Shown here one piece after another: positions 1-52,970 of a DNA stretch of 52,970 bases (its first letter is position 1; the number at the start of each line of letters is the position of its first letter). A program made the translations under genes and the position numbers. The DNA comes from Thermoanaerobaculia bacterium (GTDB lineage: Bacteria > Acidobacteriota > Thermoanaerobaculia > Multivoradales > JAHEKO01): NCBI GenBank assembly GCA_945787635.1, contig CALZIK010000037.1, positions 1 through 52,970 of the forward strand, written 5' to 3'. The notes beneath the pieces are model-generated. The model was given only the letters and a program-made list of their open reading frames with translations. It did no database searches and was not told the DNA's origin.

Positions 1-21
1 ACACGGAGGTCGACCGCTACA
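1..21 (+). repeat. Intergenic palindrome, right part only (cut by window edge)
   Basis: The first 21 bases are the end of the left arm, a loop ACGGAG (3-8), the right arm GTCGACCG (9-16) and the tail CTACA (17-21) of a palindrome that recurs through the window. It lies 25 bases past the pirin stop codon. Together with the reversed copy at 1025-1049 it brackets the pirin gene. Confidence 0.75.
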
Positions 22-45
22 ACGACAGGGTGGCTTTCCGAATCT

Positions 46-951
46 TCAGCCCCGCGGGTCGAGAAACGTGCCGTCCTGAAGCTCGGCAAAGGCCTGCCGC
101 AGCTCGCCGTGAGAGTTCATGACGATCGGACCCTGCCAGGCGACCGGCTCGCGCAGCGGCCGGCCCGAGACCAGCAGGAATCGCATGCCTTCTTCTCCCG
201 CTTGCACCATGACCTCGTCGCCGCGGTCGAACAGGACCAAGGATCGGTTACCCGCCGGAGTCAAGGTCACATCGCCCGACAGCAGATCCTCGGTCGGAAC
301 GGCGCGAGGATCCGAAGCATCGGCAAACCGGCCCGAGCCTTCGAACACGTAGGCAAAGGCGTGGCTGTCGGTCTCGACCGGCAGCCGTTTGGTGCGATTC
401 GGAGGCACCCACACGTCGAGATAACGCGGATCGGCGGCGATGCCCTCGACCGGACCTCGCACTCCCCAGAAGTCGCCGCATACGACGCGCACCCGGGTGC
501 CGTCGTCATCGCTCACCTCAGGAACGTCCGGTCCGGAAATATCCTGATAGCGCGGCGCCGTCATCTTGAGCGACGACGGTAGGTTCGCCCAGAGCTGGAA
601 GCCATGCATCCGGCCGGCCGGATCCCCCGCCGGCATCTCCTGATGAATGATGCCGCTGCCGGCCGTCATCCACTGCACGTCGCCCGGCCCGACGACTCCC
701 GAGTTGCCGAGACTGTCGGCGTGCTCGACGGTCCCCGCCAGAACGTAGGTGATTGTCTCGATGCCGCGATGCGGATGCCACGGAAAACCCGCGCGGTAGT
801 CCTCCGGCCGCTCGTTGCGAAAGTCGTCGAGGAGCAGGAACGGGTCGAAGTCCTCGGTCTTGCCGAAGCCGAACGCGCGGTCGAGGCGCACGCCCGCGCC
901 CTCGAGGGTTTGCTTGGCGCCGGTGATTTCTCGAACAGGTCGAATGGACAT
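46..951 (-). CDS. Pirin family protein
   Basis: A bicupin of about 301 residues, the usual pirin length. Pirins are iron-binding cupins; some bacterial members have quercetin 2,3-dioxygenase activity and others act as redox-linked regulators, so the substrate cannot be fixed from sequence. The N-terminal cupin has the full metal set: His59 and His61 in HPHRGIET and His103 and Glu105 in IIHQEMP. The second cupin covers roughly residues 150-290. The start is ATG at 951; a GTG directly before it (954) could also serve. There is no Shine-Dalgarno sequence, but a TACGGT hexamer lies 8 bases before the GTG. The gene stands alone, with copies of the intergenic palindrome on both sides. The family call is firm; the function is not. 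Confidence 0.93.
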   Translation of the reverse strand: MSIRPVREITGAKQTLEGAGVRLDRAFGFGKTEDFDPFLLLDDFRNERPEDYRAGFPWHPHRGIETITYVLAGTVEHADSLGNSGVVGPGDVQWMTAGSGIIHQEMPAGDPAGRMHGFQLWANLPSSLKMTAPRYQDISGPDVPEVSDDDGTRVRVVCGDFWGVRGPVEGIAADPRYLDVWVPPNRTKRLPVETDSHAFAYVFEGSGRFADASDPRAVPTEDLLSGDVTLTPAGNRSLVLFDRGDEVMVQAGEEGMRFLLVSGRPLREPVAWQGPIVMNSHGELRQAFAELQDGTFLDPRG

Positions 952-1024
952 CACGGACTACAACCGTACGGTGGCCTGGTTCATTCCCGTTAGGGCGTGT
1001 TACCTCCGCTGGGCTCCCGGACTC

Positions 1025-1049
1025 TAGCGGTGAACCTCCGTGTCGACCG
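1025..1049 (-). repeat. Intergenic palindrome, degenerate, reverse orientation
   Basis: Reads TAGCGGTGAAC, then CTCCGT, then GTCGACCG. One arm is intact and the other carries changes (GGTGAAC for GGTCGAC). It sits between the divergent pirin and serine-hydrolase-like genes. Confidence 0.65.
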
Positions 1050-1114
1050 TTTTCCCCCTCTCCGTATATCCTCTCGACCGGCTCTGCGTACTACCCGTTG
1101 AAGGAGACTCACTC

Positions 1115-2917
1115 ATGCTTCGAACCCGACCGCTCATGCTCGCTCTCGCCGTTGCGTCGATTCCGTCCTTCGCCGCCGAGGAAACGCCGATCAGCCCCGC
1201 AGTCGAGCAGCTGCGCCATGCCGAAGGCAAGTGGGATGCGACCACCGAGTTCATCGCCCCTGACGGGTCGGTCGCGCGCTCGGTCGAAGGCACCTACGAG
1301 TTCGAATGGGTGGTAAAGGACCGGGTTCTCATCGGGCGGTCCGAGCAGCCCGAGCTGAGCCAGGCCTCGGGCCTGCTTTTTTTCTACTCGGAAAGCACCG
1401 ACGCCACGATCATGGCTTCGGTGGGCGCCGACGGCCACCTGTGGGTGATGACCGGCCCGGCCGACTCCGAGGAGCGCACCACGCCGCCTACAGAGCAGCC
1501 CGACGGTTCGATGATCCAGCTCCGGTTCACCCGCTACAACGTCGAGCTCGACAGCTTCGAATCCAAGATGGAGATATCGAGCGACGGCGGCGAGACCTGG
1601 AGGAAGGGGAATCACCAGATCTTCCGGCGCCAGGGCGGCCACGCGACGGCGGCGACGGCGGCGAAGACCGCACCGCCGAGCGCCGCTGCCGCGTTCACCT
1701 GGGAGAATCTTGCCGCTCGCCTCGATGCCGAGGCCAAGGCCGGTTTTACCGGCGCCGTGCTAGTGGTACGCGACGGCGAAGTGGTACTCGACAAGGGCTA
1801 CGGCCTCGCCAATCGCGAGCTCGGCCTTGCGGTCACGCCCGATACGATCTTCGCTACCGGCTCACTCCCGATCGACTACACCCATGCCGCGCTTTTGAAA
1901 CTCGCGCAGGACGGCAAGCTCGAATTTTCCGACCCGATCTCCAAGTTCTTCACTGACGTCCCCGAGGACAAGTCGGAGATCACGATCAGGCAGCTGATGA
2001 CCGGCGGCTCGGGCCTGCCGGACTTTCACGGGGTCCCCAGCGATCCGGACCCCGACCACCACTGGATCGACCGCGACGAGGCGATGCGCAGGATCTTCGC
2101 GCAGAGGCTCCTCTTTCCACCCGGCCAAAACAGACAGCATTCCCACTCAGCCTGGGGGGTTCTGGCCGCGATCGTCGAGATCGCGAGCGGCAAGAGCTAC
2201 CAGGACTTCACCCGCGAGCACATCTTCGGGCCCGCCGGCATGAACGACACCGGCTTCAACGGCGACCCGGTGCCCGAGGAGCGCCTCGCCATCGGCTACG
2301 GCATGCGGTCCGACGGCGAGATCAACGCGCCTCCGTACTGGGGCAAGACCTCCTGGCTGGTTTTGGGGAGCGGCGGCCAGATCGGAACGGCGCGGGATAC
2401 CGGACGCTTCTTCGACGCCATGCGCGAAGGCAAGATCCTCGAACCCGAATGGGCCGAGCGCTTCTTCGGAGACGGCGCAGGCGCCAGCCGCAACGGCGAC
2501 ATCTTCGGCTACGAGATGTTCGTCTACCGCGCGCCGATGGCGACCTCCTACGCCGTCACCCTGACCAATGCGAACCAGCCCGAGCCGGGCTCTCCCGACG
2601 AGACACACTTCGTCCGCGTGAGCGAGGAGATCGGAGAGCTCCTGCTCGCACCCTACCGGCCCAAGCACCGTATCGGCCTCGGGTTCGAGGCAGACGCTGA
2701 AGGCACTGTCGTGGCCGGAACCGTCGTCCCCGGTGGCGCCTCCGATCGTGGCGGCCTCCGAACGGGCGACAAGTTGCTGTCCGTGGCTGGGACCCCCTTG
2801 GGTGACGACCCCATCGCGGTTCTCCTCCCCTACCTCCAGAGCGGCAATCCGATCGTCTTTCTCGTGCGCCGCAACGGTGAGGAGCTCGAAATCACGGTCG
2901 AACCCGAGCCGCGGTAG
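1115..2917 (+). CDS. Exported DUF1579-like / beta-lactamase-fold / PDZ protein, probable pseudoenzyme
   Basis: The start is ATG 1115, chosen because AAGGAG lies at 1101-1106 and a signal peptide (residues 1-20) follows. The frame is open further upstream, but that part only translates the palindrome. Three parts are visible in the 600 residues: a DUF1579-like lipocalin-type domain (about 25-170), a class C beta-lactamase-fold domain (about 200-505), and a C-terminal PDZ domain (about 515-600). The hydrolase domain has the right layout, but both catalytic motifs are altered. The SxxK box reads S250-L-P-I, so the lysine is replaced by Ile253, and the YxN box reads H342-S-H. It is therefore probably not an active serine hydrolase and may be a binding protein. 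The remaining fold features are well kept, so it does not look like random decay. Confidence 0.85.
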   Translation: MLRTRPLMLALAVASIPSFAAEETPISPAVEQLRHAEGKWDATTEFIAPDGSVARSVEGTYEFEWVVKDRVLIGRSEQPELSQASGLLFFYSESTDATIMASVGADGHLWVMTGPADSEERTTPPTEQPDGSMIQLRFTRYNVELDSFESKMEISSDGGETWRKGNHQIFRRQGGHATAATAAKTAPPSAAAAFTWENLAARLDAEAKAGFTGAVLVVRDGEVVLDKGYGLANRELGLAVTPDTIFATGSLPIDYTHAALLKLAQDGKLEFSDPISKFFTDVPEDKSEITIRQLMTGGSGLPDFHGVPSDPDPDHHWIDRDEAMRRIFAQRLLFPPGQNRQHSHSAWGVLAAIVEIASGKSYQDFTREHIFGPAGMNDTGFNGDPVPEERLAIGYGMRSDGEINAPPYWGKTSWLVLGSGGQIGTARDTGRFFDAMREGKILEPEWAERFFGDGAGASRNGDIFGYEMFVYRAPMATSYAVTLTNANQPEPGSPDETHFVRVSEEIGELLLAPYRPKHRIGLGFEADAEGTVVAGTVVPGGASDRGGLRTGDKLLSVAGTPLGDDPIAVLLPYLQSGNPIVFLVRRNGEELEITVEPEPR

Positions 2918-2960
2918 TCGCGCAGCGAGTGTAGCGCTCTACCGCCGACCGGTCCGAGGG

Positions 2961-3384
2961 GTCAAGATCCGGGGCGGCTTCGACTTCGTCAACACCGACA
3001 ACCAGTTTCAGAATCTCGTCACGGACACGGTCAAGACCAACAGAAACGGCAACGCGCTGTTGCAATACGAGCTGAATGTAGACCAGGAGCCCGCGAGTCA
3101 GTTCCTCGACGCCATTTTCTGGTCGTTCGCCGCGTTGCCGACGAACGGCAAGAAGATCGATCGCTTCAGCGCTGAGTGCTTCGTCGCCGAGGTGACCGAC
3201 CGAGCCGACTTCGACTACTTCGAGCGACTGGGTCTCGACCAGGATCGTTTCGCCCTGATTTTCGTCAAAAAACGTTTTCGTTCTCGACACCTTCACGGGC
3301 GACTAGTTTCCCGATCCGGTCGACGACTCTCTGATCTTCGCGGACGGTTTCGAGTCCGGCGATACCAGCGCCTGGCGTCGATAG
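2961..3384 (+). pseudogene. Decayed 3' part of a secreted protein with FESGD tail
   Basis: A protein-like stretch starts near 2961 with no start codon of its own and reads in one frame to the A-run at 3267-3272. The sense then moves to the +1 frame (NVFVLDTFTGD), meets an in-frame TAG at 3304-3306, and continues as PDPVDDSLIFADGFESGDTS to a stop at 3382-3384. One extra A in the six-A run plus the TAG explains the damage. The tail matches the C-terminus of the intact protein at 23995-25212, so the ancestor was probably exported. The body is not recognisable, and the 5' end is missing. Confidence 0.7.
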
Positions 3385-3431
3385 GCAGGGCGCCTCGCAA
3401 CCCTGGTACAGGGGGGCCGTACTAACTTCCC

Positions 3432-4547
3432 ATGAAGAGTCTCTGCGTCCTCGGCCTCGCAGCTCTCGCCGCGGCGATCCCAGTTTCCGCACGCGCCATC
3501 ACGGTCGACGAGATCATCGCCCGCCATGCCGAGGCGCGCGGTAGCTACGACAAGATCAAGGCCATTCGCACGCTCGTCTACAGCGGCGGCACCTACTCGG
3601 AGGGCGACTACACGGGCTCGGGGAACGCCATGATGGCGTTCGCTCGGCCGTACCTTCGCGTCGTCGGCAATCCCGAGGCGCCCGGTGGCTACATGGAGGG
3701 CTACGACGGCGCGGCCTGGGAATGGCTGGGTGATCCGGGGATCGTTGTGCGCACGGTCGGCGCGGCGGCGGGCGCCACACGTCGCGGAGCCGACTTCGAA
3801 GGCCTTCTGATCGATTACCGTGCCAAGGGCTCGACGATCGATCTCGAGCCGAGCGAAGAGATCGACGGCCGACCCGCCTATCGTCTGGTGGTCACGCTAA
3901 GGGACGGCTTCGTTCGCGAGTACTTCGTCGATCAGGAATCCTACCTCGTCACCGCCGAACGGCGTTCGGCGCCGATCCACGCTTTCGGCGATCCGGTGAC
4001 CAGCGAGACCCGCATCGGCGACTACCGTCCAGCGGCTGGCTCCGGAGGCGTTCTCTTCGCCCATGCGTATGTCGAAACCGATATCGCCACCGGCGAGATC
4101 TTGAACAGCATGCAATGGGGCAAGGTCGAAGCCAATCGCGAACTGCCCGCCTCCTGGTTCTCGCCTCCTGAGTTCGAACGCACAAAGCTTCAGAGGTTTC
4201 TCGAGCTCCTCTACGGGGAGCGCACCGACAAAGAGGCCGTCCTCTGGAGCTACGTCGATTTCCGGCGAGCCCATCCCGAGATCGACACTCGCGAGGGCAT
4301 CGAGGTGATCGGCTACCAGATGCTCAAGATGAGCGATGCCGAGGCCGCCGTGGCACTTCTCGAAGCCAACGCGCGCGACTACCCCGACTCGTCGTCCTCG
4401 GCATTCGGCCTCGGCCGTGCCTACGCGACCGCCGGCCAGCCGGAGACAGCCCGAACGCAGTTCGAGCGGGCGCTCGGCCTCGACGCGAACAACCGGCGCG
4501 CCAAGCAGGCGCTCGCGGCGCTCGGTCCCGACTCCGGGCCCCGATAG
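3432..4547 (+). CDS. Exported LolA/outer-membrane-lipoprotein-sorting-like protein with C-terminal TPR
   Basis: A protein of 371 residues. A clear signal peptide (residues 1-22, ending SARA) is followed by a half-barrel domain of the kind found in outer-membrane lipoprotein-sorting proteins. Markers include the phrase REYFVDQESYLVTAERR near residues 160-176. The last 80 residues form at least two tetratricopeptide helices pairs (SSAFGLGRAYATAGQPETAR). It probably works in the periplasm in handling a lipid or protein ligand, but the ligand is unknown. No Shine-Dalgarno sequence is seen before ATG 3432. The gene lies just after the decayed gene at 2961-3384 and 150 bases before the next gene. 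The domain call is by resemblance; the function is inferred. Confidence 0.75.
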   Translation: MKSLCVLGLAALAAAIPVSARAITVDEIIARHAEARGSYDKIKAIRTLVYSGGTYSEGDYTGSGNAMMAFARPYLRVVGNPEAPGGYMEGYDGAAWEWLGDPGIVVRTVGAAAGATRRGADFEGLLIDYRAKGSTIDLEPSEEIDGRPAYRLVVTLRDGFVREYFVDQESYLVTAERRSAPIHAFGDPVTSETRIGDYRPAAGSGGVLFAHAYVETDIATGEILNSMQWGKVEANRELPASWFSPPEFERTKLQRFLELLYGERTDKEAVLWSYVDFRRAHPEIDTREGIEVIGYQMLKMSDAEAAVALLEANARDYPDSSSSAFGLGRAYATAGQPETARTQFERALGLDANNRRAKQALAALGPDSGPR

Positions 4548-4625
4548 CCAGCGCTCTCCTGCCCTCGGGCCGCCCTGCGTCGCGATTCGCGTGATGTAGA
4601 GTCAGACAGATTCCGTCAGATCGCG

Positions 4626-4674
4626 CCCGGGGAGAAGCTCCCGGGTACCGCGCCACGCGAGGCCGAACCTCGCG
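4626..4674 (+). promoter_or_regulatory. Two hairpins in the leader of the 4698 gene
   Basis: Hairpin one is CCCGGGGAG (4626-4634) with CTCCCGGG (4638-4645) and one bulged G. Hairpin two is CGCGAGG (4656-4662), loop CCGAA, CCTCGCG (4668-4674). They lie between two co-oriented genes. They could end the upstream transcript or structure the downstream leader; there is no T-run. Confidence 0.5.
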
Positions 4675-4697
4675 CAAGGCCGCCAAAGGAGAATGCC

Positions 4698-5669
4698 ATG
4701 TTCCTCGATGCCGTCGATACCGTCCTCGCCTTCTGCATGATCATGCTGCTTCTGAGCCTTCTGGTCACCGTCCTTGTCCAGATGGTCATCTCGATCTTCG
4801 GGCTCCGAGGCAAGAACCTCGTTTTCGGAGTCCAGCAGCTCGTCGGCATGGTGGCTCCCGACCTCGACGAGTCGGACGCCGCCTCCTTGGCAACAAAAGT
4901 TCTCAATCATCCGGCACTGGGCGCCGGAGGCAAGCGCGCCTCGGTCGAGCTTCATCCCAAAGAAGTGCTGATGGTGCTCGACGATCTCCGCAAGACGGAA
5001 AAGCTCGCGCCCAACGTGAAGGCGGCCATCGACAGCCTGTTCGAGAGTGACGCTTCCGAGGACTCCAAACTCGTTGGCTCCCTCGACATTCTGCAGAAGC
5101 TCCGCAATGCCCTTCCCGAGCAGGCCGCGGCCGCACAGAAGCTGGCCAAGACCGTCCTGGCCGAGCAAAAGGAGATCGTCGTCCGGCTCGACAACTGGTT
5201 CGACAGCGCGATGAACCATGCGAGTGAACGCTTGAAGCTCCACGCGCGCTGGATCACCGCCGGGGCGGCTCTCGTGTTCGCGACCGGACTCGAGATCAAC
5301 GCCGTCTCGATCCTCGAGCAACTCTCGAACGACCCGCAAGTTCGCGCACAGGTCCTCGCGCAAACCGACGCCACCCTGGCTCTTTACGACCAGGCACAAG
5401 CAGCCGCCGCATCCCCCGAAGCGGCCCAAGCCAAGGAGGCCGTCGACAGCCTGCGCGCCACACTCGCCAAGAGCGGTCTTGCCGTTTTCGGCCTGCTCGA
5501 CGAAGGCTGGGAATGCTATACCGGGCGTGCCTTCGCGGGGAGCCTACTCACCGCTTTGCTACTGAGCCTCGGCGCGCCCTTCTGGTACGGCGTCATCGGC
5601 AAGATCGTGGGCTTCCGCTCGGCCCTCGCCGGTAAGCAGAACACCCAGGCGACGCCCAAGGGCGGCTAG
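4698..5669 (+). CDS. Predicted membrane protein of unknown function
   Basis: A protein of 323 residues with a strong ribosome site (AAAGGAG at 4685-4691) before ATG 4698. There is one hydrophobic segment at the N-terminus (about residues 8-35), a long soluble helical middle rich in Ala, Leu and Glu, a weak hydrophobic stretch near 187-205, and a final membrane segment near 283-303 ending in FWYGVIGKIVGFRS. Proteins of this layout ending in a similar Gly-Ala-Pro-Phe-Trp motif occur in many bacteria without an assigned role. The long middle (about 65-185) probably sits on one side of the membrane as a coiled or helical domain. No operon partner is evident. Confidence 0.75.
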   Translation: MFLDAVDTVLAFCMIMLLLSLLVTVLVQMVISIFGLRGKNLVFGVQQLVGMVAPDLDESDAASLATKVLNHPALGAGGKRASVELHPKEVLMVLDDLRKTEKLAPNVKAAIDSLFESDASEDSKLVGSLDILQKLRNALPEQAAAAQKLAKTVLAEQKEIVVRLDNWFDSAMNHASERLKLHARWITAGAALVFATGLEINAVSILEQLSNDPQVRAQVLAQTDATLALYDQAQAAAASPEAAQAKEAVDSLRATLAKSGLAVFGLLDEGWECYTGRAFAGSLLTALLLSLGAPFWYGVIGKIVGFRSALAGKQNTQATPKGG

Positions 5670-5689
5670 CGTCCTCTGCCCGGCCTCTA

Positions 5690-6054
5690 TCGGCCGAGGG
5701 CCAGCTCAGCCGGCGAGCACTCCACACCCTCGAACCATCCGGAGGGTTCTCGAGCAGTTTCTTGTCGCCGGTCACGAGCACCGCTCCTGCTTCGCAATTC
5801 GTCAGATCCCAGACGTGCTGGTCGTTTCCATCGGGAGCGCTCGCGGCCGAAGGCTCCGGATCACGAACGACTCCGTTCCGCGCGATCTCGGCGAGAAGAT
5901 CGTCAACCTGACGCTCGACGAGACCATGCCGCACCTGAATCGCCTGGCGCAACAAGACGGCGCGATATTCGGCGAGCAACTCTCGGGAAAGAAGAAAGAC
6001 GAAGCGCGCCTCGACAATCCCATCGCGCTAGAGCATCAGAACATCAAATCGCCG
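5690..6054 (-). pseudogene. PIN-domain (VapC-like) toxin remnant
   Basis: The reverse strand encodes the C-terminal two thirds of a PIN nuclease: RELLAEYRAVLLRQ near its start, and later GNDQHVWDL and GAVLVTGDKKLLENPP, which carry the later acidic residues of the fold. Upstream, an in-frame TAG at 6028-6030 separates this from a short RRFDVLML stretch that resembles the first strand of a PIN domain. The first catalytic aspartate region is therefore damaged, and no ATG remains. At the 3' end the frame runs on without a family-like stop into the convergent gene at 5669. No antitoxin gene is next to it. Confidence 0.6.
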
Positions 6055-6086
6055 CCTCAGTCGAAGTGCTTTACTGCTCAGGAGGC

Positions 6087-6680
6087 TCATTCCTGCTCGG
6101 CGGCCTCGCTCATTCCGCTCGTCCCGGGCTCGACCACGCGGCGAAGCTCTTCGAGCCAACGCACGCGAGCCCGCGCCTCGTGGACCACGCCCCTGCCGCC
6201 CAGATAGCCGAACAAATCCCCCGCACGCCGGCGCTCCTCGGATTCCGATTCCACGATCGCCGCTCGCCGCCTGGCCTGCTCGACCGCCTCGGCTACGAAC
6301 CGCCGGCGCTCGCCCGCACCCAACGCCTCCAGGTAGTAGACCCGGGTGCGGATGGGATCCATAGTGAACGCCACGTCTTCGAACGGAAACGGCGGCGAGA
6401 GCCACGCTTCGAGAGCTCGCCTCCCACGCGCGGTCAGGCGGTACTCGACCGAGCGCCGGCGCCCTTCCCTGCGAGTCGTTGCCTTGACCAGCGAACGCAC
6501 CTCGAGCCGCCGCACCGCCGGATAGACCGCTCCCGCGCTGCCGCTGAAAAACGACGACGGTGACGCCCGGAACTGACGCCGAATCCAGTACGCGGTGCAG
6601 GGCGCTCCCTGAAACACCAACCCCAGAACCGCCAGCTCCAACCGGCTCAGCTCGCGCGTCGCCTTGGATTTCGCCACCAC
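6087..6680 (-). CDS. PadR family transcriptional regulator
   Basis: A protein of 197 residues. The winged-helix domain is residues 10-90 (ELAVLGLVFQGAPCTAYWI and AVYPAVRRLEVRSLV are typical), followed by a C-terminal helical dimerisation domain (about 105-180) as in the longer PadR subfamily. The start is one of two adjacent GTG codons (6680 or 6677), six bases after the stop of the upstream protease gene and without a Shine-Dalgarno sequence, so translation is probably coupled to it. PadR proteins usually repress their own operon. A perfect inverted repeat, TAGTAC-N5-GTACTA, at the head of this two-gene unit (7955-7971) is the likely operator. Confidence 0.92.
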   Translation of the reverse strand: MVAKSKATRELSRLELAVLGLVFQGAPCTAYWIRRQFRASPSSFFSGSAGAVYPAVRRLEVRSLVKATTRREGRRRSVEYRLTARGRRALEAWLSPPFPFEDVAFTMDPIRTRVYYLEALGAGERRRFVAEAVEQARRRAAIVESESEERRRAGDLFGYLGGRGVVHEARARVRWLEELRRVVEPGTSGMSEAAEQE

Positions 6681-6686
6681 GAGAGC

Positions 6687-7940
6687 CTAGTCGATCGTGA
6701 TCTCGAGCGTTTGCTTGCCGCGTAGAACCCGGACCTCGATCGGCCTCGGTCCGCGCAGGAGCCCACCGATCTCGAGCAAACCGAGGTCTTCGAGGGACTC
6801 TCCAGCGACCGCGGTCACGATGTCGCCGACCGCGAGTCCCGCGCCGGCAGCCGGGCTGTCTTCGTCGACGTGCCGAACCACGATGCCACCCTGCTTCTTG
6901 ACAAAGCCCGCGAGGGTCATCTCGAAAGCCACCCCCAACCGCGGTTTCCCGGACGGACCGCCCATGCTCGCCGGTCCCTCCCGCCGGACGATTCCCCCCG
7001 GAACCACCTCCCGTTCCGGCGCGGTCTTGGTCCTCGCGGACCGCTCGAAGCGAACCAGTTGATGGGTCTGATCGAGGGTCACTCGCAGGTCGCGAAGAAC
7101 GAGATTGCCGATGTTGCCGAACTCGTCCGAGATCGTCGTCAGGACGAGCTCGGGAGTTTCATAGTCGAGGCTTCCCAAACGCACCGCACCGTCTAGGGTC
7201 GCCCGCCAGGTCGAGTGCACGCCACCCACGAGCCGAATCGTGGGACCTGCCTGTGGAGGGGCTCGAAAGCTCAGCCGCTCCTCGAGCGCCTTGGGCACCG
7301 AGAAGCCGCCCGGCGAGCCGGTGTCGAGCACCATCGGAACACTCACTCCGGCCACGTCGACCGGGAATCGGATGCTACCCGCCTCCGTGTCGATCTCGAC
7401 CACCGCGGGATCGGCGCGATCGAGGCTGCCGTCGGTCACCACGAGCCACGACCCGGGATAGTCGAAGGTCACGAGCCGCCTCGCAAAATGAGACCGCCCC
7501 AGCACGCCGTCCATCGTGCCCGCCGAGAAGCCAGCGAGATCCATCGTCGCAAGCACGGGTTCCTCGATTCGCAGCCCTCCGGCTTCGAGTCGGGCGGCAC
7601 GAACCCGCATTCCCTGGATGCCTTCGGAGGCGCCCGGGGAGTGCAGCATCTGGGTTCCGACGACCTCGAGGCCGAGTTGCTCCGCGATTCGCTCGTCCAG
7701 CACGCTCAGCGGCGAGCCGGTATCCACCACGAACCGGTAGGGCCCCTGACCGTTGACTTCGAGCTCGACCATCGGCCTTCCCGGCTCGGTGTCCATCCTG
7801 ATCGCCACCGTCTTGCCCGCCAGGTGGGTGGTGCCGGGGTCGGGAATCGAGTCGCTCGACTCCTCATTGGCAGCCAGGCAGGTTGTCGAAACCGCGATCA
7901 ACAGAAGACAACGCCCGCAGGCCGATGCAACGTTTTTCAT
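6687..7940 (-). CDS. Exported retropepsin-like aspartyl protease with PDZ domain
   Basis: A protein of 417 residues. The start is the ATG at 7940 because AAGGAG lies six bases before it and a signal peptide follows. An in-frame ATG at 7955 would place the start inside the operator. Two aspartyl-protease half domains are seen, each with its own active motif: VVDTGSPLS near residue 74 and VLDTGSPGG near 206. The protein could therefore form a complete active site within one chain. A PDZ domain (about residues 325-417) ends the protein and probably binds substrate C-termini. It most likely acts in the periplasm. It is the first gene of a unit with the PadR gene that begins six bases later. The substrate is unknown. 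Confidence 0.88.
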   Translation of the reverse strand: MKNVASACGRCLLLIAVSTTCLAANEESSDSIPDPGTTHLAGKTVAIRMDTEPGRPMVELEVNGQGPYRFVVDTGSPLSVLDERIAEQLGLEVVGTQMLHSPGASEGIQGMRVRAARLEAGGLRIEEPVLATMDLAGFSAGTMDGVLGRSHFARRLVTFDYPGSWLVVTDGSLDRADPAVVEIDTEAGSIRFPVDVAGVSVPMVLDTGSPGGFSVPKALEERLSFRAPPQAGPTIRLVGGVHSTWRATLDGAVRLGSLDYETPELVLTTISDEFGNIGNLVLRDLRVTLDQTHQLVRFERSARTKTAPEREVVPGGIVRREGPASMGGPSGKPRLGVAFEMTLAGFVKKQGGIVVRHVDEDSPAAGAGLAVGDIVTAVAGESLEDLGLLEIGGLLRGPRPIEVRVLRGKQTLEITID

Positions 7941-7954
7941 GAGCCTCTCCTTCA

Positions 7955-7971
7955 TAGTACGAATAGTACTA
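7955..7971. promoter_or_regulatory. Candidate PadR operator
   Basis: A perfect inverted repeat, TAGTAC-N5-GTACTA, 15 bases before the protease start codon. On the minus strand it contains TACTAT twice, which could be a -10 element, so binding there would block transcription. The PadR gene in the same unit makes autoregulation likely. Confidence 0.6.
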
Positions 7972-8066
7972 CGAAAAGAGCGAGCACGGGTTTCACTGCT
8001 ACCGGTTCGCGACCGAAAGGTGCCAGACCTCGGACCTAGCTTTGATCGAGACTAGCTGCCTAACGC

Positions 8067-9452
8067 CTAAGCCTGCCGTTTCGCAGTCTCCGCGACGTGC
8101 TCGAGGACTCGCTCGTGGATCCGGTGGACGATCCAGTCGGACCACAACCTCCAGTAGAGCGTCGGCGCGATCCCCAGCTCGTACCAGGTGGTACCGGCGA
8201 GAAGCGTTCTTCCTTGCCCAGCTGACTCCATTCGGAACTCGCCGCGAACCGCGCGAAACCCGCTGTCGAGGTGCGCGGTCGCGAGCTCCGCGTACGGAGA
8301 GAGCTCGCGCATCGCGTCCGGGTTCTCGACAACATCGAACGCCAGGAGCCGCCCTGGCTCCCACACCGTCACCGGCTCGACGAACGCGCCGGTCGAGAAC
8401 TCGCAGCGCCGGACCGCGCCCGGACCCGAACCGTCGATCGTAGCTCCCACCGGGTACGCGATGCCAAGCCGAAACGGCCACCACGCGGGCTCGTCCAGTC
8501 GCGGAAAAGCGATGACGCTCTGCCACACCGCCTCCGGCGCGGCGTCGATTCGAATCGACGTGGTCACCGCGAACACCTGCGGCGCTACGCGTTGGCCGAC
8601 CCTGCCCTCCGCCCACCCGAGTAGCGGGATAGCCGCTGCCAGGAGCCACAGCGCCGGCGTGGAAGCGTGCCCGGCGAGTGCGACCGAACGGCCCAGGACG
8701 GCGCCGAGAATTGCACCGGGGTAGGCGATCGGCGCCGCCATGGCCAAGCAGATCGCTCCTTCGAGCCCGAAGATCAACGCGAAGCCCATCGCCAGGGTCA
8801 CGGCGACGATCGCCACTGCCACCGACTCGCTGAGGGCCCGCTCCCGCGCACGGTTGTAGGCTGACGCGCTCGCTGCTCCGATCAAAACCGGCGCTCCGAG
8901 AAACACCGCGTAGCCGTAAATCGATCCCACAAAAAAGAAGATCGCGGTCACGGCCACCGTGATGAGCACGCCCCAGCCGATGCCCTGGAGCGCCGCAACC
9001 ACGCGCACGCGGGCCTCTGCGTCGTCGCGCGTTCCGTCTGCGCCGACGACGGGACGCACCCAGGCTTCGGGCTTGCGATCCGGCGCAATCGCCAGGGCGA
9101 GCATCAGAACGTAGTTCAGCCCCGGCACGAAAAACAGCATTCCCCACCACGGCGAGACCCCGGCGCACGCCGCCCGCCGCAAGCTCATCGACACTCCGAT
9201 CCACGCGAACGGCAGCGCCCACAGCACCAGAAACCAGACCCACGCGGTCTCGTTCAGATCCAACGCGCCCCAGCGCTCCACGAGCAACGGGCTCAGGTAG
9301 TCCCACGGCGCGAGCCACATCCCCGTGGTGTATCGCACGACCGCGGTGTCGACCGAGTACTTGAGCGCCAGCAGACCGAACCCGGTGAGAGCGTAGGCGC
9401 GCCGCAGCACCGGACGAGAGAAGCCGAACCAAAGTCGGAGGAGGTCCTTCAA
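8067..9452 (-). CDS. Multi-pass membrane protein with C-terminal SRPBCC domain
   Basis: A protein of 461 residues. Residues 1-300 hold about eight hydrophobic segments, with a DUF805-like stretch in the first third. Residues from about 305 to the end look like a SRPBCC (START/polyketide-cyclase fold) domain, with SIRIDAAPEAVWQSV at its start and FSTGAFVEPVTVWEPGRLL inside. These domains bind hydrophobic ligands, so the protein may take a lipid-like ligand at the membrane; this is inference. The start is a TTG at 9452. A TAGGAT hexamer nine bases before it and no Shine-Dalgarno sequence fit a leaderless mRNA. The upstream ATG is out of frame. Confidence 0.78.
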   Translation of the reverse strand: MKDLLRLWFGFSRPVLRRAYALTGFGLLALKYSVDTAVVRYTTGMWLAPWDYLSPLLVERWGALDLNETAWVWFLVLWALPFAWIGVSMSLRRAACAGVSPWWGMLFFVPGLNYVLMLALAIAPDRKPEAWVRPVVGADGTRDDAEARVRVVAALQGIGWGVLITVAVTAIFFFVGSIYGYAVFLGAPVLIGAASASAYNRARERALSESVAVAIVAVTLAMGFALIFGLEGAICLAMAAPIAYPGAILGAVLGRSVALAGHASTPALWLLAAAIPLLGWAEGRVGQRVAPQVFAVTTSIRIDAAPEAVWQSVIAFPRLDEPAWWPFRLGIAYPVGATIDGSGPGAVRRCEFSTGAFVEPVTVWEPGRLLAFDVVENPDAMRELSPYAELATAHLDSGFRAVRGEFRMESAGQGRTLLAGTTWYELGIAPTLYWRLWSDWIVHRIHERVLEHVAETAKRQA

Positions 9453-9461
9453 GCTTGCCCC

Positions 9462-9467
9462 ATCCTA
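9462..9467 (-). promoter_or_regulatory. Probable -10 element (TAGGAT), leaderless pattern
   Basis: Read on the minus strand, TAGGAT ends nine bases before the TTG start of the membrane-SRPBCC gene. No Shine-Dalgarno sequence separates the two. Confidence 0.4.
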
Positions 9468-9540
9468 CCCCGACAAACCGGACACCCGGTTCGGGCGGGC
9501 GAGCCGCGTGCAAAACGGGTATCCTGTCTCTGGTGCTCCG

Positions 9541-10176
9541 ATGGGCAAGCCTCCTCGTTCGTTCTCTCGATTCGCCGAGACTCGCGCACAGACATTGGAG
9601 CTCGCCGCGGCTTTGAGCCAGGAGCAGATGGACTTCTCGCCTGGCCGCGACAAGTGGTCCACCGGCCAGGTTCTCGATCACCTGATCCAGGTGGACCGGG
9701 TCTTCCGTGACGAGTTCGAGGAACTCTTGAAGCGTTGGGAAAAGAAGCGGGGAGGCGCGGCCACCTTGGTCCGCTCTCTCTCGGACGCCGGCTTTTCTCT
9801 TCCGATGGTGCCCAAGGCCTTTCTTCCCTTCTTCGATGTCCCCGCTGCGATGGCCGGCGTCCTGCTTCCGCGATCGCTCCGCCAAGCGGTGTTTCGCAAT
9901 CGCGCGGTACCCGCCAAAGCGCCACGGCGGATCGAGCCGACCAAGGGACGACCAGCCGGCGAACTGATCCGCGACCTGAGAAGCTTCACAGACTCTCTCG
10001 ACGGTTACTTCTCCGATCATCCCGACGTCGAGTGGGAACGGCTTCGCTACTACAACCCGCTGACCGGATTCACGAACGTACCGGGGATCTTGAGCTTTAT
10101 CGGCAGCCACGAACGGCGGCACCAGGACCAGATCCGGGACATTCTGGCAGCGAAGGACTGCCCAGCGTCTTCCTAA
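9541..10176 (+). CDS. DinB superfamily protein
   Basis: A protein of 211 residues from ATG 9541. A GTG at 9508 would add 11 residues without obvious sense. DinB-fold proteins are four-helix bundles with a metal held by three histidines, and many are thiol-dependent transferases or hydrolases. Here KWSTGQVLDHLIQVDR gives the first histidine (about residue 50), and SHERRHQDQIRDIL near the C-terminus gives the others. The middle (residues 75-125) is longer than in small DinB proteins. TATCCT at 9520-9525 is a possible -10 element. The gene is transcribed away from the membrane-SRPBCC gene. The substrate is unknown. Confidence 0.85.
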   Translation: MGKPPRSFSRFAETRAQTLELAAALSQEQMDFSPGRDKWSTGQVLDHLIQVDRVFRDEFEELLKRWEKKRGGAATLVRSLSDAGFSLPMVPKAFLPFFDVPAAMAGVLLPRSLRQAVFRNRAVPAKAPRRIEPTKGRPAGELIRDLRSFTDSLDGYFSDHPDVEWERLRYYNPLTGFTNVPGILSFIGSHERRHQDQIRDILAAKDCPASS

Positions 10177-10289
10177 GCGAGAGCCCTTCCCTCACGAGGT
10201 AGCGGCGCCCCAGCCCAACGTTGCATGTCGGCGTATGTGACACACCGTTGACCAGCAGATACGCACCCGCCCACATCACCGAGTAGGTG

Positions 10290-10430
10290 AAAACCGGCCC
10301 CGATCCCCACGCCCTGACCGCCGCCGATTGGCAAGCGGACCTCGCGTCTCTCGTCGCAGCGATCAAGCGCCAACACCCGCGTCCCTTCCATTCGATCTCC
10401 AAAGAAGCCTTCGACGCGTGCGCCGCTGGC
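10290..10430 (+). pseudogene. N-terminal fragment of an S41/tricorn-like protein
   Basis: About 47 codons read PHALTAADWQADLASLVAAI and then KRQHPRPFHSISKEAFDACA, which is the pattern that opens many S41-type peptidase family proteins (a helix, then HPxPFH and a phenylalanine-containing helix). There is no catalytic domain after it. The sense stops at about 10430, where the methyltransferase fragment begins in another frame. It is a leftover of a deletion. Confidence 0.5.
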
Positions 10431-10603
10431 AGGACCGCATCAACCCGATCTGGAAACGGTTCGCCGGCGGCTGTCAGTTGAACCGGCCCATTCCGGACGT
10501 GATCGAGCAAGGCGGCTTCCGAATCGAGACGATCGAGACGATGTACCTTCCGGGATGGCGGCCGGCGAGCTTCAACTACTGGGGAACCGCCGTTCCCGCT
10601 TGA
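10418..10603 (+). pseudogene. C-terminal fragment of a class I SAM methyltransferase
   Basis: About 60 codons end a methyltransferase of the kind that finishes with GGCxLNR, a GF-hydrophobic strand and YLPG. The fragment contains WKRFAGGCQLNRPIPDVIEQ and then GFRIETIETMYLPGWRP before a natural stop at 10601-10603. The SAM-binding half is absent. It directly abuts the S41-like fragment in a different frame. The rest of 10177-10290 holds nothing I can assign. Confidence 0.6.
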
Positions 10604-10613
10604 GCTTCTGTGC

Positions 10614-11828
10614 TCAGTCGAACTCGATTCGCTCGACGTCTTCCCAGTTGACGTAGGTCTCTGTCGAGCCGCTGACGATCACGACGCCGTCGTTGTCGTC
10701 CGAGACGTCGGTCTCGTCTTCGAGCATCAGCTCTTCGCCGTTCCTGAGCGCGACCAGAGTCCGGCCTCGGCTCATCGGCTCGAGCGACCGGATCATGTAG
10801 AACGGGATGTTGTACTCGATGTCCTCGAGTGAGCCGTTCAAGATCTCCCAGCCCCGGCTCTCGTCGAGATCGACGACGATCTCCCCGCTCCAGCTCTTGC
10901 CGTCCAGATCCGTCACCTTGCCTCTGAGCGCGCCGAGCGACGGATAGGCTTCGTAGCCGCGGCCGGTCGCGCCCGACTTTACGAAATCGACCCGCTCGAA
11001 CTCGTCCCATTCGATTTTCACCCGCCCATAGCGCTCATCTTCGACGAAGATGCCGCTCGTCGAATGATCGACGTCGTTGGTGTCTTCGAGCAGAACCCGC
11101 CGGCCGTCCCGAAGCTCCACCCAGGCGCCCCTGCGGTTTCTCTTTTCGATAGAGGCGATCTGGCCCATTTCGATCGAAAGATCGCCGTCGTCGGTCTCGC
11201 CGTCCAGCTCGTCGGTCGAGAGACACTCCTCGAGATCCCACTGGACGAAGCCCTGAAACTCACCACCGCGCGTCTTGACGACGCCGAAGAGGCGCCACGT
11301 CTCGGGGCGAAGATCCGCCGGCGCGGCGCTGAAAGTCACGCGCTCGATGCGCTTCCAATCCAGCTTGACCTTCCCGAGGCTCGCGTCGTCGACGGCAATC
11401 GTCGCTCCGACATCGTTGGACGAGTCGTCGATCTTGTATCGCGTCCCATCTCGCATCGTCACGAAAACACGTCTCGATCCCGCTCTTTCGATATCCCGAA
11501 TATCGCCGAAGCGGGCGATGAACTGGCGCGATTCATCCCACTCGCCCCAGTAGCCGATGCGCAACCCGAGGATCCTGACCTGTCTCCTGTTCCGCTCTCC
11601 CCTCGGCCTCGCCTCGCGAAACGGCCGGTCTTCCTTACCGGCGTTGAAATGGTCGTCCCAGAAACTCTCTTCCCGACCCCAGCGGAGAAAACCCGTGTAG
11701 CTCGTCCCGTTCTCGGTCTCGACCGTGCCGTAGAGATACCCCGCGGGATCCACCTCGAGTGCATTCGCCGTCGCCGGCCAGGCGCTCAGCATCAGGAACC
11801 CGAGTATCCAAACACTTACTTGTCTCAT
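10614..11828 (-). CDS. Exported protein with three tandem beta-rich repeats, in an ECF sigma cluster
   Basis: A protein of 404 residues from ATG 11828, with AGGGAG six bases before it and a signal peptide (residues 1-23). The frame stays open upstream, but that part overlaps the end of the anti-sigma gene region and is not used. Three copies of a module of about 120 residues follow. Each starts with a Gly-x-Val strand and G(F/E)xxWD-type segment, then an acidic stretch with LDG/LNG, then a strand pair ending in W-x-x-x-E-R-(V/I)-x-F. It contains no enzyme motif. Lying just after the anti-sigma gene on the same strand, it is a good candidate for a product controlled by that sigma factor. The family is not named here. 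Confidence 0.8.
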   Translation of the reverse strand: MRQVSVWILGFLMLSAWPATANALEVDPAGYLYGTVETENGTSYTGFLRWGREESFWDDHFNAGKEDRPFREARPRGERNRRQVRILGLRIGYWGEWDESRQFIARFGDIRDIERAGSRRVFVTMRDGTRYKIDDSSNDVGATIAVDDASLGKVKLDWKRIERVTFSAAPADLRPETWRLFGVVKTRGGEFQGFVQWDLEECLSTDELDGETDDGDLSIEMGQIASIEKRNRRGAWVELRDGRRVLLEDTNDVDHSTSGIFVEDERYGRVKIEWDEFERVDFVKSGATGRGYEAYPSLGALRGKVTDLDGKSWSGEIVVDLDESRGWEILNGSLEDIEYNIPFYMIRSLEPMSRGRTLVALRNGEELMLEDETDVSDDNDGVVIVSGSTETYVNWEDVERIEFD

Positions 11829-11874
11829 CGCATACTCCCTGCTGTCGTTGTCCGTGTCAGATCCCACTCGGAAT

Positions 11875-12465
11875 TCACGCACGCCCGCCACCTTCGCTCG
11901 TACGCTCGCGCTCCCCGGCCTCGCTCGCGAAATCGCCGCCGCCCTCCGTCGTCTCACTGCCCTCGTTCACGACGGCCATCACCTCGAGCATCGCGCGCCG
12001 GTACCGTGCGTCGGCCTCGAGAATCTCGGTCGTGATCTCGAGGAACCGGGTCTCCGTCATCCGCCCCGCTCGGCTGCCGACATCGACCTCGATGTCCCTG
12101 ATGCCGCTCGTTTCCGTCCTGAGGAAACCGCGAGAGGCCATGCGCGGCACCACCAAGAACCCGAGACCCACCGCGACGATGGCCAGAACCGCAGCCTTCA
12201 GCATCCAGCCCCTGACCTTCTTTCGTTCCGGTGCTCTCGCCTCGCCTTCGATTCGCCGCCAGACCGCCTCGGGCGCAGGCTCGGCCGAAGCCGAGTCGAC
12301 AGCCACGATCACGCCCTCGAGCGCCCGGGCCTCGCGGTAGAAACCGCGGCAGTCCCGGCAGCGAACCAGATGGTCGAGCATGTCTCTCCCCTCCTGGCGA
12401 TCGTCGAGTTCACCGTCCAGCCAGGTGGAGAGCAGGATTTCGAAACGTTCACAGAGTTTATTCAT
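11875..12465 (-). CDS. Zinc-finger anti-sigma factor, membrane anchored
   Basis: A protein of 196 residues. The N-terminal anti-sigma zinc finger has the complete ZAS motif His32-x3-Cys36-x2-Cys39, and Cys5 lies nearby. One membrane segment follows at about residues 87-107. The remainder outside is about 85 residues with a predicted helical region (RFLEITTEILEADARYRRAM), possibly a sensor or coiled coil. The start ATG overlaps the sigma factor stop by four bases (ATGA), so the two are translationally coupled, the usual layout for an ECF sigma and its inhibitor. It should hold the sigma factor at the membrane until a signal arrives. The signal is unknown. Confidence 0.9.
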   Translation of the reverse strand: MNKLCERFEILLSTWLDGELDDRQEGRDMLDHLVRCRDCRGFYREARALEGVIVAVDSASAEPAPEAVWRRIEGEARAPERKKVRGWMLKAAVLAIVAVGLGFLVVPRMASRGFLRTETSGIRDIEVDVGSRAGRMTETRFLEITTEILEADARYRRAMLEVMAVVNEGSETTEGGGDFASEAGERERTSEGGGRA

Positions 12466-13049
12466 GGTTCATCTCCAGGGTCCAATTGCAACAACTCGCG
12501 CATCCGCACGACGACCGCCTTGCGGGCCCGATGGACGTTGACTCGCACCTGGCCGAGCGACCAGCCACGCTCGGCGGCGATGTCGGGATAGGCGCGCTGC
12601 TCGATCACGGCTGCCGTGAACGCGAAGCCAAGCGGTTCGCTCAGTGAATCAACGGCCTCGGCAAGCCGGTCCTCGATCAGGCCGATCTCCGCTCGCTCGT
12701 ACGGTGACGGCTCGCGTTCGTCAGGAAAGTTCTCGACAGTGTCCTCAGCAGTGATCTCTGTAAAGAGAACCGGGCGCCGCTTGCGCACATGATCCACCAC
12801 CAATCGATGAGCGATGCTGAAGAGATAGGAGCGGGCCTTCGAGAGATCTCGGAGAGCTCCCGAGCGCATCGCCCGCACGAAGGTCTCCTGCAGAAGATCC
12901 TCACCCAACTCCCGACGGCCCACCCGGCTGGTCAGAAAGGCCAGTACCGAACCACCATGCTCCTCGAAGATCGACTTCCAGAACGAGGGATGAATGGATG
13001 GTGTGGTGGCGACAGCGGCGGGCGACATGGACCGATTCTCGGGCCTCAC
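12462..13049 (-). CDS. ECF-type RNA polymerase sigma factor
   Basis: A protein of 195 residues, normal for an ECF sigma. Region 2 lies at about residues 25-95 (GEDLLQETFVRAMRSG, then ARSYLFSIAHRLVVDHVRKR). Region 4 lies at about 130-185, with the helix-turn-helix YPDIAAERGWSLGQVRVNVH. The start may be GTG 13049 or ATG 13028; neither has a strong ribosome site. It is the first gene of a three-gene unit with its anti-sigma factor (four-base overlap) and the exported repeat protein. Target promoters cannot be read from the sequence; no clear duplicated motif is seen upstream. Confidence 0.93.
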   Translation of the reverse strand: MRPENRSMSPAAVATTPSIHPSFWKSIFEEHGGSVLAFLTSRVGRRELGEDLLQETFVRAMRSGALRDLSKARSYLFSIAHRLVVDHVRKRRPVLFTEITAEDTVENFPDEREPSPYERAEIGLIEDRLAEAVDSLSEPLGFAFTAAVIEQRAYPDIAAERGWSLGQVRVNVHRARKAVVVRMRELLQLDPGDEP

Positions 13050-13135
13050 GAGACTTTCTTCAGCATCCTCAGTAGGTATGACGAAACGAGACCGGATTTG
13101 TTACACGGCCAAGGCGTCGTCACGGACCTTCCTTT

Positions 13136-13162
13136 TGTAGCGGTCGACCTCCGTGTCGACCG
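13136..13162 (-). repeat. Intergenic palindrome, reverse orientation
   Basis: TGTAG, then CGGTCGAC, loop CTCCGT, then GTCGACCG. Perfect eight-base arms. It lies between the sigma factor start and the end of the hicB-like gene, in a 190-base gap with no gene. Confidence 0.8.
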
Positions 13163-13241
13163 AATCCCCCGATCGCCGACTCGCCATCGCCTTCCGAGAC
13201 GGCGAGCCCCTCTGCCCGACGTCCCCCGCCTGCGTTGGGCC

Positions 13242-13463
13242 CTACGCCTTTTGGTAGATCTCGGGTCGGTAGCTCGGCTCGGGAACGTCTTCTCCGGCAT
13301 CGCGAGCCGCCTCCAGCCAAAGAGCTATCGCCTCCTCCACCTCGGCGAGGGCCTTCTCCGGCGTCTCGCCGAAAACCGAGCAGTACCGCAAGTCGGGAAC
13401 GTCCGCGATGTACCCCCCGTCCTCGTCACTGAAGAAGATGTTGATGTGGTACTTGAGCATCAT
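13242..13463 (-). CDS. HicB-family protein (UPF0150), no HicA partner seen
   Basis: A protein of 73 residues with the single degraded-RNase-H fold typical of short HicB antitoxins: YHINIFFSDEDGGYIADVPD, then ETPEKALAEVEEAIALWL. HicB normally neutralises the HicA mRNA interferase encoded beside it. No HicA-like frame exists in the 190 bases downstream or the 65 bases upstream, so this copy is solitary, as many short HicB-like proteins are. GGAG lies 12 bases before the first ATG, and TACAAT upstream could be the -10. It carries no C-terminal DNA-binding domain. Confidence 0.82.
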   Translation of the reverse strand: MMLKYHINIFFSDEDGGYIADVPDLRYCSVFGETPEKALAEVEEAIALWLEAARDAGEDVPEPSYRPEIYQKA

Positions 13464-13528
13464 TTATTCTCTGTCTCCAGATTGTACTCCTCGATCAGGG
13501 CGAATACGCCTGCCAGCCTCGATTCGAC

Positions 13529-14404
13529 TCACAGCTCCGACCACAGCCCCACCGAGACGCTCGACTCGGTGTCTTGGAAGAACTCCCCCAGCGGGACCCG
13601 GCCGTCGTGTAGATCCAGCCCGATCCTCCAGGTCCTGGCGCCACGCACGAACATCAGTCCACCCTGAAGCGCAGCGTCGAGCCGCCAGTCGCGCTCCTCC
13701 CAGGCCTGGAAGTCCGCCGCCGCGTACCAGCCGGCCCGGCCGTTCCAAAGAACGCCCGGCGCCTCCAGCTCGAGACCCCACTGCGCCCGCAACGGCTTGA
13801 TCAAGTCACCGAACGCCCGCCGTTGATAGGCGTGAGCCGCTTCGCCATAGGTGCGCCAGCGCCCGGCGAAGCGCCGGCTCACCGCCGCTCTAACCTCCTC
13901 GCGGGTGTAGTTGATGCGCTCGCGGCCGGTGCGCTGGATCCACTCGTCGCCGATGTGGGCCGAGGTGTGGAGCACGCCGACGAGAAACGCCCCGCGGTCT
14001 GCCCCACCCGCACCCTCTCGCCCGGTCGTCAGGCTCAGCCCGTAATTGCCGTCCCAACCGATGTTGTCCTGACCCAAACCCATGTCGAACTGCCCGTCGA
14101 GCCCGGCCTCGAGGCTGAGCTGCCATGAGCGTCCACCGGGCTCGGCCGGCACCCACCGCACCAGCCCGAAGCGCCCACCGAGGCGCAGGAAGAAGCGCTG
14201 ACCGGTCCCGCCGTCGACGGCGACCGAGCTGTACGAGGCGACATTGACCGCGGCCCCCGGCCGCTGCGGATCGGCGATCGGCGGGGCAAAGAGATGCCCC
14301 TCGGGGAAGAGCTCGAAACGACGCTCCCCGGTGCCGACCTCACCCCGGAGCACGCCCGGCCAGAACCCCACGACGAGTGCGAGCACGATCGCTGTTCGGC
14401 GCAT
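13529..14404 (-). CDS. DUF1207 family outer-membrane protein
   Basis: A protein of 291 residues with a signal peptide (residues 1-21). The DUF1207 signature starts at about residue 30 (FELFPEGHLFAPPIADPQRP). The rest alternates hydrophobic and polar residues with many aromatic residues, as in a small beta barrel, and ends in WSEL. No function is known for the family. Start ATG 14404 has no Shine-Dalgarno sequence; TAGGGT ends seven bases before it. It is divergent from the kinase gene at 14486, leaving an 81-base shared promoter region. Confidence 0.85.
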   Translation of the reverse strand: MRRTAIVLALVVGFWPGVLRGEVGTGERRFELFPEGHLFAPPIADPQRPGAAVNVASYSSVAVDGGTGQRFFLRLGGRFGLVRWVPAEPGGRSWQLSLEAGLDGQFDMGLGQDNIGWDGNYGLSLTTGREGAGGADRGAFLVGVLHTSAHIGDEWIQRTGRERINYTREEVRAAVSRRFAGRWRTYGEAAHAYQRRAFGDLIKPLRAQWGLELEAPGVLWNGRAGWYAAADFQAWEERDWRLDAALQGGLMFVRGARTWRIGLDLHDGRVPLGEFFQDTESSVSVGLWSEL

Positions 14405-14411
14405 GCCCCGA

Positions 14412-14417
14412 ACCCTA
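14412..14417 (-). promoter_or_regulatory. Probable -10 element (TAGGGT), leaderless pattern
   Basis: Read on the minus strand, TAGGGT ends seven bases before the ATG of the DUF1207 gene, with no ribosome site between. Confidence 0.45.
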
Positions 14418-14466
14418 CCCGAACTCCTGGCGAGTGCCTCAATAGGCGGTTGGCAGAAGCCTCCCG

Positions 14467-14472
14467 TACAAT
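14467..14472 (+). promoter_or_regulatory. Probable -10 element (TACAAT) of kinase gene
   Basis: TACAAT ends 13 bases before the ATG of the first kinase gene. A start about seven bases downstream would leave a leader of only about six bases, too short for a ribosome site. Confidence 0.45.
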
Positions 14473-14485
14473 CACGCGGTCACAC

Positions 14486-17191
14486 ATGATCGGCGAGACC
14501 CTGTCCCACTTCAGAATCACCGCCAAGCTAGGTGAAGGCGGCATGGGTGAGGTCTACCTGGCTACCGACACCAAACTTGACCGCCAGGTCGCCCTCAAGG
14601 TCCTGCCCATGGCGTTCGCCAGCGATCCGGAGCGGCTGGCTCGCTTCGAGCGCGAAGCGAAGCTCCTGGCCGCGCTCAACCATCCAGGTATCGCCGGCAT
14701 CCACCAGATCGAAGAAGTCGCTGGCAAGAAGATCATCGTGATGGAGCTTGCCGAGGGCAAGGATCTCTCGGCGAGGCTCGCTCGCGGACCGCTACCACTC
14801 GAAGAAGCTCTCGGTGCGGCGCTTCGGATCGCCGAGGCGCTCGAGGCGGCCCATGAGGCCGGCATCGTCCACCGAGACTTGAAACCCGCCAACATCATGC
14901 TGGCGCCCGCCGGCGAGATCAAGATTCTCGACTTTGGCATCGCCAAGGTGGCGACTTCAGGCACTGGCGGCGGACCGCTTCTCACCCAGTCGCCGACCAT
15001 CCCTCTACAAATGACGACCGCGGGCGTCCTCATGGGCACCGCGGCCTACATGTCGCCGGAACAGGCCCGCGGCCACGAGGCTGACCATCGCTCAGACGTC
15101 TGGTCCTTCGGCGCGGTGCTCTTCGAGATGCTCGCCGGCCGGCCGCCGTTCGCCGGCTCCACCGCCACCGAAATCATCGCCTCCGTCCTCAAAGACCAGG
15201 TCGTCTGGGATCGGCTGCCGGAGGCAACCCCCGCCCCGATCCGCTACCTCCTCGAGCGCTGCCTCGAGAAAGACGCCCGGCTCCGGCTCCAAGCGATCGG
15301 CGAGGCTCGAATCACCCTCAGTAGCTATCTGGCGGCTCACCTCGACGCCGATTCATACCCGGACCGCTCGAGACGGACCGTCGTTGACGACCTCAGGGCT
15401 TCGAGCACCAGCGGCCACCTGCACCGCTTCGGTCTCGTCGCATCTTTCATCGCCGGTGCCCTGTTTCTGGCCCTCGTCGCCGGCCTCGGCGGCTACCGCC
15501 TCCGGCCCGAACCACCCACCCCGCCGCTTCGCAAACTCGAGCTCGGCACGGGCGTCCTCGGCAGCGACTACCGCGGCAACCACCCCCGGATCTCACCGGA
15601 CGGCAGCCGGATCCTCTATAGCCAGCACGACAAGCTGTGGGTTCGCAAGCTCTCCGAGCTGACCTCTACCGAGGTCCGCGGATCCTATTTCGCCAGATAC
15701 CCCTGCTGGTCGCCGGACTCCAACTCGATCGCCTTCGCCGCCGACGGCCGCCTGTGGAAAGCCGACATCGGCGGCGGACAGCCCTCGCCCATAGCGATCT
15801 GGCCCGAAGAAAACCTCGGCACCGCCGGAATGGTCTGGCGGCCGGACGGCCGTATCGTCCTGGCTGGCTACGTGGAGCCGCTTCTCGAAGTCTCGGATCA
15901 GGGCGGTGCGTTTGCGCCCCTCATGAAGGACGAAGCCGGAGCTCTCGAGGACCTGCATGAGATCGACCTTCTGCCGGACGGGCGCTCGATCGTCTTCGTG
16001 GCTCACCGCCGCGATCCGAACGGGCGCGAACGCCTCGTCGACACCATTGGGGTCTTCTCCGGCGGCTCCGACACCGGCGGCACCAGCGTGGAGCTCTTGC
16101 GCCTCGAGGGACAGGCCCTCTCCTCGGTGACCTACTCGCCTACCGGGCATCTCCTCTTCCATCAGGCGACCGGTACGGCGGGAGTCTGGGCGGTCGCCTT
16201 TGACGTCGAGGCCCTCGAGGTGACCGGCTCGCCGTTCTTGGTGAGCCCCGAATCGCGCATGCCAAGCGTGGCTGCCGACGGCACCCTCCTCTTCGTCCAC
16301 GGCCTCGCCCAAAGTGACCGGGAGATCGTGCGCGTGGATCGCGCCGGCGTCATCCAGTGGTCCTCCGGACACCTCCAGCCCGGGATCACGGCGCCGGCTT
16401 TGTCACTAGACGGCACCAAAATAGCCGTCTCGGCGACCGAAAACAGCAGCAACGAAAACATCTGGGTCTACGATCTGGAGGTCTCGACCAGGACCCGTCT
16501 CACCTTCGACTCGACGGCGGAGATGTTTCCCGTCTGGTCGCCCGTCGACGACCGCCTACTCTTCGTAGTGAGCGATGCCCGACGGGTGATGCTCCTCCAC
16601 GCCTCCGGCGGCGAAGCCCGGATGCTGGCCGATGGATACTCGCCGACTTGGACCCCGGACGGCGATTCGATCCTCTTCAATCGGCCCATGGCCGACAACG
16701 GCTCGACCGACCTCTTCCGGCTCGCGATTGCCGGCGCCGGCGGCACCACCGGCGAACCCGAGCGGCTCACTGACACTCCGACAAACGAGGACGAGTTTCG
16801 GCTCTCGCCGGACGGGAATCTCATCGCCTACAAGTCAAACGAGTCCGATCGCTCGGAGATCTATGTCGAGACCTACCCCCCGGGAAGTGGTAAGACCCAG
16901 GTGTCGCGCAACGGTGGCCGGTGGCCTGTGTGGAGCCACGATGGCCGCGAGCTTTTCTTTCTCGGCTCGAGCGATGGCCTCCTCATGGCCGCCCGCCTCG
17001 TCAGGGAAAAACCGCACGCCTTCGGCACGCCCGAGGCGTTGTTCTCGACGTCCGACCTCGGCCTCAGTGGCGTAGAGGCGTCGTTCGCCCCCACCCCCGA
17101 GGGGCACTTCTTGATTCCCCGGGATGTCGAAAACCCTTCCAAGGACCCCAGGTTGGTGCTGGTGCAGAACTGGTACGGGGAATTCGAGTAG
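14486..17191 (+). CDS. Serine/threonine protein kinase with membrane segment and TolB-like propeller
   Basis: A protein of 901 residues. ATG 14486 is chosen because the kinase domain begins at once (HFRITAKLGEGGMGEVY); an open frame further upstream overlaps the divergent gene. The kinase is complete: glycine loop at 16-23, Lys38, HRD at 129-131, DFG at 149-151 and a SPEQARG segment. One membrane helix (about 316-336) follows, then a C-terminal beta propeller of TolB/WD40-like blades with repeated SPDG, SPDS and SPTG turns. The kinase should be cytoplasmic and the propeller outside, so the propeller may sense a ligand. The substrate is unknown. It has the same design as the kinase at 19747-22542, and their spacing suggests an old duplication. 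Confidence 0.93.
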   Translation: MIGETLSHFRITAKLGEGGMGEVYLATDTKLDRQVALKVLPMAFASDPERLARFEREAKLLAALNHPGIAGIHQIEEVAGKKIIVMELAEGKDLSARLARGPLPLEEALGAALRIAEALEAAHEAGIVHRDLKPANIMLAPAGEIKILDFGIAKVATSGTGGGPLLTQSPTIPLQMTTAGVLMGTAAYMSPEQARGHEADHRSDVWSFGAVLFEMLAGRPPFAGSTATEIIASVLKDQVVWDRLPEATPAPIRYLLERCLEKDARLRLQAIGEARITLSSYLAAHLDADSYPDRSRRTVVDDLRASSTSGHLHRFGLVASFIAGALFLALVAGLGGYRLRPEPPTPPLRKLELGTGVLGSDYRGNHPRISPDGSRILYSQHDKLWVRKLSELTSTEVRGSYFARYPCWSPDSNSIAFAADGRLWKADIGGGQPSPIAIWPEENLGTAGMVWRPDGRIVLAGYVEPLLEVSDQGGAFAPLMKDEAGALEDLHEIDLLPDGRSIVFVAHRRDPNGRERLVDTIGVFSGGSDTGGTSVELLRLEGQALSSVTYSPTGHLLFHQATGTAGVWAVAFDVEALEVTGSPFLVSPESRMPSVAADGTLLFVHGLAQSDREIVRVDRAGVIQWSSGHLQPGITAPALSLDGTKIAVSATENSSNENIWVYDLEVSTRTRLTFDSTAEMFPVWSPVDDRLLFVVSDARRVMLLHASGGEARMLADGYSPTWTPDGDSILFNRPMADNGSTDLFRLAIAGAGGTTGEPERLTDTPTNEDEFRLSPDGNLIAYKSNESDRSEIYVETYPPGSGKTQVSRNGGRWPVWSHDGRELFFLGSSDGLLMAARLVREKPHAFGTPEALFSTSDLGLSGVEASFAPTPEGHFLIPRDVENPSKDPRLVLVQNWYGEFE

Positions 17192-17212
17192 GGACACTGC
17201 GACACCGCTTGT

Positions 17213-19024
17213 CTAGCCCTTCATCGCCGGCTCTTCCTTCTCCACCCGAGGTCCGACGAAGTCCTGCATCACGGCCTGGCGCAGCAAAGACGGCGGCAGC
17301 AGCCCCTGGGCCAGGATGAAGTCATGGTAGGCCTGCCGGTCGAAGGCGTCGCCGAGCAGGCGCTCGGCGTCGGTTCGCAGCTCCATCAGCCGGGTGTAGC
17401 CGCAGAAGTAGGCCGTTGCCTGACCCGGTGACCGGAACGTGTAGCGCTCGACCTCCTGCATGGCCATCGGCCGAGACATCACGACGTCGCCCTCCAGCAC
17501 CCGATAGGCCTCGTCGCGTTCGATGCTTCCAAGCTGCAGGCCGGGGTCGAGAAACGCCCGCGCCGCGCGCAGCAGCCGGTGCTGGAGCGAGATGAGCTGG
17601 CCTTCGAGCGGCAGGTAGGGCTTCATCTCGGCCTCCTGGTACAGGGCCCAGCCCTCGACGTTGACGCTGTTGAAGGCGAACGCCACGCGCGCCTGCGAGA
17701 CGCCCTTCTCGACGATGGACGCGAACTGGAGCTCGTGCCCCGGCCGGCCTTCGTGAACCGTCAACGTCCAAGAGGCCGCCTCGAACGTGAAGTCGTCGAA
17801 GCCGACCTCCTCTTCGCCACTCTCGTTGGGAATGCGCAAGGGCAGGATGAACTCTCCCAGCTCGCCAGTATTTCCGAACAGCCTCGGAGGCCGCATGTTG
17901 GGCGCCGGCACGGCCGCGCTCTCGGCCTCGCTCGCCAACCGGATCCGCATGTCGCGGTCGGGTAAAGTCACCACGCCGTTCTCGTTGATGAGCTTTTCGA
18001 GCTGACGGATTCGCTCCCGGTAGTGCGGCAAGATGGCCTCACCGACGAACTGCTTCTTCTTGAGTTCCCTGATGACATCGCGGTAGTCCGTTGACGGCAA
18101 AGCCCGTTCGGCGGCGATGAGACCGGCGACGGCCTGCATCTCGTTCTGGATCTCGCGGAACGAGACCTTAGCTCGGCTTACGAGCTCCGCCACCGGCATG
18201 TCGATCCCCACGCCTTTGAGGTTGAATGCGTACTGCTCTTCCGGGAGCCGGAAATCCTCCCGAGCCCTGGGCAACAGCTCCGTCTCGAGGAACGCGTCAT
18301 AGGCCTCGAGCTGGGAGCTGAGCGCCGCGTAGGCTTCCTCGTAGCCTTCAATCTCGTACTTGTCGAACAGCTGTTGGATGCCCGCGACGAAGCGTGCGCC
18401 GTTGGCACGGTCCTTGGCGAGATCCTCCTTGAATGGTCCCCGCAAGCTCGCTTCGTCCAGGCGAGCGCGCACGTATTCCGTCGCTTGCTCGGCAATGGGC
18501 GTGTAGCCCTCTTCCAGACCCGCGTAGCGCCGCAGCCTGACGAGCGCGGCCAAACGCCGCTCGGCGGACACCTGATCGTCGAGCAGGGCCCTGATCCCCT
18601 GGAAGATCGTCTGCGGCAGGTTGAAGTACGGCAATTCGTACTTGTCGGTGATTTCCGTGCCCTCGATCTGCTGTTTGGCGGCGTCGATGAGGATCTCGAG
18701 ATCCTGGCGCACCGCGGGGTGGGTCTCCATCGCCAGCCGCTTCCGCAGCTCGACGAGCACTCCCTCGACCATCGCGTTGACCTGGTCGTTGAGGTCGAGG
18801 GGCAGCTGAGAGACCTCTTCGTCGAGACCATCGACGCCGAACTGCCCGGCGGCCTCGGGGCTGAACTTCGCGAAGACCTCCATCAGGACGGCCGAATTGG
18901 CGTCGCTGCGAGCGACCCAGTCGCCCGCATCCTGAGCGGCGTCCTGCGCGGCAAGCGGCGTAAGAACGGTGGCCAGCAGCAGCGCTGTGGACACGGGGAC
19001 CGAAAATCGAATCCGAGAGTGCAT
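17213..19024 (-). CDS. Exported DUF885 family protein, putative metallopeptidase
   Basis: A protein of 603 residues from ATG 19024, placed by GGAGGAGG just upstream and a signal peptide (residues 1-25). An open frame extends 94 codons further but only translates a palindrome copy and its flank. DUF885 proteins are alpha-helical and carry an HExxPGH-type motif related to M32/M3-like peptidases; here it is HEGRPGHELQ at about residue 415. A downstream QEAEMKPY helix gives a further acidic candidate ligand. It is probably a periplasmic or outer-membrane-associated peptidase, but DUF885 activities vary. It is convergent with the first kinase gene and only 21 bases from its stop. Confidence 0.88.
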   Translation of the reverse strand: MHSRIRFSVPVSTALLLATVLTPLAAQDAAQDAGDWVARSDANSAVLMEVFAKFSPEAAGQFGVDGLDEEVSQLPLDLNDQVNAMVEGVLVELRKRLAMETHPAVRQDLEILIDAAKQQIEGTEITDKYELPYFNLPQTIFQGIRALLDDQVSAERRLAALVRLRRYAGLEEGYTPIAEQATEYVRARLDEASLRGPFKEDLAKDRANGARFVAGIQQLFDKYEIEGYEEAYAALSSQLEAYDAFLETELLPRAREDFRLPEEQYAFNLKGVGIDMPVAELVSRAKVSFREIQNEMQAVAGLIAAERALPSTDYRDVIRELKKKQFVGEAILPHYRERIRQLEKLINENGVVTLPDRDMRIRLASEAESAAVPAPNMRPPRLFGNTGELGEFILPLRIPNESGEEEVGFDDFTFEAASWTLTVHEGRPGHELQFASIVEKGVSQARVAFAFNSVNVEGWALYQEAEMKPYLPLEGQLISLQHRLLRAARAFLDPGLQLGSIERDEAYRVLEGDVVMSRPMAMQEVERYTFRSPGQATAYFCGYTRLMELRTDAERLLGDAFDRQAYHDFILAQGLLPPSLLRQAVMQDFVGPRVEKEEPAMKG

Positions 19025-19174
19025 CGAAAAAACCTCCTCCGAGATGGTCGTTGAGTGCGAGCCTTGGGCTCTCCTTACAATACGCACAGACGCACGCCGA
19101 GTTCCAGAAGCCCCCCGGCGAACCCCGCCCCGTCCTTTCGAGTCATTCACAGACGGCGAAAACCGCTGTCTGAA

Positions 19175-19201
19175 TGTAGCGGTCGACTTCCGTGTCGACC
19201 G
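19175..19201 (-). repeat. Intergenic palindrome, reverse orientation
   Basis: TGTAG, CGGTCGAC, loop TTCCGT, GTCGACCG. Perfect arms. It lies between the divergent DUF885 and DUF2892-like genes. Confidence 0.8.
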
Positions 19202-19290
19202 TCTTTCATAGCCGACCACAAACCGTCGACAACACGCCAGATCCAACAGATATGATCTTCGTAACCGGAACTTCCGAGAAGGAGTATTCA

Positions 19291-19497
19291 ATGGGCGACA
19301 ACACACGCATGCACGACGGCATTGCCGGATCCTTGATTCTGCTTGGAACGCTCCTGGGAGCCTACGTCAACCCACTCTGGTACTGGGTCCCCGGGCTCGT
19401 CGGCGTTCTCATGGTGCAAAGCGCCTTCACCGGCTTTTGCCCGGTCTATTTCACCCTGAGCAAGCTCCGCGGCTCGCGGCCGGCCGGCGCCGCCTAG
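19291..19497 (+). CDS. DUF2892 family small membrane protein
   Basis: A protein of 68 residues from ATG 19291 with AGAAGGAG just upstream. Two hydrophobic helices (about residues 10-27 and 31-49) are followed by FCPVYFTL. This matches the short inner-membrane DUF2892 proteins that resemble the membrane part of the rhodanese YgaP; the cysteine in the FCP motif is the characteristic residue. No rhodanese gene is next to it. The earlier in-frame ATG at 19192 lies in the palindrome and has no ribosome site. Confidence 0.85.
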   Translation: MGDNTRMHDGIAGSLILLGTLLGAYVNPLWYWVPGLVGVLMVQSAFTGFCPVYFTLSKLRGSRPAGAA

Positions 19498-19505
19498 CGA
19501 CTCGC

Positions 19506-19694
19506 CTAGTCGTGATGATCCGCCGGCGCCATCTCCTCGGCTCCGGCCAACCTGCCCGTTAGCCGAGTGGGATCATGAATCAGCACGGGCAGGTGCTGAG
19601 GGCAGATCCAGAACTGCGCACCCCGATACTCCAACGCTATCAGCGGGATCTCTTCGGACCCCCGGTCGCAGGCCACACATACGTTTTCTGACAT
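19506..19694 (-). CDS. Small putative zinc-ribbon protein
   Basis: A protein of 62 residues with CVACDRG at residues 6-12 and a later FWICPQHLP, so Cys6, Cys9, Cys31 and His34 could bind one zinc ion. Short acidic proteins of this pattern, with IPLIALEY between the metal pairs, are common in environmental bacteria and have no assigned role. ATG 19694 has no ribosome site; TAGGAT ends six bases before it, a leaderless arrangement. It is convergent with the DUF2892-like gene, nine bases away. Confidence 0.75.
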   Translation of the reverse strand: MSENVCVACDRGSEEIPLIALEYRGAQFWICPQHLPVLIHDPTRLTGRLAGAEEMAPADHHD

Positions 19695-19700
19695 TCGCTC

Positions 19701-19706
19701 ATCCTA
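19701..19706 (-). promoter_or_regulatory. Probable -10 element (TAGGAT), leaderless pattern
   Basis: Read on the minus strand, TAGGAT ends six bases before the ATG of the small zinc-ribbon gene, which places the expected transcription start on the start codon. Confidence 0.5.
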
Positions 19707-19746
19707 TCGCCGCCCACAGTGGGGTGGAAGCGCTAGCCTCTTTCGG

Positions 19747-22542
19747 CTACAGGCCCGCCTGCCAGTTGAGGACGACGTAGAGCGGCTCGCTCACGACGTC
19801 GTCGCGGATGGCGAAGAGGAATCTCTGGTGATCGCTGGTGACGTCGCCGGCGGCGAGATCGCCGGGTAGCGTGAAGAGCTGGCGAGGCGGGCCGAAGTTG
19901 AGCTTGCCGCCGCGCTCTTCGACGTCGACCGCCATGATCCGCCGTTCGGGGTCGAGATAGATGATCTCGCGGCCGTCGGCCCGCCAGTGAGGGCCTCGGC
20001 CGCCGGCCGTAGAGACTCGATAGCGCGCTCCTGACCGAGAGACGCCGTCCGCGGACCGGCCGGCGGCTTCGAAAGCCTGAACGTAGGACTCGAACTGTCC
20101 GGAAGGGTTGGCGTCGAAGGCGATCCAGCGAGCGTCTGGTGAAAAACGGGCATTCCAGTGCACGGCGTCGCCGGCGACGACGACCTCGGAGGTTTTCTCC
20201 TCGATCGAGTACACCCAGATTTCCGGGGGTCGCGAAATTCCCCACCCACCGGCCGGCGAGTAGGCGATGTGGCGGCCGTCCAGCGACCAATCGAAGCCGA
20301 TCTTGTCGGTCGCGTCGACGAGGACCACGGCTTCGGTTCCGGAACCGTCCGCGGACCGCTGGTAGAAATCGAGCTTGCCGCCGGCGACTCCCTGTGCCGC
20401 ATAGAGCACTTCTTCTCCGTCGCGAGAGAAGATCGGGTAGTCGTAGGCAGCGGATCCCGAGATGAGCTTGGTGTGTAGCCCGCGGTCGAGCTCGAGGAGC
20501 CAGATCTCCGGGTCGCCGTTGGCGCCCGGAAGCACGACCGCCGCACGTCCGCGGCCGGGACCCGCATCGCGGGCAAGCCGAACGTTCTGGAAGGGCGCGG
20601 GCTCCAGCGCCGCCGGCGTGTCGTTTCCCTCACGATCGAACCAGGTGAGCTTCGCCGGCCGCGAGAGCTCCCCGCCCGCGTAGACCAGGGTGCCGTCGGA
20701 AGAAGCCGAAAACGCCGCGTGCCCATGCGAGCGGTGGCGCAGGACACCATTGGCGATGACCGAAGCGTCGCCGTTGATCTGCAGGGTCGCGACATCGAAC
20801 GGAATCGCGATGAGGTTGTCCCCGCGAACGACCAGAATGTAACCGGGCGGTACGTACGCCACACTCGAAGCATCGGAGAGCAGCCGGCGCGCCGGTGTCT
20901 CTCCCGAGATCGATGCCAGGTAAACGCCGCCGTGCTTCTCCATCGCCTCGAGGTCGTTGGTCCACAGAACATAGAGAAAATGATCGCCGTCCGGAAGGAA
21001 GAACGGCCAGCGATGGCTCACGTCGGGGATCTCCGAATCGAGGGTGGTGACCGGCCGCGGCTTACCGCCGCCGGCCGCGTCGAGCATCTGGATCGCGGCG
21101 TTGGCCGTCGGCGCGATGAGGATCTTGCCATCGGAGCTCCAGGAGCCTCCACGGCCTGAAGCGGAGGTCTCGATGTCCAGCACTTGCTGAAGCCCGGTCT
21201 CGACGTCGATCCTCTTGAGCTTGCCGCCCTGGACGAAACCGAGGTGGCGGCTGTCCGGCGACCAGAAGGCAAACTGCGCTCCTTCGGTTCCATCGAGTGG
21301 CTTGGGACCGAACCTGTCGAGCCGCCTGAGCCACAGGCGCGGGTCTCCGGAGCCGTCGAAGGTCCCGTAGGCGACGACGCGGCCATCGGGGGAGATGACC
21401 GGCGGCGAGGAGCCGAGCTCGTCGAAAACGGTCCCCGGCGGCACCGGGATCGTGAGGCGCCTGACTTGCTCCGGCTCGGGGGTCGGCTCGTCCGGGGGCG
21501 TGCCGCCCGAGAGCAGGAGAACCGCCGCCACCAAGACCGCGCCGGCCGCAATCGCCCACGGGAGGATGCGGGCGGCGCGTGAAGAAGCGGGCGACAGGCT
21601 CACGGTACTCGCCGGGGACGAGCCGGCGAGCCCCACCGCCTCGCCACGCGGGTCTTCGATCGCCAACTCGAGCTCGACGCGCGCGTCGCCCGCGTCCTGG
21701 AGACGCTTCCTGGGATCCCGCGCGAGACACCGCAAGACAAGAGCGCGCACGAGGGGCGGCGTCGTGGCCGGCAGCGTCGAGAGGTCCGGGTCCTTGGTCA
21801 GAATTGCGGCGATCGAGTCCGAGGCCGTCTCACCGCGAAAGAGCTGAACGCCGGTGAGACACTCGAAGAGGACGCAGCCGAAGGACCAGAGATCCGAGCG
21901 CTTGTCGACCGGCTTGCCCCTAGCCTGCTCGGGCGACATGTAAGCAGCCGTGCCGAGAACCGTTCCAAACCGCGTGCCGGTCGAGGTCAGGGTCGGGGAG
22001 AGGCTCAAGTCGAGGCTCGCCGAGCCAGCGGAGCCAGGGGCCACATCCGCGGTCTTGGCCAGGCCGAAATCGAGCACCTTGATCTCGCCGTCCGGAGTGA
22101 GCTTGACGTTCGCGGGCTTGAGATCCCGGTGGATCACGCCGTTGCCGTGCGCTGCTTCGAGCGCGGCGGCGATCTGGCGAGCGACGTCGAGAGCTTCGTC
22201 CACGGGGAGCCGGCCCCGAGCCAGCCGCTCGGCCAGGTCCTCGCCCGGGACGAGTTCCATGGCGAGAAAGCGAAAGGGCTTGTCTCCGGCCGGCGCCCGG
22301 GCTTCCTCGAGTGAGTAGATGCCCGCTATTCCCGGATGGTTGAGCGAGGCCAGAAGCTTCGCCTCGCGCTCGAAGCGACGGAGGCGCTCGGCGTCCGCGC
22401 TGAAGGCCTCGGGAAGCACCTTGATCGCGACCTCGCGATCGAGCTTCGTGTCGAGGGCCTTCCAAACGACACCCATCCCACCCTCCCCGACCTTGGAGAG
22501 GATTCGGTAGTGCAGAAGGTCGTCGCCGGCGCCCAGGCTCAT
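19747..22542 (-). CDS. Serine/threonine protein kinase with membrane segment and TolB-like propeller
   Basis: A protein of 931 residues from ATG 22542, the Met before MSLGAGDDLLHYRILSKVGE. The kinase domain is complete: glycine loop 19-26, Lys41, HRDLKPAN, DFGLAKT and MSPEQARG. A membrane helix (WAIAAGAVLVAAVLLL) follows at about residues 365-382, then a long propeller with repeated SPDG/SPDS turns and a final blade with RFLFAIRDD. It is the second kinase of this design in the window. There is no ribosome site; TACAAT ends nine bases before the ATG. The residue after the metal-binding loop differs from the first kinase (DFGLA against DFGIA). Both are probably active. The partner proteins are unknown. 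Confidence 0.93.
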   Translation of the reverse strand: MSLGAGDDLLHYRILSKVGEGGMGVVWKALDTKLDREVAIKVLPEAFSADAERLRRFEREAKLLASLNHPGIAGIYSLEEARAPAGDKPFRFLAMELVPGEDLAERLARGRLPVDEALDVARQIAAALEAAHGNGVIHRDLKPANVKLTPDGEIKVLDFGLAKTADVAPGSAGSASLDLSLSPTLTSTGTRFGTVLGTAAYMSPEQARGKPVDKRSDLWSFGCVLFECLTGVQLFRGETASDSIAAILTKDPDLSTLPATTPPLVRALVLRCLARDPRKRLQDAGDARVELELAIEDPRGEAVGLAGSSPASTVSLSPASSRAARILPWAIAAGAVLVAAVLLLSGGTPPDEPTPEPEQVRRLTIPVPPGTVFDELGSSPPVISPDGRVVAYGTFDGSGDPRLWLRRLDRFGPKPLDGTEGAQFAFWSPDSRHLGFVQGGKLKRIDVETGLQQVLDIETSASGRGGSWSSDGKILIAPTANAAIQMLDAAGGGKPRPVTTLDSEIPDVSHRWPFFLPDGDHFLYVLWTNDLEAMEKHGGVYLASISGETPARRLLSDASSVAYVPPGYILVVRGDNLIAIPFDVATLQINGDASVIANGVLRHRSHGHAAFSASSDGTLVYAGGELSRPAKLTWFDREGNDTPAALEPAPFQNVRLARDAGPGRGRAAVVLPGANGDPEIWLLELDRGLHTKLISGSAAYDYPIFSRDGEEVLYAAQGVAGGKLDFYQRSADGSGTEAVVLVDATDKIGFDWSLDGRHIAYSPAGGWGISRPPEIWVYSIEEKTSEVVVAGDAVHWNARFSPDARWIAFDANPSGQFESYVQAFEAAGRSADGVSRSGARYRVSTAGGRGPHWRADGREIIYLDPERRIMAVDVEERGGKLNFGPPRQLFTLPGDLAAGDVTSDHQRFLFAIRDDVVSEPLYVVLNWQAGL

Positions 22543-22551
22543 GTGGATGGG

Positions 22552-22557
22552 ATTGTA
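22552..22557 (-). promoter_or_regulatory. Probable -10 element (TACAAT), leaderless pattern
   Basis: Read on the minus strand, TACAAT ends nine bases before the ATG of the second kinase gene. The same hexamer precedes the first kinase gene. Confidence 0.45.
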
Positions 22558-22730
22558 GCGGCAAGCATGAACCCAACGATCTCGCGAACCGTCGACTCGC
22601 CCCGCCCCGTTGGTTCTGATCCCCACCCTAGAAACCGACTAGCTCGAACGCGCCTACCCGCTCGAAATGAGTTCGATTGCGAGTCAGGGGGGCTCCTCGA
22701 CCTCAGGCCCGCAGCGACCCGCTGGACGCA

Positions 22731-22958
22731 GTACGCCAAGCCCCGGTGCCGCGCGGCGATCAGGAAGACGATGCGCTCATCGTCGTCGATCTGGTAGAAA
22801 AATCGCCAGGCTCCAATCCGGTACCGCCAGGTATCGGGCGAGACGCCCCGCAGCTTCCGGCTGTGCGGACCGAAGTGCGGGTGGCGCCGCAGCTCAGGGT
22901 AGACCACCGATTCCAGCTTGGCCTCGATCAGACGCTCGTTCTCGAGAATCTCGACCAT
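22731..22958 (-). pseudogene. RelE/ParE-type toxin remnant
   Basis: The reverse strand has the core of a RelE-fold toxin: RRHPHFGPHSRKLRGVSP, TWRYRIGAWRFFYQIDDD and ERIVFLIAARHRGLAY. The usual first 25 or so residues are missing. In their place are AQQFADDSEMVEILENERLI residues that resemble the C-terminus of a Phd/YefM-type antitoxin. The frame has no stop where the family should end and runs on over the start of the kinase gene. Both ends are therefore damaged. A half copy of the intergenic palindrome (23003-23015) sits just upstream. Confidence 0.6.
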
Positions 22959-23002
22959 CTCCGAGTCGTCGGCGAACTGCTGCGCCCGGAGCGTCGCCAG
23001 GC

Positions 23003-23015
23003 GTCGATCGCTACA
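23003..23015 (+). repeat. Half of an intergenic palindrome, degenerate
   Basis: GTCGATCG followed by CTACA: one arm (one base changed) and the tail. It lies at the broken 5' end of the toxin remnant. The gap 23016-23153 holds no gene. Confidence 0.4.
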
Positions 23016-23153
23016 TGTTGCGATCGCGCGGCAACACGACGGTACCTGCCTGCCCGTTCGGGTGGCGTGCGATCCGAGATGGCAGGCGTAGCCTTATAGA
23101 TTGCCTCGCGATAAAGACCCAAAGCTCTAGTGCCCAAGAAGAAGGAGGACCTC

Positions 23154-23558
23154 ATGTCCGATGAGAAATCGCAGAGCCTGAAGCAAGTAGCGCCGTCGCT
23201 CATCGCCCGTTTCGTGGATGCGTTCAATCGCAATGATGCGAATCTGTGCGAGGAGTTCTACACAGAGGACGCCCTGGTCCTCCTAGCCGCCCGAAAACCT
23301 CTGCAAGGCCACGGAGAGATCAAGGCGGCGATGAACGCCTACGTCGGCGCAAAGCTGACGCGACTCGACCCGATCGTCGTCAGCGAGAGCGGCGATCTCG
23401 GCTACTACGCGGCGCGCTATGAGTTCGAGGCTCCCTCTAGCGATGGCTCCTCCGCGAAGGAGACAGGCAAGAGTCTCGTGGTGCTCAGGCGTCAAGCTGA
23501 CGGCTCCTGGAAGGTCGCGGTTGATGCGGCGATTATGGATGCCGGCGGCGAATCGTAG
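23154..23558 (+). CDS. NTF2-fold (SnoaL/DUF4440-like) protein
   Basis: A protein of 134 residues; AAGGAGG at 23142-23148 sets ATG 23154 as the start rather than the in-frame codon at 23130. The chain has the layout of small cone-shaped NTF2-fold proteins: an N-terminal helix pair (IARFVDAFNRNDANLCEEFY), YTEDALVLL, a GHGEIKAAM helix, and a closing sheet with SWKVAVDAAIMD. This fold serves as isomerase, hydrolase or binding scaffold, and no catalytic pair is obvious here. It has no signal peptide, so it is cytoplasmic. It has no evident operon partner. Confidence 0.82.
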   Translation: MSDEKSQSLKQVAPSLIARFVDAFNRNDANLCEEFYTEDALVLLAARKPLQGHGEIKAAMNAYVGAKLTRLDPIVVSESGDLGYYAARYEFEAPSSDGSSAKETGKSLVVLRRQADGSWKVAVDAAIMDAGGES

Positions 23559-23680
23559 GTCTGAATCCACAGACCGCAAGAGCCGGTGCCCTTGGAATAA
23601 GGGGCAGTCGTAAGTAGGGCTCGAATCGCCAAGGCAAAGGCTCGCTCGCGCGGCGCGTCCTCGGGGTACACAGAGGATAA

Positions 23681-23780
23681 GACGGTCGACAGGGACGTCG
23701 ACCCGCTACATCGGGATTCGGTCGACAGGGGCGTCGACCCGCTACATCGGGATTCGGCCGATAGGGGCGTCGACCGCTAC
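23681..23780 (+). repeat. Tandem array of three intergenic palindromes, 36-bp period
   Basis: Three units start at 23683, 23719 and 23755, exactly 36 bases apart. Unit one and unit two have arms CGGTCGAC and GTCGACC with one extra C before GCTACA; unit three has a changed left arm, CGGCCGAT. Loops are AGGGAC, AGGGGC and AGGGGC. The spacer is TCGGGATT. The gap 23559-23994 contains no gene that I can support. Confidence 0.85.
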
Positions 23781-23838
23781 GCGAGGTGGGCGAGCTCGAT
23801 TACGTCTTCCTCTGCATGAGGACGTCAATTCACCTCGC
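23781..23838. other. Long imperfect hairpin next to the palindrome array
   Basis: Outer arms GCGAGGTG (23781-23788) and CACCTCGC (23831-23838) are perfect. Inside, ACGT (23802) pairs with ACGT (23822), and CCTC (23809) with GAGG (23818) around a TGCAT loop. It starts one base after the array and is unlike the palindrome family. Confidence 0.4.
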
Positions 23839-23994
23839 AACCCTCTCCAAGGTATCGGTTCGTAACCGGTTTGCCCCGGCGTCGCGTGCGCAGGCGATGG
23901 TAAACTGATTATCGACTTCATTACCAAGGCTCGGGGGGTCTCTCCGCCCCGTGAGAAACACGTCCCGCGGCCGCACTCACCGGGAGGAAAACTG

Positions 23995-25212
23995 ATGAGT
24001 AGAAAGGGGCTCGCTCTCTTGATCGCCTGCCTGGCGACGGGCACCGGCTTCGCGGAAGGAAATGACTTCAACTTCGTTCCGTTCGATCTGGGCGGGGACT
24101 TCTACAGCTTCGAAGTGTCGGATCTCGACGTCTACAATCTGGACCAGCAGCCGTTCTCCACGACGATCAGCATCGTTGGGGGGCCGGACCTGCGAGCCGA
24201 GGACAAGAATCGTTCGTCGAACGACGTCCTGGCGTTCCGCGGCAACGGATCGTCTTCCGGCGGTTTCGTGACTCCCTCGCGGATCGGGGACGAGGCGGTG
24301 TCGGTTCGATGCACGGTCGGCCTGTTCACGACCGGAAGACGTCAGAAACCGTTGAGGACCGGCATCAACGCGGGCGAAACCGTGGCCTTCACCGGAATCG
24401 GCGCCGTCGGCGGGAACGACTTCCTGTTTGCCGGTGTCGCCCCGCGCAAGGACGGAACACAGGTGTTTGCGAGAGACAACACGAGACTACTGACCAATGT
24501 CTTCCTGGACGACGTCTTCGCCGTCGAGCTCGATCTCGAGAAGGGAGTCCAGTCGCAGGGTGGGCAAGACATGAGCTTCGCTCGCCTGAGCGTGCGGCCG
24601 GCGGGCTCCGACGATCCGTTCGACCTGTTGGTCGAAGAGCTCTTCCCGGTCTTCGACGATCCGTTTCCGCAGGGTCTGGACACCATCTTTGGAGTCGATG
24701 GTCTCGACGAGGACGGCCAGATCTTCTTCGACAACATCTTCGTCTCGGGCCTGGAAGGCATCGCGGAAGCAGCGGCCAGCGAGCTTCTCGACGATGCGTT
24801 CGAGCTCGAAGTCTCAGCCTTCGTCGAGCTCTTCGTCAATCCCGACGGGGCGAAAAAAAAGATCCAGAGAGCCGTCAAGAAGTTGAAGAAGGCCAAGCGC
24901 TCTCTCAAGAAAAACCGGAAGGACCTGAGCCCGACAACGGACCTGTCGAGAACCCGTGCCGCTATCGGAACCGCCCTCGACCTCGATCAGCAAGTCCTGG
25001 ATGCGATCGAGGGCGGCGATGCGACGGAGGCCGACAGGTTGCTGATCGAGGTGACAACCGAGAAGGCCCGTGCCGAGCTGTTCCTCCAGGGCCACGATCC
25101 GGGGCCCGGTCCCTTTGAGGATGGTGTCGGAGGCTTCGACTTGGACGACCCGATCTTTGTCGATGGTTTCGAATCGGGAGACGTCAGCGCGTGGTCTTTG
25201 ACTGACCGGTAG
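23995..25212 (+). CDS. Exported protein with C-terminal DGFESGDVSAWS tail
   Basis: A protein of 405 residues. GGGAGG lies nine bases before ATG 23995, and a signal peptide (residues 1-20) follows. The body (20-260) is rich in Asp, Phe and Gly and looks beta-rich, with no family that I recognise. Residues 282-310 are a strongly basic helix (KKKIQRAVKKLKKAKRSLKK), followed by an acidic helical segment. The last 20 residues contain DDPIFVDGFESGDVSAWS, a C-terminal tail seen on many secreted proteins of Acidobacteriota and some proteobacteria. The damaged gene at 2961-3384 has the same tail. The tail may be a sorting or surface signal; that is inference. Confidence 0.82.
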   Translation: MSRKGLALLIACLATGTGFAEGNDFNFVPFDLGGDFYSFEVSDLDVYNLDQQPFSTTISIVGGPDLRAEDKNRSSNDVLAFRGNGSSSGGFVTPSRIGDEAVSVRCTVGLFTTGRRQKPLRTGINAGETVAFTGIGAVGGNDFLFAGVAPRKDGTQVFARDNTRLLTNVFLDDVFAVELDLEKGVQSQGGQDMSFARLSVRPAGSDDPFDLLVEELFPVFDDPFPQGLDTIFGVDGLDEDGQIFFDNIFVSGLEGIAEAAASELLDDAFELEVSAFVELFVNPDGAKKKIQRAVKKLKKAKRSLKKNRKDLSPTTDLSRTRAAIGTALDLDQQVLDAIEGGDATEADRLLIEVTTEKARAELFLQGHDPGPGPFEDGVGGFDLDDPIFVDGFESGDVSAWSLTDR

Positions 25213-25273
25213 CTGCTGGGGGCAATCGGTGCGCGCCTGAGCAGGCCGGTTGCGATATCGAGGTAGCGGAAGA

Positions 25274-25334
25274 CGGTCGACAGGGGCGTCGACCGCTACA
25301 TCGGATTCGGTCGACAGGGGCGTCGACCGCTACA
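25274..25334 (+). repeat. Two tandem intergenic palindromes, 34-bp period
   Basis: Units at 25274-25300 and 25308-25334, both CGGTCGAC-AGGGGC-GTCGACCG-CTACA with perfect arms. The spacer is TCGGATT. They lie 29 bases upstream of the glgC -10-like hexamer. Confidence 0.88.
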
Positions 25335-25362
25335 TGCGGGGAAGGCGCGCGGGCACGGGTGC

Positions 25363-25368
25363 TAACCT
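25363..25368 (+). promoter_or_regulatory. Probable -10 element (TAACCT), leaderless pattern
   Basis: TAACCT ends seven bases before the glgC ATG; no ribosome site is present. Confidence 0.45.
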
Positions 25369-25375
25369 GATATCG

Positions 25376-26611
25376 ATGTCGCCGAAGCACGACATTCTCG
25401 GCATGGTGCTGGCCGGCGGCGAAGGCCGGCGGCTGCTTCCCCTCACGCGCGAGCGGGCGAAGCCGGCGGTGCCCTTCGGCGGCCAGTACCGGCTGGTTGA
25501 TTTCGTCCTCTCGAACCTGGTCAACAGCGGGCTGCGGCGAATCGTCGTACTCACCCAGTACCGGAGCCACAGCCTGGACCGCCACATGGCCCAGGCCTGG
25601 CGCCTGTCGCCGCTTCTCGGCAACTACGTCGCCACGGTACCGGCGCAGATGCGCACCGGCCGCCACTGGTTCGCCGGCTCGGCCGATGCCATCTACCAGA
25701 ACCTGAACATTCTCGGAGACGAGCGGCCCGACTACGTCGCGGTCTTCGGCGCCGATCACATATACAGGATGGACGTCGGACCGATGCTCGAGCAGCACGT
25801 CGAGACCGGCGCGGCGGTCACCGTATCGGGCATCCCGGTACCGATCGAGGAGGCCAGCGCTTTCGGCGTGATCGACAGTGGAGAGGACGGAAAGATTCGC
25901 TCGTTTCTGGAGAAACCGGCCGAACCGCCGGCGATGCCCGGCGACCCGGCGCGCGCTTTCGCCTCGATGGGCAACTACATTTTCACCGCCGACGCCCTGC
26001 GCGACGTGGTCGTCGCCGACGCCGAGGACAAGGACTCGAAACACGACCTCGGCGGCGACATCATCCCCCGGCTGGTCGGAGAGGGCCGAGCCTGGGTCTA
26101 CGACTTCGGCGGCAACCAGGTGCCCGGGCAAAACGAGCGCGAGCGCGGCTACTGGCGGGATGTGGGGGGCCTCGACGCCTACTACGCGGCGAGCATGGAC
26201 CTCATCGCCGCCACACCGGTGTTCGATCTCTACAACCGCCGCTGGCCGATTCTGACCTGGAGTTTCCCCCATCCGCCGGCCAAGTTCGTGCACGACTTCG
26301 ACGGACGCCGGGGGCAGGCGCTCGACTCGCTGGTGGCGCCGGGCGTCGTCGTCTCGGGTGCCACGGTGCGCCGCTCGATTCTCTCGGTCCACTCGCGCGT
26401 CAACTCCTTGGCCGAGGTCACCGATAGCGTGCTCTTCGATGACGTCGACGTCGGACGCGGGGCCGTGGTACGGCGCGCGATCCTCGACAAGAGCGTGAAT
26501 GTCGAACAGGAAGCCGAGATCGGCGTGGACCTCGAGCGGGACCGTGAGCGGTTCACGGTGTCCGATGGCGGCGTGGTGGTGGTGGAAAAGGGCACGGTCG
26601 TCAAAAAGTAG
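25376..26611 (+). CDS. glgC: Glucose-1-phosphate adenylyltransferase
   Basis: A protein of 411 residues, normal for bacterial GlgC, which makes ADP-glucose from ATP and glucose-1-phosphate for glycogen synthesis. The nucleotide-binding start [13 protein letters not shown] (about residues 12-24) and the KPAVPFGG motif are intact. GADHIYRMD holds the catalytic aspartate, and FLEKP the sugar-phosphate lysine. The C-terminal left-handed beta-helix (about 300-411) is shown by hexapeptide-like repeats such as [15 protein letters not shown]. The start ATG 25376 follows the palindrome pair; a longer reading would only translate the repeats. No other glycogen gene lies nearby. Confidence 0.95.
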
Positions 26612-26615
26612 TTTC

Positions 26616-26645
26616 TTGACACCCCTGGGCCGATTCCGCTAGTTT
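26616..26645 (+). promoter_or_regulatory. Sigma-70 type promoter
   Basis: TTGACA (26616-26621) is a perfect -35 box; TAGTTT (26640-26645) follows after 18 bases as the -10. It is placed to drive the large exported protein from about 26652, leaving a leader of about 55 bases that contains the GGAGG ribosome site. Confidence 0.7.
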
Positions 26646-26707
26646 TCCCGAAAGTTAGCAATTACAAATATCTACTGGCGGCGGTGGGTTTGCGACTGGA
26701 GGGAACC

Positions 26708-29700
26708 ATGCGTGGAGGAATTCTTGGATCATTTGTGGCTCTTGGACTGCTTGTGGGGCTTGCGGCGCCAGCGGCGGCGACCCATTTTCGGTTCGGCACC
26801 CTAACCTGGCGAGCCCGTCCAGACATTTCGCCAACCACGGTCGAGTTCGACCTGACGGCATCGTTCCGGCGCTCGGGGTACACGGGCTCCGCCGCCGACG
26901 GTCGGCCCACGATCGGCGACACCATCGAGGAATTCATCGGTTTCACGCAGCTTTTCCCCGGCGACGGGACCTCGCTCGGCTCACCGCTTCAGTTCGAGGT
27001 CATCGCGATCGACCCGATCCAGGACTGGCTCCTGGCCAAAGCGGAGCTCTCGGACCCGGGGGCTCCGGACAAGGTGGTCCTCCACACCTATCCGTCGGAA
27101 AACGATGGGGGCGCGCCTTGGGTGGCCGCGATCGATTCCTGTTGCCGAATCTCGATCGCAGAGCACATCAACAATCGCAGCGGAAACTACCGGGTCGAGA
27201 CCCTGGTCGATCTGACCCTCGGCGACAATCCGCCGGTGACCGGTCTTCAACCGATCGTGAGCTGCGAGCTGGGCGCAGTCTGTCAATTCATCGTGCCGGC
27301 GATCGACGCCGAGGAAGGCGAGCTTCGGTTTCGGCTCTCGGAACCAGCGGAGGCCTCGGCCTTCGGCGGTTTCGTTCAGCCCGGCCCGCCCAACGCTCCG
27401 AACGCCCTGGAGATCGACCCGAGCTCGGGAATCGTCACCTGGGACACGACCGGAGCGACGATCGGCCCGGCGGGCTTCGGCCTCTACTCGGCGCAGGTCA
27501 CCGTCGAGGAGCTCCTCGACGGAAACCCTGTGAGCAAGACCGCGGTCGATTTCTTCGTCCGCGTGGCGCCGGTGCCTCCCTTCGCGCCGCAGTTTGACTC
27601 ACCACCCTCGCCCGAGGCCGGCTCGGTACTGAGCGTCGGCGTGGGCGAGACCCTGACGATCGATCTTAAGGCCTCGGACGCCGATGCCGGCGACCTCGTG
27701 CTGTTGGGCAACACCGGCTTGCCGCAGGGGATGATCTGTGACCTGGGGGGCCAAGCCAACCCGGCCATCGGGAGCTGCGATTGGACGCCCGACGACACCC
27801 AGGTCGGCAGCTACATTCTGATCTTCACCGCCACCGACACGTTCGGCCTGGGCTCGACCCCGCTGGTCCTTCAGGTCGACGTCACGGAAGTCCTCTGCGA
27901 GGCCACCGATCCGTTCTCCGGGGTCGCCTTCGGGCAGGGCTGGTCGATGGCCTGGGAGATCTCCGAGGATGACGGTCTGGTGTTGCGCAACGTGCGCCTG
28001 GGCACCCGCAAGATGGCCGAACGCGTGAGCATCCCCTATCTTCTGCTCGATACCAGCGAGGGTCCGCCCGAGCGCTACGAACTGCGCACCGACTGCGCCG
28101 ACGAGCCCGGCCGCAGCGGCCTGGTGAGCTTCTCCAGAAACACCAACTCGGAGCGCATGCTGCTCGAGGCTCGATACCGGATCGACCAGCTGCTGAGCGG
28201 CACCGGCAGCTCGCTCGAAGTCGTTCAGCACTACGAATTTCGCAAGGTCCGTCCCGAGGGCGGCTGCGAGCCGAGCAAAGCGGAGATCAACTTCGGACCT
28301 GTGGAGTTTCCACCCCCGATCCAGGACGATCGCGAGTTCCCGTGCAACCCGTACAAGTTCACAGTGACCTACGAGTTCGACTCCCAGGGCGGTGAGGCCT
28401 TCCAGGACATCGAGATTCCTCAGCGGATGCACTTTCGCCCCGACAACGACACGACCAATACCGGCAAATTCTTCGAAGACGCCAACAACCTCTTCGAGCT
28501 CGGCTTTCCCCCGAACATCATTCAAGACGACATGCGAGTCGATGCCGAGGGGGTCGAGTTCATGCTCTTCGACGGCAACCGGGGGAACTGGGACAACTAC
28601 CACCAAAGCTCGCGTAGCCTGGTCACGGCGCCCAATGCGATCCCTTCCGCACCCGGCTGCCCCGAGTGCGTTCACATGCACTGGCGCTGGAGCGCGCTGA
28701 CCATCCCTCCGGAATTCGGCCAGGGCCAGCCGATCATTCCGCGCACCGACCTCCAGTTCGACGGCCTGTTCTACAACTACGATTCAAACCAGGATCTGCT
28801 GTTTGCCAACACGCTCTATCGCGCCGGCGAGGAGGACCCGACTACCTGGCTCGGCCTCATCAACGGCGAGGCGCTCCACAACAAAGACATCGTCTCGTGG
28901 TACGTCTCACGGGGCTTCCTGCCTCGTGACAGCTTCTTCATCCACTTCGGGTTCTTCTCCGCATCCTATGTGGGTCTGTCCCTCGACATCAGCACTCCGG
29001 TCAACCCCGTCGCTCTCGGCGAAGACATCCCCTACGCGGTCACGGTCACCAATGCCGGTCCCGGGATGGCGCACAACGTGACCGTTACCCTCGATGCGTT
29101 CGACTCCTTCTTCCTCGCGGACGAGAGCGATTCCCGCTGTCAAGGAGCCGGCGGTCAGGTCACCTGTTTTCTGAACGCGCTGGGCTCCAATCGCTCCTGG
29201 ACGTTCGATCTGGTCTTCGATCCGCTGACTCCGAACTCGTTCCCGGCTTTTTCGCAACTCAACGGCGAGGTACGAGCCGACGAGGTCGAGATCACGGATG
29301 ACGACAACGACGTCCAGCACTTCACCGAGATCGTGGCGCCCACGAACATGACCCTCGACGGACAGGAGTCACCCGACCCGGCGCGAGTCGGCCAGGACCT
29401 CGAATACGAGTTGTTCCTCGAGAACTTGAGCCTGGCGGAGGCCCGCGACGTCCGGGTCATCTTCGACATCGCCAGCACCGCGGCCATCATCGACTGGGAT
29501 CCGAGTACCGGGGACTGCACTCTGAGCCCCAGCGGAGTAGAGTTGGTGTGCGACCTGGGCAAGCTGCAAGCAGGGTTCCTGGGGGTGATCGACATCACCG
29601 CGCGGCCGGGCAAGCCGGGAAACCTGTTCGCGAGTGCCCGTATCGAGACCTCGACCCCCGACTACGAGCCCGAGAGCAACAGCGTGAGCTTCACGACGAA

Positions 29701-29713
29701 TGTGAGGCCCTGA
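26708..29713 (+). CDS. Large exported protein with Ig-like and DUF11-like repeats
   Basis: A protein of 1001 residues from ATG 26708, set by GGAGG before it and a signal peptide (about residues 1-26, ending AAAT). An N-terminal beta domain (THFRFGTLTWRARP onward) is followed by two cadherin/Ig-like domains (about 170-290 and 295-400, the second with DADAGD and PDDTQVGSY). A middle domain (about 400-755) is rich in Trp, Cys and acidic residues and has no clear family. The C-terminus holds two DUF11-like repeats (about 757-870, with IPYAVTVTNAGPG, and 885-1000). Such repeats are common on cell-surface and secreted proteins. There is no membrane anchor or FESGD tail. The role is unknown; adhesion or polymer binding is possible. 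Confidence 0.83.
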   Translation: MRGGILGSFVALGLLVGLAAPAAATHFRFGTLTWRARPDISPTTVEFDLTASFRRSGYTGSAADGRPTIGDTIEEFIGFTQLFPGDGTSLGSPLQFEVIAIDPIQDWLLAKAELSDPGAPDKVVLHTYPSENDGGAPWVAAIDSCCRISIAEHINNRSGNYRVETLVDLTLGDNPPVTGLQPIVSCELGAVCQFIVPAIDAEEGELRFRLSEPAEASAFGGFVQPGPPNAPNALEIDPSSGIVTWDTTGATIGPAGFGLYSAQVTVEELLDGNPVSKTAVDFFVRVAPVPPFAPQFDSPPSPEAGSVLSVGVGETLTIDLKASDADAGDLVLLGNTGLPQGMICDLGGQANPAIGSCDWTPDDTQVGSYILIFTATDTFGLGSTPLVLQVDVTEVLCEATDPFSGVAFGQGWSMAWEISEDDGLVLRNVRLGTRKMAERVSIPYLLLDTSEGPPERYELRTDCADEPGRSGLVSFSRNTNSERMLLEARYRIDQLLSGTGSSLEVVQHYEFRKVRPEGGCEPSKAEINFGPVEFPPPIQDDREFPCNPYKFTVTYEFDSQGGEAFQDIEIPQRMHFRPDNDTTNTGKFFEDANNLFELGFPPNIIQDDMRVDAEGVEFMLFDGNRGNWDNYHQSSRSLVTAPNAIPSAPGCPECVHMHWRWSALTIPPEFGQGQPIIPRTDLQFDGLFYNYDSNQDLLFANTLYRAGEEDPTTWLGLINGEALHNKDIVSWYVSRGFLPRDSFFIHFGFFSASYVGLSLDISTPVNPVALGEDIPYAVTVTNAGPGMAHNVTVTLDAFDSFFLADESDSRCQGAGGQVTCFLNALGSNRSWTFDLVFDPLTPNSFPAFSQLNGEVRADEVEITDDDNDVQHFTEIVAPTNMTLDGQESPDPARVGQDLEYELFLENLSLAEARDVRVIFDIASTAAIIDWDPSTGDCTLSPSGVELVCDLGKLQAGFLGVIDITARPGKPGNLFASARIETSTPDYEPESNSVSFTTNVRP

Positions 29714-29747
29714 GCTAGAGCCGCTTTTCCTACCCCTTGGGCTCGCG

Positions 29748-30068
29748 ATGGAAAAAAGGGAACGGTGTCCCCGAAACGGTGGCCACCCCGAGCACCGGTT
29801 CGCCCTCGAACGACGGCGATCTCGTGACCGCCAGCGCGACGCCTTCCTCGGCCGGCAGGGCGACTCGCAGAGCCAAGAATGCAGCTCCGACAACGACTGT
29901 TCAAACAGCAACGACTACTGCGACAATGGATGGCTCACCGCGGGAAAAAACGAATGCAAGGTCGAGAAGAACCAGGGCACCTCCTGCAGCCGAAACGAAC
30001 AGTGCAGGTCCAAGTGCTGCAAGTTGTTCAACTTCAAGGTGCAATGCCGGCCTTCGAACAAATGCTAG
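29748..30068 (+). CDS. Cysteine-rich Dickkopf-N-like ORF, possibly a fragment
   Basis: A reading of 106 codons. The last 63 contain ten cysteines spaced like a Dickkopf N-terminal type disulfide domain: ECSSDNDC, NDYC, NECK, TSCSRNEQC, SKCC and final cysteines at VQC and NKC. Bacterial versions usually form part of larger exported proteins. The first 43 residues here are basic and lack a signal peptide or recognisable domain. The piece may therefore be the 3' end of a broken gene rather than an intact one. No ribosome site is seen before ATG 29748. I am confident about the disulfide-rich domain, much less about the gene being functional. Confidence 0.45.
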   Translation: MEKRERCPRNGGHPEHRFALERRRSRDRQRDAFLGRQGDSQSQECSSDNDCSNSNDYCDNGWLTAGKNECKVEKNQGTSCSRNEQCRSKCCKLFNFKVQCRPSNKC

Positions 30069-30104
30069 GTGTAGTGCCGGAACCAGGATAGGTCTTCCGA
30101 GGCG

Positions 30105-30521
30105 TCACTCCTCGGCCGGGATGCTCGTCACCAGGTTCAGGTGGGTTCGGTTGTCGATGCCCGGGCTCACCGGGATGTCTTCGCCACCGTGCTGGAAGGC
30201 GAAGGTCTCGGTCGCTTGAATCTGCAGGAAATAGCCGGGGCAGACGACGCCGGGCGTCAGCTGACTGGCCATCGAGACGTTGCCCTCTTCGGGAACCTCG
30301 ATGTCCACGCCGAGCAGGGCCTCGACCTCTGCGAGGCTGCCGTCCTCGGTGAGCCAGTGCATGTGGGTGAAGCTCCCCGGCTGGGGGATCTGTCCGCGCG
30401 TGCCGCGCAGATCGCCTTCGGCATCCAGTTGCGGCCCCACCAGCCAGACCGGGTGGTCGTCGTTGTGGTTGAGGAACACCGCCTCGCAGCCGCTGACCTC
30501 GGCGATGCTGCTCAGCCGCAA
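30105..30521 (-). pseudogene. Conserved exported-protein domain, 5'-truncated
   Basis: About 138 codons with a coherent protein: GSFTHMHWLTEDG, CPGYFLQIQA, TFAFQHGGEDIPVSPGIDN and THLNLVTS near the end. This C-terminal pattern recurs in bacterial proteins that normally begin with a signal peptide. Here no ATG is available: an in-frame TAG lies about 14 codons before a TTG at 30521, and the next gene starts divergently at 30585. The likely reading is a gene that lost its 5' end. The stop at 30105 looks natural. The function is unknown. Confidence 0.5.
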
Positions 30522-30584
30522 CAGCCAAAAGGGTGGTTCGTCCTGCTACTCTTCCAAGAGAACGGAATTATGGAGGTGCCGACA

Positions 30585-32279
30585 ATGCTCCTCAATCCGA
30601 AGCGCGGTGTCCGCGAGTACGCGGACGAAGCCAGTCGCGAGGCGATGCTCGCGGTGATCGAGTTCTTCGAGTCGAAGGGGCTCGCCCGCGTCAAGCACGA
30701 CGACCACGAGCGCGTCTGGTATCGAGACTTCCTCGACTTCGCGAAGGAGAAGCGCCTCTTTGCCACCATGCTTACGCCACCCGAGTACGGTGGCGAGGGA
30801 TGCCGCTGGGACACGTGGCGCAATTGCGAGCTCAACGAGATCCTCGGCTTCTACGGCCTGGCCTACTGGTACACCTGGCAGGTGACGATCCTGGGGCTCG
30901 GGCCGATCTGGATGAGCGCCAACGAGGAGGTCAAGGAAAAGACCGCCAGGTTCCTGGAAGACGGTGGCATCTTCGCCTTCGGCCTCTCGGAGAAAGAGCA
31001 CGGCGCCGATCTCTACTCGAGCGAGATGACGCTCTATCCTCAGAAAGATGAAACCTATCTGGCGCGGGGCGAGAAGTACTACATCGGCAACGGTAACGAG
31101 GCCGCGCTGGTCTCGGTCTTCGGAAAGGTCGCCGACTCGGACGACTACGTCTTCTTCGTCGTCGATCCGCGCCATGAAAAGTACGAATGCGTGGGAAACG
31201 TCTGCAACTCGCAGAGCTACGTCTCGCATTTCGCGCTCCACGACTACCCGATCACCGAGGCGGAGGTCCTATCGCGCGGGCGCGAGGCCTGGGACACCTC
31301 GCTCAACACCGTCAATGTCGGCAAGTTCAATCTGGGCTGGGCGTCGATCGGAATCTGCACCCATGCTTTCTACGAAGCCATCGATCACGCGTCCTCCCGG
31401 CGACTCTTCAACCACTCGGTCACCGACTTTCCCCACATCCGGCAGTTTTTCACCGACGCCTACTGCCGGCTGGTCGCGATGAAGCTGTTTGCGCTCCGAG
31501 GTTCCGACTACCTGCGGACGGCATCACCGGACGACCGCCGCTATCTCCTCTACGACCCACTGGTCAAGATGAAGGTCACCAGCCAGGGCGAGGAGGTCAT
31601 CGATCTCCTGTGGGACATCATCGCGGCGAAGGGGTTCGAGAACGATATGTACTTCGAGATGGCGGCGCGCGACATCCGGGCGCTGCCCAAGCTCGAGGGT
31701 ACGGTGCACGTCAACATGGCGCTGGTCGTCAAGTTCATGAAGAACTACTTCTTCAACCCCGGGACATTTGCCGAGATCCCCGAGGTCAAGGAGCCACGCC
31801 ACGATGCGTTCCTCTTCGACCAGGGTCCGACCAAGGGTCTGGGGAAGATCCGCTTCCACGACTACCGGCCGGTCTACGCCCGGGTCGACCTGCCCAACGT
31901 GCGCACTTTCAAGAGGCAGATCCGGACCTTCCGGCATCTGCTGATGGCCGCTCGGCCCGGCAAGGAACAGGTGAAGGACATCGATTTCCTGCTCATCCTC
32001 GGCGAGCTCTTTACCCTGGTCGTCTACGGGCAGCTGATTCTCGAGAACGCGCCCGTCCATTCGGTGGACGACGACATGGTCGATCAGATCTTCGACTTTC
32101 TCGTCCGCGACTTCTCGAAGTTCGCGCTCCAGCTCTATTCGAAGACCTCGAGCACGGCAAAACAGCGGTTCTTGTGCCGACGCATGATCCGAAAGCCGGT
32201 GGTCGACCCCTCGCGGTTCGAGCGGGTGTGGGAGAAGCACGTGGCGACGCAAGCGGGCGCGTATCGAATGAACGCGTAG
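30585..32279 (+). CDS. Acyl-CoA dehydrogenase-like flavoprotein
   Basis: A protein of 564 residues. GGAGG at 30572-30576 sets ATG 30585; the ATG at 30570 overlaps it. The three-part ACAD layout is visible: an N-terminal helical domain (residues 1-115), a central sheet with FAFGLSEKEHGADLYSSEMT at about 132-151, and a long C-terminal helical domain. Here RDIRALPKLEGTVHVNMALV takes the place of the usual R-x-x-x-x-x-EGT motif. The protein is longer than the 380-residue classic enzymes and ends with a family-specific extension of about 150 residues. FAD dependence follows from the family; the acyl substrate is not evident. No ETF or thiolase genes lie nearby. Confidence 0.85.
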   Translation: MLLNPKRGVREYADEASREAMLAVIEFFESKGLARVKHDDHERVWYRDFLDFAKEKRLFATMLTPPEYGGEGCRWDTWRNCELNEILGFYGLAYWYTWQVTILGLGPIWMSANEEVKEKTARFLEDGGIFAFGLSEKEHGADLYSSEMTLYPQKDETYLARGEKYYIGNGNEAALVSVFGKVADSDDYVFFVVDPRHEKYECVGNVCNSQSYVSHFALHDYPITEAEVLSRGREAWDTSLNTVNVGKFNLGWASIGICTHAFYEAIDHASSRRLFNHSVTDFPHIRQFFTDAYCRLVAMKLFALRGSDYLRTASPDDRRYLLYDPLVKMKVTSQGEEVIDLLWDIIAAKGFENDMYFEMAARDIRALPKLEGTVHVNMALVVKFMKNYFFNPGTFAEIPEVKEPRHDAFLFDQGPTKGLGKIRFHDYRPVYARVDLPNVRTFKRQIRTFRHLLMAARPGKEQVKDIDFLLILGELFTLVVYGQLILENAPVHSVDDDMVDQIFDFLVRDFSKFALQLYSKTSSTAKQRFLCRRMIRKPVVDPSRFERVWEKHVATQAGAYRMNA

Positions 32280-32355
32280 CGCCGGGAACGGAGCCTCCCG
32301 GTGCCGCCATCTCAAACCTGCTACATTTGTGCTTCAATTCTTAAGGAGCATAGCA

Positions 32356-33870
32356 ATGAAACGAATCGGTTTTTCTATCTGGACGTGTGCCCTGGTAATA
32401 GCGCTGGCGGCCTGCCAGCCCGCCGCGGTCGAAGAGAGCACGGTCGCCATGGACGCGCCCGTCGCCGAGTACGGCGTCATGAAGCTACCGGTGACGACCA
32501 ACTCGCCCGAGGCCAAGGAGCACTTGATGGAAGGCATGAAGGCCTTCGACGCGGGCCGGTTTCAGGAAGCCCGGGAGAGCTTTCTGGCAGCGGTCGCAGC
32601 CGACCCGACTTTCGCGACCGGCCACATCAGCGCGGCGGCCGTCTCGAACACCTACGGTGAGTTTGTGGACCATCTGAAAAACGCGGTCGCAAACGCCGAG
32701 GGCGCCAGCGAGGCGGAGCGGGCGTGGATCATGAGCTTTCAGAAGGGCTTTGAAAACGACGACGAGGGCGCTCTGGCCGAGGCGATGAAGGTCGTCGAGC
32801 TGGCCCCGGACAGCCCGCGCGGCTGGCTCAACGTGGCCCAAGCTCACTCAGCTCTGGGCGACTACGCCGCCGAGCGTGAAGCCGCGGCCAAGATTCTCGA
32901 GACCTCGCCGGGTTTTCTTCCGGCCTACTTCCAGCTCGCCAACTCCTATGTCTTCAACGAGCCGCGAGACTTCGCCCTGGCGGAGGCCAACGCGCGGAAG
33001 ATGGTCGAGCTGGCGCCCGAGGAGCAGAACTCTCACGACATCCTCGGCGACGTGCACCGCGCGCAGGGCAAACTCGAGGCGGCAAACGCCGACTACACCC
33101 GCGCCGCGGAGCTCGACCCCGACAACGGCTCGCCCCTTCAGCAGCGCGGCCACGTCAACTCCTTCATGGGCAATTGGGCACAGGCACGGGCGGACTACGA
33201 CCGAGCGATGGAGCTCGAAGAGCCGGACGTGGCTGCCAACTACGCGATCTGGCGGGGGCTGGTAGCGGTCCATGCGGGCGAAGCCGAGGATGCAGTCGCC
33301 GAGTTCGAAAGCATGATCGACAAAGCGGACACGATGAACCTCGGCGATCCGGTGAGCGCCAAGATCGGCTACCTCAACAACATCGTCTTCATTGCCACCC
33401 ACCACGGCATGGACGACCACGCGGCCAGCGCGATCGCAAGCAACCGAGCTTTTCGCATGGAGCGGCTCGAAGCCACCGGTGCTCAGGATCGAAGCACTCA
33501 GGAATCGACCCTCGCCTATTTCGAAGGCATGCTGGCTGCGCGGCAAGGGGACTACGCGGCTGCCCGCGCCAAGGCCGCCGAATTCATGGAGATCGTCGCG
33601 GCCGACACCGATCCGCAGAAGAACGAACCGGCCCATGAGGTGCTGGGACTGGCGGCGCTTCTCGAGGGCGACGCGGCAACGGCAGTTGCCGAGTACGAAA
33701 AGACCGATCCGGCAAACCCGTACGCCAAATACCACCTCGGGCTCGCCTGCGAGGCCGCCGGAGACGGTGAACGCGCGGCCGAGATCTTTGCCGATCTCGC
33801 GAAGTACAACTTCAACGCCGTCGGCTACGCCTTGATCCGAGGCGATGTGCTGGGGAGGGCTGGCGCTTAG
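32356..33870 (+). CDS. TPR-repeat lipoprotein
   Basis: A protein of 504 residues. AAGGAG lies before ATG 32356, and the signal ends with a lipobox, ALAAC, so the mature protein should be lipid-anchored at Cys20. After a short linker the chain is nearly all helical, with about ten tetratricopeptide-like repeats, for example HLMEGMKAFDAGRFQEARES, GWLNVAQAHSALGDYAAERE and HDILGDVHRAQGKLEAANAD. TPR lipoproteins act as assembly platforms or binding proteins in the periplasm. Nothing points to one partner here. It stands between the acyl-CoA dehydrogenase-like gene and a palindrome cluster. TACATT at 32322 is a possible -10. Confidence 0.87.
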   Translation: MKRIGFSIWTCALVIALAACQPAAVEESTVAMDAPVAEYGVMKLPVTTNSPEAKEHLMEGMKAFDAGRFQEARESFLAAVAADPTFATGHISAAAVSNTYGEFVDHLKNAVANAEGASEAERAWIMSFQKGFENDDEGALAEAMKVVELAPDSPRGWLNVAQAHSALGDYAAEREAAAKILETSPGFLPAYFQLANSYVFNEPRDFALAEANARKMVELAPEEQNSHDILGDVHRAQGKLEAANADYTRAAELDPDNGSPLQQRGHVNSFMGNWAQARADYDRAMELEEPDVAANYAIWRGLVAVHAGEAEDAVAEFESMIDKADTMNLGDPVSAKIGYLNNIVFIATHHGMDDHAASAIASNRAFRMERLEATGAQDRSTQESTLAYFEGMLAARQGDYAAARAKAAEFMEIVAADTDPQKNEPAHEVLGLAALLEGDAATAVAEYEKTDPANPYAKYHLGLACEAAGDGERAAEIFADLAKYNFNAVGYALIRGDVLGRAGA

Positions 33871-33884
33871 AGGCAGCGGAAAGC

Positions 33885-34013
33885 GGGTCGACACGGAGGT
33901 CGACCACTACAGGCGGGCTCGGTAGCAGAAGAGGTCGACACGAGCAGGTTCGAGCGCTGGGAGTTGATGCAGACCTTGCTGGTGCCTGTAGCGGTCGAGC
34001 CCTGTCTCGACCG
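33885..34013. repeat. Three intergenic palindromes, including an inverted pair
   Basis: A forward copy at 33885-33911 (GGGTCGAC, ACGGAG, GTCGACCA, CTACA). A degenerate forward copy at about 33932-33957. A reverse copy at 33987-34013 (TGTAG, CGGTCGAG, CCCTGT, CTCGACCG). In the last, both arms changed together (C to G and G to C), so the hairpin is kept. The outer copies face each other. Confidence 0.75.
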
Positions 34014-34042
34014 TCTCCGCTGTGGTCGAGTGTGCCCGAAGC

Positions 34043-34048
34043 TATGAT
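34043..34048 (+). promoter_or_regulatory. Probable -10 element (TATGAT), leaderless pattern
   Basis: TATGAT ends six bases before the rarA GTG codon, so a normal start point coincides with the first codon. Confidence 0.55.
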
Positions 34049-34054
34049 GCTCCG

Positions 34055-35434
34055 GTGACCCGCTCCCTCTTCGACGACCAGCGCTCACCCGCTCCGAGCC
34101 CAGATTCGGCCGCGCCGGTCGCTCGCGGCGGCCCGCTGGCCGACCGGATGCGGCCGCAAACGCTCGACGAGGTCGTCGGGCAGGAGAAACTGGTCGGAAC
34201 GAAAGGCTTCTTGCGCCGGGCGATCCTCGGGGATCGGGTGCCGTCGCTAATCTTGTGGGGCCCGCCCGGCTCGGGTAAGACGACGCTGGCCGAGATCATG
34301 GCGCGCGACACCTCGAGCCGGTTCGTGCCGTTCTCGGCGGTAACCTCCGGCATCAAGGAAGTCAAGGCGGTGATGGCGGACGCCGAACGACTGCGCCGGG
34401 CACAGGGCCAGCGCACGCTGCTGTTCGTGGACGAGATCCACCGCTTCAACCGCGCGCAGCAGGACGCGTTCCTGCCCTACGTCGAGCGAGGCGACATCAT
34501 TCTGGTGGGCGCGACGACCGAGAACCCGTCGTTCGAGTTGAACGGCGCGCTCCTATCGCGCTGCCGTGTCGTGGTGCTCGAGCCCCTGGCGCTGGAGGAG
34601 CTGGTCATGATTCTCGAGCGAGCCGCACGTGACACCGAGCTTGGCCTCGGCGGGCTGCAGGTCGAAATCGAGCCCGCGGCGTTCGAAGCGATCGCGCAGC
34701 TCGCCTCGGGCGATGCGCGGCGGGCCTTGAACCTTCTCGAGCTCGCCGTGGACGACACCGCGTCACACCGCGAGAGCGGGACCGCCTCTCAGGTCGACGC
34801 GTCCACGGTGCGCGAGATCGCCCAGCGCAAGACGCTCCTCTACGACAAGTCGGGCGAAGAGCACTACAACCTGATCTCGGCGCTTCACAAGTCTCTGCGC
34901 GAAAGCGACGCCGACGCGGCTCTCTACTGGCTAGCCCGGATGCTCGCCGCGGGCGAAGACCCGCTCTATCTCGCCCGGCGGATGGTCCGCTTCGCGAGCG
35001 AGGACGTCGGGCTGGCGGATCCGCAGGCTCTGCCCCAGACGCTCGCCGCCTGGGACGCCTACCACCGCCTGGGTTCGCCCGAGGGCGAGCTCGCGCTCGC
35101 GCAAGCCGCGATCTATCTCGCGCTGGCGCCCAAGAGCAACGCGCTCTACGCCGGCTACAAGTCGGCCCGGCGAACGATCGAGGAGCGTCCGGCGGACCCG
35201 GTACCGATGTCGATTCGAAACGCCCTGACCTCGCTGATGAAGGAGGTCGGCTACGGCGAGGGGCACGTCTACGCGCATGCCACCGAGGAAGGTATGGGCG
35301 GGATGGACTGCTTGCCCGACTCGCTTGCCGGAAGCCGCTTCTACGAGCCGCGGGAAAGCGGATTCGAAGCCGAGCTCGCGAGCAGGCTCGATCGCTTTCG
35401 CGAGCTGCGCACGAAGCTGCGGCGGGATCGATGA
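34055..35434 (+). CDS. rarA: Replication-associated recombination protein A (AAA+ ATPase)
   Basis: A protein of 459 residues, the normal size for RarA/MgsA, which acts at stalled replication forks and binds single-stranded DNA. Walker A is GPPGSGKTT (about residues 69-77), Walker B is FVDEIHRFN, and sensor 1 lies in LVGATTENPSFELN. The SRCRV arginine finger region and the C-terminal tetramer domain (EDVGLADPQAL, then AIYLALAPKSNALYAGY) are all present. The start is GTG 34055, with no ribosome site but a perfectly placed TATGAT. Its stop overlaps the next gene's start by four bases. I infer that this oddly couples a DNA-repair protein to an exported glycosidase-like lipoprotein. Confidence 0.96.
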   Translation: MTRSLFDDQRSPAPSPDSAAPVARGGPLADRMRPQTLDEVVGQEKLVGTKGFLRRAILGDRVPSLILWGPPGSGKTTLAEIMARDTSSRFVPFSAVTSGIKEVKAVMADAERLRRAQGQRTLLFVDEIHRFNRAQQDAFLPYVERGDIILVGATTENPSFELNGALLSRCRVVVLEPLALEELVMILERAARDTELGLGGLQVEIEPAAFEAIAQLASGDARRALNLLELAVDDTASHRESGTASQVDASTVREIAQRKTLLYDKSGEEHYNLISALHKSLRESDADAALYWLARMLAAGEDPLYLARRMVRFASEDVGLADPQALPQTLAAWDAYHRLGSPEGELALAQAAIYLALAPKSNALYAGYKSARRTIEERPADPVPMSIRNALTSLMKEVGYGEGHVYAHATEEGMGGMDCLPDSLAGSRFYEPRESGFEAELASRLDRFRELRTKLRRDR

Positions 35435-36504
35435 CGCCCATCGCCTGGCCTTTGCTCGCGACACTGTCGCTTCTCGGGTGCTCGGCGCCCGAAGCCGGGA
35501 CCGTCCCGGCGCCGAGGTTCGAACGACACCGAGGGGTGAGCTGGGAAGCGCGCGGCGAGATCACCTCGGAGGCGCTTGCGCCGCTTGAGTCGATTCACGC
35601 GAACTGGATCGTGCAGACCCCGTTCGGCTGGCAGAGGGCACCGGACTCTCCTGAGGTGCGCCTGGCTCTCGAGGGCGTCTTGTGGGGCGAGCTCGATCAC
35701 GGCCTCGAGGCGACCGCGCGGTGGGCGCGCGAGCGCGGCATCCGCACCCTCCTCAAACCCCACATCTGGCTCACGCGAGCCGAGGGCAAGTGGCGCTCCG
35801 ACATCGCCATGAAGACCGACGCCGACTGGAAGGCCTGGTTCGCGAGCTACCGCGCGTTCATTCTTCACTACGCGCGGCTGGCCGAGCGCGTCGGCATGGA
35901 GGGACTCGTCATCGGCACCGAGCTTCACCGGACCGTCGAGGCCCGGCCCGAAGAATGGCGCCGGATGATCCGGGAGGTGCGCGAGGTCTATTCCGGCGCC
36001 CTGACCTACGCCGCGAACTGGTACGAGGAGTACGAGGACGTGCCGTTCTGGAGTGAGCTCGACTACATCGGCGTGCAGGCCTATTTTCCGCTTTCGGCCG
36101 ACGACTCAAAAACCTCGCTCGCCGATCTCAGAACCGGCTGGGCGGTCCACAAGCAGGCGATCGCCGCCGTGCAGCGCCGGTCCGGAAAACCGGTTCTCTT
36201 CACCGAGATCGGCTACAAGAGCACGCCGGGCGCGACCCGCGAGCCCTGGATCTGGCTCGGCCGCCGGGAGGTGCGCACGGCGCCGGTGGACTACGAGATC
36301 CAGAAGCGCGCGTACCAAGCGTTCTTCGAGACCTTCTGGCACGAGCCCTGGTTCGCCGGCGCCTACTTTTGGAAATGGTCGCCGCCGATCGGACCGGGTG
36401 ACCGCCGCTTCGTCGAGGCCGCCACCGACGGCCCGGCCGGACCCGACTTCAGCCCGCAAGGCAAGCCCGCCGAGGCGGTGCTTCGCGAGTGGTACGAGAG
36501 GTAG
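35431..36504 (+). CDS. Glycoside hydrolase family 113-like lipoprotein
   Basis: A protein of 357 residues. A short signal with lipobox LSLLGC ends at Cys17, so it should be anchored at a membrane surface. The rest is a TIM barrel like that of the GH113 beta-mannanase group. The segment LVIGTELHRT holds the expected acid/base glutamate, and PVLFTEIGYKS the nucleophile. GVQAYFPLSADD and FAGAYFWKWSPP also match the family. The true substrate is not certain, because many such barrels are uncharacterised. The start ATG overlaps the rarA stop (ATGA), so translation is coupled. The length is normal. Confidence 0.8.
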   Translation: MTPIAWPLLATLSLLGCSAPEAGTVPAPRFERHRGVSWEARGEITSEALAPLESIHANWIVQTPFGWQRAPDSPEVRLALEGVLWGELDHGLEATARWARERGIRTLLKPHIWLTRAEGKWRSDIAMKTDADWKAWFASYRAFILHYARLAERVGMEGLVIGTELHRTVEARPEEWRRMIREVREVYSGALTYAANWYEEYEDVPFWSELDYIGVQAYFPLSADDSKTSLADLRTGWAVHKQAIAAVQRRSGKPVLFTEIGYKSTPGATREPWIWLGRREVRTAPVDYEIQKRAYQAFFETFWHEPWFAGAYFWKWSPPIGPGDRRFVEAATDGPAGPDFSPQGKPAEAVLREWYER

Positions 36505-36531
36505 CGGAGCACTGCGAACGGTACGGCGAGG

Positions 36532-36537
36532 TAGTGT
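36532..36537 (+). promoter_or_regulatory. Probable -10 element (TAGTGT), leaderless pattern
   Basis: TAGTGT ends six bases before the ATG of the YgjP-like gene, with no ribosome site between. Confidence 0.45.
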
Positions 36538-36543
36538 AGGCCG

Positions 36544-37269
36544 ATGCCGTTTGTTTCGGTGGGCGACACCTCGATCCCCTACACCATCAAGCGCAGCTCG
36601 CGCGCGCGGCGGATCCGTATCGTCGTGCGACCGGGTCGAGTCGAGGTCGTGGCGCCGCGGCTAACGCGACACGGGACGATCGTCGCCTTTGTCGAGTCGA
36701 AACGCCGCTGGGTCTTCGAGAAGACCGAAACGTTGCGCGAACGCGAGCTGGTGGCGACGCCGGCTCGGTTTGTCACGGGAGCGAAGGTCCTGTTTCGCGG
36801 AAGATGGCTGCGCGTGCGAGTGACTGAAGGTGCTCGCTCACGCCGGCCTGCGAATTCCCTACGCTTCGCGAACGCCTTCCACATCACCGTTGCCCCGGGT
36901 TTGACGGATGGCGAGCGCGAAAAGATTGCGAAGAATCTGGTGATGGGCTGGCTCAAGAACCGAGCGCTCGAAGATGCCAGCGGCTGGGCCAAGAGCTACG
37001 GCGCAAAGCTCGGTGTATCCCCCACCCAACTGCGAATCGGAAACCAGAAGACGCTTTGGGGAAGCTGCTCGCCGCGGGGGGTAGTGTCACTCAACTGGCG
37101 TTTGGTCGCTTCCCCGAAGCCGATCTTCGAATACGTGGTCGTCCACGAGCTGTGCCACCTGAAGGAGCGAAACCACGGGCGCAAGTTCTGGGAGTTGGTG
37201 GGGTCGCTTCTCCCCGACTTTCGCGAGCGCAGGGCGTGGTTGCAGCGCCACGGCGTGGCGCTGGGATAG
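36544..37269 (+). CDS. YgjP-type (DUF45) M48-like metallopeptidase
   Basis: A protein of 241 residues. It opens with the beta-strand domain of YgjP proteins (VEVVAPRLTRHGTIVAFV region), then a helical domain. The zinc-binding HELCH motif lies at residues 201-205, with a third ligand probably His211 in RNHGRKFW. RIGNQKTLWGSCSPRGVVSL is the typical signature just before it. It is a soluble cytoplasmic protein of normal length. The physiological substrate is not known. It lies 39 bases after the GH113-like gene and has its own -10-like hexamer. Confidence 0.92.
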   Translation: MPFVSVGDTSIPYTIKRSSRARRIRIVVRPGRVEVVAPRLTRHGTIVAFVESKRRWVFEKTETLRERELVATPARFVTGAKVLFRGRWLRVRVTEGARSRRPANSLRFANAFHITVAPGLTDGEREKIAKNLVMGWLKNRALEDASGWAKSYGAKLGVSPTQLRIGNQKTLWGSCSPRGVVSLNWRLVASPKPIFEYVVVHELCHLKERNHGRKFWELVGSLLPDFRERRAWLQRHGVALG

Positions 37270-37280
37270 CCGTCGTCCCT

Positions 37281-37577
37281 TGTAGCGGTCGAGCTCTGTC
37301 TCGATTGAACGGGAGACGGTCGACAGAGACGTCGACCGCTACAACTGGATTTGGGTCGACAGAGACGTCGACCGCTACAACTGGATTTCGGTCGACAGGG
37401 ACGTCGACCGCTACAACTGGATTTCGGTCGACAGAGACGTCGACCGCTACAACTGGATTTCGGTCGACAGAGACGTCGACCGCTACAAACCTCGCCGTGC
37501 CGGAGACGGTTGACAGGGACATCGACCGCTACAAACTCGCCGTGCCGAGACGGTCGACAGAGACGTCGACCGCTGCA
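37281..37577 (+). repeat. Tandem palindrome array, eight units
   Basis: A reverse-oriented unit (37281-37307, loop CTCTGT) is followed by seven forward units at 37317, 37353, 37389, 37425, 37461, 37507 and 37551. The first five forward units are exactly 36 bases apart with identical spacer ACTGGATTT (one ends TTG). The last two have another spacer, with the phrase CTCGCCGTGCC, and periods of 46 and 44. Loops alternate between AGAGAC and AGGGAC. Most arms are perfect. No gene lies in 37270-37717. Confidence 0.92.
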
Positions 37578-37638
37578 CAGCTGATGGACAGTCGGAAACA
37601 TCGGCGCCTGAGCCCAACGTTTCTCATCCAGAAACATT

Positions 37639-37700
37639 ACGCTAAAAAATTAGCGTTTACCCCTTGACAAGCCCTCTAAAGTGCGAATATTTTAGCACTT
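37639..37700 (+). promoter_or_regulatory. Promoter with two phased operators for the BlaI-like repressor
   Basis: Palindrome one is ACGCTAA-AAAA-TTAGCGT (37639-37656). Palindrome two is AAGTGC-N10-GCACTT (37679-37700); read in reverse it shares the core GCTAAAA-N-ATT-N-GC with the first. The centres are 42 bases apart, four helical turns. TTGACA (37664-37669) and TATTTT (37688-37693) are separated by 18 bases, and the second palindrome covers the -10. Confidence 0.75.
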
Positions 37701-37717
37701 CCAAAGGAGACCGTCTC

Positions 37718-38107
37718 ATGGCCAAAGACATCAACCAGGAACTGAGTCGCCGAGAGCGGCAGATCATGATCGCCCTGTTTCGACACGGCACGGCCTCGGT
37801 CAAGGAAATCGCCGAAGCGATCCCGGACCCGCCCAGCGACACGGCGATTCGCACGTTCTTGCGGATTCTCGAGGACAAGGGCTTCGTGAAGCGCCAACGC
37901 GACGGCCGCAAGCACATCTACCGACCGTCCATGTCCCGGGCGCGGGCCGCGCGCAACGCGTTGACAAGCGTACTCGGGACCTTCTTCGAGGGTTCTCTCG
38001 GCGAGGCCGTGGCCGCGCACCTGGCCGATCCGGCGGCAAATGTGGATCGCGCCGAGTTGGATCGCCTGCGCCAGATGATCGACGACGCGCGAAAGGAGAC
38101 GACATGA
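37718..38107 (+). CDS. BlaI/MecI/CopY-family transcriptional repressor
   Basis: A protein of 129 residues, normal for this group. AAAGGAG before ATG 37718 sets the start, not the earlier in-frame codon at 37664. The winged helix is residues 8-80: LSRRERQIMIALFRHGTASV, then SDTAIRTFLRILEDKGFVKR, and the wing with HIYRPSMSR. The C-terminal helices (90-129) form the dimer. Family members bind palindromic operators as dimers and are released by cleavage through a BlaR1-type peptidase. Its stop overlaps the peptidase start (ATGA), and a pair of operator-like palindromes covers its own promoter. Autoregulation is therefore very likely. Confidence 0.94.
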   Translation: MAKDINQELSRRERQIMIALFRHGTASVKEIAEAIPDPPSDTAIRTFLRILEDKGFVKRQRDGRKHIYRPSMSRARAARNALTSVLGTFFEGSLGEAVAAHLADPAANVDRAELDRLRQMIDDARKETT

Positions 38108-40368
38108 CACTGCTGGTACTGAAGATCACTCTCCTTTTCGCTCTTGGACTGGCGCTGCCGCCGGTTCTCCGAAAGGCCTCGGCGTCGACGCGCCATCTAG
38201 TGATCGTGACCGCCCTGGTCGCGAGCCTTCTGCTCCCGGGCCTCCTGCCGGTGATGCCGGCCTGGGAGGTCCTTCCGGTTCAGAAAGCGGCGCCCGCGGC
38301 GACGCCGAAAGAGGCTATCTCTGGAATATTACCGGCGAGCGAGCCTCGAACCGAGAAACCCGCGATACCGGCGAATGCTCGCGGCAGTGCCCGAGTCGCC
38401 GCGGAGCCCAGTGGACTGAAAGTGCTCTGGAGCCGCGCGCTATCGCTCCCCAGACGCTTCGGCTGGCCGGCCCTCGCGGCGACCTGGGCGGCGGGCGCCG
38501 TCGCCATGCTCCTTCTCCTGGCGCTCCGGCTCGCGAGCACCCATAGGATCGTCGGTCGATCCGACCCGGAGCGCGACCCGGAACGGCTCAGCCTCCTCCG
38601 TGAGCTCGCCGAATCCCTCAGCATCAGAAGGGCGGTGGCCTTGCGCCGGCGGGGACCCGGCGGGATGCCGATGGTCTGGGGTTTCCGGAGGCCTGTCGTT
38701 CTCCTGCCGGCGGACTCAGATGAATGGTCCGGCGAGCGCTTGCGCGCTGTACTCGCCCACGAGCTCGCGCACGTCGCGCGGAGCGATCTCGCGGCCCTTT
38801 TCATCGGTCATGTCGCCTGCGCGGTGCACTGGTTTCATCCGCTCGCCTGGGTTCTGAAACGGCGGCTCGCCACCGAGCGTGAAATCGCCTGCGACGATAT
38901 GGCGCTCGGCCAAGGCATCGAGCCTAGGCGGTACGCAACTCATCTGCTCGACATCGCCGCCGCGTGCGGCTCCACCCGCTCTCTGGCTCCGGTCATGGCG
39001 GCGAGATCCCAACTGGAGGGACGAATCATGGCAATTCTCGACGACAATCCAAACCGCGGCAACGCTTCCCTGACCGCTCGCACCACGATCGCCGCCCTCA
39101 CTCTCGCTTTGGCCATTCCGCTGGCAAGCTTGACCTGGGCACGCGCCGCCACGAAAACCGTGGTGATCGCTCCTGGGGCGGTCGCCTCGGTTCCCGATCG
39201 GAAGTCGGACGTCGCCCAGTTCAACGAAGAGCTCCAGCGCCTGAACTACGTGGTGGCCGACGTTTCCCGGCTGATCGCAGGCCTCGACGCGAACCGACCC
39301 GAGACACGTGCCGCCTGCGCATGGGCGCTCGGCGAGAACGGCGATCCCCGGGCGGTCGAACCGCTGATCGAGACACTCGACGACCGCTCCGACAAGACCC
39401 GGGAGTGGGTCGCCCGATCGCTCGGCCGGCTCGGCGATCCGCGCGCGATCGATCCGTTGATCGAGCGGCTTGATGACGACAGCCCAGCGGTGCGGGAATG
39501 GGTGGCACGCTCTCTCGCCGAGCTCGGCGATCCGCGCGCCGGCCTCCATCTGATCGGCAACCTCGACGACCCGGATCCGGACGCTCGGCAATGGGCAGTG
39601 AGAGCGCTCGCCGATCTCGGGGACGAGAAAGCGGTCGAGCCTCTTCTCGCCCGGATCCACGATCCCGATGCCGAGGTGCGCCAGTGGATCGTGCGTGCCC
39701 TCGCGGACCTCGGCGACAAGCGAGCGATCCCAGGGGTGCGGCAGCTCCTCGATGATCCCGACGCTGAAGTGCAGGAGTACGCGGTGCGGGCACTCGGTGA
39801 CTTGGGCGTCGAGCGCCGAGACTGGCACTGGGATCCGAAGCGCGAAGAACCGCTGATGCCAAGCCTCGACGACACGCCGCCCAAGCCTGGCGACCCCGAG
39901 TCGATTGCGTCACTCATCCGGTCGCTCGGGAGCGAGGACGCCGACGTACGCCAGTGGTCGGCCCGCTCGCTCGGAGACATCGGCGACGCGAGCGCCGTCA
40001 CGCCGCTCATTGCCCTCATCGCCGACGAGAATGCCGAAGTCCGCGAGTGGGCAATCCGCGTGCTGGGCATGCTCGGAGATGCGCGAGCCGTGACTCCACT
40101 GCTCGACGCCCTCGACGACGCCGAGCCCGAGGTGCGCGAATGGTCGGTGCGGACCCTGGGTACTTTTCAGGACGCGCTAATGTTCAATCCGTTGGTTGAC
40201 CGCCTCGCCGACCCTAGCGCCGACGTTCGCGAGTGGGCGGCCCGGGCGCTCGGAGCCTACGGCGATCCCAGCGCGATCGAGCCCCTCACTTCGCTTCTCG
40301 ACGACGAGGACTCGGACGTGCGGCGCTGGGCCGAGCGCGCCGTCGAGGCGATCCGAAGTCAGGGATAG
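38104..40368 (+). CDS. BlaR1-like M56 peptidase with HEAT-repeat sensor domain
   Basis: A protein of 754 residues. Membrane segments lie at about 1-20, 30-53 and 122-143. The M56 zinc-peptidase domain follows, with the motif H219-E-L-A-H223, a third ligand in TEREIACDDMA, and HWFHPLAWVLKRR. A fourth membrane helix is at 328-346. In BlaR1/MecR1 a penicillin-binding sensor domain follows this helix. Here there is instead an array of about ten HEAT-type repeats of 31 residues (398-754), with consensus close to VREWAARALGDLGDPRAVEP. One repeat has a 28-residue insert containing WHWDPKREEP. By topology the array should lie outside the cytoplasm, so the signal is unlikely to be a beta-lactam. It is coupled to the repressor by ATGA. 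Confidence 0.92.
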   Translation: MTLLVLKITLLFALGLALPPVLRKASASTRHLVIVTALVASLLLPGLLPVMPAWEVLPVQKAAPAATPKEAISGILPASEPRTEKPAIPANARGSARVAAEPSGLKVLWSRALSLPRRFGWPALAATWAAGAVAMLLLLALRLASTHRIVGRSDPERDPERLSLLRELAESLSIRRAVALRRRGPGGMPMVWGFRRPVVLLPADSDEWSGERLRAVLAHELAHVARSDLAALFIGHVACAVHWFHPLAWVLKRRLATEREIACDDMALGQGIEPRRYATHLLDIAAACGSTRSLAPVMAARSQLEGRIMAILDDNPNRGNASLTARTTIAALTLALAIPLASLTWARAATKTVVIAPGAVASVPDRKSDVAQFNEELQRLNYVVADVSRLIAGLDANRPETRAACAWALGENGDPRAVEPLIETLDDRSDKTREWVARSLGRLGDPRAIDPLIERLDDDSPAVREWVARSLAELGDPRAGLHLIGNLDDPDPDARQWAVRALADLGDEKAVEPLLARIHDPDAEVRQWIVRALADLGDKRAIPGVRQLLDDPDAEVQEYAVRALGDLGVERRDWHWDPKREEPLMPSLDDTPPKPGDPESIASLIRSLGSEDADVRQWSARSLGDIGDASAVTPLIALIADENAEVREWAIRVLGMLGDARAVTPLLDALDDAEPEVREWSVRTLGTFQDALMFNPLVDRLADPSADVREWAARALGAYGDPSAIEPLTSLLDDEDSDVRRWAERAVEAIRSQG

Positions 40369-40438
40369 ACCTCTCGAAGCGCCGAACGTCGGGCAGGCGC
40401 GCCTGAAACTGCCCGGGCAGCACCCGAGCCGAACAAGT

Positions 40439-40474
40439 CGACCGGGGACACCTCTTGAAGGTTGTCCCCGGTCG
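40439..40474. terminator. Strong hairpin between convergent genes
   Basis: Arms CGACCGGGGACA (40439-40450) and TGTCCCCGGTCG (40463-40474) are perfect 12-base complements, extended by CCT/AGG with one bulge. It lies 71 bases past the M56 gene and 18 bases before the end of the convergent DUF1326 gene. There is no long T-run, so it may block transcription in both directions or work with Rho. Confidence 0.55.
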
Positions 40475-40491
40475 GCATGATTGAACTTCCG

Positions 40492-41211
40492 CTACTCGGC
40501 CACGTCGCTCGAGGCCATGTCGACGGTCACCATGAAGCCCGTGGTGCCGTTGAACTCGAATGCCTTGTCGCCGACTTTCCAGGCCTCGACCTCGTTGGGC
40601 ATCATCTTGAAGCCGCTGTTGCGGGGCGCGGCAAAGTAGGCGATGTTCTCGAGCACGCCGGTCTCACCGTCCATTCCAGGCCACTTGTTCAGAATCATGT
40701 GCGCATGCGTGCCGCCGGCAAGCTTGGCCTCGGCGCGATCCTCGGTCGCCATCCAATCGATCTCCTTGTCCTCGGCGATCTCGAACGACTTCCAGGTGAC
40801 CGGGAAGATGTGACCGAGAGCGGTCGCGACGCCGGCCTTCTGCGCATCGGACGTGCCCTTCTGGAAGGTCACGACCGCCCAGTCGGTCTCGCCGTCTTCC
40901 CAACTCTCTCCCAGGTCGCCGGCGACCCAGAACTTGACGCCCGCAAGATCGGTGTCACCGTGATGGCCTTCGTTGATCTTGTACGCCATGTTGAACTTGC
41001 AGAAATGGTCACCGCCGTGGTCCTCGTGGGATGCCGGCTCGGTGTTGAAGTAGCACTGGCAGAACATCGGACAGCTACAGGCTTCGATGACGGTGCCATT
41101 GAAGTGCCAGTCCATGTCCTCGGTGGCGAGGAGCATGGGCGACAGAACGAGCGCGAGAGTCACCATCAGCGCCGCACCACTGAAAAGGAAAACCGACTTT
41201 GAACGACTCAT
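40492..41211 (-). CDS. DUF1326 domain protein, exported or membrane-anchored
   Basis: A protein of 239 residues from ATG 41211, with GGAGGAAG before it. An N-terminal hydrophobic segment (about residues 6-28) may be a signal or anchor. The DUF1326 region follows, with WHFNGTVIEACSCPMFCQCY: four clustered cysteines in CSCPMFCQC, the feature that marks the family, plus HEDHGGDHFC. These could bind metal or form disulfides. The family has no assigned function. The C-terminal part (about 110-239) is a beta sandwich in most members. It is convergent with the M56 gene, with a strong hairpin between them. Confidence 0.88.
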   Translation of the reverse strand: MSRSKSVFLFSGAALMVTLALVLSPMLLATEDMDWHFNGTVIEACSCPMFCQCYFNTEPASHEDHGGDHFCKFNMAYKINEGHHGDTDLAGVKFWVAGDLGESWEDGETDWAVVTFQKGTSDAQKAGVATALGHIFPVTWKSFEIAEDKEIDWMATEDRAEAKLAGGTHAHMILNKWPGMDGETGVLENIAYFAAPRNSGFKMMPNEVEAWKVGDKAFEFNGTTGFMVTVDMASSDVAE

Positions 41212-41374
41212 GGGAACTTCCTCCTGCGGGTCGCACCCTTCTCGGGCGCCTCCACGCGATTTGGCGACAGAGACTCAGCGAGAGCCTTGTCAATTAGCTT
41301 TCGATCGAGGCCGCAGCCTACCGACCGGCTCGGCACCGGTCAAGCACGAATCTCCCGTCCGACTCGGGGTCGGC

Positions 41375-42106
41375 CTACTCCACTTCGGTGAAGATCTGCA
41401 GCGTCTTGTCCTTGACGCCGTCGGCGGCCTTGGCGGCCTGGCCTTCCGGCGAATTCAGAAAGGCATCCAGAGCCGCCATGTCCTCGACCTGCATGAGCAC
41501 GCCGGTGACCTTCGGATTCTGCTGGCTCTGGAAGGTCTTCACACTCGGAACGCCGTGCTCCGCGAACTCCTGACGCCGGCTGTCTTCGCCACGCCACGCG
41601 GCGAGCCAGCGCTCGGCATCCTCGACCTCGTGGGTCCCGATCACGAGAGTGCCCGCCATGCCCGGTGCCGGCCAGTCGCTGCTGTACATGTCGGCCGTGA
41701 TCTTCCACTCATCGTCGATCTTGCGCCAGAGCTCGAGAAACTTGCCGCGATCGACTTCGCTGCCGCCGGCGCTCAGCGCATACGTGCCGACGCGATGCCC
41801 GAGATCTCCGGCGGCCATCGCCTCAACGGTCTCGATCGTGACCGAAAGACCGGCGTCGAACATCGCCTGGAACTCCAGCGCGACGGCTTCGCGGCCTCGT
41901 CCTGTTGGCCCGTTGGGCGGCATCATTCGCGCGTCCTCGCTGTACAAACCGACGAGGGCTTCCATGTTCCGCGCGGTGAACGCCTCGCCCCAAGCCGCGG
42001 AACGCGCCGCAATCTCGGTACTCTCCTGCGCCACGGGCGGGGCACAGGCACTCCCCGCCGACAGAACCAGCAATCCGATCGGTGCAAACAACCTGAGTCT
42101 CGACAT
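41375..42106 (-). CDS. Lipoprotein with NTF2-fold (DUF4440-like) and ferredoxin-like domains
   Basis: A protein of 243 residues. GAAGGAGG lies before ATG 42106, and the signal peptide ends with a lipobox, SAGSAC. Residues 28-140 have the DUF4440/SnoaL-like NTF2 fold (AAWGEAFTARNMEALVGLYS, then TADMYSSDWP). Residues 145-243 look like an alpha/beta-barrel monomer of ferredoxin-like fold. There GTLVIGTHEVEDAERWLAAW resembles dimeric alpha-beta barrel domains. The two-fold fusion on a lipoprotein is uncommon. No catalytic residue is obvious; a binding role is possible. It is divergent from the HEAT/DUF4388 gene. Confidence 0.78.
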   Translation of the reverse strand: MSRLRLFAPIGLLVLSAGSACAPPVAQESTEIAARSAAWGEAFTARNMEALVGLYSEDARMMPPNGPTGRGREAVALEFQAMFDAGLSVTIETVEAMAAGDLGHRVGTYALSAGGSEVDRGKFLELWRKIDDEWKITADMYSSDWPAPGMAGTLVIGTHEVEDAERWLAAWRGEDSRRQEFAEHGVPSVKTFQSQQNPKVTGVLMQVEDMAALDAFLNSPEGQAAKAADGVKDKTLQIFTEVE

Positions 42107-42210
42107 CTGCTGCCTCCTTCGTTACTCCATCCCTCCGGGCCACGATTCATACCACCATTCTGTGGCCGGAACTAGCTTCGTCGACTATTAACAATGCGCT
42201 CTGTGTTGAT

Positions 42211-42248
42211 ACCTAACAGCCATTTCCACAGTTGGCTGGTAGGTTTTT
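42211..42248 (+). terminator. Terminator-like hairpin in the leader of the HEAT/DUF4388 operon
   Basis: ACCTAACAGCCA (42211-42222) pairs with TGGCTGGTAGGT (42233-42244) with one mismatch around a ten-base loop, followed by TTTTT. It points in the plus direction, but the neighbour upstream is divergent. It therefore has nothing to end except a transcript starting just before it. It may be an attenuator. A second hairpin (GCGC-ACCC with GGGCGC) follows at about 42257-42277, next to the ribosome site. Confidence 0.55.
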
Positions 42249-42297
42249 CCGGCATGGCGCACCCGCTTCTTGGGCGCGTCCGAAGGAGAACCCAAGC

Positions 42298-45009
42298 ATG
42301 TCCGCAGCCGGCGGCGACGCCGCCTCACCCAACCAAGCTATCCAGGGCAGCCCGGCCCTGCAGCTCGAGGACTACCTGAACGACACCCTCGCTCCTCTGC
42401 AGGTCGCGGACTCGGTGGTCGACTACCTGCTGCGGGAGCCCGAAGGGGCCAACCAGGTGATCCTGAGGTGGGCCGATCAGCAACTCAACATCAACCTGCA
42501 CGCCATCCCGATCTCGGATCTCCTCTATCACGCGCTCAAGAAGATACAGATCTTCGAAGATCTGGGGCTTGCCGACCCGGAGAGTATTCAGGGCTTGCTC
42601 GAAACAGCGGCGCGGCACGCGCGGTCCTTCTGCCCACAGGATGAGCTGGCCGACTTCGACGCCAACCTGGCCCGGCTACACGAGAACTCACGCATGCTCA
42701 AGACGGTCGAGCTCCTCCACCGGGCGGGCATGGAGTTCGACCCCGGGGCGGTCGAGCCCGAAGCCGAGGACGAGCCCGAGGATCTCGACGCTCTTCGCAG
42801 GAAGGCAGCCGACGCTCGGGCGCAAACGGCGGACAAGGCGAAGCACGAGGAGGCTGCGGCGCCGGATGAGGAGAAGGCAGAGGCCGAGGGCGAAGAGGAG
42901 TCGCACGCCCTTCCCTTCCCCGATCACCGCAGCGCCGCCCTTCTTGCCGAGCGGCGCAAGCAGCATCCCGATCTCGAGTCCATCCGCCAGGAGCAGGTCG
43001 CTCTGGGCCTCAAGAGGTTCTCGATGCTCGTGAGCACCCTGGAACGAGCCACGCAGCGGACGGAGAATGCGCAAGCGAATCCGTGGGTGACCCATCTGCT
43101 GAGCTCGGCCGCCATGGGAGCGCGCAACTACCAAGATTTTCGCGAGTACCTGGACCGGCTGAAAAAGCTCGGACTCCAGGACCTTCACATGGAGCAGCTG
43201 GTCCGGTCGGTCGCAGAGACTCTGCCTGACTGGTACCTCGAAGGAGATTCCCGCGCGCAACCCCAATCTGCAGCGACCGTGGCGATGGAGCGAATCGTCG
43301 ATCTCTCCGAACACGAAGCCGAGAAGTCGGAACGATTGAAGGAGATCGTCGTCACCGCGGTCGAGCACTTCAACCGCCGGCGCCTGGGCTCGGCGTTGAC
43401 CCTCTTCGAGCTCGCCGAGAGGCTCCTCGGATCGGGAGATCTGAGCTCGGTCTCCGAAAAGCAGATCCGCGCAAGCGGCAGATCCGAGTTACTCATGAGC
43501 CCGTTTCGAAAGTTCGTCGGCAACCCGGAGAAACACCCCCAGCTTCGCCGCGTGCTCAACTTCTTTCCGGATCTTCGAGTCGAAGGGCTGGTGCGCCGGC
43601 TGCTCAAAGAGCAGAACCGCAAGAACCGGCACCTCATCATGGATCTGCTCCGGATCCACGAGCGGGAGGCTCGTGAAGCGGTCGCCGAGCTGCTGATCTC
43701 TTCGACCACTCTGTCCGGTCGTGAGTGGCCCTGGTTTTTTGTGCGCAACTTGATCCGCATTCTGCGCGAAGTCCCGGCCGGAGCCGATGCCGTGTCGGAG
43801 TTCGAGCTCGATGCCGTGGTCAGCTATGCCGATCCGGTGCACGCGATCCAGGTGGTACGCGAGGCGGTGGCGTATCTCGGCACGGTCGCGCATCCGAAGG
43901 CCATCCAAGCTCTCATCCGGCTCTTCCACTCCTACCGCGACATGTCGACGGGCCTGAGAAAGGGCGCGGGCACTGACCTCGCGAAGATCCAGTCGCTCGC
44001 GCTCACCTACCTGCTGCGCGCGGACAGTCCGCACGCGAGAGCGACGGCACTGGATGCGATCCTGGTCGATTCCCGCCAATCTCCGGAGAGCTTTCAACTG
44101 CTGAGCGTCCTCGGGGGCGTCAACCTGGCAGCCGACCGGCACACGCTAGACCGGCTCCTTCGGACGACTCGACTACGCCTGCCCGGTCAAGGCCTGGTGG
44201 GCACTCTGCAGACCCTGCGCATGCAGTTGCCCCGGAGCGGCTGGATGGGAAGAATCCGCGGATTCGGCGCCACCAAGGAGACTTCGGTTCAGTCCCTGAT
44301 CCAGGCGCTCGCGGGAACACCGACTCCGGAGGTCAACGAAATCCTCGGTCAGATCGAAGAGCTCGCTCCCACAGAGAGCCTCGTCAGGCTCGCCAGGAAA
44401 ACCAGAAGCAGCCTGGAAGAGAAGTCGTTCGACATCGATCCGGCGTCCGAGGCCATCCTCTCGGGCGATCTCGAGGTCTTCGGTCTCCCCAGCATCATCC
44501 AGTCCCTGAACTACAACGAGGCTTCGGGGACCTTGGTCATCGAAGCGAAGCAGTCCAGCCGTAGAGCGGCCGTTCGCCTCCTGCACGGGCGCTTCGTCGA
44601 CGCGAAAGCGGGAAGCCTGCGCGGCACCGACGCCTTCTACCTGCTCATGGAGCGACCGCTGGTGTCGAGCTTCCGGTTCATCGCCGACACCCGGCAGCAG
44701 ACCGCGAAGAATCCACAAGAGCTCAAAGCACTTCTCTTCGAGGGAATGCGGCGACGGGACGAGTTCGAGCGGCTGCGCCTTCTGGTCCCCGATGAATCGC
44801 TTCTCGAGCCTTCCGGCGGCGAGCCGACCCTACCGATCGACGAGCGCGGCAGCAGCTTCGGAAACCGCCTCTGGGCGGCGATCGAAAACGGTGGCCAGAC
44901 CGCCGCCGCGCTCGAGACCACCGACCTTGCCGACCCCTACAGGATCCGCAAGCTCCTCGCCCATTGGATCGAGGTGGGAAACCTCTCGATCGCGGAGCCG
45001 GCCGCCTAG
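42298..45009 (+). CDS. HEAT-repeat protein with C-terminal DUF4388 (PATAN-type) domain
   Basis: A protein of 903 residues from ATG 42298, with GAAGGAG 11 bases before it. The first 250 residues are helical with a low-complexity Glu/Ala stretch (about 155-205). Residues 280-720 are a long helical array with HEAT-like repeats (ALTYLLRADSPHARATALDA; SALTLFELAERLLGSGD). The domain LSGDLEVFGLPSIIQSLNYN plus GTLVIEAKQSSRRAAVRLLH at about residues 720-800 fits DUF4388, a small module often found with response regulators, DGCs and chemotaxis-like systems. It has no membrane segment. It is transcribed 26 bases before the GGDEF-EAL gene and so probably helps or regulates c-di-GMP signalling. This link is inference. 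Confidence 0.85.
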   Translation: MSAAGGDAASPNQAIQGSPALQLEDYLNDTLAPLQVADSVVDYLLREPEGANQVILRWADQQLNINLHAIPISDLLYHALKKIQIFEDLGLADPESIQGLLETAARHARSFCPQDELADFDANLARLHENSRMLKTVELLHRAGMEFDPGAVEPEAEDEPEDLDALRRKAADARAQTADKAKHEEAAAPDEEKAEAEGEEESHALPFPDHRSAALLAERRKQHPDLESIRQEQVALGLKRFSMLVSTLERATQRTENAQANPWVTHLLSSAAMGARNYQDFREYLDRLKKLGLQDLHMEQLVRSVAETLPDWYLEGDSRAQPQSAATVAMERIVDLSEHEAEKSERLKEIVVTAVEHFNRRRLGSALTLFELAERLLGSGDLSSVSEKQIRASGRSELLMSPFRKFVGNPEKHPQLRRVLNFFPDLRVEGLVRRLLKEQNRKNRHLIMDLLRIHEREAREAVAELLISSTTLSGREWPWFFVRNLIRILREVPAGADAVSEFELDAVVSYADPVHAIQVVREAVAYLGTVAHPKAIQALIRLFHSYRDMSTGLRKGAGTDLAKIQSLALTYLLRADSPHARATALDAILVDSRQSPESFQLLSVLGGVNLAADRHTLDRLLRTTRLRLPGQGLVGTLQTLRMQLPRSGWMGRIRGFGATKETSVQSLIQALAGTPTPEVNEILGQIEELAPTESLVRLARKTRSSLEEKSFDIDPASEAILSGDLEVFGLPSIIQSLNYNEASGTLVIEAKQSSRRAAVRLLHGRFVDAKAGSLRGTDAFYLLMERPLVSSFRFIADTRQQTAKNPQELKALLFEGMRRRDEFERLRLLVPDESLLEPSGGEPTLPIDERGSSFGNRLWAAIENGGQTAAALETTDLADPYRIRKLLAHWIEVGNLSIAEPAA

Positions 45010-45035
45010 GCCTTGCTCCCGAGGACCGTTCGTAG

Positions 45036-47111
45036 ATGCCGTTGAGCCGTCTGCCCGACGTTTCGCAGCCCATGGCCCTGGGCGATGCCACCGATGTCTC
45101 CCAAGGTGACTTCGAGTCCGAACTCCAACCTCAAGGCTTGTACCGGCGCCAATCGAGCTGGCGCGAGGCCTGGAACGACCTTCTCTGCTCGGGACTCGAG
45201 CCCGATCAGGCCGACTTTTCCGCGGCGCGACAGATTCGCAACGTCAATCTGACGCTGTTGCTCATGATCGCCTTCGGCGGTTTGTTCGCCGCCGGTGCCT
45301 GGCTGCTCTCACTCCGCGCCGCGGCCGTGGGCGCTCTCGCGACAACACTGTTTGCCGGCCTCAACATGTACGGATTGCGTCGGCTGGGCCTGCCGCGCCT
45401 CTCGGCGCATCTGACCGTGGCGATCTTCTTTCTCTCGGTTCTCTCCTTGAATGTCTACAGCGGGGGCTTTTCGGATACCAGCTCGAGTTGGTACCTCGCC
45501 GTACCGCTGCTCGCCGGCCTCCTGATCGGTCTTCGACCGGCTTGGGGCTGGACGGCCGTCGTGTCGGCAAGCGGCTTGGGCCTGTGGGCACTGCCACACT
45601 GGGGAATCGAGCTTGCCAGCCGAGTTCCAGCGGAGCTCTGGCACGTCCAGGCCCTGGCGCATCGTCTGGCAATTCTCGCCGGCATCGGCCTCCTGCTGAC
45701 GCTCTTTCTCGCGGGTCAGCGAAAAGCCGAGGACGAGATTCGCGGCCTGGCGTTCAACGACCCGTTGACCGGCCTGCAGAATCGCAAGTCGTTCAGCGAC
45801 TCGCTGGCCGAAGCGCTCGAGAGCGCCAATCGCAAGAACCAGTGTCTGGCGCTGCTGTTCATCGACCTCGATCGATTCAAGGAGTACAACGACACGCTCG
45901 GCCACGCCGCCGGTGATCAGATCTTGCGCTGGGTCGCCGAGGTCCTGCAGAGCCAGATTCGCTCCAACGACCTGATGGCCACGCCGAGCTCGGGTGAGAT
46001 CGCGATCTCCCGGTTGGGCGGCGACGAGTTCACCGTCGTCCTGAGCGACATAGGCTCGAAACAGCGCGCGGCCCAGGCCGCCAAGCGACTGCTCGATTCG
46101 CTGTGCTCACCGGTAACGATCGGCGGCGTCGAGATCTTCGTCAGCGCGTCGATCGGCGTCGCGGTGTTTCCCGAGGACGGCCGCGACGTCGAGACCCTGC
46201 TGCGCCGCGCGGACGCCGGCATGTACAGCGCCAAGCAGCGCGGCGGCAACAGCTTCGAGTTCTTCGCGCCCTGGATGAACGAGGCCAGTCTGCGGCGCAT
46301 CTTCGTCGAGAACCGGCTGCGCCGGGCAACCGCTCGCAACGAGATCTCGGTCGTCTACCAACCTCTCTTCGACGCGAGGAGTGGACGCGTCGTCGCGGCC
46401 GAGGTCCTCGCCCGTTGGCAAAGCCCGTCGATGGGCGAGGTCACGCCTACCGAGTTCATTCCGATCGCCGAGGATGCGGCGCCGTTGATCGTAGACATCG
46501 GCGATTGGGTACTCACCGAGGCGCTGGCCCAACTCGGCAGGTGGCATCGCGCGGGGCTGCCGCGAATCCGGATGTCGGTCAACTTCGCCGCGGCGCAGCT
46601 GCGTCAACTTCGCAGCTTCGACACGGTATGCCGGCTGCTCGAGGACGTCGATCTCGAAAGCCGCTTTCTCGAGCTGGAAGTCACCGAGAGAATCGTACTC
46701 TCCGCCGATGAGCCGGCCATGGAGGACTTGCGTCGACTCCGCCGTCATGGCGTCGGAGTCGCCCTGGACGACTTCGGCACCGGAAGCGCCTCGCTCTCCT
46801 ATCTCCGGCAGCTACCTCTCACTCGGGTCAAGATCGATCGCTCCTTCGTCTGCGCGGTGACCTCCGACCCGAGGGAAGCACACCTGACCAGCGCGATCGT
46901 CGCGATGGCGAAGAGCCTGGGCCTCGCGGTGGTCGCCGAAGGCGTCGAGTCCGAGCCTCAAGCGGAGTACCTAAGGACGATCGGCTGCGACGAGCTCCAG
47001 GGCTTTCACCTCGGCCGGCCCATCCGAGCCGACGAGTTCACCGAGCTTCTGGGCCGCAACCAGCGGCTTCACGGCGATGCCACCCCTCGCTCCGCCGCCG
47101 GCGCCGTCTGA
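45036..47111 (+). CDS. Membrane GGDEF-EAL protein (c-di-GMP synthesis/breakdown)
   Basis: A protein of 691 residues. An N-terminal soluble stretch (1-65) is followed by about six membrane segments (68-235). The GGDEF domain is intact (FIDLDRFKEYNDTLGH; catalytic GGDEF at 328-332). No RxxD inhibitory site precedes it. The EAL domain has EVL at 456-458 in place of EAL, plus VNFAAAQLR, LDDFGTGSASLSYLR and IDRSFV, and the DDFGTG catalytic loop is intact. EVL is a frequent functional variant, so both activities are possible. The 26-base gap after the HEAT/DUF4388 gene argues for a shared transcript. No ligand-binding sensor fold is visible besides the membrane part. Confidence 0.95.
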   Translation: MPLSRLPDVSQPMALGDATDVSQGDFESELQPQGLYRRQSSWREAWNDLLCSGLEPDQADFSAARQIRNVNLTLLLMIAFGGLFAAGAWLLSLRAAAVGALATTLFAGLNMYGLRRLGLPRLSAHLTVAIFFLSVLSLNVYSGGFSDTSSSWYLAVPLLAGLLIGLRPAWGWTAVVSASGLGLWALPHWGIELASRVPAELWHVQALAHRLAILAGIGLLLTLFLAGQRKAEDEIRGLAFNDPLTGLQNRKSFSDSLAEALESANRKNQCLALLFIDLDRFKEYNDTLGHAAGDQILRWVAEVLQSQIRSNDLMATPSSGEIAISRLGGDEFTVVLSDIGSKQRAAQAAKRLLDSLCSPVTIGGVEIFVSASIGVAVFPEDGRDVETLLRRADAGMYSAKQRGGNSFEFFAPWMNEASLRRIFVENRLRRATARNEISVVYQPLFDARSGRVVAAEVLARWQSPSMGEVTPTEFIPIAEDAAPLIVDIGDWVLTEALAQLGRWHRAGLPRIRMSVNFAAAQLRQLRSFDTVCRLLEDVDLESRFLELEVTERIVLSADEPAMEDLRRLRRHGVGVALDDFGTGSASLSYLRQLPLTRVKIDRSFVCAVTSDPREAHLTSAIVAMAKSLGLAVVAEGVESEPQAEYLRTIGCDELQGFHLGRPIRADEFTELLGRNQRLHGDATPRSAAGAV

Positions 47112-47286
47112 GTCGGGCCCCGGCGGGAACCGATTCTCGGCCGGCGAGACGTTGCTCGGCAGAATGGGCCGAACTTTGCACTGTCTGGCCCTGAGGCCGA
47201 TCGACTGTTAACCTCGGCCGCGAGCGAGGGCGCGACCCTCTCCTGAGCCTCCCGTCGGACACTCCCCCGTTTCCCAAGAAAGCTCG

Positions 47287-49212
47287 ATGCCTTATCTAGA
47301 GTGGCTGGTGCCGACCAGCATATTCCTGCTGCTGTGCCTGTCCTCGCACCGGATCGGTCGCTACTTCGTCGGCGCCCGACTGCCGCTGATCACCGGTTTT
47401 CTGGCGGCGGGAATCCTGATTGGACCCTTCGTGCTCGGATTGGTGAAGACCGAGGGCCTGGCGGGGCTTCGTTTTGTCGACGAAGCCGCGCTCGCTTTCA
47501 TCGCGCTTGCCGCCGGCGCCGAGCTGCACATCAGGGAGCTGCGCAGCCGCCTGAGGAGCATCGGGTGGATCACCTTCGGTCTGGTGAGCATCACTCTTAC
47601 CGCCGGCGCTGCCGCCGTGATGATGTTCGCGGATCAGATTCCCTTCATCGCGGGCCTGGGTTCGCCCGGCCGGCTCGCGGTGGCGCTTCTCGCCGGCTCG
47701 GTGCTGGTAGCCCGGTCGCCGTCGTCGGCGATCGCGGTGGTCAACGAGCTGCGCGCACGCGGACCGTTCACCAAAAGCGTGCTCGGCGTGACCGTCGTCA
47801 TGGACGTCGTCGTGATTGTCATCTTCGCGCTCAACACGTCGATCGCCGGCGTGCTGCTGACCGACGTCGGCTTTCGACCCGGCATGATCGCCATGGTGCT
47901 GGCCGAGGTCTTCGCCTCGATTCTCGCCGGGATCCTCGTCGGTCGACTGATCCCCTGGTTAACTCGACTCCCCGCGCCGGGCTGGGTGAGAAGCCTTGCT
48001 CTGCTCGCCGCCGGCTACGCGGTCTTCTCCGGCGCCGAGGCTCTGCGCCACGGGTCCGCCGAGCGGCTCGGAGTCGAGATCTTTCTCGAGCCGCTCTTGA
48101 TCTGCATGGTGGCGGGCTTTACGATCGCCAACTTCTCGGATCGCCGGACCAGCTTCGAGCGCGTGCTTGACGAGACCGGGCCGGGCGTCTATGTCGCCTT
48201 CTTCACGCTGGCTGGCGCATCGCTCGAGTTCGACACCCTGATCGGCACCTGGAAGGTGGCTCTCGCGCTGTTCGCGGTTCGATTCGCCGCGGTTTTTCTC
48301 GGGGCCTTCCTGGGCGGATGGGCAGGTGGCGACCCCTTGCGGCTCAATCGCCTCGGCGGACTGGCGTTTATCACCCAGGCCGGAATCGGGCTCGGGCTCG
48401 CCAAGGAGGTGGCGGTCGAGTTCCCCCCATGGGGCGGCTCATTCGCCACGATGATGATCGCGGTGATCGTCATCAATCAAATCGTCGGCCCGCCGCTCTT
48501 CAAGCTGGCTCTTCATCTCGCCGGCGAAGCTCACGTCAAAGCCGGCAAGCACGATCTCCGGGGAATCCCGCTGGCCATGATCTTCGGTCTCGAGACCGAA
48601 TCGCTGGCGCTGGCCCGCCAGCTCAGCCGGCACGGTTGGCAAGCGAAGATCGTCACCCGGCGCCGAGAGCGACTCGAGGCGGTCGAACAGGACGACATCG
48701 AGATCGCCGTGGTGCCGAATCTGTCGGTCGAAGAGCTCAAGAACGCCGGCGCGGGCAAGGCGCGCGCGTTCGTCGCCTTGATGTCCGAGGACGACAACTA
48801 CACGGTCTGCGAAGCCGCCTACGAGCACTTCGGGACCCGAATCGTCGTGGCGCGCTCGACCGACCACGCACAATGGCCTCGCCTGCAGGCCCTGGGCGCC
48901 TCGATCGTCGATCCCGGCGTGGCCATGGTCGGACTGCTCGATCACCTGGTCCGATCCCCGGCCGTCGGCGCCATGGTGCTCGACGCCGAGTCGGACCAGG
49001 ACATCGTCGATCTCGAGATTTCGAGCCCCGATCTCGACGGCGTGGCGCTGCGCGATGTCCACCTTCCGCTCGATACCCTGGTGCTCTCGGTTCACCGAGA
49101 CGGCGCCAATCTGATTTCGCACGGCTACACGGAACTGCGCCACGGTGACGTCGTCACGGTCATGGGCAGCCGGGCAAGCCTCGACGAGGTCGAGCTCAAG
49201 TTCGCGGCCTAG
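47287..49212 (+). CDS. CPA2-type cation:proton antiporter with TrkA-like C-terminus
   Basis: A protein of 641 residues. The first 420 hold about 12 membrane segments of the CPA2 (KefB/TrkA-linked) family, including LITGFLAAGILIGPFVLG and the core TVVMDVVVIVIFALN with its aspartate. The cytoplasmic part has a TrkA-N-like Rossmann fold (about 420-545) and a TrkA-C-like domain (about 555-641). The nucleotide motif is altered: GLETES in place of GxGxxG, so NAD binding is doubtful. It should exchange Na+ or K+ for protons. ATG 47287 has no strong ribosome site. It is a single gene with no accessory KefF/KefG partner. Confidence 0.93.
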   Translation: MPYLEWLVPTSIFLLLCLSSHRIGRYFVGARLPLITGFLAAGILIGPFVLGLVKTEGLAGLRFVDEAALAFIALAAGAELHIRELRSRLRSIGWITFGLVSITLTAGAAAVMMFADQIPFIAGLGSPGRLAVALLAGSVLVARSPSSAIAVVNELRARGPFTKSVLGVTVVMDVVVIVIFALNTSIAGVLLTDVGFRPGMIAMVLAEVFASILAGILVGRLIPWLTRLPAPGWVRSLALLAAGYAVFSGAEALRHGSAERLGVEIFLEPLLICMVAGFTIANFSDRRTSFERVLDETGPGVYVAFFTLAGASLEFDTLIGTWKVALALFAVRFAAVFLGAFLGGWAGGDPLRLNRLGGLAFITQAGIGLGLAKEVAVEFPPWGGSFATMMIAVIVINQIVGPPLFKLALHLAGEAHVKAGKHDLRGIPLAMIFGLETESLALARQLSRHGWQAKIVTRRRERLEAVEQDDIEIAVVPNLSVEELKNAGAGKARAFVALMSEDDNYTVCEAAYEHFGTRIVVARSTDHAQWPRLQALGASIVDPGVAMVGLLDHLVRSPAVGAMVLDAESDQDIVDLEISSPDLDGVALRDVHLPLDTLVLSVHRDGANLISHGYTELRHGDVVTVMGSRASLDEVELKFAA

Positions 49213-49248
49213 CGCCGCGAGGCCCAGTCGAGCGGAGCGGCCAGGTGC

Positions 49249-49315
49249 TATGATCTCCGCGCTCTCGACAACGTGGAGATGGGAGAGAACGGTCCTCCGG
49301 GGAGGAGTACCGTTC
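49249..49315 (+). promoter_or_regulatory. Likely promoter and hairpin leader of the 49334 gene
   Basis: TATGAT at 49249-49254 would be the -10. In the leader, GAACGGT (49287-49293) pairs with ACCGTTC (49309-49315), with an inner TCCTCC/GGAGGA pairing. The ribosome site AAAGGAG (49322-49328) lies just after the hairpin and stays free. Confidence 0.5.
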
Positions 49316-49333
49316 AAGCAGAAAGGAGTTCCC

Positions 49334-50122
49334 ATGCACTCGAATCTTCGGCCCACCCTCGCGGTGTTTTCGCTCGCCGCGAGCCTCGCGGCACTGCCGG
49401 CTGCCGGCTTCGCCGAATCTCATGAAGAAGCGCCCAGGCCGTTCATCTACGGCACCTACATGGAATGCGCCACAGGTACCCAAAGCCAGTCCGATGCCAT
49501 CGTCAAGAATGTCATGGCGCCGGTGTTCGACAAGGGCGTCGAGGACGGCACGATCGCCTCCTGGGGCTGGATGGGGCACGCGGTCGGCGGCAAGTGGCGT
49601 CGGGTCATGTACATGATCGCGCCGACTCTCGAGGGCGTCATCGAGGCCAACAACGCGCTCAACTCCACTGCCGCGGAAGGCAATCCACTCGAAGCCAACC
49701 GCTTTCAGCAGATCTGCCCGGCGCACGACGACTACATCTGGCGCTGGGTGGCGGGCTCGGCCGACGACGGCGGGGAGATCGCAGAGCAGCGTGCCGAAGT
49801 CGGGATGTCAACGTATTGGGTGTGCGACATGACTAACGAGGCGCGGGCCGACGAGATCATCACCCAAGTCGCGGGACCGGTGTGGCAGAAGCAGATCGAT
49901 GCCGGGATGCTGGCCTCCTGGGGCTGGCTCGAACACGTGATCGGCGGCGAGTACCGGCGCGCTTCCACGCTGACCGCCAAGGACCTCCCGAGCCTGCTGG
50001 CGGCCCGGCAAGCTGTAATCGCCGAGCTGTTCGACAAGCACGCCGACCAGATGAAGGAGCTCACCGAGATTTGCCACACCCACCAGGACTACGTCTGGAA
50101 CGTGATGATGGAAACTCCCTAG
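49334..50122 (+). CDS. Exported protein with duplicated alpha/beta domain
   Basis: A protein of 262 residues from ATG 49334 (AAAGGAG upstream) with a signal peptide (about 1-27). Two halves of about 110 residues are clear copies of each other. Both run from a Y-x-(E/V)-C strand to VMAPVFDKGVEDGTIASWGW in the first half and VAGPVWQKQIDAGMLASWGW in the second. The two halves share HxxGGxxRR-type segments and a closing CxxHxDYxW motif (ICPAHDDYIW, ICHTHQDYVW). The pattern resembles dimeric alpha-beta barrel domains, here as a pseudodimer. The conserved Cys and His residues suggest disulfide or metal sites. No name or substrate can be given. Confidence 0.82.
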   Translation: MHSNLRPTLAVFSLAASLAALPAAGFAESHEEAPRPFIYGTYMECATGTQSQSDAIVKNVMAPVFDKGVEDGTIASWGWMGHAVGGKWRRVMYMIAPTLEGVIEANNALNSTAAEGNPLEANRFQQICPAHDDYIWRWVAGSADDGGEIAEQRAEVGMSTYWVCDMTNEARADEIITQVAGPVWQKQIDAGMLASWGWLEHVIGGEYRRASTLTAKDLPSLLAARQAVIAELFDKHADQMKELTEICHTHQDYVWNVMMETP

Positions 50123-50224
50123 GGCGTTCGATCAAAACGACCGGAGCTCGCCGCGCCGCGCCCTGCCTTGCCCGGGCAGGACGGCTCGGCGCTGCAGTGC
50201 CTGTACGACGCCCTGAACCTCCGA

Positions 50225-50230
50225 GATAAT
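50225..50230 (+). promoter_or_regulatory. Probable -10 element (GATAAT), leaderless pattern
   Basis: GATAAT ends six bases before the ATG of the V4R-like gene; no ribosome site is present. Confidence 0.5.
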
Positions 50231-50236
50231 CAGGCG

Positions 50237-50809
50237 ATGCGGGAACAGCTCACTGGGAAGGGCAAGCTCAAGGCCACGATGCTCAAGGCCCACATCGCGT
50301 GGGCCGAAGAACAGTCTCAAGACCTCTTCGACAGGCTCGGTGAGCTTCTGGGCGACGAAGACCTCGAATATCTGAACGTAGCGCTCCTGGCCACCGAGTG
50401 GATCCCGTTCGACGCCGCCGTGCGCATCGATCGGTCGATCGCCCGGGTGGTGGGCGGCGACCTCGACGACACGCTGCGGCAGATGGGCCGGCATTCGGCG
50501 GCAGTCAACCTGGGCGGCGTCTACCGCTTCTTCATTCGAGACGAGCCGCACCGCTTCTTCACTCGAATGATGGTGCTTCATCGGCGATTCCAGAGTTTCG
50601 GCGATCCCGCGTACGAGCAGACCGGCGACCGCTCGGGAAGCATCCAGATCGGGGGCTGCGAAGAATACTCGAAGGTCTACTGTCGTAGCGCTCAGGGCTA
50701 TTACCAAGGCGCCCTCGAAATGATGAAAGTGCCCGGTCCTGTGCGTGTGCAGGAGGTCTCCTGCCAGTGCGACGGAGATCCGAACTGCATTTTCGACCTG
50801 AGATGGTAG
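50237..50809 (+). CDS. V4R / heme-NO-binding-like small-ligand domain protein
   Basis: A protein of 190 residues. The start ATG 50237 is set by the leaderless pattern, since nothing upstream resembles coding sequence. An alpha/beta fold like DUF2378/V4R proteins is suggested. It starts with a helical part (MLKAHIAWAEEQSQDLFDRL), a central GRHSAAVNLGGVYRFFIRD, then FFTRMMVLHRRFQSFG and the typical end VSCQCDGDPNCIFDLRW. V4R domains bind small hydrophobic or heme-like ligands. The three cysteines near the end (CQC and C in PNCIF) could bind metal. It lies 10 bases before the ctaA-like gene, so the two may be co-transcribed. A role in sensing heme or oxygen is speculation. Confidence 0.68.
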   Translation: MREQLTGKGKLKATMLKAHIAWAEEQSQDLFDRLGELLGDEDLEYLNVALLATEWIPFDAAVRIDRSIARVVGGDLDDTLRQMGRHSAAVNLGGVYRFFIRDEPHRFFTRMMVLHRRFQSFGDPAYEQTGDRSGSIQIGGCEEYSKVYCRSAQGYYQGALEMMKVPGPVRVQEVSCQCDGDPNCIFDLRW

Positions 50810-50819
50810 CTGCCACGCC

Positions 50820-51707
50820 GTGAAGGCGCTTCGCGTCCTCTCGCTGCTCTCTGCCGGCAGCGCGTTCTATCTGCTGGTGGCCGGGGCCCACGTCAACGCC
50901 TACCAGGCGGCACTCTCGGTCCCGGACTGGCCTCTCTCCTACGGGCGCATCCTCGCGTCGGAGTGGCCGGGCAACGTCTTCTACGAACAGCACCACCGCG
51001 CGACCGCGGCCACGACCATGGTCCTGTTCCTGGTCCTCGTCATCGCGTTGCGCCGCCGTCCGGAGCTTTCTGCAACGCGCCGCTGGGCCCGGTACGCGGG
51101 TGGCGCTCTCACGCTCCAGGTCCTGATGGGCGGCCTCATCGTGCTCACTCTCAACCCGCCCTGGCTGAGTGCGGTGCACACGGTCGTCGCCATTGCGACC
51201 GTGGTTCTGATCGCCGGCACGGCACTGACAGCCTGGCGGGAAACCGGAGCGGTCGCGCGCGCTCCGGCAGACCCCAACCATTTGCGAATACGAAAGCGAG
51301 CCGAGCTGAGCCTCGCGTTTCTGCTGCTCCAGATCGCACTCGGCGCGGTCAGCCGCCATCCACCAGCGGGTGAGCTGCTCTTCATCACTACTTTGATGGG
51401 GCACCTCCTGGTGGGCGTGCTCCTGCTAATCTGGCTCACGCTCCTGGCACTGTCCCTCCTGCGAAGTGCTCCCGGGAAGCGCCTGCGCACGTGGGGATGG
51501 CTGCTGCTCACGGCGGTCGTGTTGCAGCTCATCGTCGGCGGCTGGGTCTTCGTCTTCTCGCCCGAGCCCTTCGACCAGCCCTGGCCGCCGCCGCCGAGCT
51601 TTCCGAACACGCACGCCGCCCACATCGTCCTGGCGGCGTTCATCGCGACGTGTCTCGTGGCAATCGCCAATCGGGGACACCATCCCTTGGCCTCCCCTCC
51701 CGAATAG
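50820..51707 (+). CDS. ctaA: COX15/CtaA-family heme A synthase
   Basis: A protein of 295 residues from GTG 50820, with about eight membrane helices as in CtaA. HVNAYQAALSVPDWPLSYGR near residues 24-43 and the histidines in YEQHHRATAA, VHTVVAIATV and GHLLVGVLLL match the heme-binding histidine scheme of CtaA (two pairs). It converts heme O to heme A, needed by aa3-type cytochrome oxidases. No oxidase subunit, ctaB or sco gene is within the window, so it is separated from its usual partners. It is the last gene of a two-gene unit with the V4R-like gene. Confidence 0.92.
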   Translation: MKALRVLSLLSAGSAFYLLVAGAHVNAYQAALSVPDWPLSYGRILASEWPGNVFYEQHHRATAATTMVLFLVLVIALRRRPELSATRRWARYAGGALTLQVLMGGLIVLTLNPPWLSAVHTVVAIATVVLIAGTALTAWRETGAVARAPADPNHLRIRKRAELSLAFLLLQIALGAVSRHPPAGELLFITTLMGHLLVGVLLLIWLTLLALSLLRSAPGKRLRTWGWLLLTAVVLQLIVGGWVFVFSPEPFDQPWPPPPSFPNTHAAHIVLAAFIATCLVAIANRGHHPLASPPE

Positions 51708-51714
51708 CCAAAGA

Positions 51715-51736
51715 CGGTCGATGGCCCTGTCGACCG
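51715..51736 (+). repeat. Intergenic palindrome, variant
   Basis: CGGTCGAT, GGCCCT, GTCGACCG. One arm base is changed. It fills the 36-base gap between the convergent ctaA and ubiB-like genes. Confidence 0.65.
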
Positions 51737-51743
51737 TCCTCCT

Positions 51744-52970
51744 CTACACGGCGCGGCTGTAGCGCTCGGCGATCTCCGCCCAGGGCCCCTTCGCCCCGAA
51801 ACGCATGAGATTGCCGAAGTGGCCCGCCAGCGACCGATCCACGAAGATCACATCGCTGGGAAAGCGAAAATCGGTAGCCGCCGCGAAGTTCTGCATGCCC
51901 GCGTCCATGATCTTTTCGTAGAGATCCGGGTCCTCGCCGAACCGGTATTCGGGGTCGCGCCGAAAGATATCGGCAAGCAGCCCCAGGTACGGCTCGAGCA
52001 CTTCCAACTCGACCGGGGTGCCGTCGCCTCGAGTGGCCCCGATTCCCGCGAGAATCTCGGGCACCTTCTCGCGCTCATCGGCAAGAACGGCTTCAATCAA
52101 ACGCGCGTAGCCGCGAGCGAGCTCCTCGGGCACGCGCTTGACGCTGCCGAAGTCGTACACCACGACCCGGCCGTCGTCGAGAAACGAGAAGTTGGCGAGA
52201 TTCGGATCGGCGTGGAGCATCCGGTGCTCGAACAGCCCTCGTAGCTGAAACTCGAAGAGAACCCTGCCCCAGCGATCGCGCAGCTCGCGCTGATAGCGTT
52301 CGCCCGTGGCTTCGCGCGGAGCGATGCCGCCGACGAACTCCATGGTCAAAACCCGATCACTGGAGCGGTCCTCGATCACCCGGGGAATGACGATCTCGGG
52401 CACGTCCGAGTGCAGCTCGCGCATCACGCGCATGTTCTCGGCCTCGTGCTCGTAGTCGAGCTCTTCGAGCAGGCGGTCGCGCATCTCTTCCCAAAGCGGC
52501 TCGAAATCGGCCTCGAAGATCATCGCGAAAAGGCTCTTCAAAAGGCGCTTCAGATTCTTGAGATCAGCGGTCACGATCTCGCGAATCGCCGGATACTGAA
52601 CCTTGACCGCTACCCGGCGACCGTCGGCCAGCCGGGCGGCGTGAACCTGACCGATCGACGCTGCGGCGAAGGCGCGCTCCTCGAACTCGTCGAAAAGTTC
52701 GCCAATCGAAGCCCCGAGAGAGCCCTCGACCTCGTAGCGCATGACCTCAGGCGGCACCCGCGGCGCCTCGCGCTGGAGGCGGCGCAGCACCTCGGCGACT
52801 TCGTCCGGCAGCCAGCCCTCCTGCAAACTCAACATCTGGCCTACCTTCATCGCCGCGCCCTTCATCTCGCCCAGCGTCTCGGCCACCCGCACGGCGTTCT
52901 TGACCAGGTTCTCGAGCCTGCGGGCCTCGGCGGACGGTCCGTGGCGCAGCAGCCCCGCGGCCCGGTCGCC
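51744..52970 (-). CDS. UbiB/ABC1-family atypical kinase, 5' part outside window
   Basis: At least 409 residues are inside the window; the reading continues beyond the right edge, so the N-terminus is missing. ABC1 features are clear: KGAAMKVGQMLS (the KxGQ motif), FAAASIGQVHAARL, GRRVAVKVQYP with the catalytic lysine, and LHADPNLANFSFLDDG with YDFGSVKRV as the nucleotide/metal sites. These proteins support ubiquinone or lipid metabolism as atypical ATPases or kinases. The C-terminal tail (about 120 residues after YDFG) is typical. It is convergent with the ctaA gene. The exact member (UbiB, AarF or another) cannot be decided. Confidence 0.93.
   Translation of the reverse strand, partial: GDRAAGLLRHGPSAEARRLENLVKNAVRVAETLGEMKGAAMKVGQMLSLQEGWLPDEVAEVLRRLQREAPRVPPEVMRYEVEGSLGASIGELFDEFEERAFAAASIGQVHAARLADGRRVAVKVQYPAIREIVTADLKNLKRLLKSLFAMIFEADFEPLWEEMRDRLLEELDYEHEAENMRVMRELHSDVPEIVIPRVIEDRSSDRVLTMEFVGGIAPREATGERYQRELRDRWGRVLFEFQLRGLFEHRMLHADPNLANFSFLDDGRVVVYDFGSVKRVPEELARGYARLIEAVLADEREKVPEILAGIGATRGDGTPVELEVLEPYLGLLADIFRRDPEYRFGEDPDLYEKIMDAGMQNFAAATDFRFPSDVIFVDRSLAGHFGNLMRFGAKGPWAEIAERYSRAV

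Follow-up and report, generated by a model that had tools for sequence, protein, structure and literature searches.

What is the regularly spaced palindromic array at 37281-37577 of the 52,970-nucleotide window (the whole stretch of DNA analyzed here), and does its 36-bp period carry a meaning of its own? A sequence-only reading had described eight units, five of them exactly 36 bases apart with a constant spacer, together with a second 36-bp array at 23683 and a pair of period 34 at 25274/25308, and had taken the shared period of apparently unrelated arrays to mean that spacing is selected, or is set by the mechanism of amplification. We find that the array is best explained, with a probability of roughly 93%, as a tandem cluster of GTAG-tagged REP elements of the REPtron/BIME type, within an account in which the REPs are mobile. 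This assignment follows from the GTAG-tagged hairpin, the copy number, the intergenic sites, the subtypes, the inverted pairs, and a REP-flanked RAYT transposase gene.

Structure and setting of the array

The array consists of eight 27-nt palindromic units, seven in the same orientation and one inverted (Table 1), with start-to-start distances among the seven of 36, 36, 36, 36, 46, and 44 bp. On the plus strand the seven read CGGTCGACAGAGACGTCGACCGCTACA or a close variant; on the minus strand, which carries the GTAG, the unit is TGTAGCGGTCGAC-GTCTCT-GTCGACCG, in which a GTAG tag precedes a GC-rich stem with a small loop. The stem measures 8-9 bp and the loop 4-6 nt, and the fold as single-stranded DNA has z scores of -3.9 to -4.6. 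The four spacers of the five-unit, 36-bp run all read AAATCCAGT on the GTAG strand, and Tandem Repeats Finder scores the 36-mer array at 330, so the coordinates and spacers originally described are confirmed, as are the array at 23683 (Tandem Repeats Finder period 36, 2.8 copies, score 168) and the presence of the pair at 25274/25308. Chance is excluded as an explanation: the unit core is matched 17 times in the window with at most three mismatches, against a mean of 0.02 in shuffled sequence. The inverted REP at 37281 and the unit at 37317 form an inverted pair that resembles a REPIN or BIME, and the palindrome is also found singly in the window, at 1, 13136, 19175, 33885, and 33987.

Table 1. 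REP elements and neighboring genes in the window
Feature	Coordinates	Strand	Remarks
Truncated REP, subtype B	1..21	-	at contig start; window is the whole of contig C37
Single REP, subtype B	13136..13162	+
Single REP, subtype B	19175..19201	+	TCTT tail
Second REP array, 3 units	23683..23781	-	36-bp period; two units carry GTAGCGGGTC, one extra base
REP pair, subtype A	25274..25334	-	34-bp spacing; tail AATCCGA then TCTT
REP, subtype B	33885..33911	-
REP, subtype C	33987..34013	+
YgjP-like metallopeptidase gene	36544..37269	+	PF01863, 182.5 bits; ends 12 bp before array
Inverted REP, subtype C	37281..37307	+	TGTAGCGGTCGAGCTCTGTCTCGATTG; 3' foot degenerate
REP unit 1, subtype A	37317..37343	-	GTAG on minus; spacer to inverted REP TCTCCCGTT
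REP unit 2, subtype A	37353..37379	-	36-bp period
REP unit 3, subtype A	37389..37415	-	GTCCCT loop; 36-bp period
REP unit 4, subtype A	37425..37451	-	36-bp period
REP unit 5, subtype A	37461..37487	-	36-bp period
REP unit 6, degenerate subtype A	37507..37533	-	46 bp from unit 5
REP unit 7, subtype A	37551..37577	-	GTAG to GCAG; 44 bp from unit 6
Candidate blaI promoter, sigma-70-like	37664..37693	+	TTGACA-18-TATTTT; consensus match only
BlaI/penicillinase-repressor gene	37718..38107	+	PF03965, 96.3 bits

Short palindromic repeats at regular spacing recall CRISPR or some other adaptive or defense repeat, but the chance that the array is of this kind is negligible. The spacers are identical or share their tails, single copies of the repeat are also present at dozens of intergenic positions, and an Rfam search of the window found no RNA family; constancy of spacers and dispersal together refute CRISPR, from which the sequence-only reading had already set the array apart by its constant spacers. 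Among the flanking genes (ygjP-like, blaI, and M56-HEAT) there are no cas genes.

The array had also been placed directly upstream of the BlaI/M56 promoter. This stands insofar as its last unit ends 87 bp before a -35-like hexamer, but only 12 bp separate its start from the stop codon of the ygjP-like gene, a position typical of REPs between same-direction genes (PMC3733652), and a link to the promoter is unsupported. It is very improbable that the array serves as a platform for regulating the blaI-M56 operon, with its 36-bp spacing selected, for example, for phased binding of a protein such as gyrase, IHF, or BlaI; although the -35/-10 pair is a good one and several arrays have periods of 34-36 bp, REPs of this family adjoin many unrelated genes and favor convergent gene ends, and the periods of other arrays (see below) also argue against it. 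The promoter candidate is itself overlapped or flanked by two dyads (CGCTAAAAAATTAGCG and AGTGCGAATATTTTAGCACT, within 37638-37702) that are candidate BlaI operators, and positions 38104-40368 encode a BlaR1-type M56 peptidase joined in one protein to a long series of HEAT/PBS-lyase repeats (PF13646, PF03130).

The transcript of the ygjP-like gene probably includes the array in its 3' untranslated region. The hairpins of the array may affect RNA ends, but the array need not have been selected for any function. Selection of the array as an intrinsic terminator or as an RNA-stability element at the 3' end of ygjP, which would be compatible with the REP explanation, is unlikely. Its position just behind the stop codon, a strong RNA fold (z of -6), and the location of REPs of other species near 3' ends (PMC3733652) speak for such a role, whereas the array contains no U-run terminator and the elements are dispersed through the genome.

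Genome-wide distribution of the palindromic unit

The core GGTCGAC-N6-GTCGACC occurs at 204 sites in the 4.36-Mb assembly and the reversed-pattern control at none, and exact GTAG-tagged copies number 170 genome-wide (control, 0). In a sampled part of roughly 0.9 Mb, made up of 60 stretches (about 0.85 Mb) and the window, there are 183 sites, compared with none in a first-order random control. The genome contains at least 150-200 scattered REP copies. With gene calls from a simple codon-bias caller written for this analysis, coding sequence makes up 89% of the total, yet 145 of 155 strong sites are intergenic; the other 10 fall in two short ORFs of doubtful standing, both overlapping the arrays. 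By clusters, 1 of 58 falls inside a predicted gene, and the intervals between convergent genes are enriched in clusters (odds ratio, 3.6; p 0.0007); in other species, according to PMC3733652, REPs typically sit near 3' ends or between same-direction genes.

Three subtypes can be told apart: subtype A, with loops GTCCCT, GCCCCT, or GTCTCT; subtype B, with loop CTCCGT; and subtype C, with the pattern GGTCGAG...CTCGACC. Comparing one genome per species, we found 118 exact copies of subtype A in this genome and 0 in 7 relatives; subtypes B and C are shared with G002 and one further genus-mate, and with two members of the family that belong to other genera. Subtype A is accordingly limited to one genome among those tested, with B and C common to relatives in the genus and family. 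A composite of type A, 8 nt, and inverted type C recurs on contigs C112, C107, and C70. Inverted REP pairs are therefore found as units, as in REPINs and BIMEs, but REPs also occur singly and the REPIN is not the sole unit. On C70 (L064, 37-386), a 96-bp BIME-like unit is repeated four times head to tail, each consisting of a type C REP, AATCAAGA, an inverted type A REP, and 34 bp.

The arrays also leave a mark on the assembly. The first 400 nt of contigs, which make up 2.7% of bases, contain 34 of 139 REP sites, a nine-fold enrichment; arrays therefore break the assembly, and unit counts are provisional. Near its end (near 8857), contig C2 carries a REP as at the window start, with a matching flank; because the first bases of the window match this flank, C37 and C2 probably adjoin, and the break between them probably falls at the REP. 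Synteny of the array locus within the genus is limited to partial matches in two relatives, at 68-69% identity, none of which spans the array.

A REP-flanked transposase gene and the CT dinucleotide

Contig C112 encodes a 157-aa protein that matches NF047646, "REP-associated tyrosine transposase", at 92.4 bits (cut-off, 80), as well as PF01797, and that matches the TnpA-REP of PDB 4er8 in sequence (E 2.5e-6). H70-x-H72 and Y128 are invariant, giving the HUH motif and the catalytic tyrosine, and subtype A REPs flank the gene on both sides. This is the one close RAYT copy in the genome. The nearest relatives of the protein are two RAYTs, 57-59% identical, in genus-mate G002, at loci that match the MAG 'Acidobacteria bacterium B78T1B8'; one has subtype B/C REPs on both sides, and the other has a GTAG-tagged palindrome of a GTAGCGGTCGCG variant alongside. 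One of the two G002 genes, a second RAYT of the same clade, is on contig C41 (L109 / L145) with its own hairpin type, GTAGCGGTCGCGCTCGTCGCGACCG, beside it. The pairing of RAYT and REP is not seen everywhere, since G009, a MAG about 86% complete from a related genus, has 119 exact copies of the GTAG-tagged pattern and no close RAYT, with 34% identity at best.

As a candidate partner, a Y1-domain gene on contig C97 was rejected, since it scores 47 bits against the RAYT cut-off of 80, and its 3.2-kb locus contains no exact REP core of this family. This second Y1-domain gene (C97:22289-25531, L017; 345 aa) has a different palindromic repeat, GAAGAGGGTGGCACCTCTTC, at its flanks, and of the 11 copies of AGGGTGGCACCT in the genome, 7 lie on C97.

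In 17 of 28 isolated copies a CT dinucleotide stands at offset 1 beyond the hairpin foot, where about 1.7 such copies are expected (p 1e-14), and the last units of arrays show it in 11 of 26 cases (p 1e-7). Cleavage by TnpA-REP has been mapped to a CT next to the REP (PMC8266576). The CT signature suggests, indirectly, that a cleavage site marks the end of the units, and it is not proof of transposition. The elements combine a 20-40 bp hairpin-forming palindrome, a 5' GTAG, high dispersed copy number, extragenic location, and the CT, the features by which REPs are recognized. The REPs were probably dispersed by the RAYT of this genome, a proposal that rests on co-location and homology. In such a process, the C112 RAYT, as an HUH and tyrosine nuclease, would bind the single-stranded GTAG-hairpin and cut at the adjacent CT, and the GTAG-hairpin-CT unit would be copied into intergenic sites.

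Array periods, array origin, and known systems

In the sampled part, a script found fourteen runs of at least three evenly spaced units, in addition to the 23683 array, with periods of 34, 35 (three runs), 36 (two), 37-38, 39, 39-40, 43-44 (four or five runs), 66, and 76-77 bp; runs in G009 have periods of 39, 41, and 54 bp. Other arrays with periods of 34-36 bp do exist in the genome, as anticipated, but they are not unrelated: all belong to one dispersed REP family, and their short spacers often share an AATC or TCTT tail. The notion that spacing is selected or mechanism-set fails, with constant-spacer arrays of this same family extending from 37 to 77 bp beyond the 34-36 bp class and differing again in the related genus. 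Spacers are nearly identical within each run and often start AATC or TCTT, like the tails of single copies. A period equal to the 27-nt unit plus the tail of its founder (9 nt here) needs neither selected spacing nor a mechanistic ruler.

The identity of the spacers suggests that, once inserted, one unit of REP plus tail was duplicated in tandem, and the earlier suggestion that repeat and spacer were amplified together is upheld in this form. We infer slippage or unequal exchange as the array-forming step: a short-tailed REP adjoining another REP would be duplicated together with its tail, which would yield identical spacers and a period of 27 nt plus the founder tail. In the 12-unit run on C107, units recur in blocks, as expected of unequal exchange, slippage, or multi-unit duplication. 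It is unlikely that the RAYT makes constant-spacer arrays directly, for example by repeated strand transfer or by rolling synthesis from a cut REP, rather than slippage or recombination doing so. RAYT homologues do cut and join single-stranded REP DNA (PMC8266576), and arrays adjoin the RAYT gene on C112, but the spacer of the window array lacks the CT cleavage dinucleotide, and the blocks on C107 fit multi-unit duplication. Slightly less likely still is the extension of this idea in which the RAYT itself builds head-to-tail arrays by single-strand cutting and joining, so that array length would record transposase activity.

The array is an ordinary locus that gives no hint of a new mechanism. 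The wider interest lies in the record of a full REP/RAYT system from an acidobacterial lineage that has been little studied, and in the three related RAYTs of one genus, each with its own hairpin type, which could be used to study co-evolution of transposase and hairpin. The REP family is not described in the REP literature cited here; it is a known kind of repeat, and the family and the acidobacterial host are new.

Among known systems, the family resembles the GTAG REPs and REPtrons of E. coli, Pseudomonas, and Stenotrophomonas (PMC3733652). Both have a GTAG 5' of a 20-40 bp palindrome, lie in intergenic regions as singletons, dimers, and tandem groups, and include a REP-flanked transposase gene; the differences here are a new stem, GCGGTCGAC/GAG, and the acidobacterial lineage. 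The one acidobacterial case among the passages of PMC3733652 consulted is Koribacter versatilis, where the genes are TIR-flanked rather than REP-flanked. The REPINs and tandem REP arrays of Pseudomonas fluorescens SBW25 (PMC3116915) likewise show inverted pairs, tandem REPs including flanks, and regularly spaced arrays of a single REP type, but with periods of 72-184 bp, whereas periods here are mostly 34-44 bp and many arrays are of single REPs. E. coli BIMEs share the mosaics of REPs in both orientations and the short conserved spacers, as in the 96-bp unit on C70, although the stem here is perfect, without the E. coli bulge, and the units are mostly head to tail. Finally, the C112 RAYT shares with E. 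coli TnpA-REP (PDB 4er8) the HUH motif, the YI..NPV.. tyrosine motif, and the WQ..F..H region, and differs in its length of 157 aa and in its perfect-palindrome REPs, which by description place it closer to group 3.
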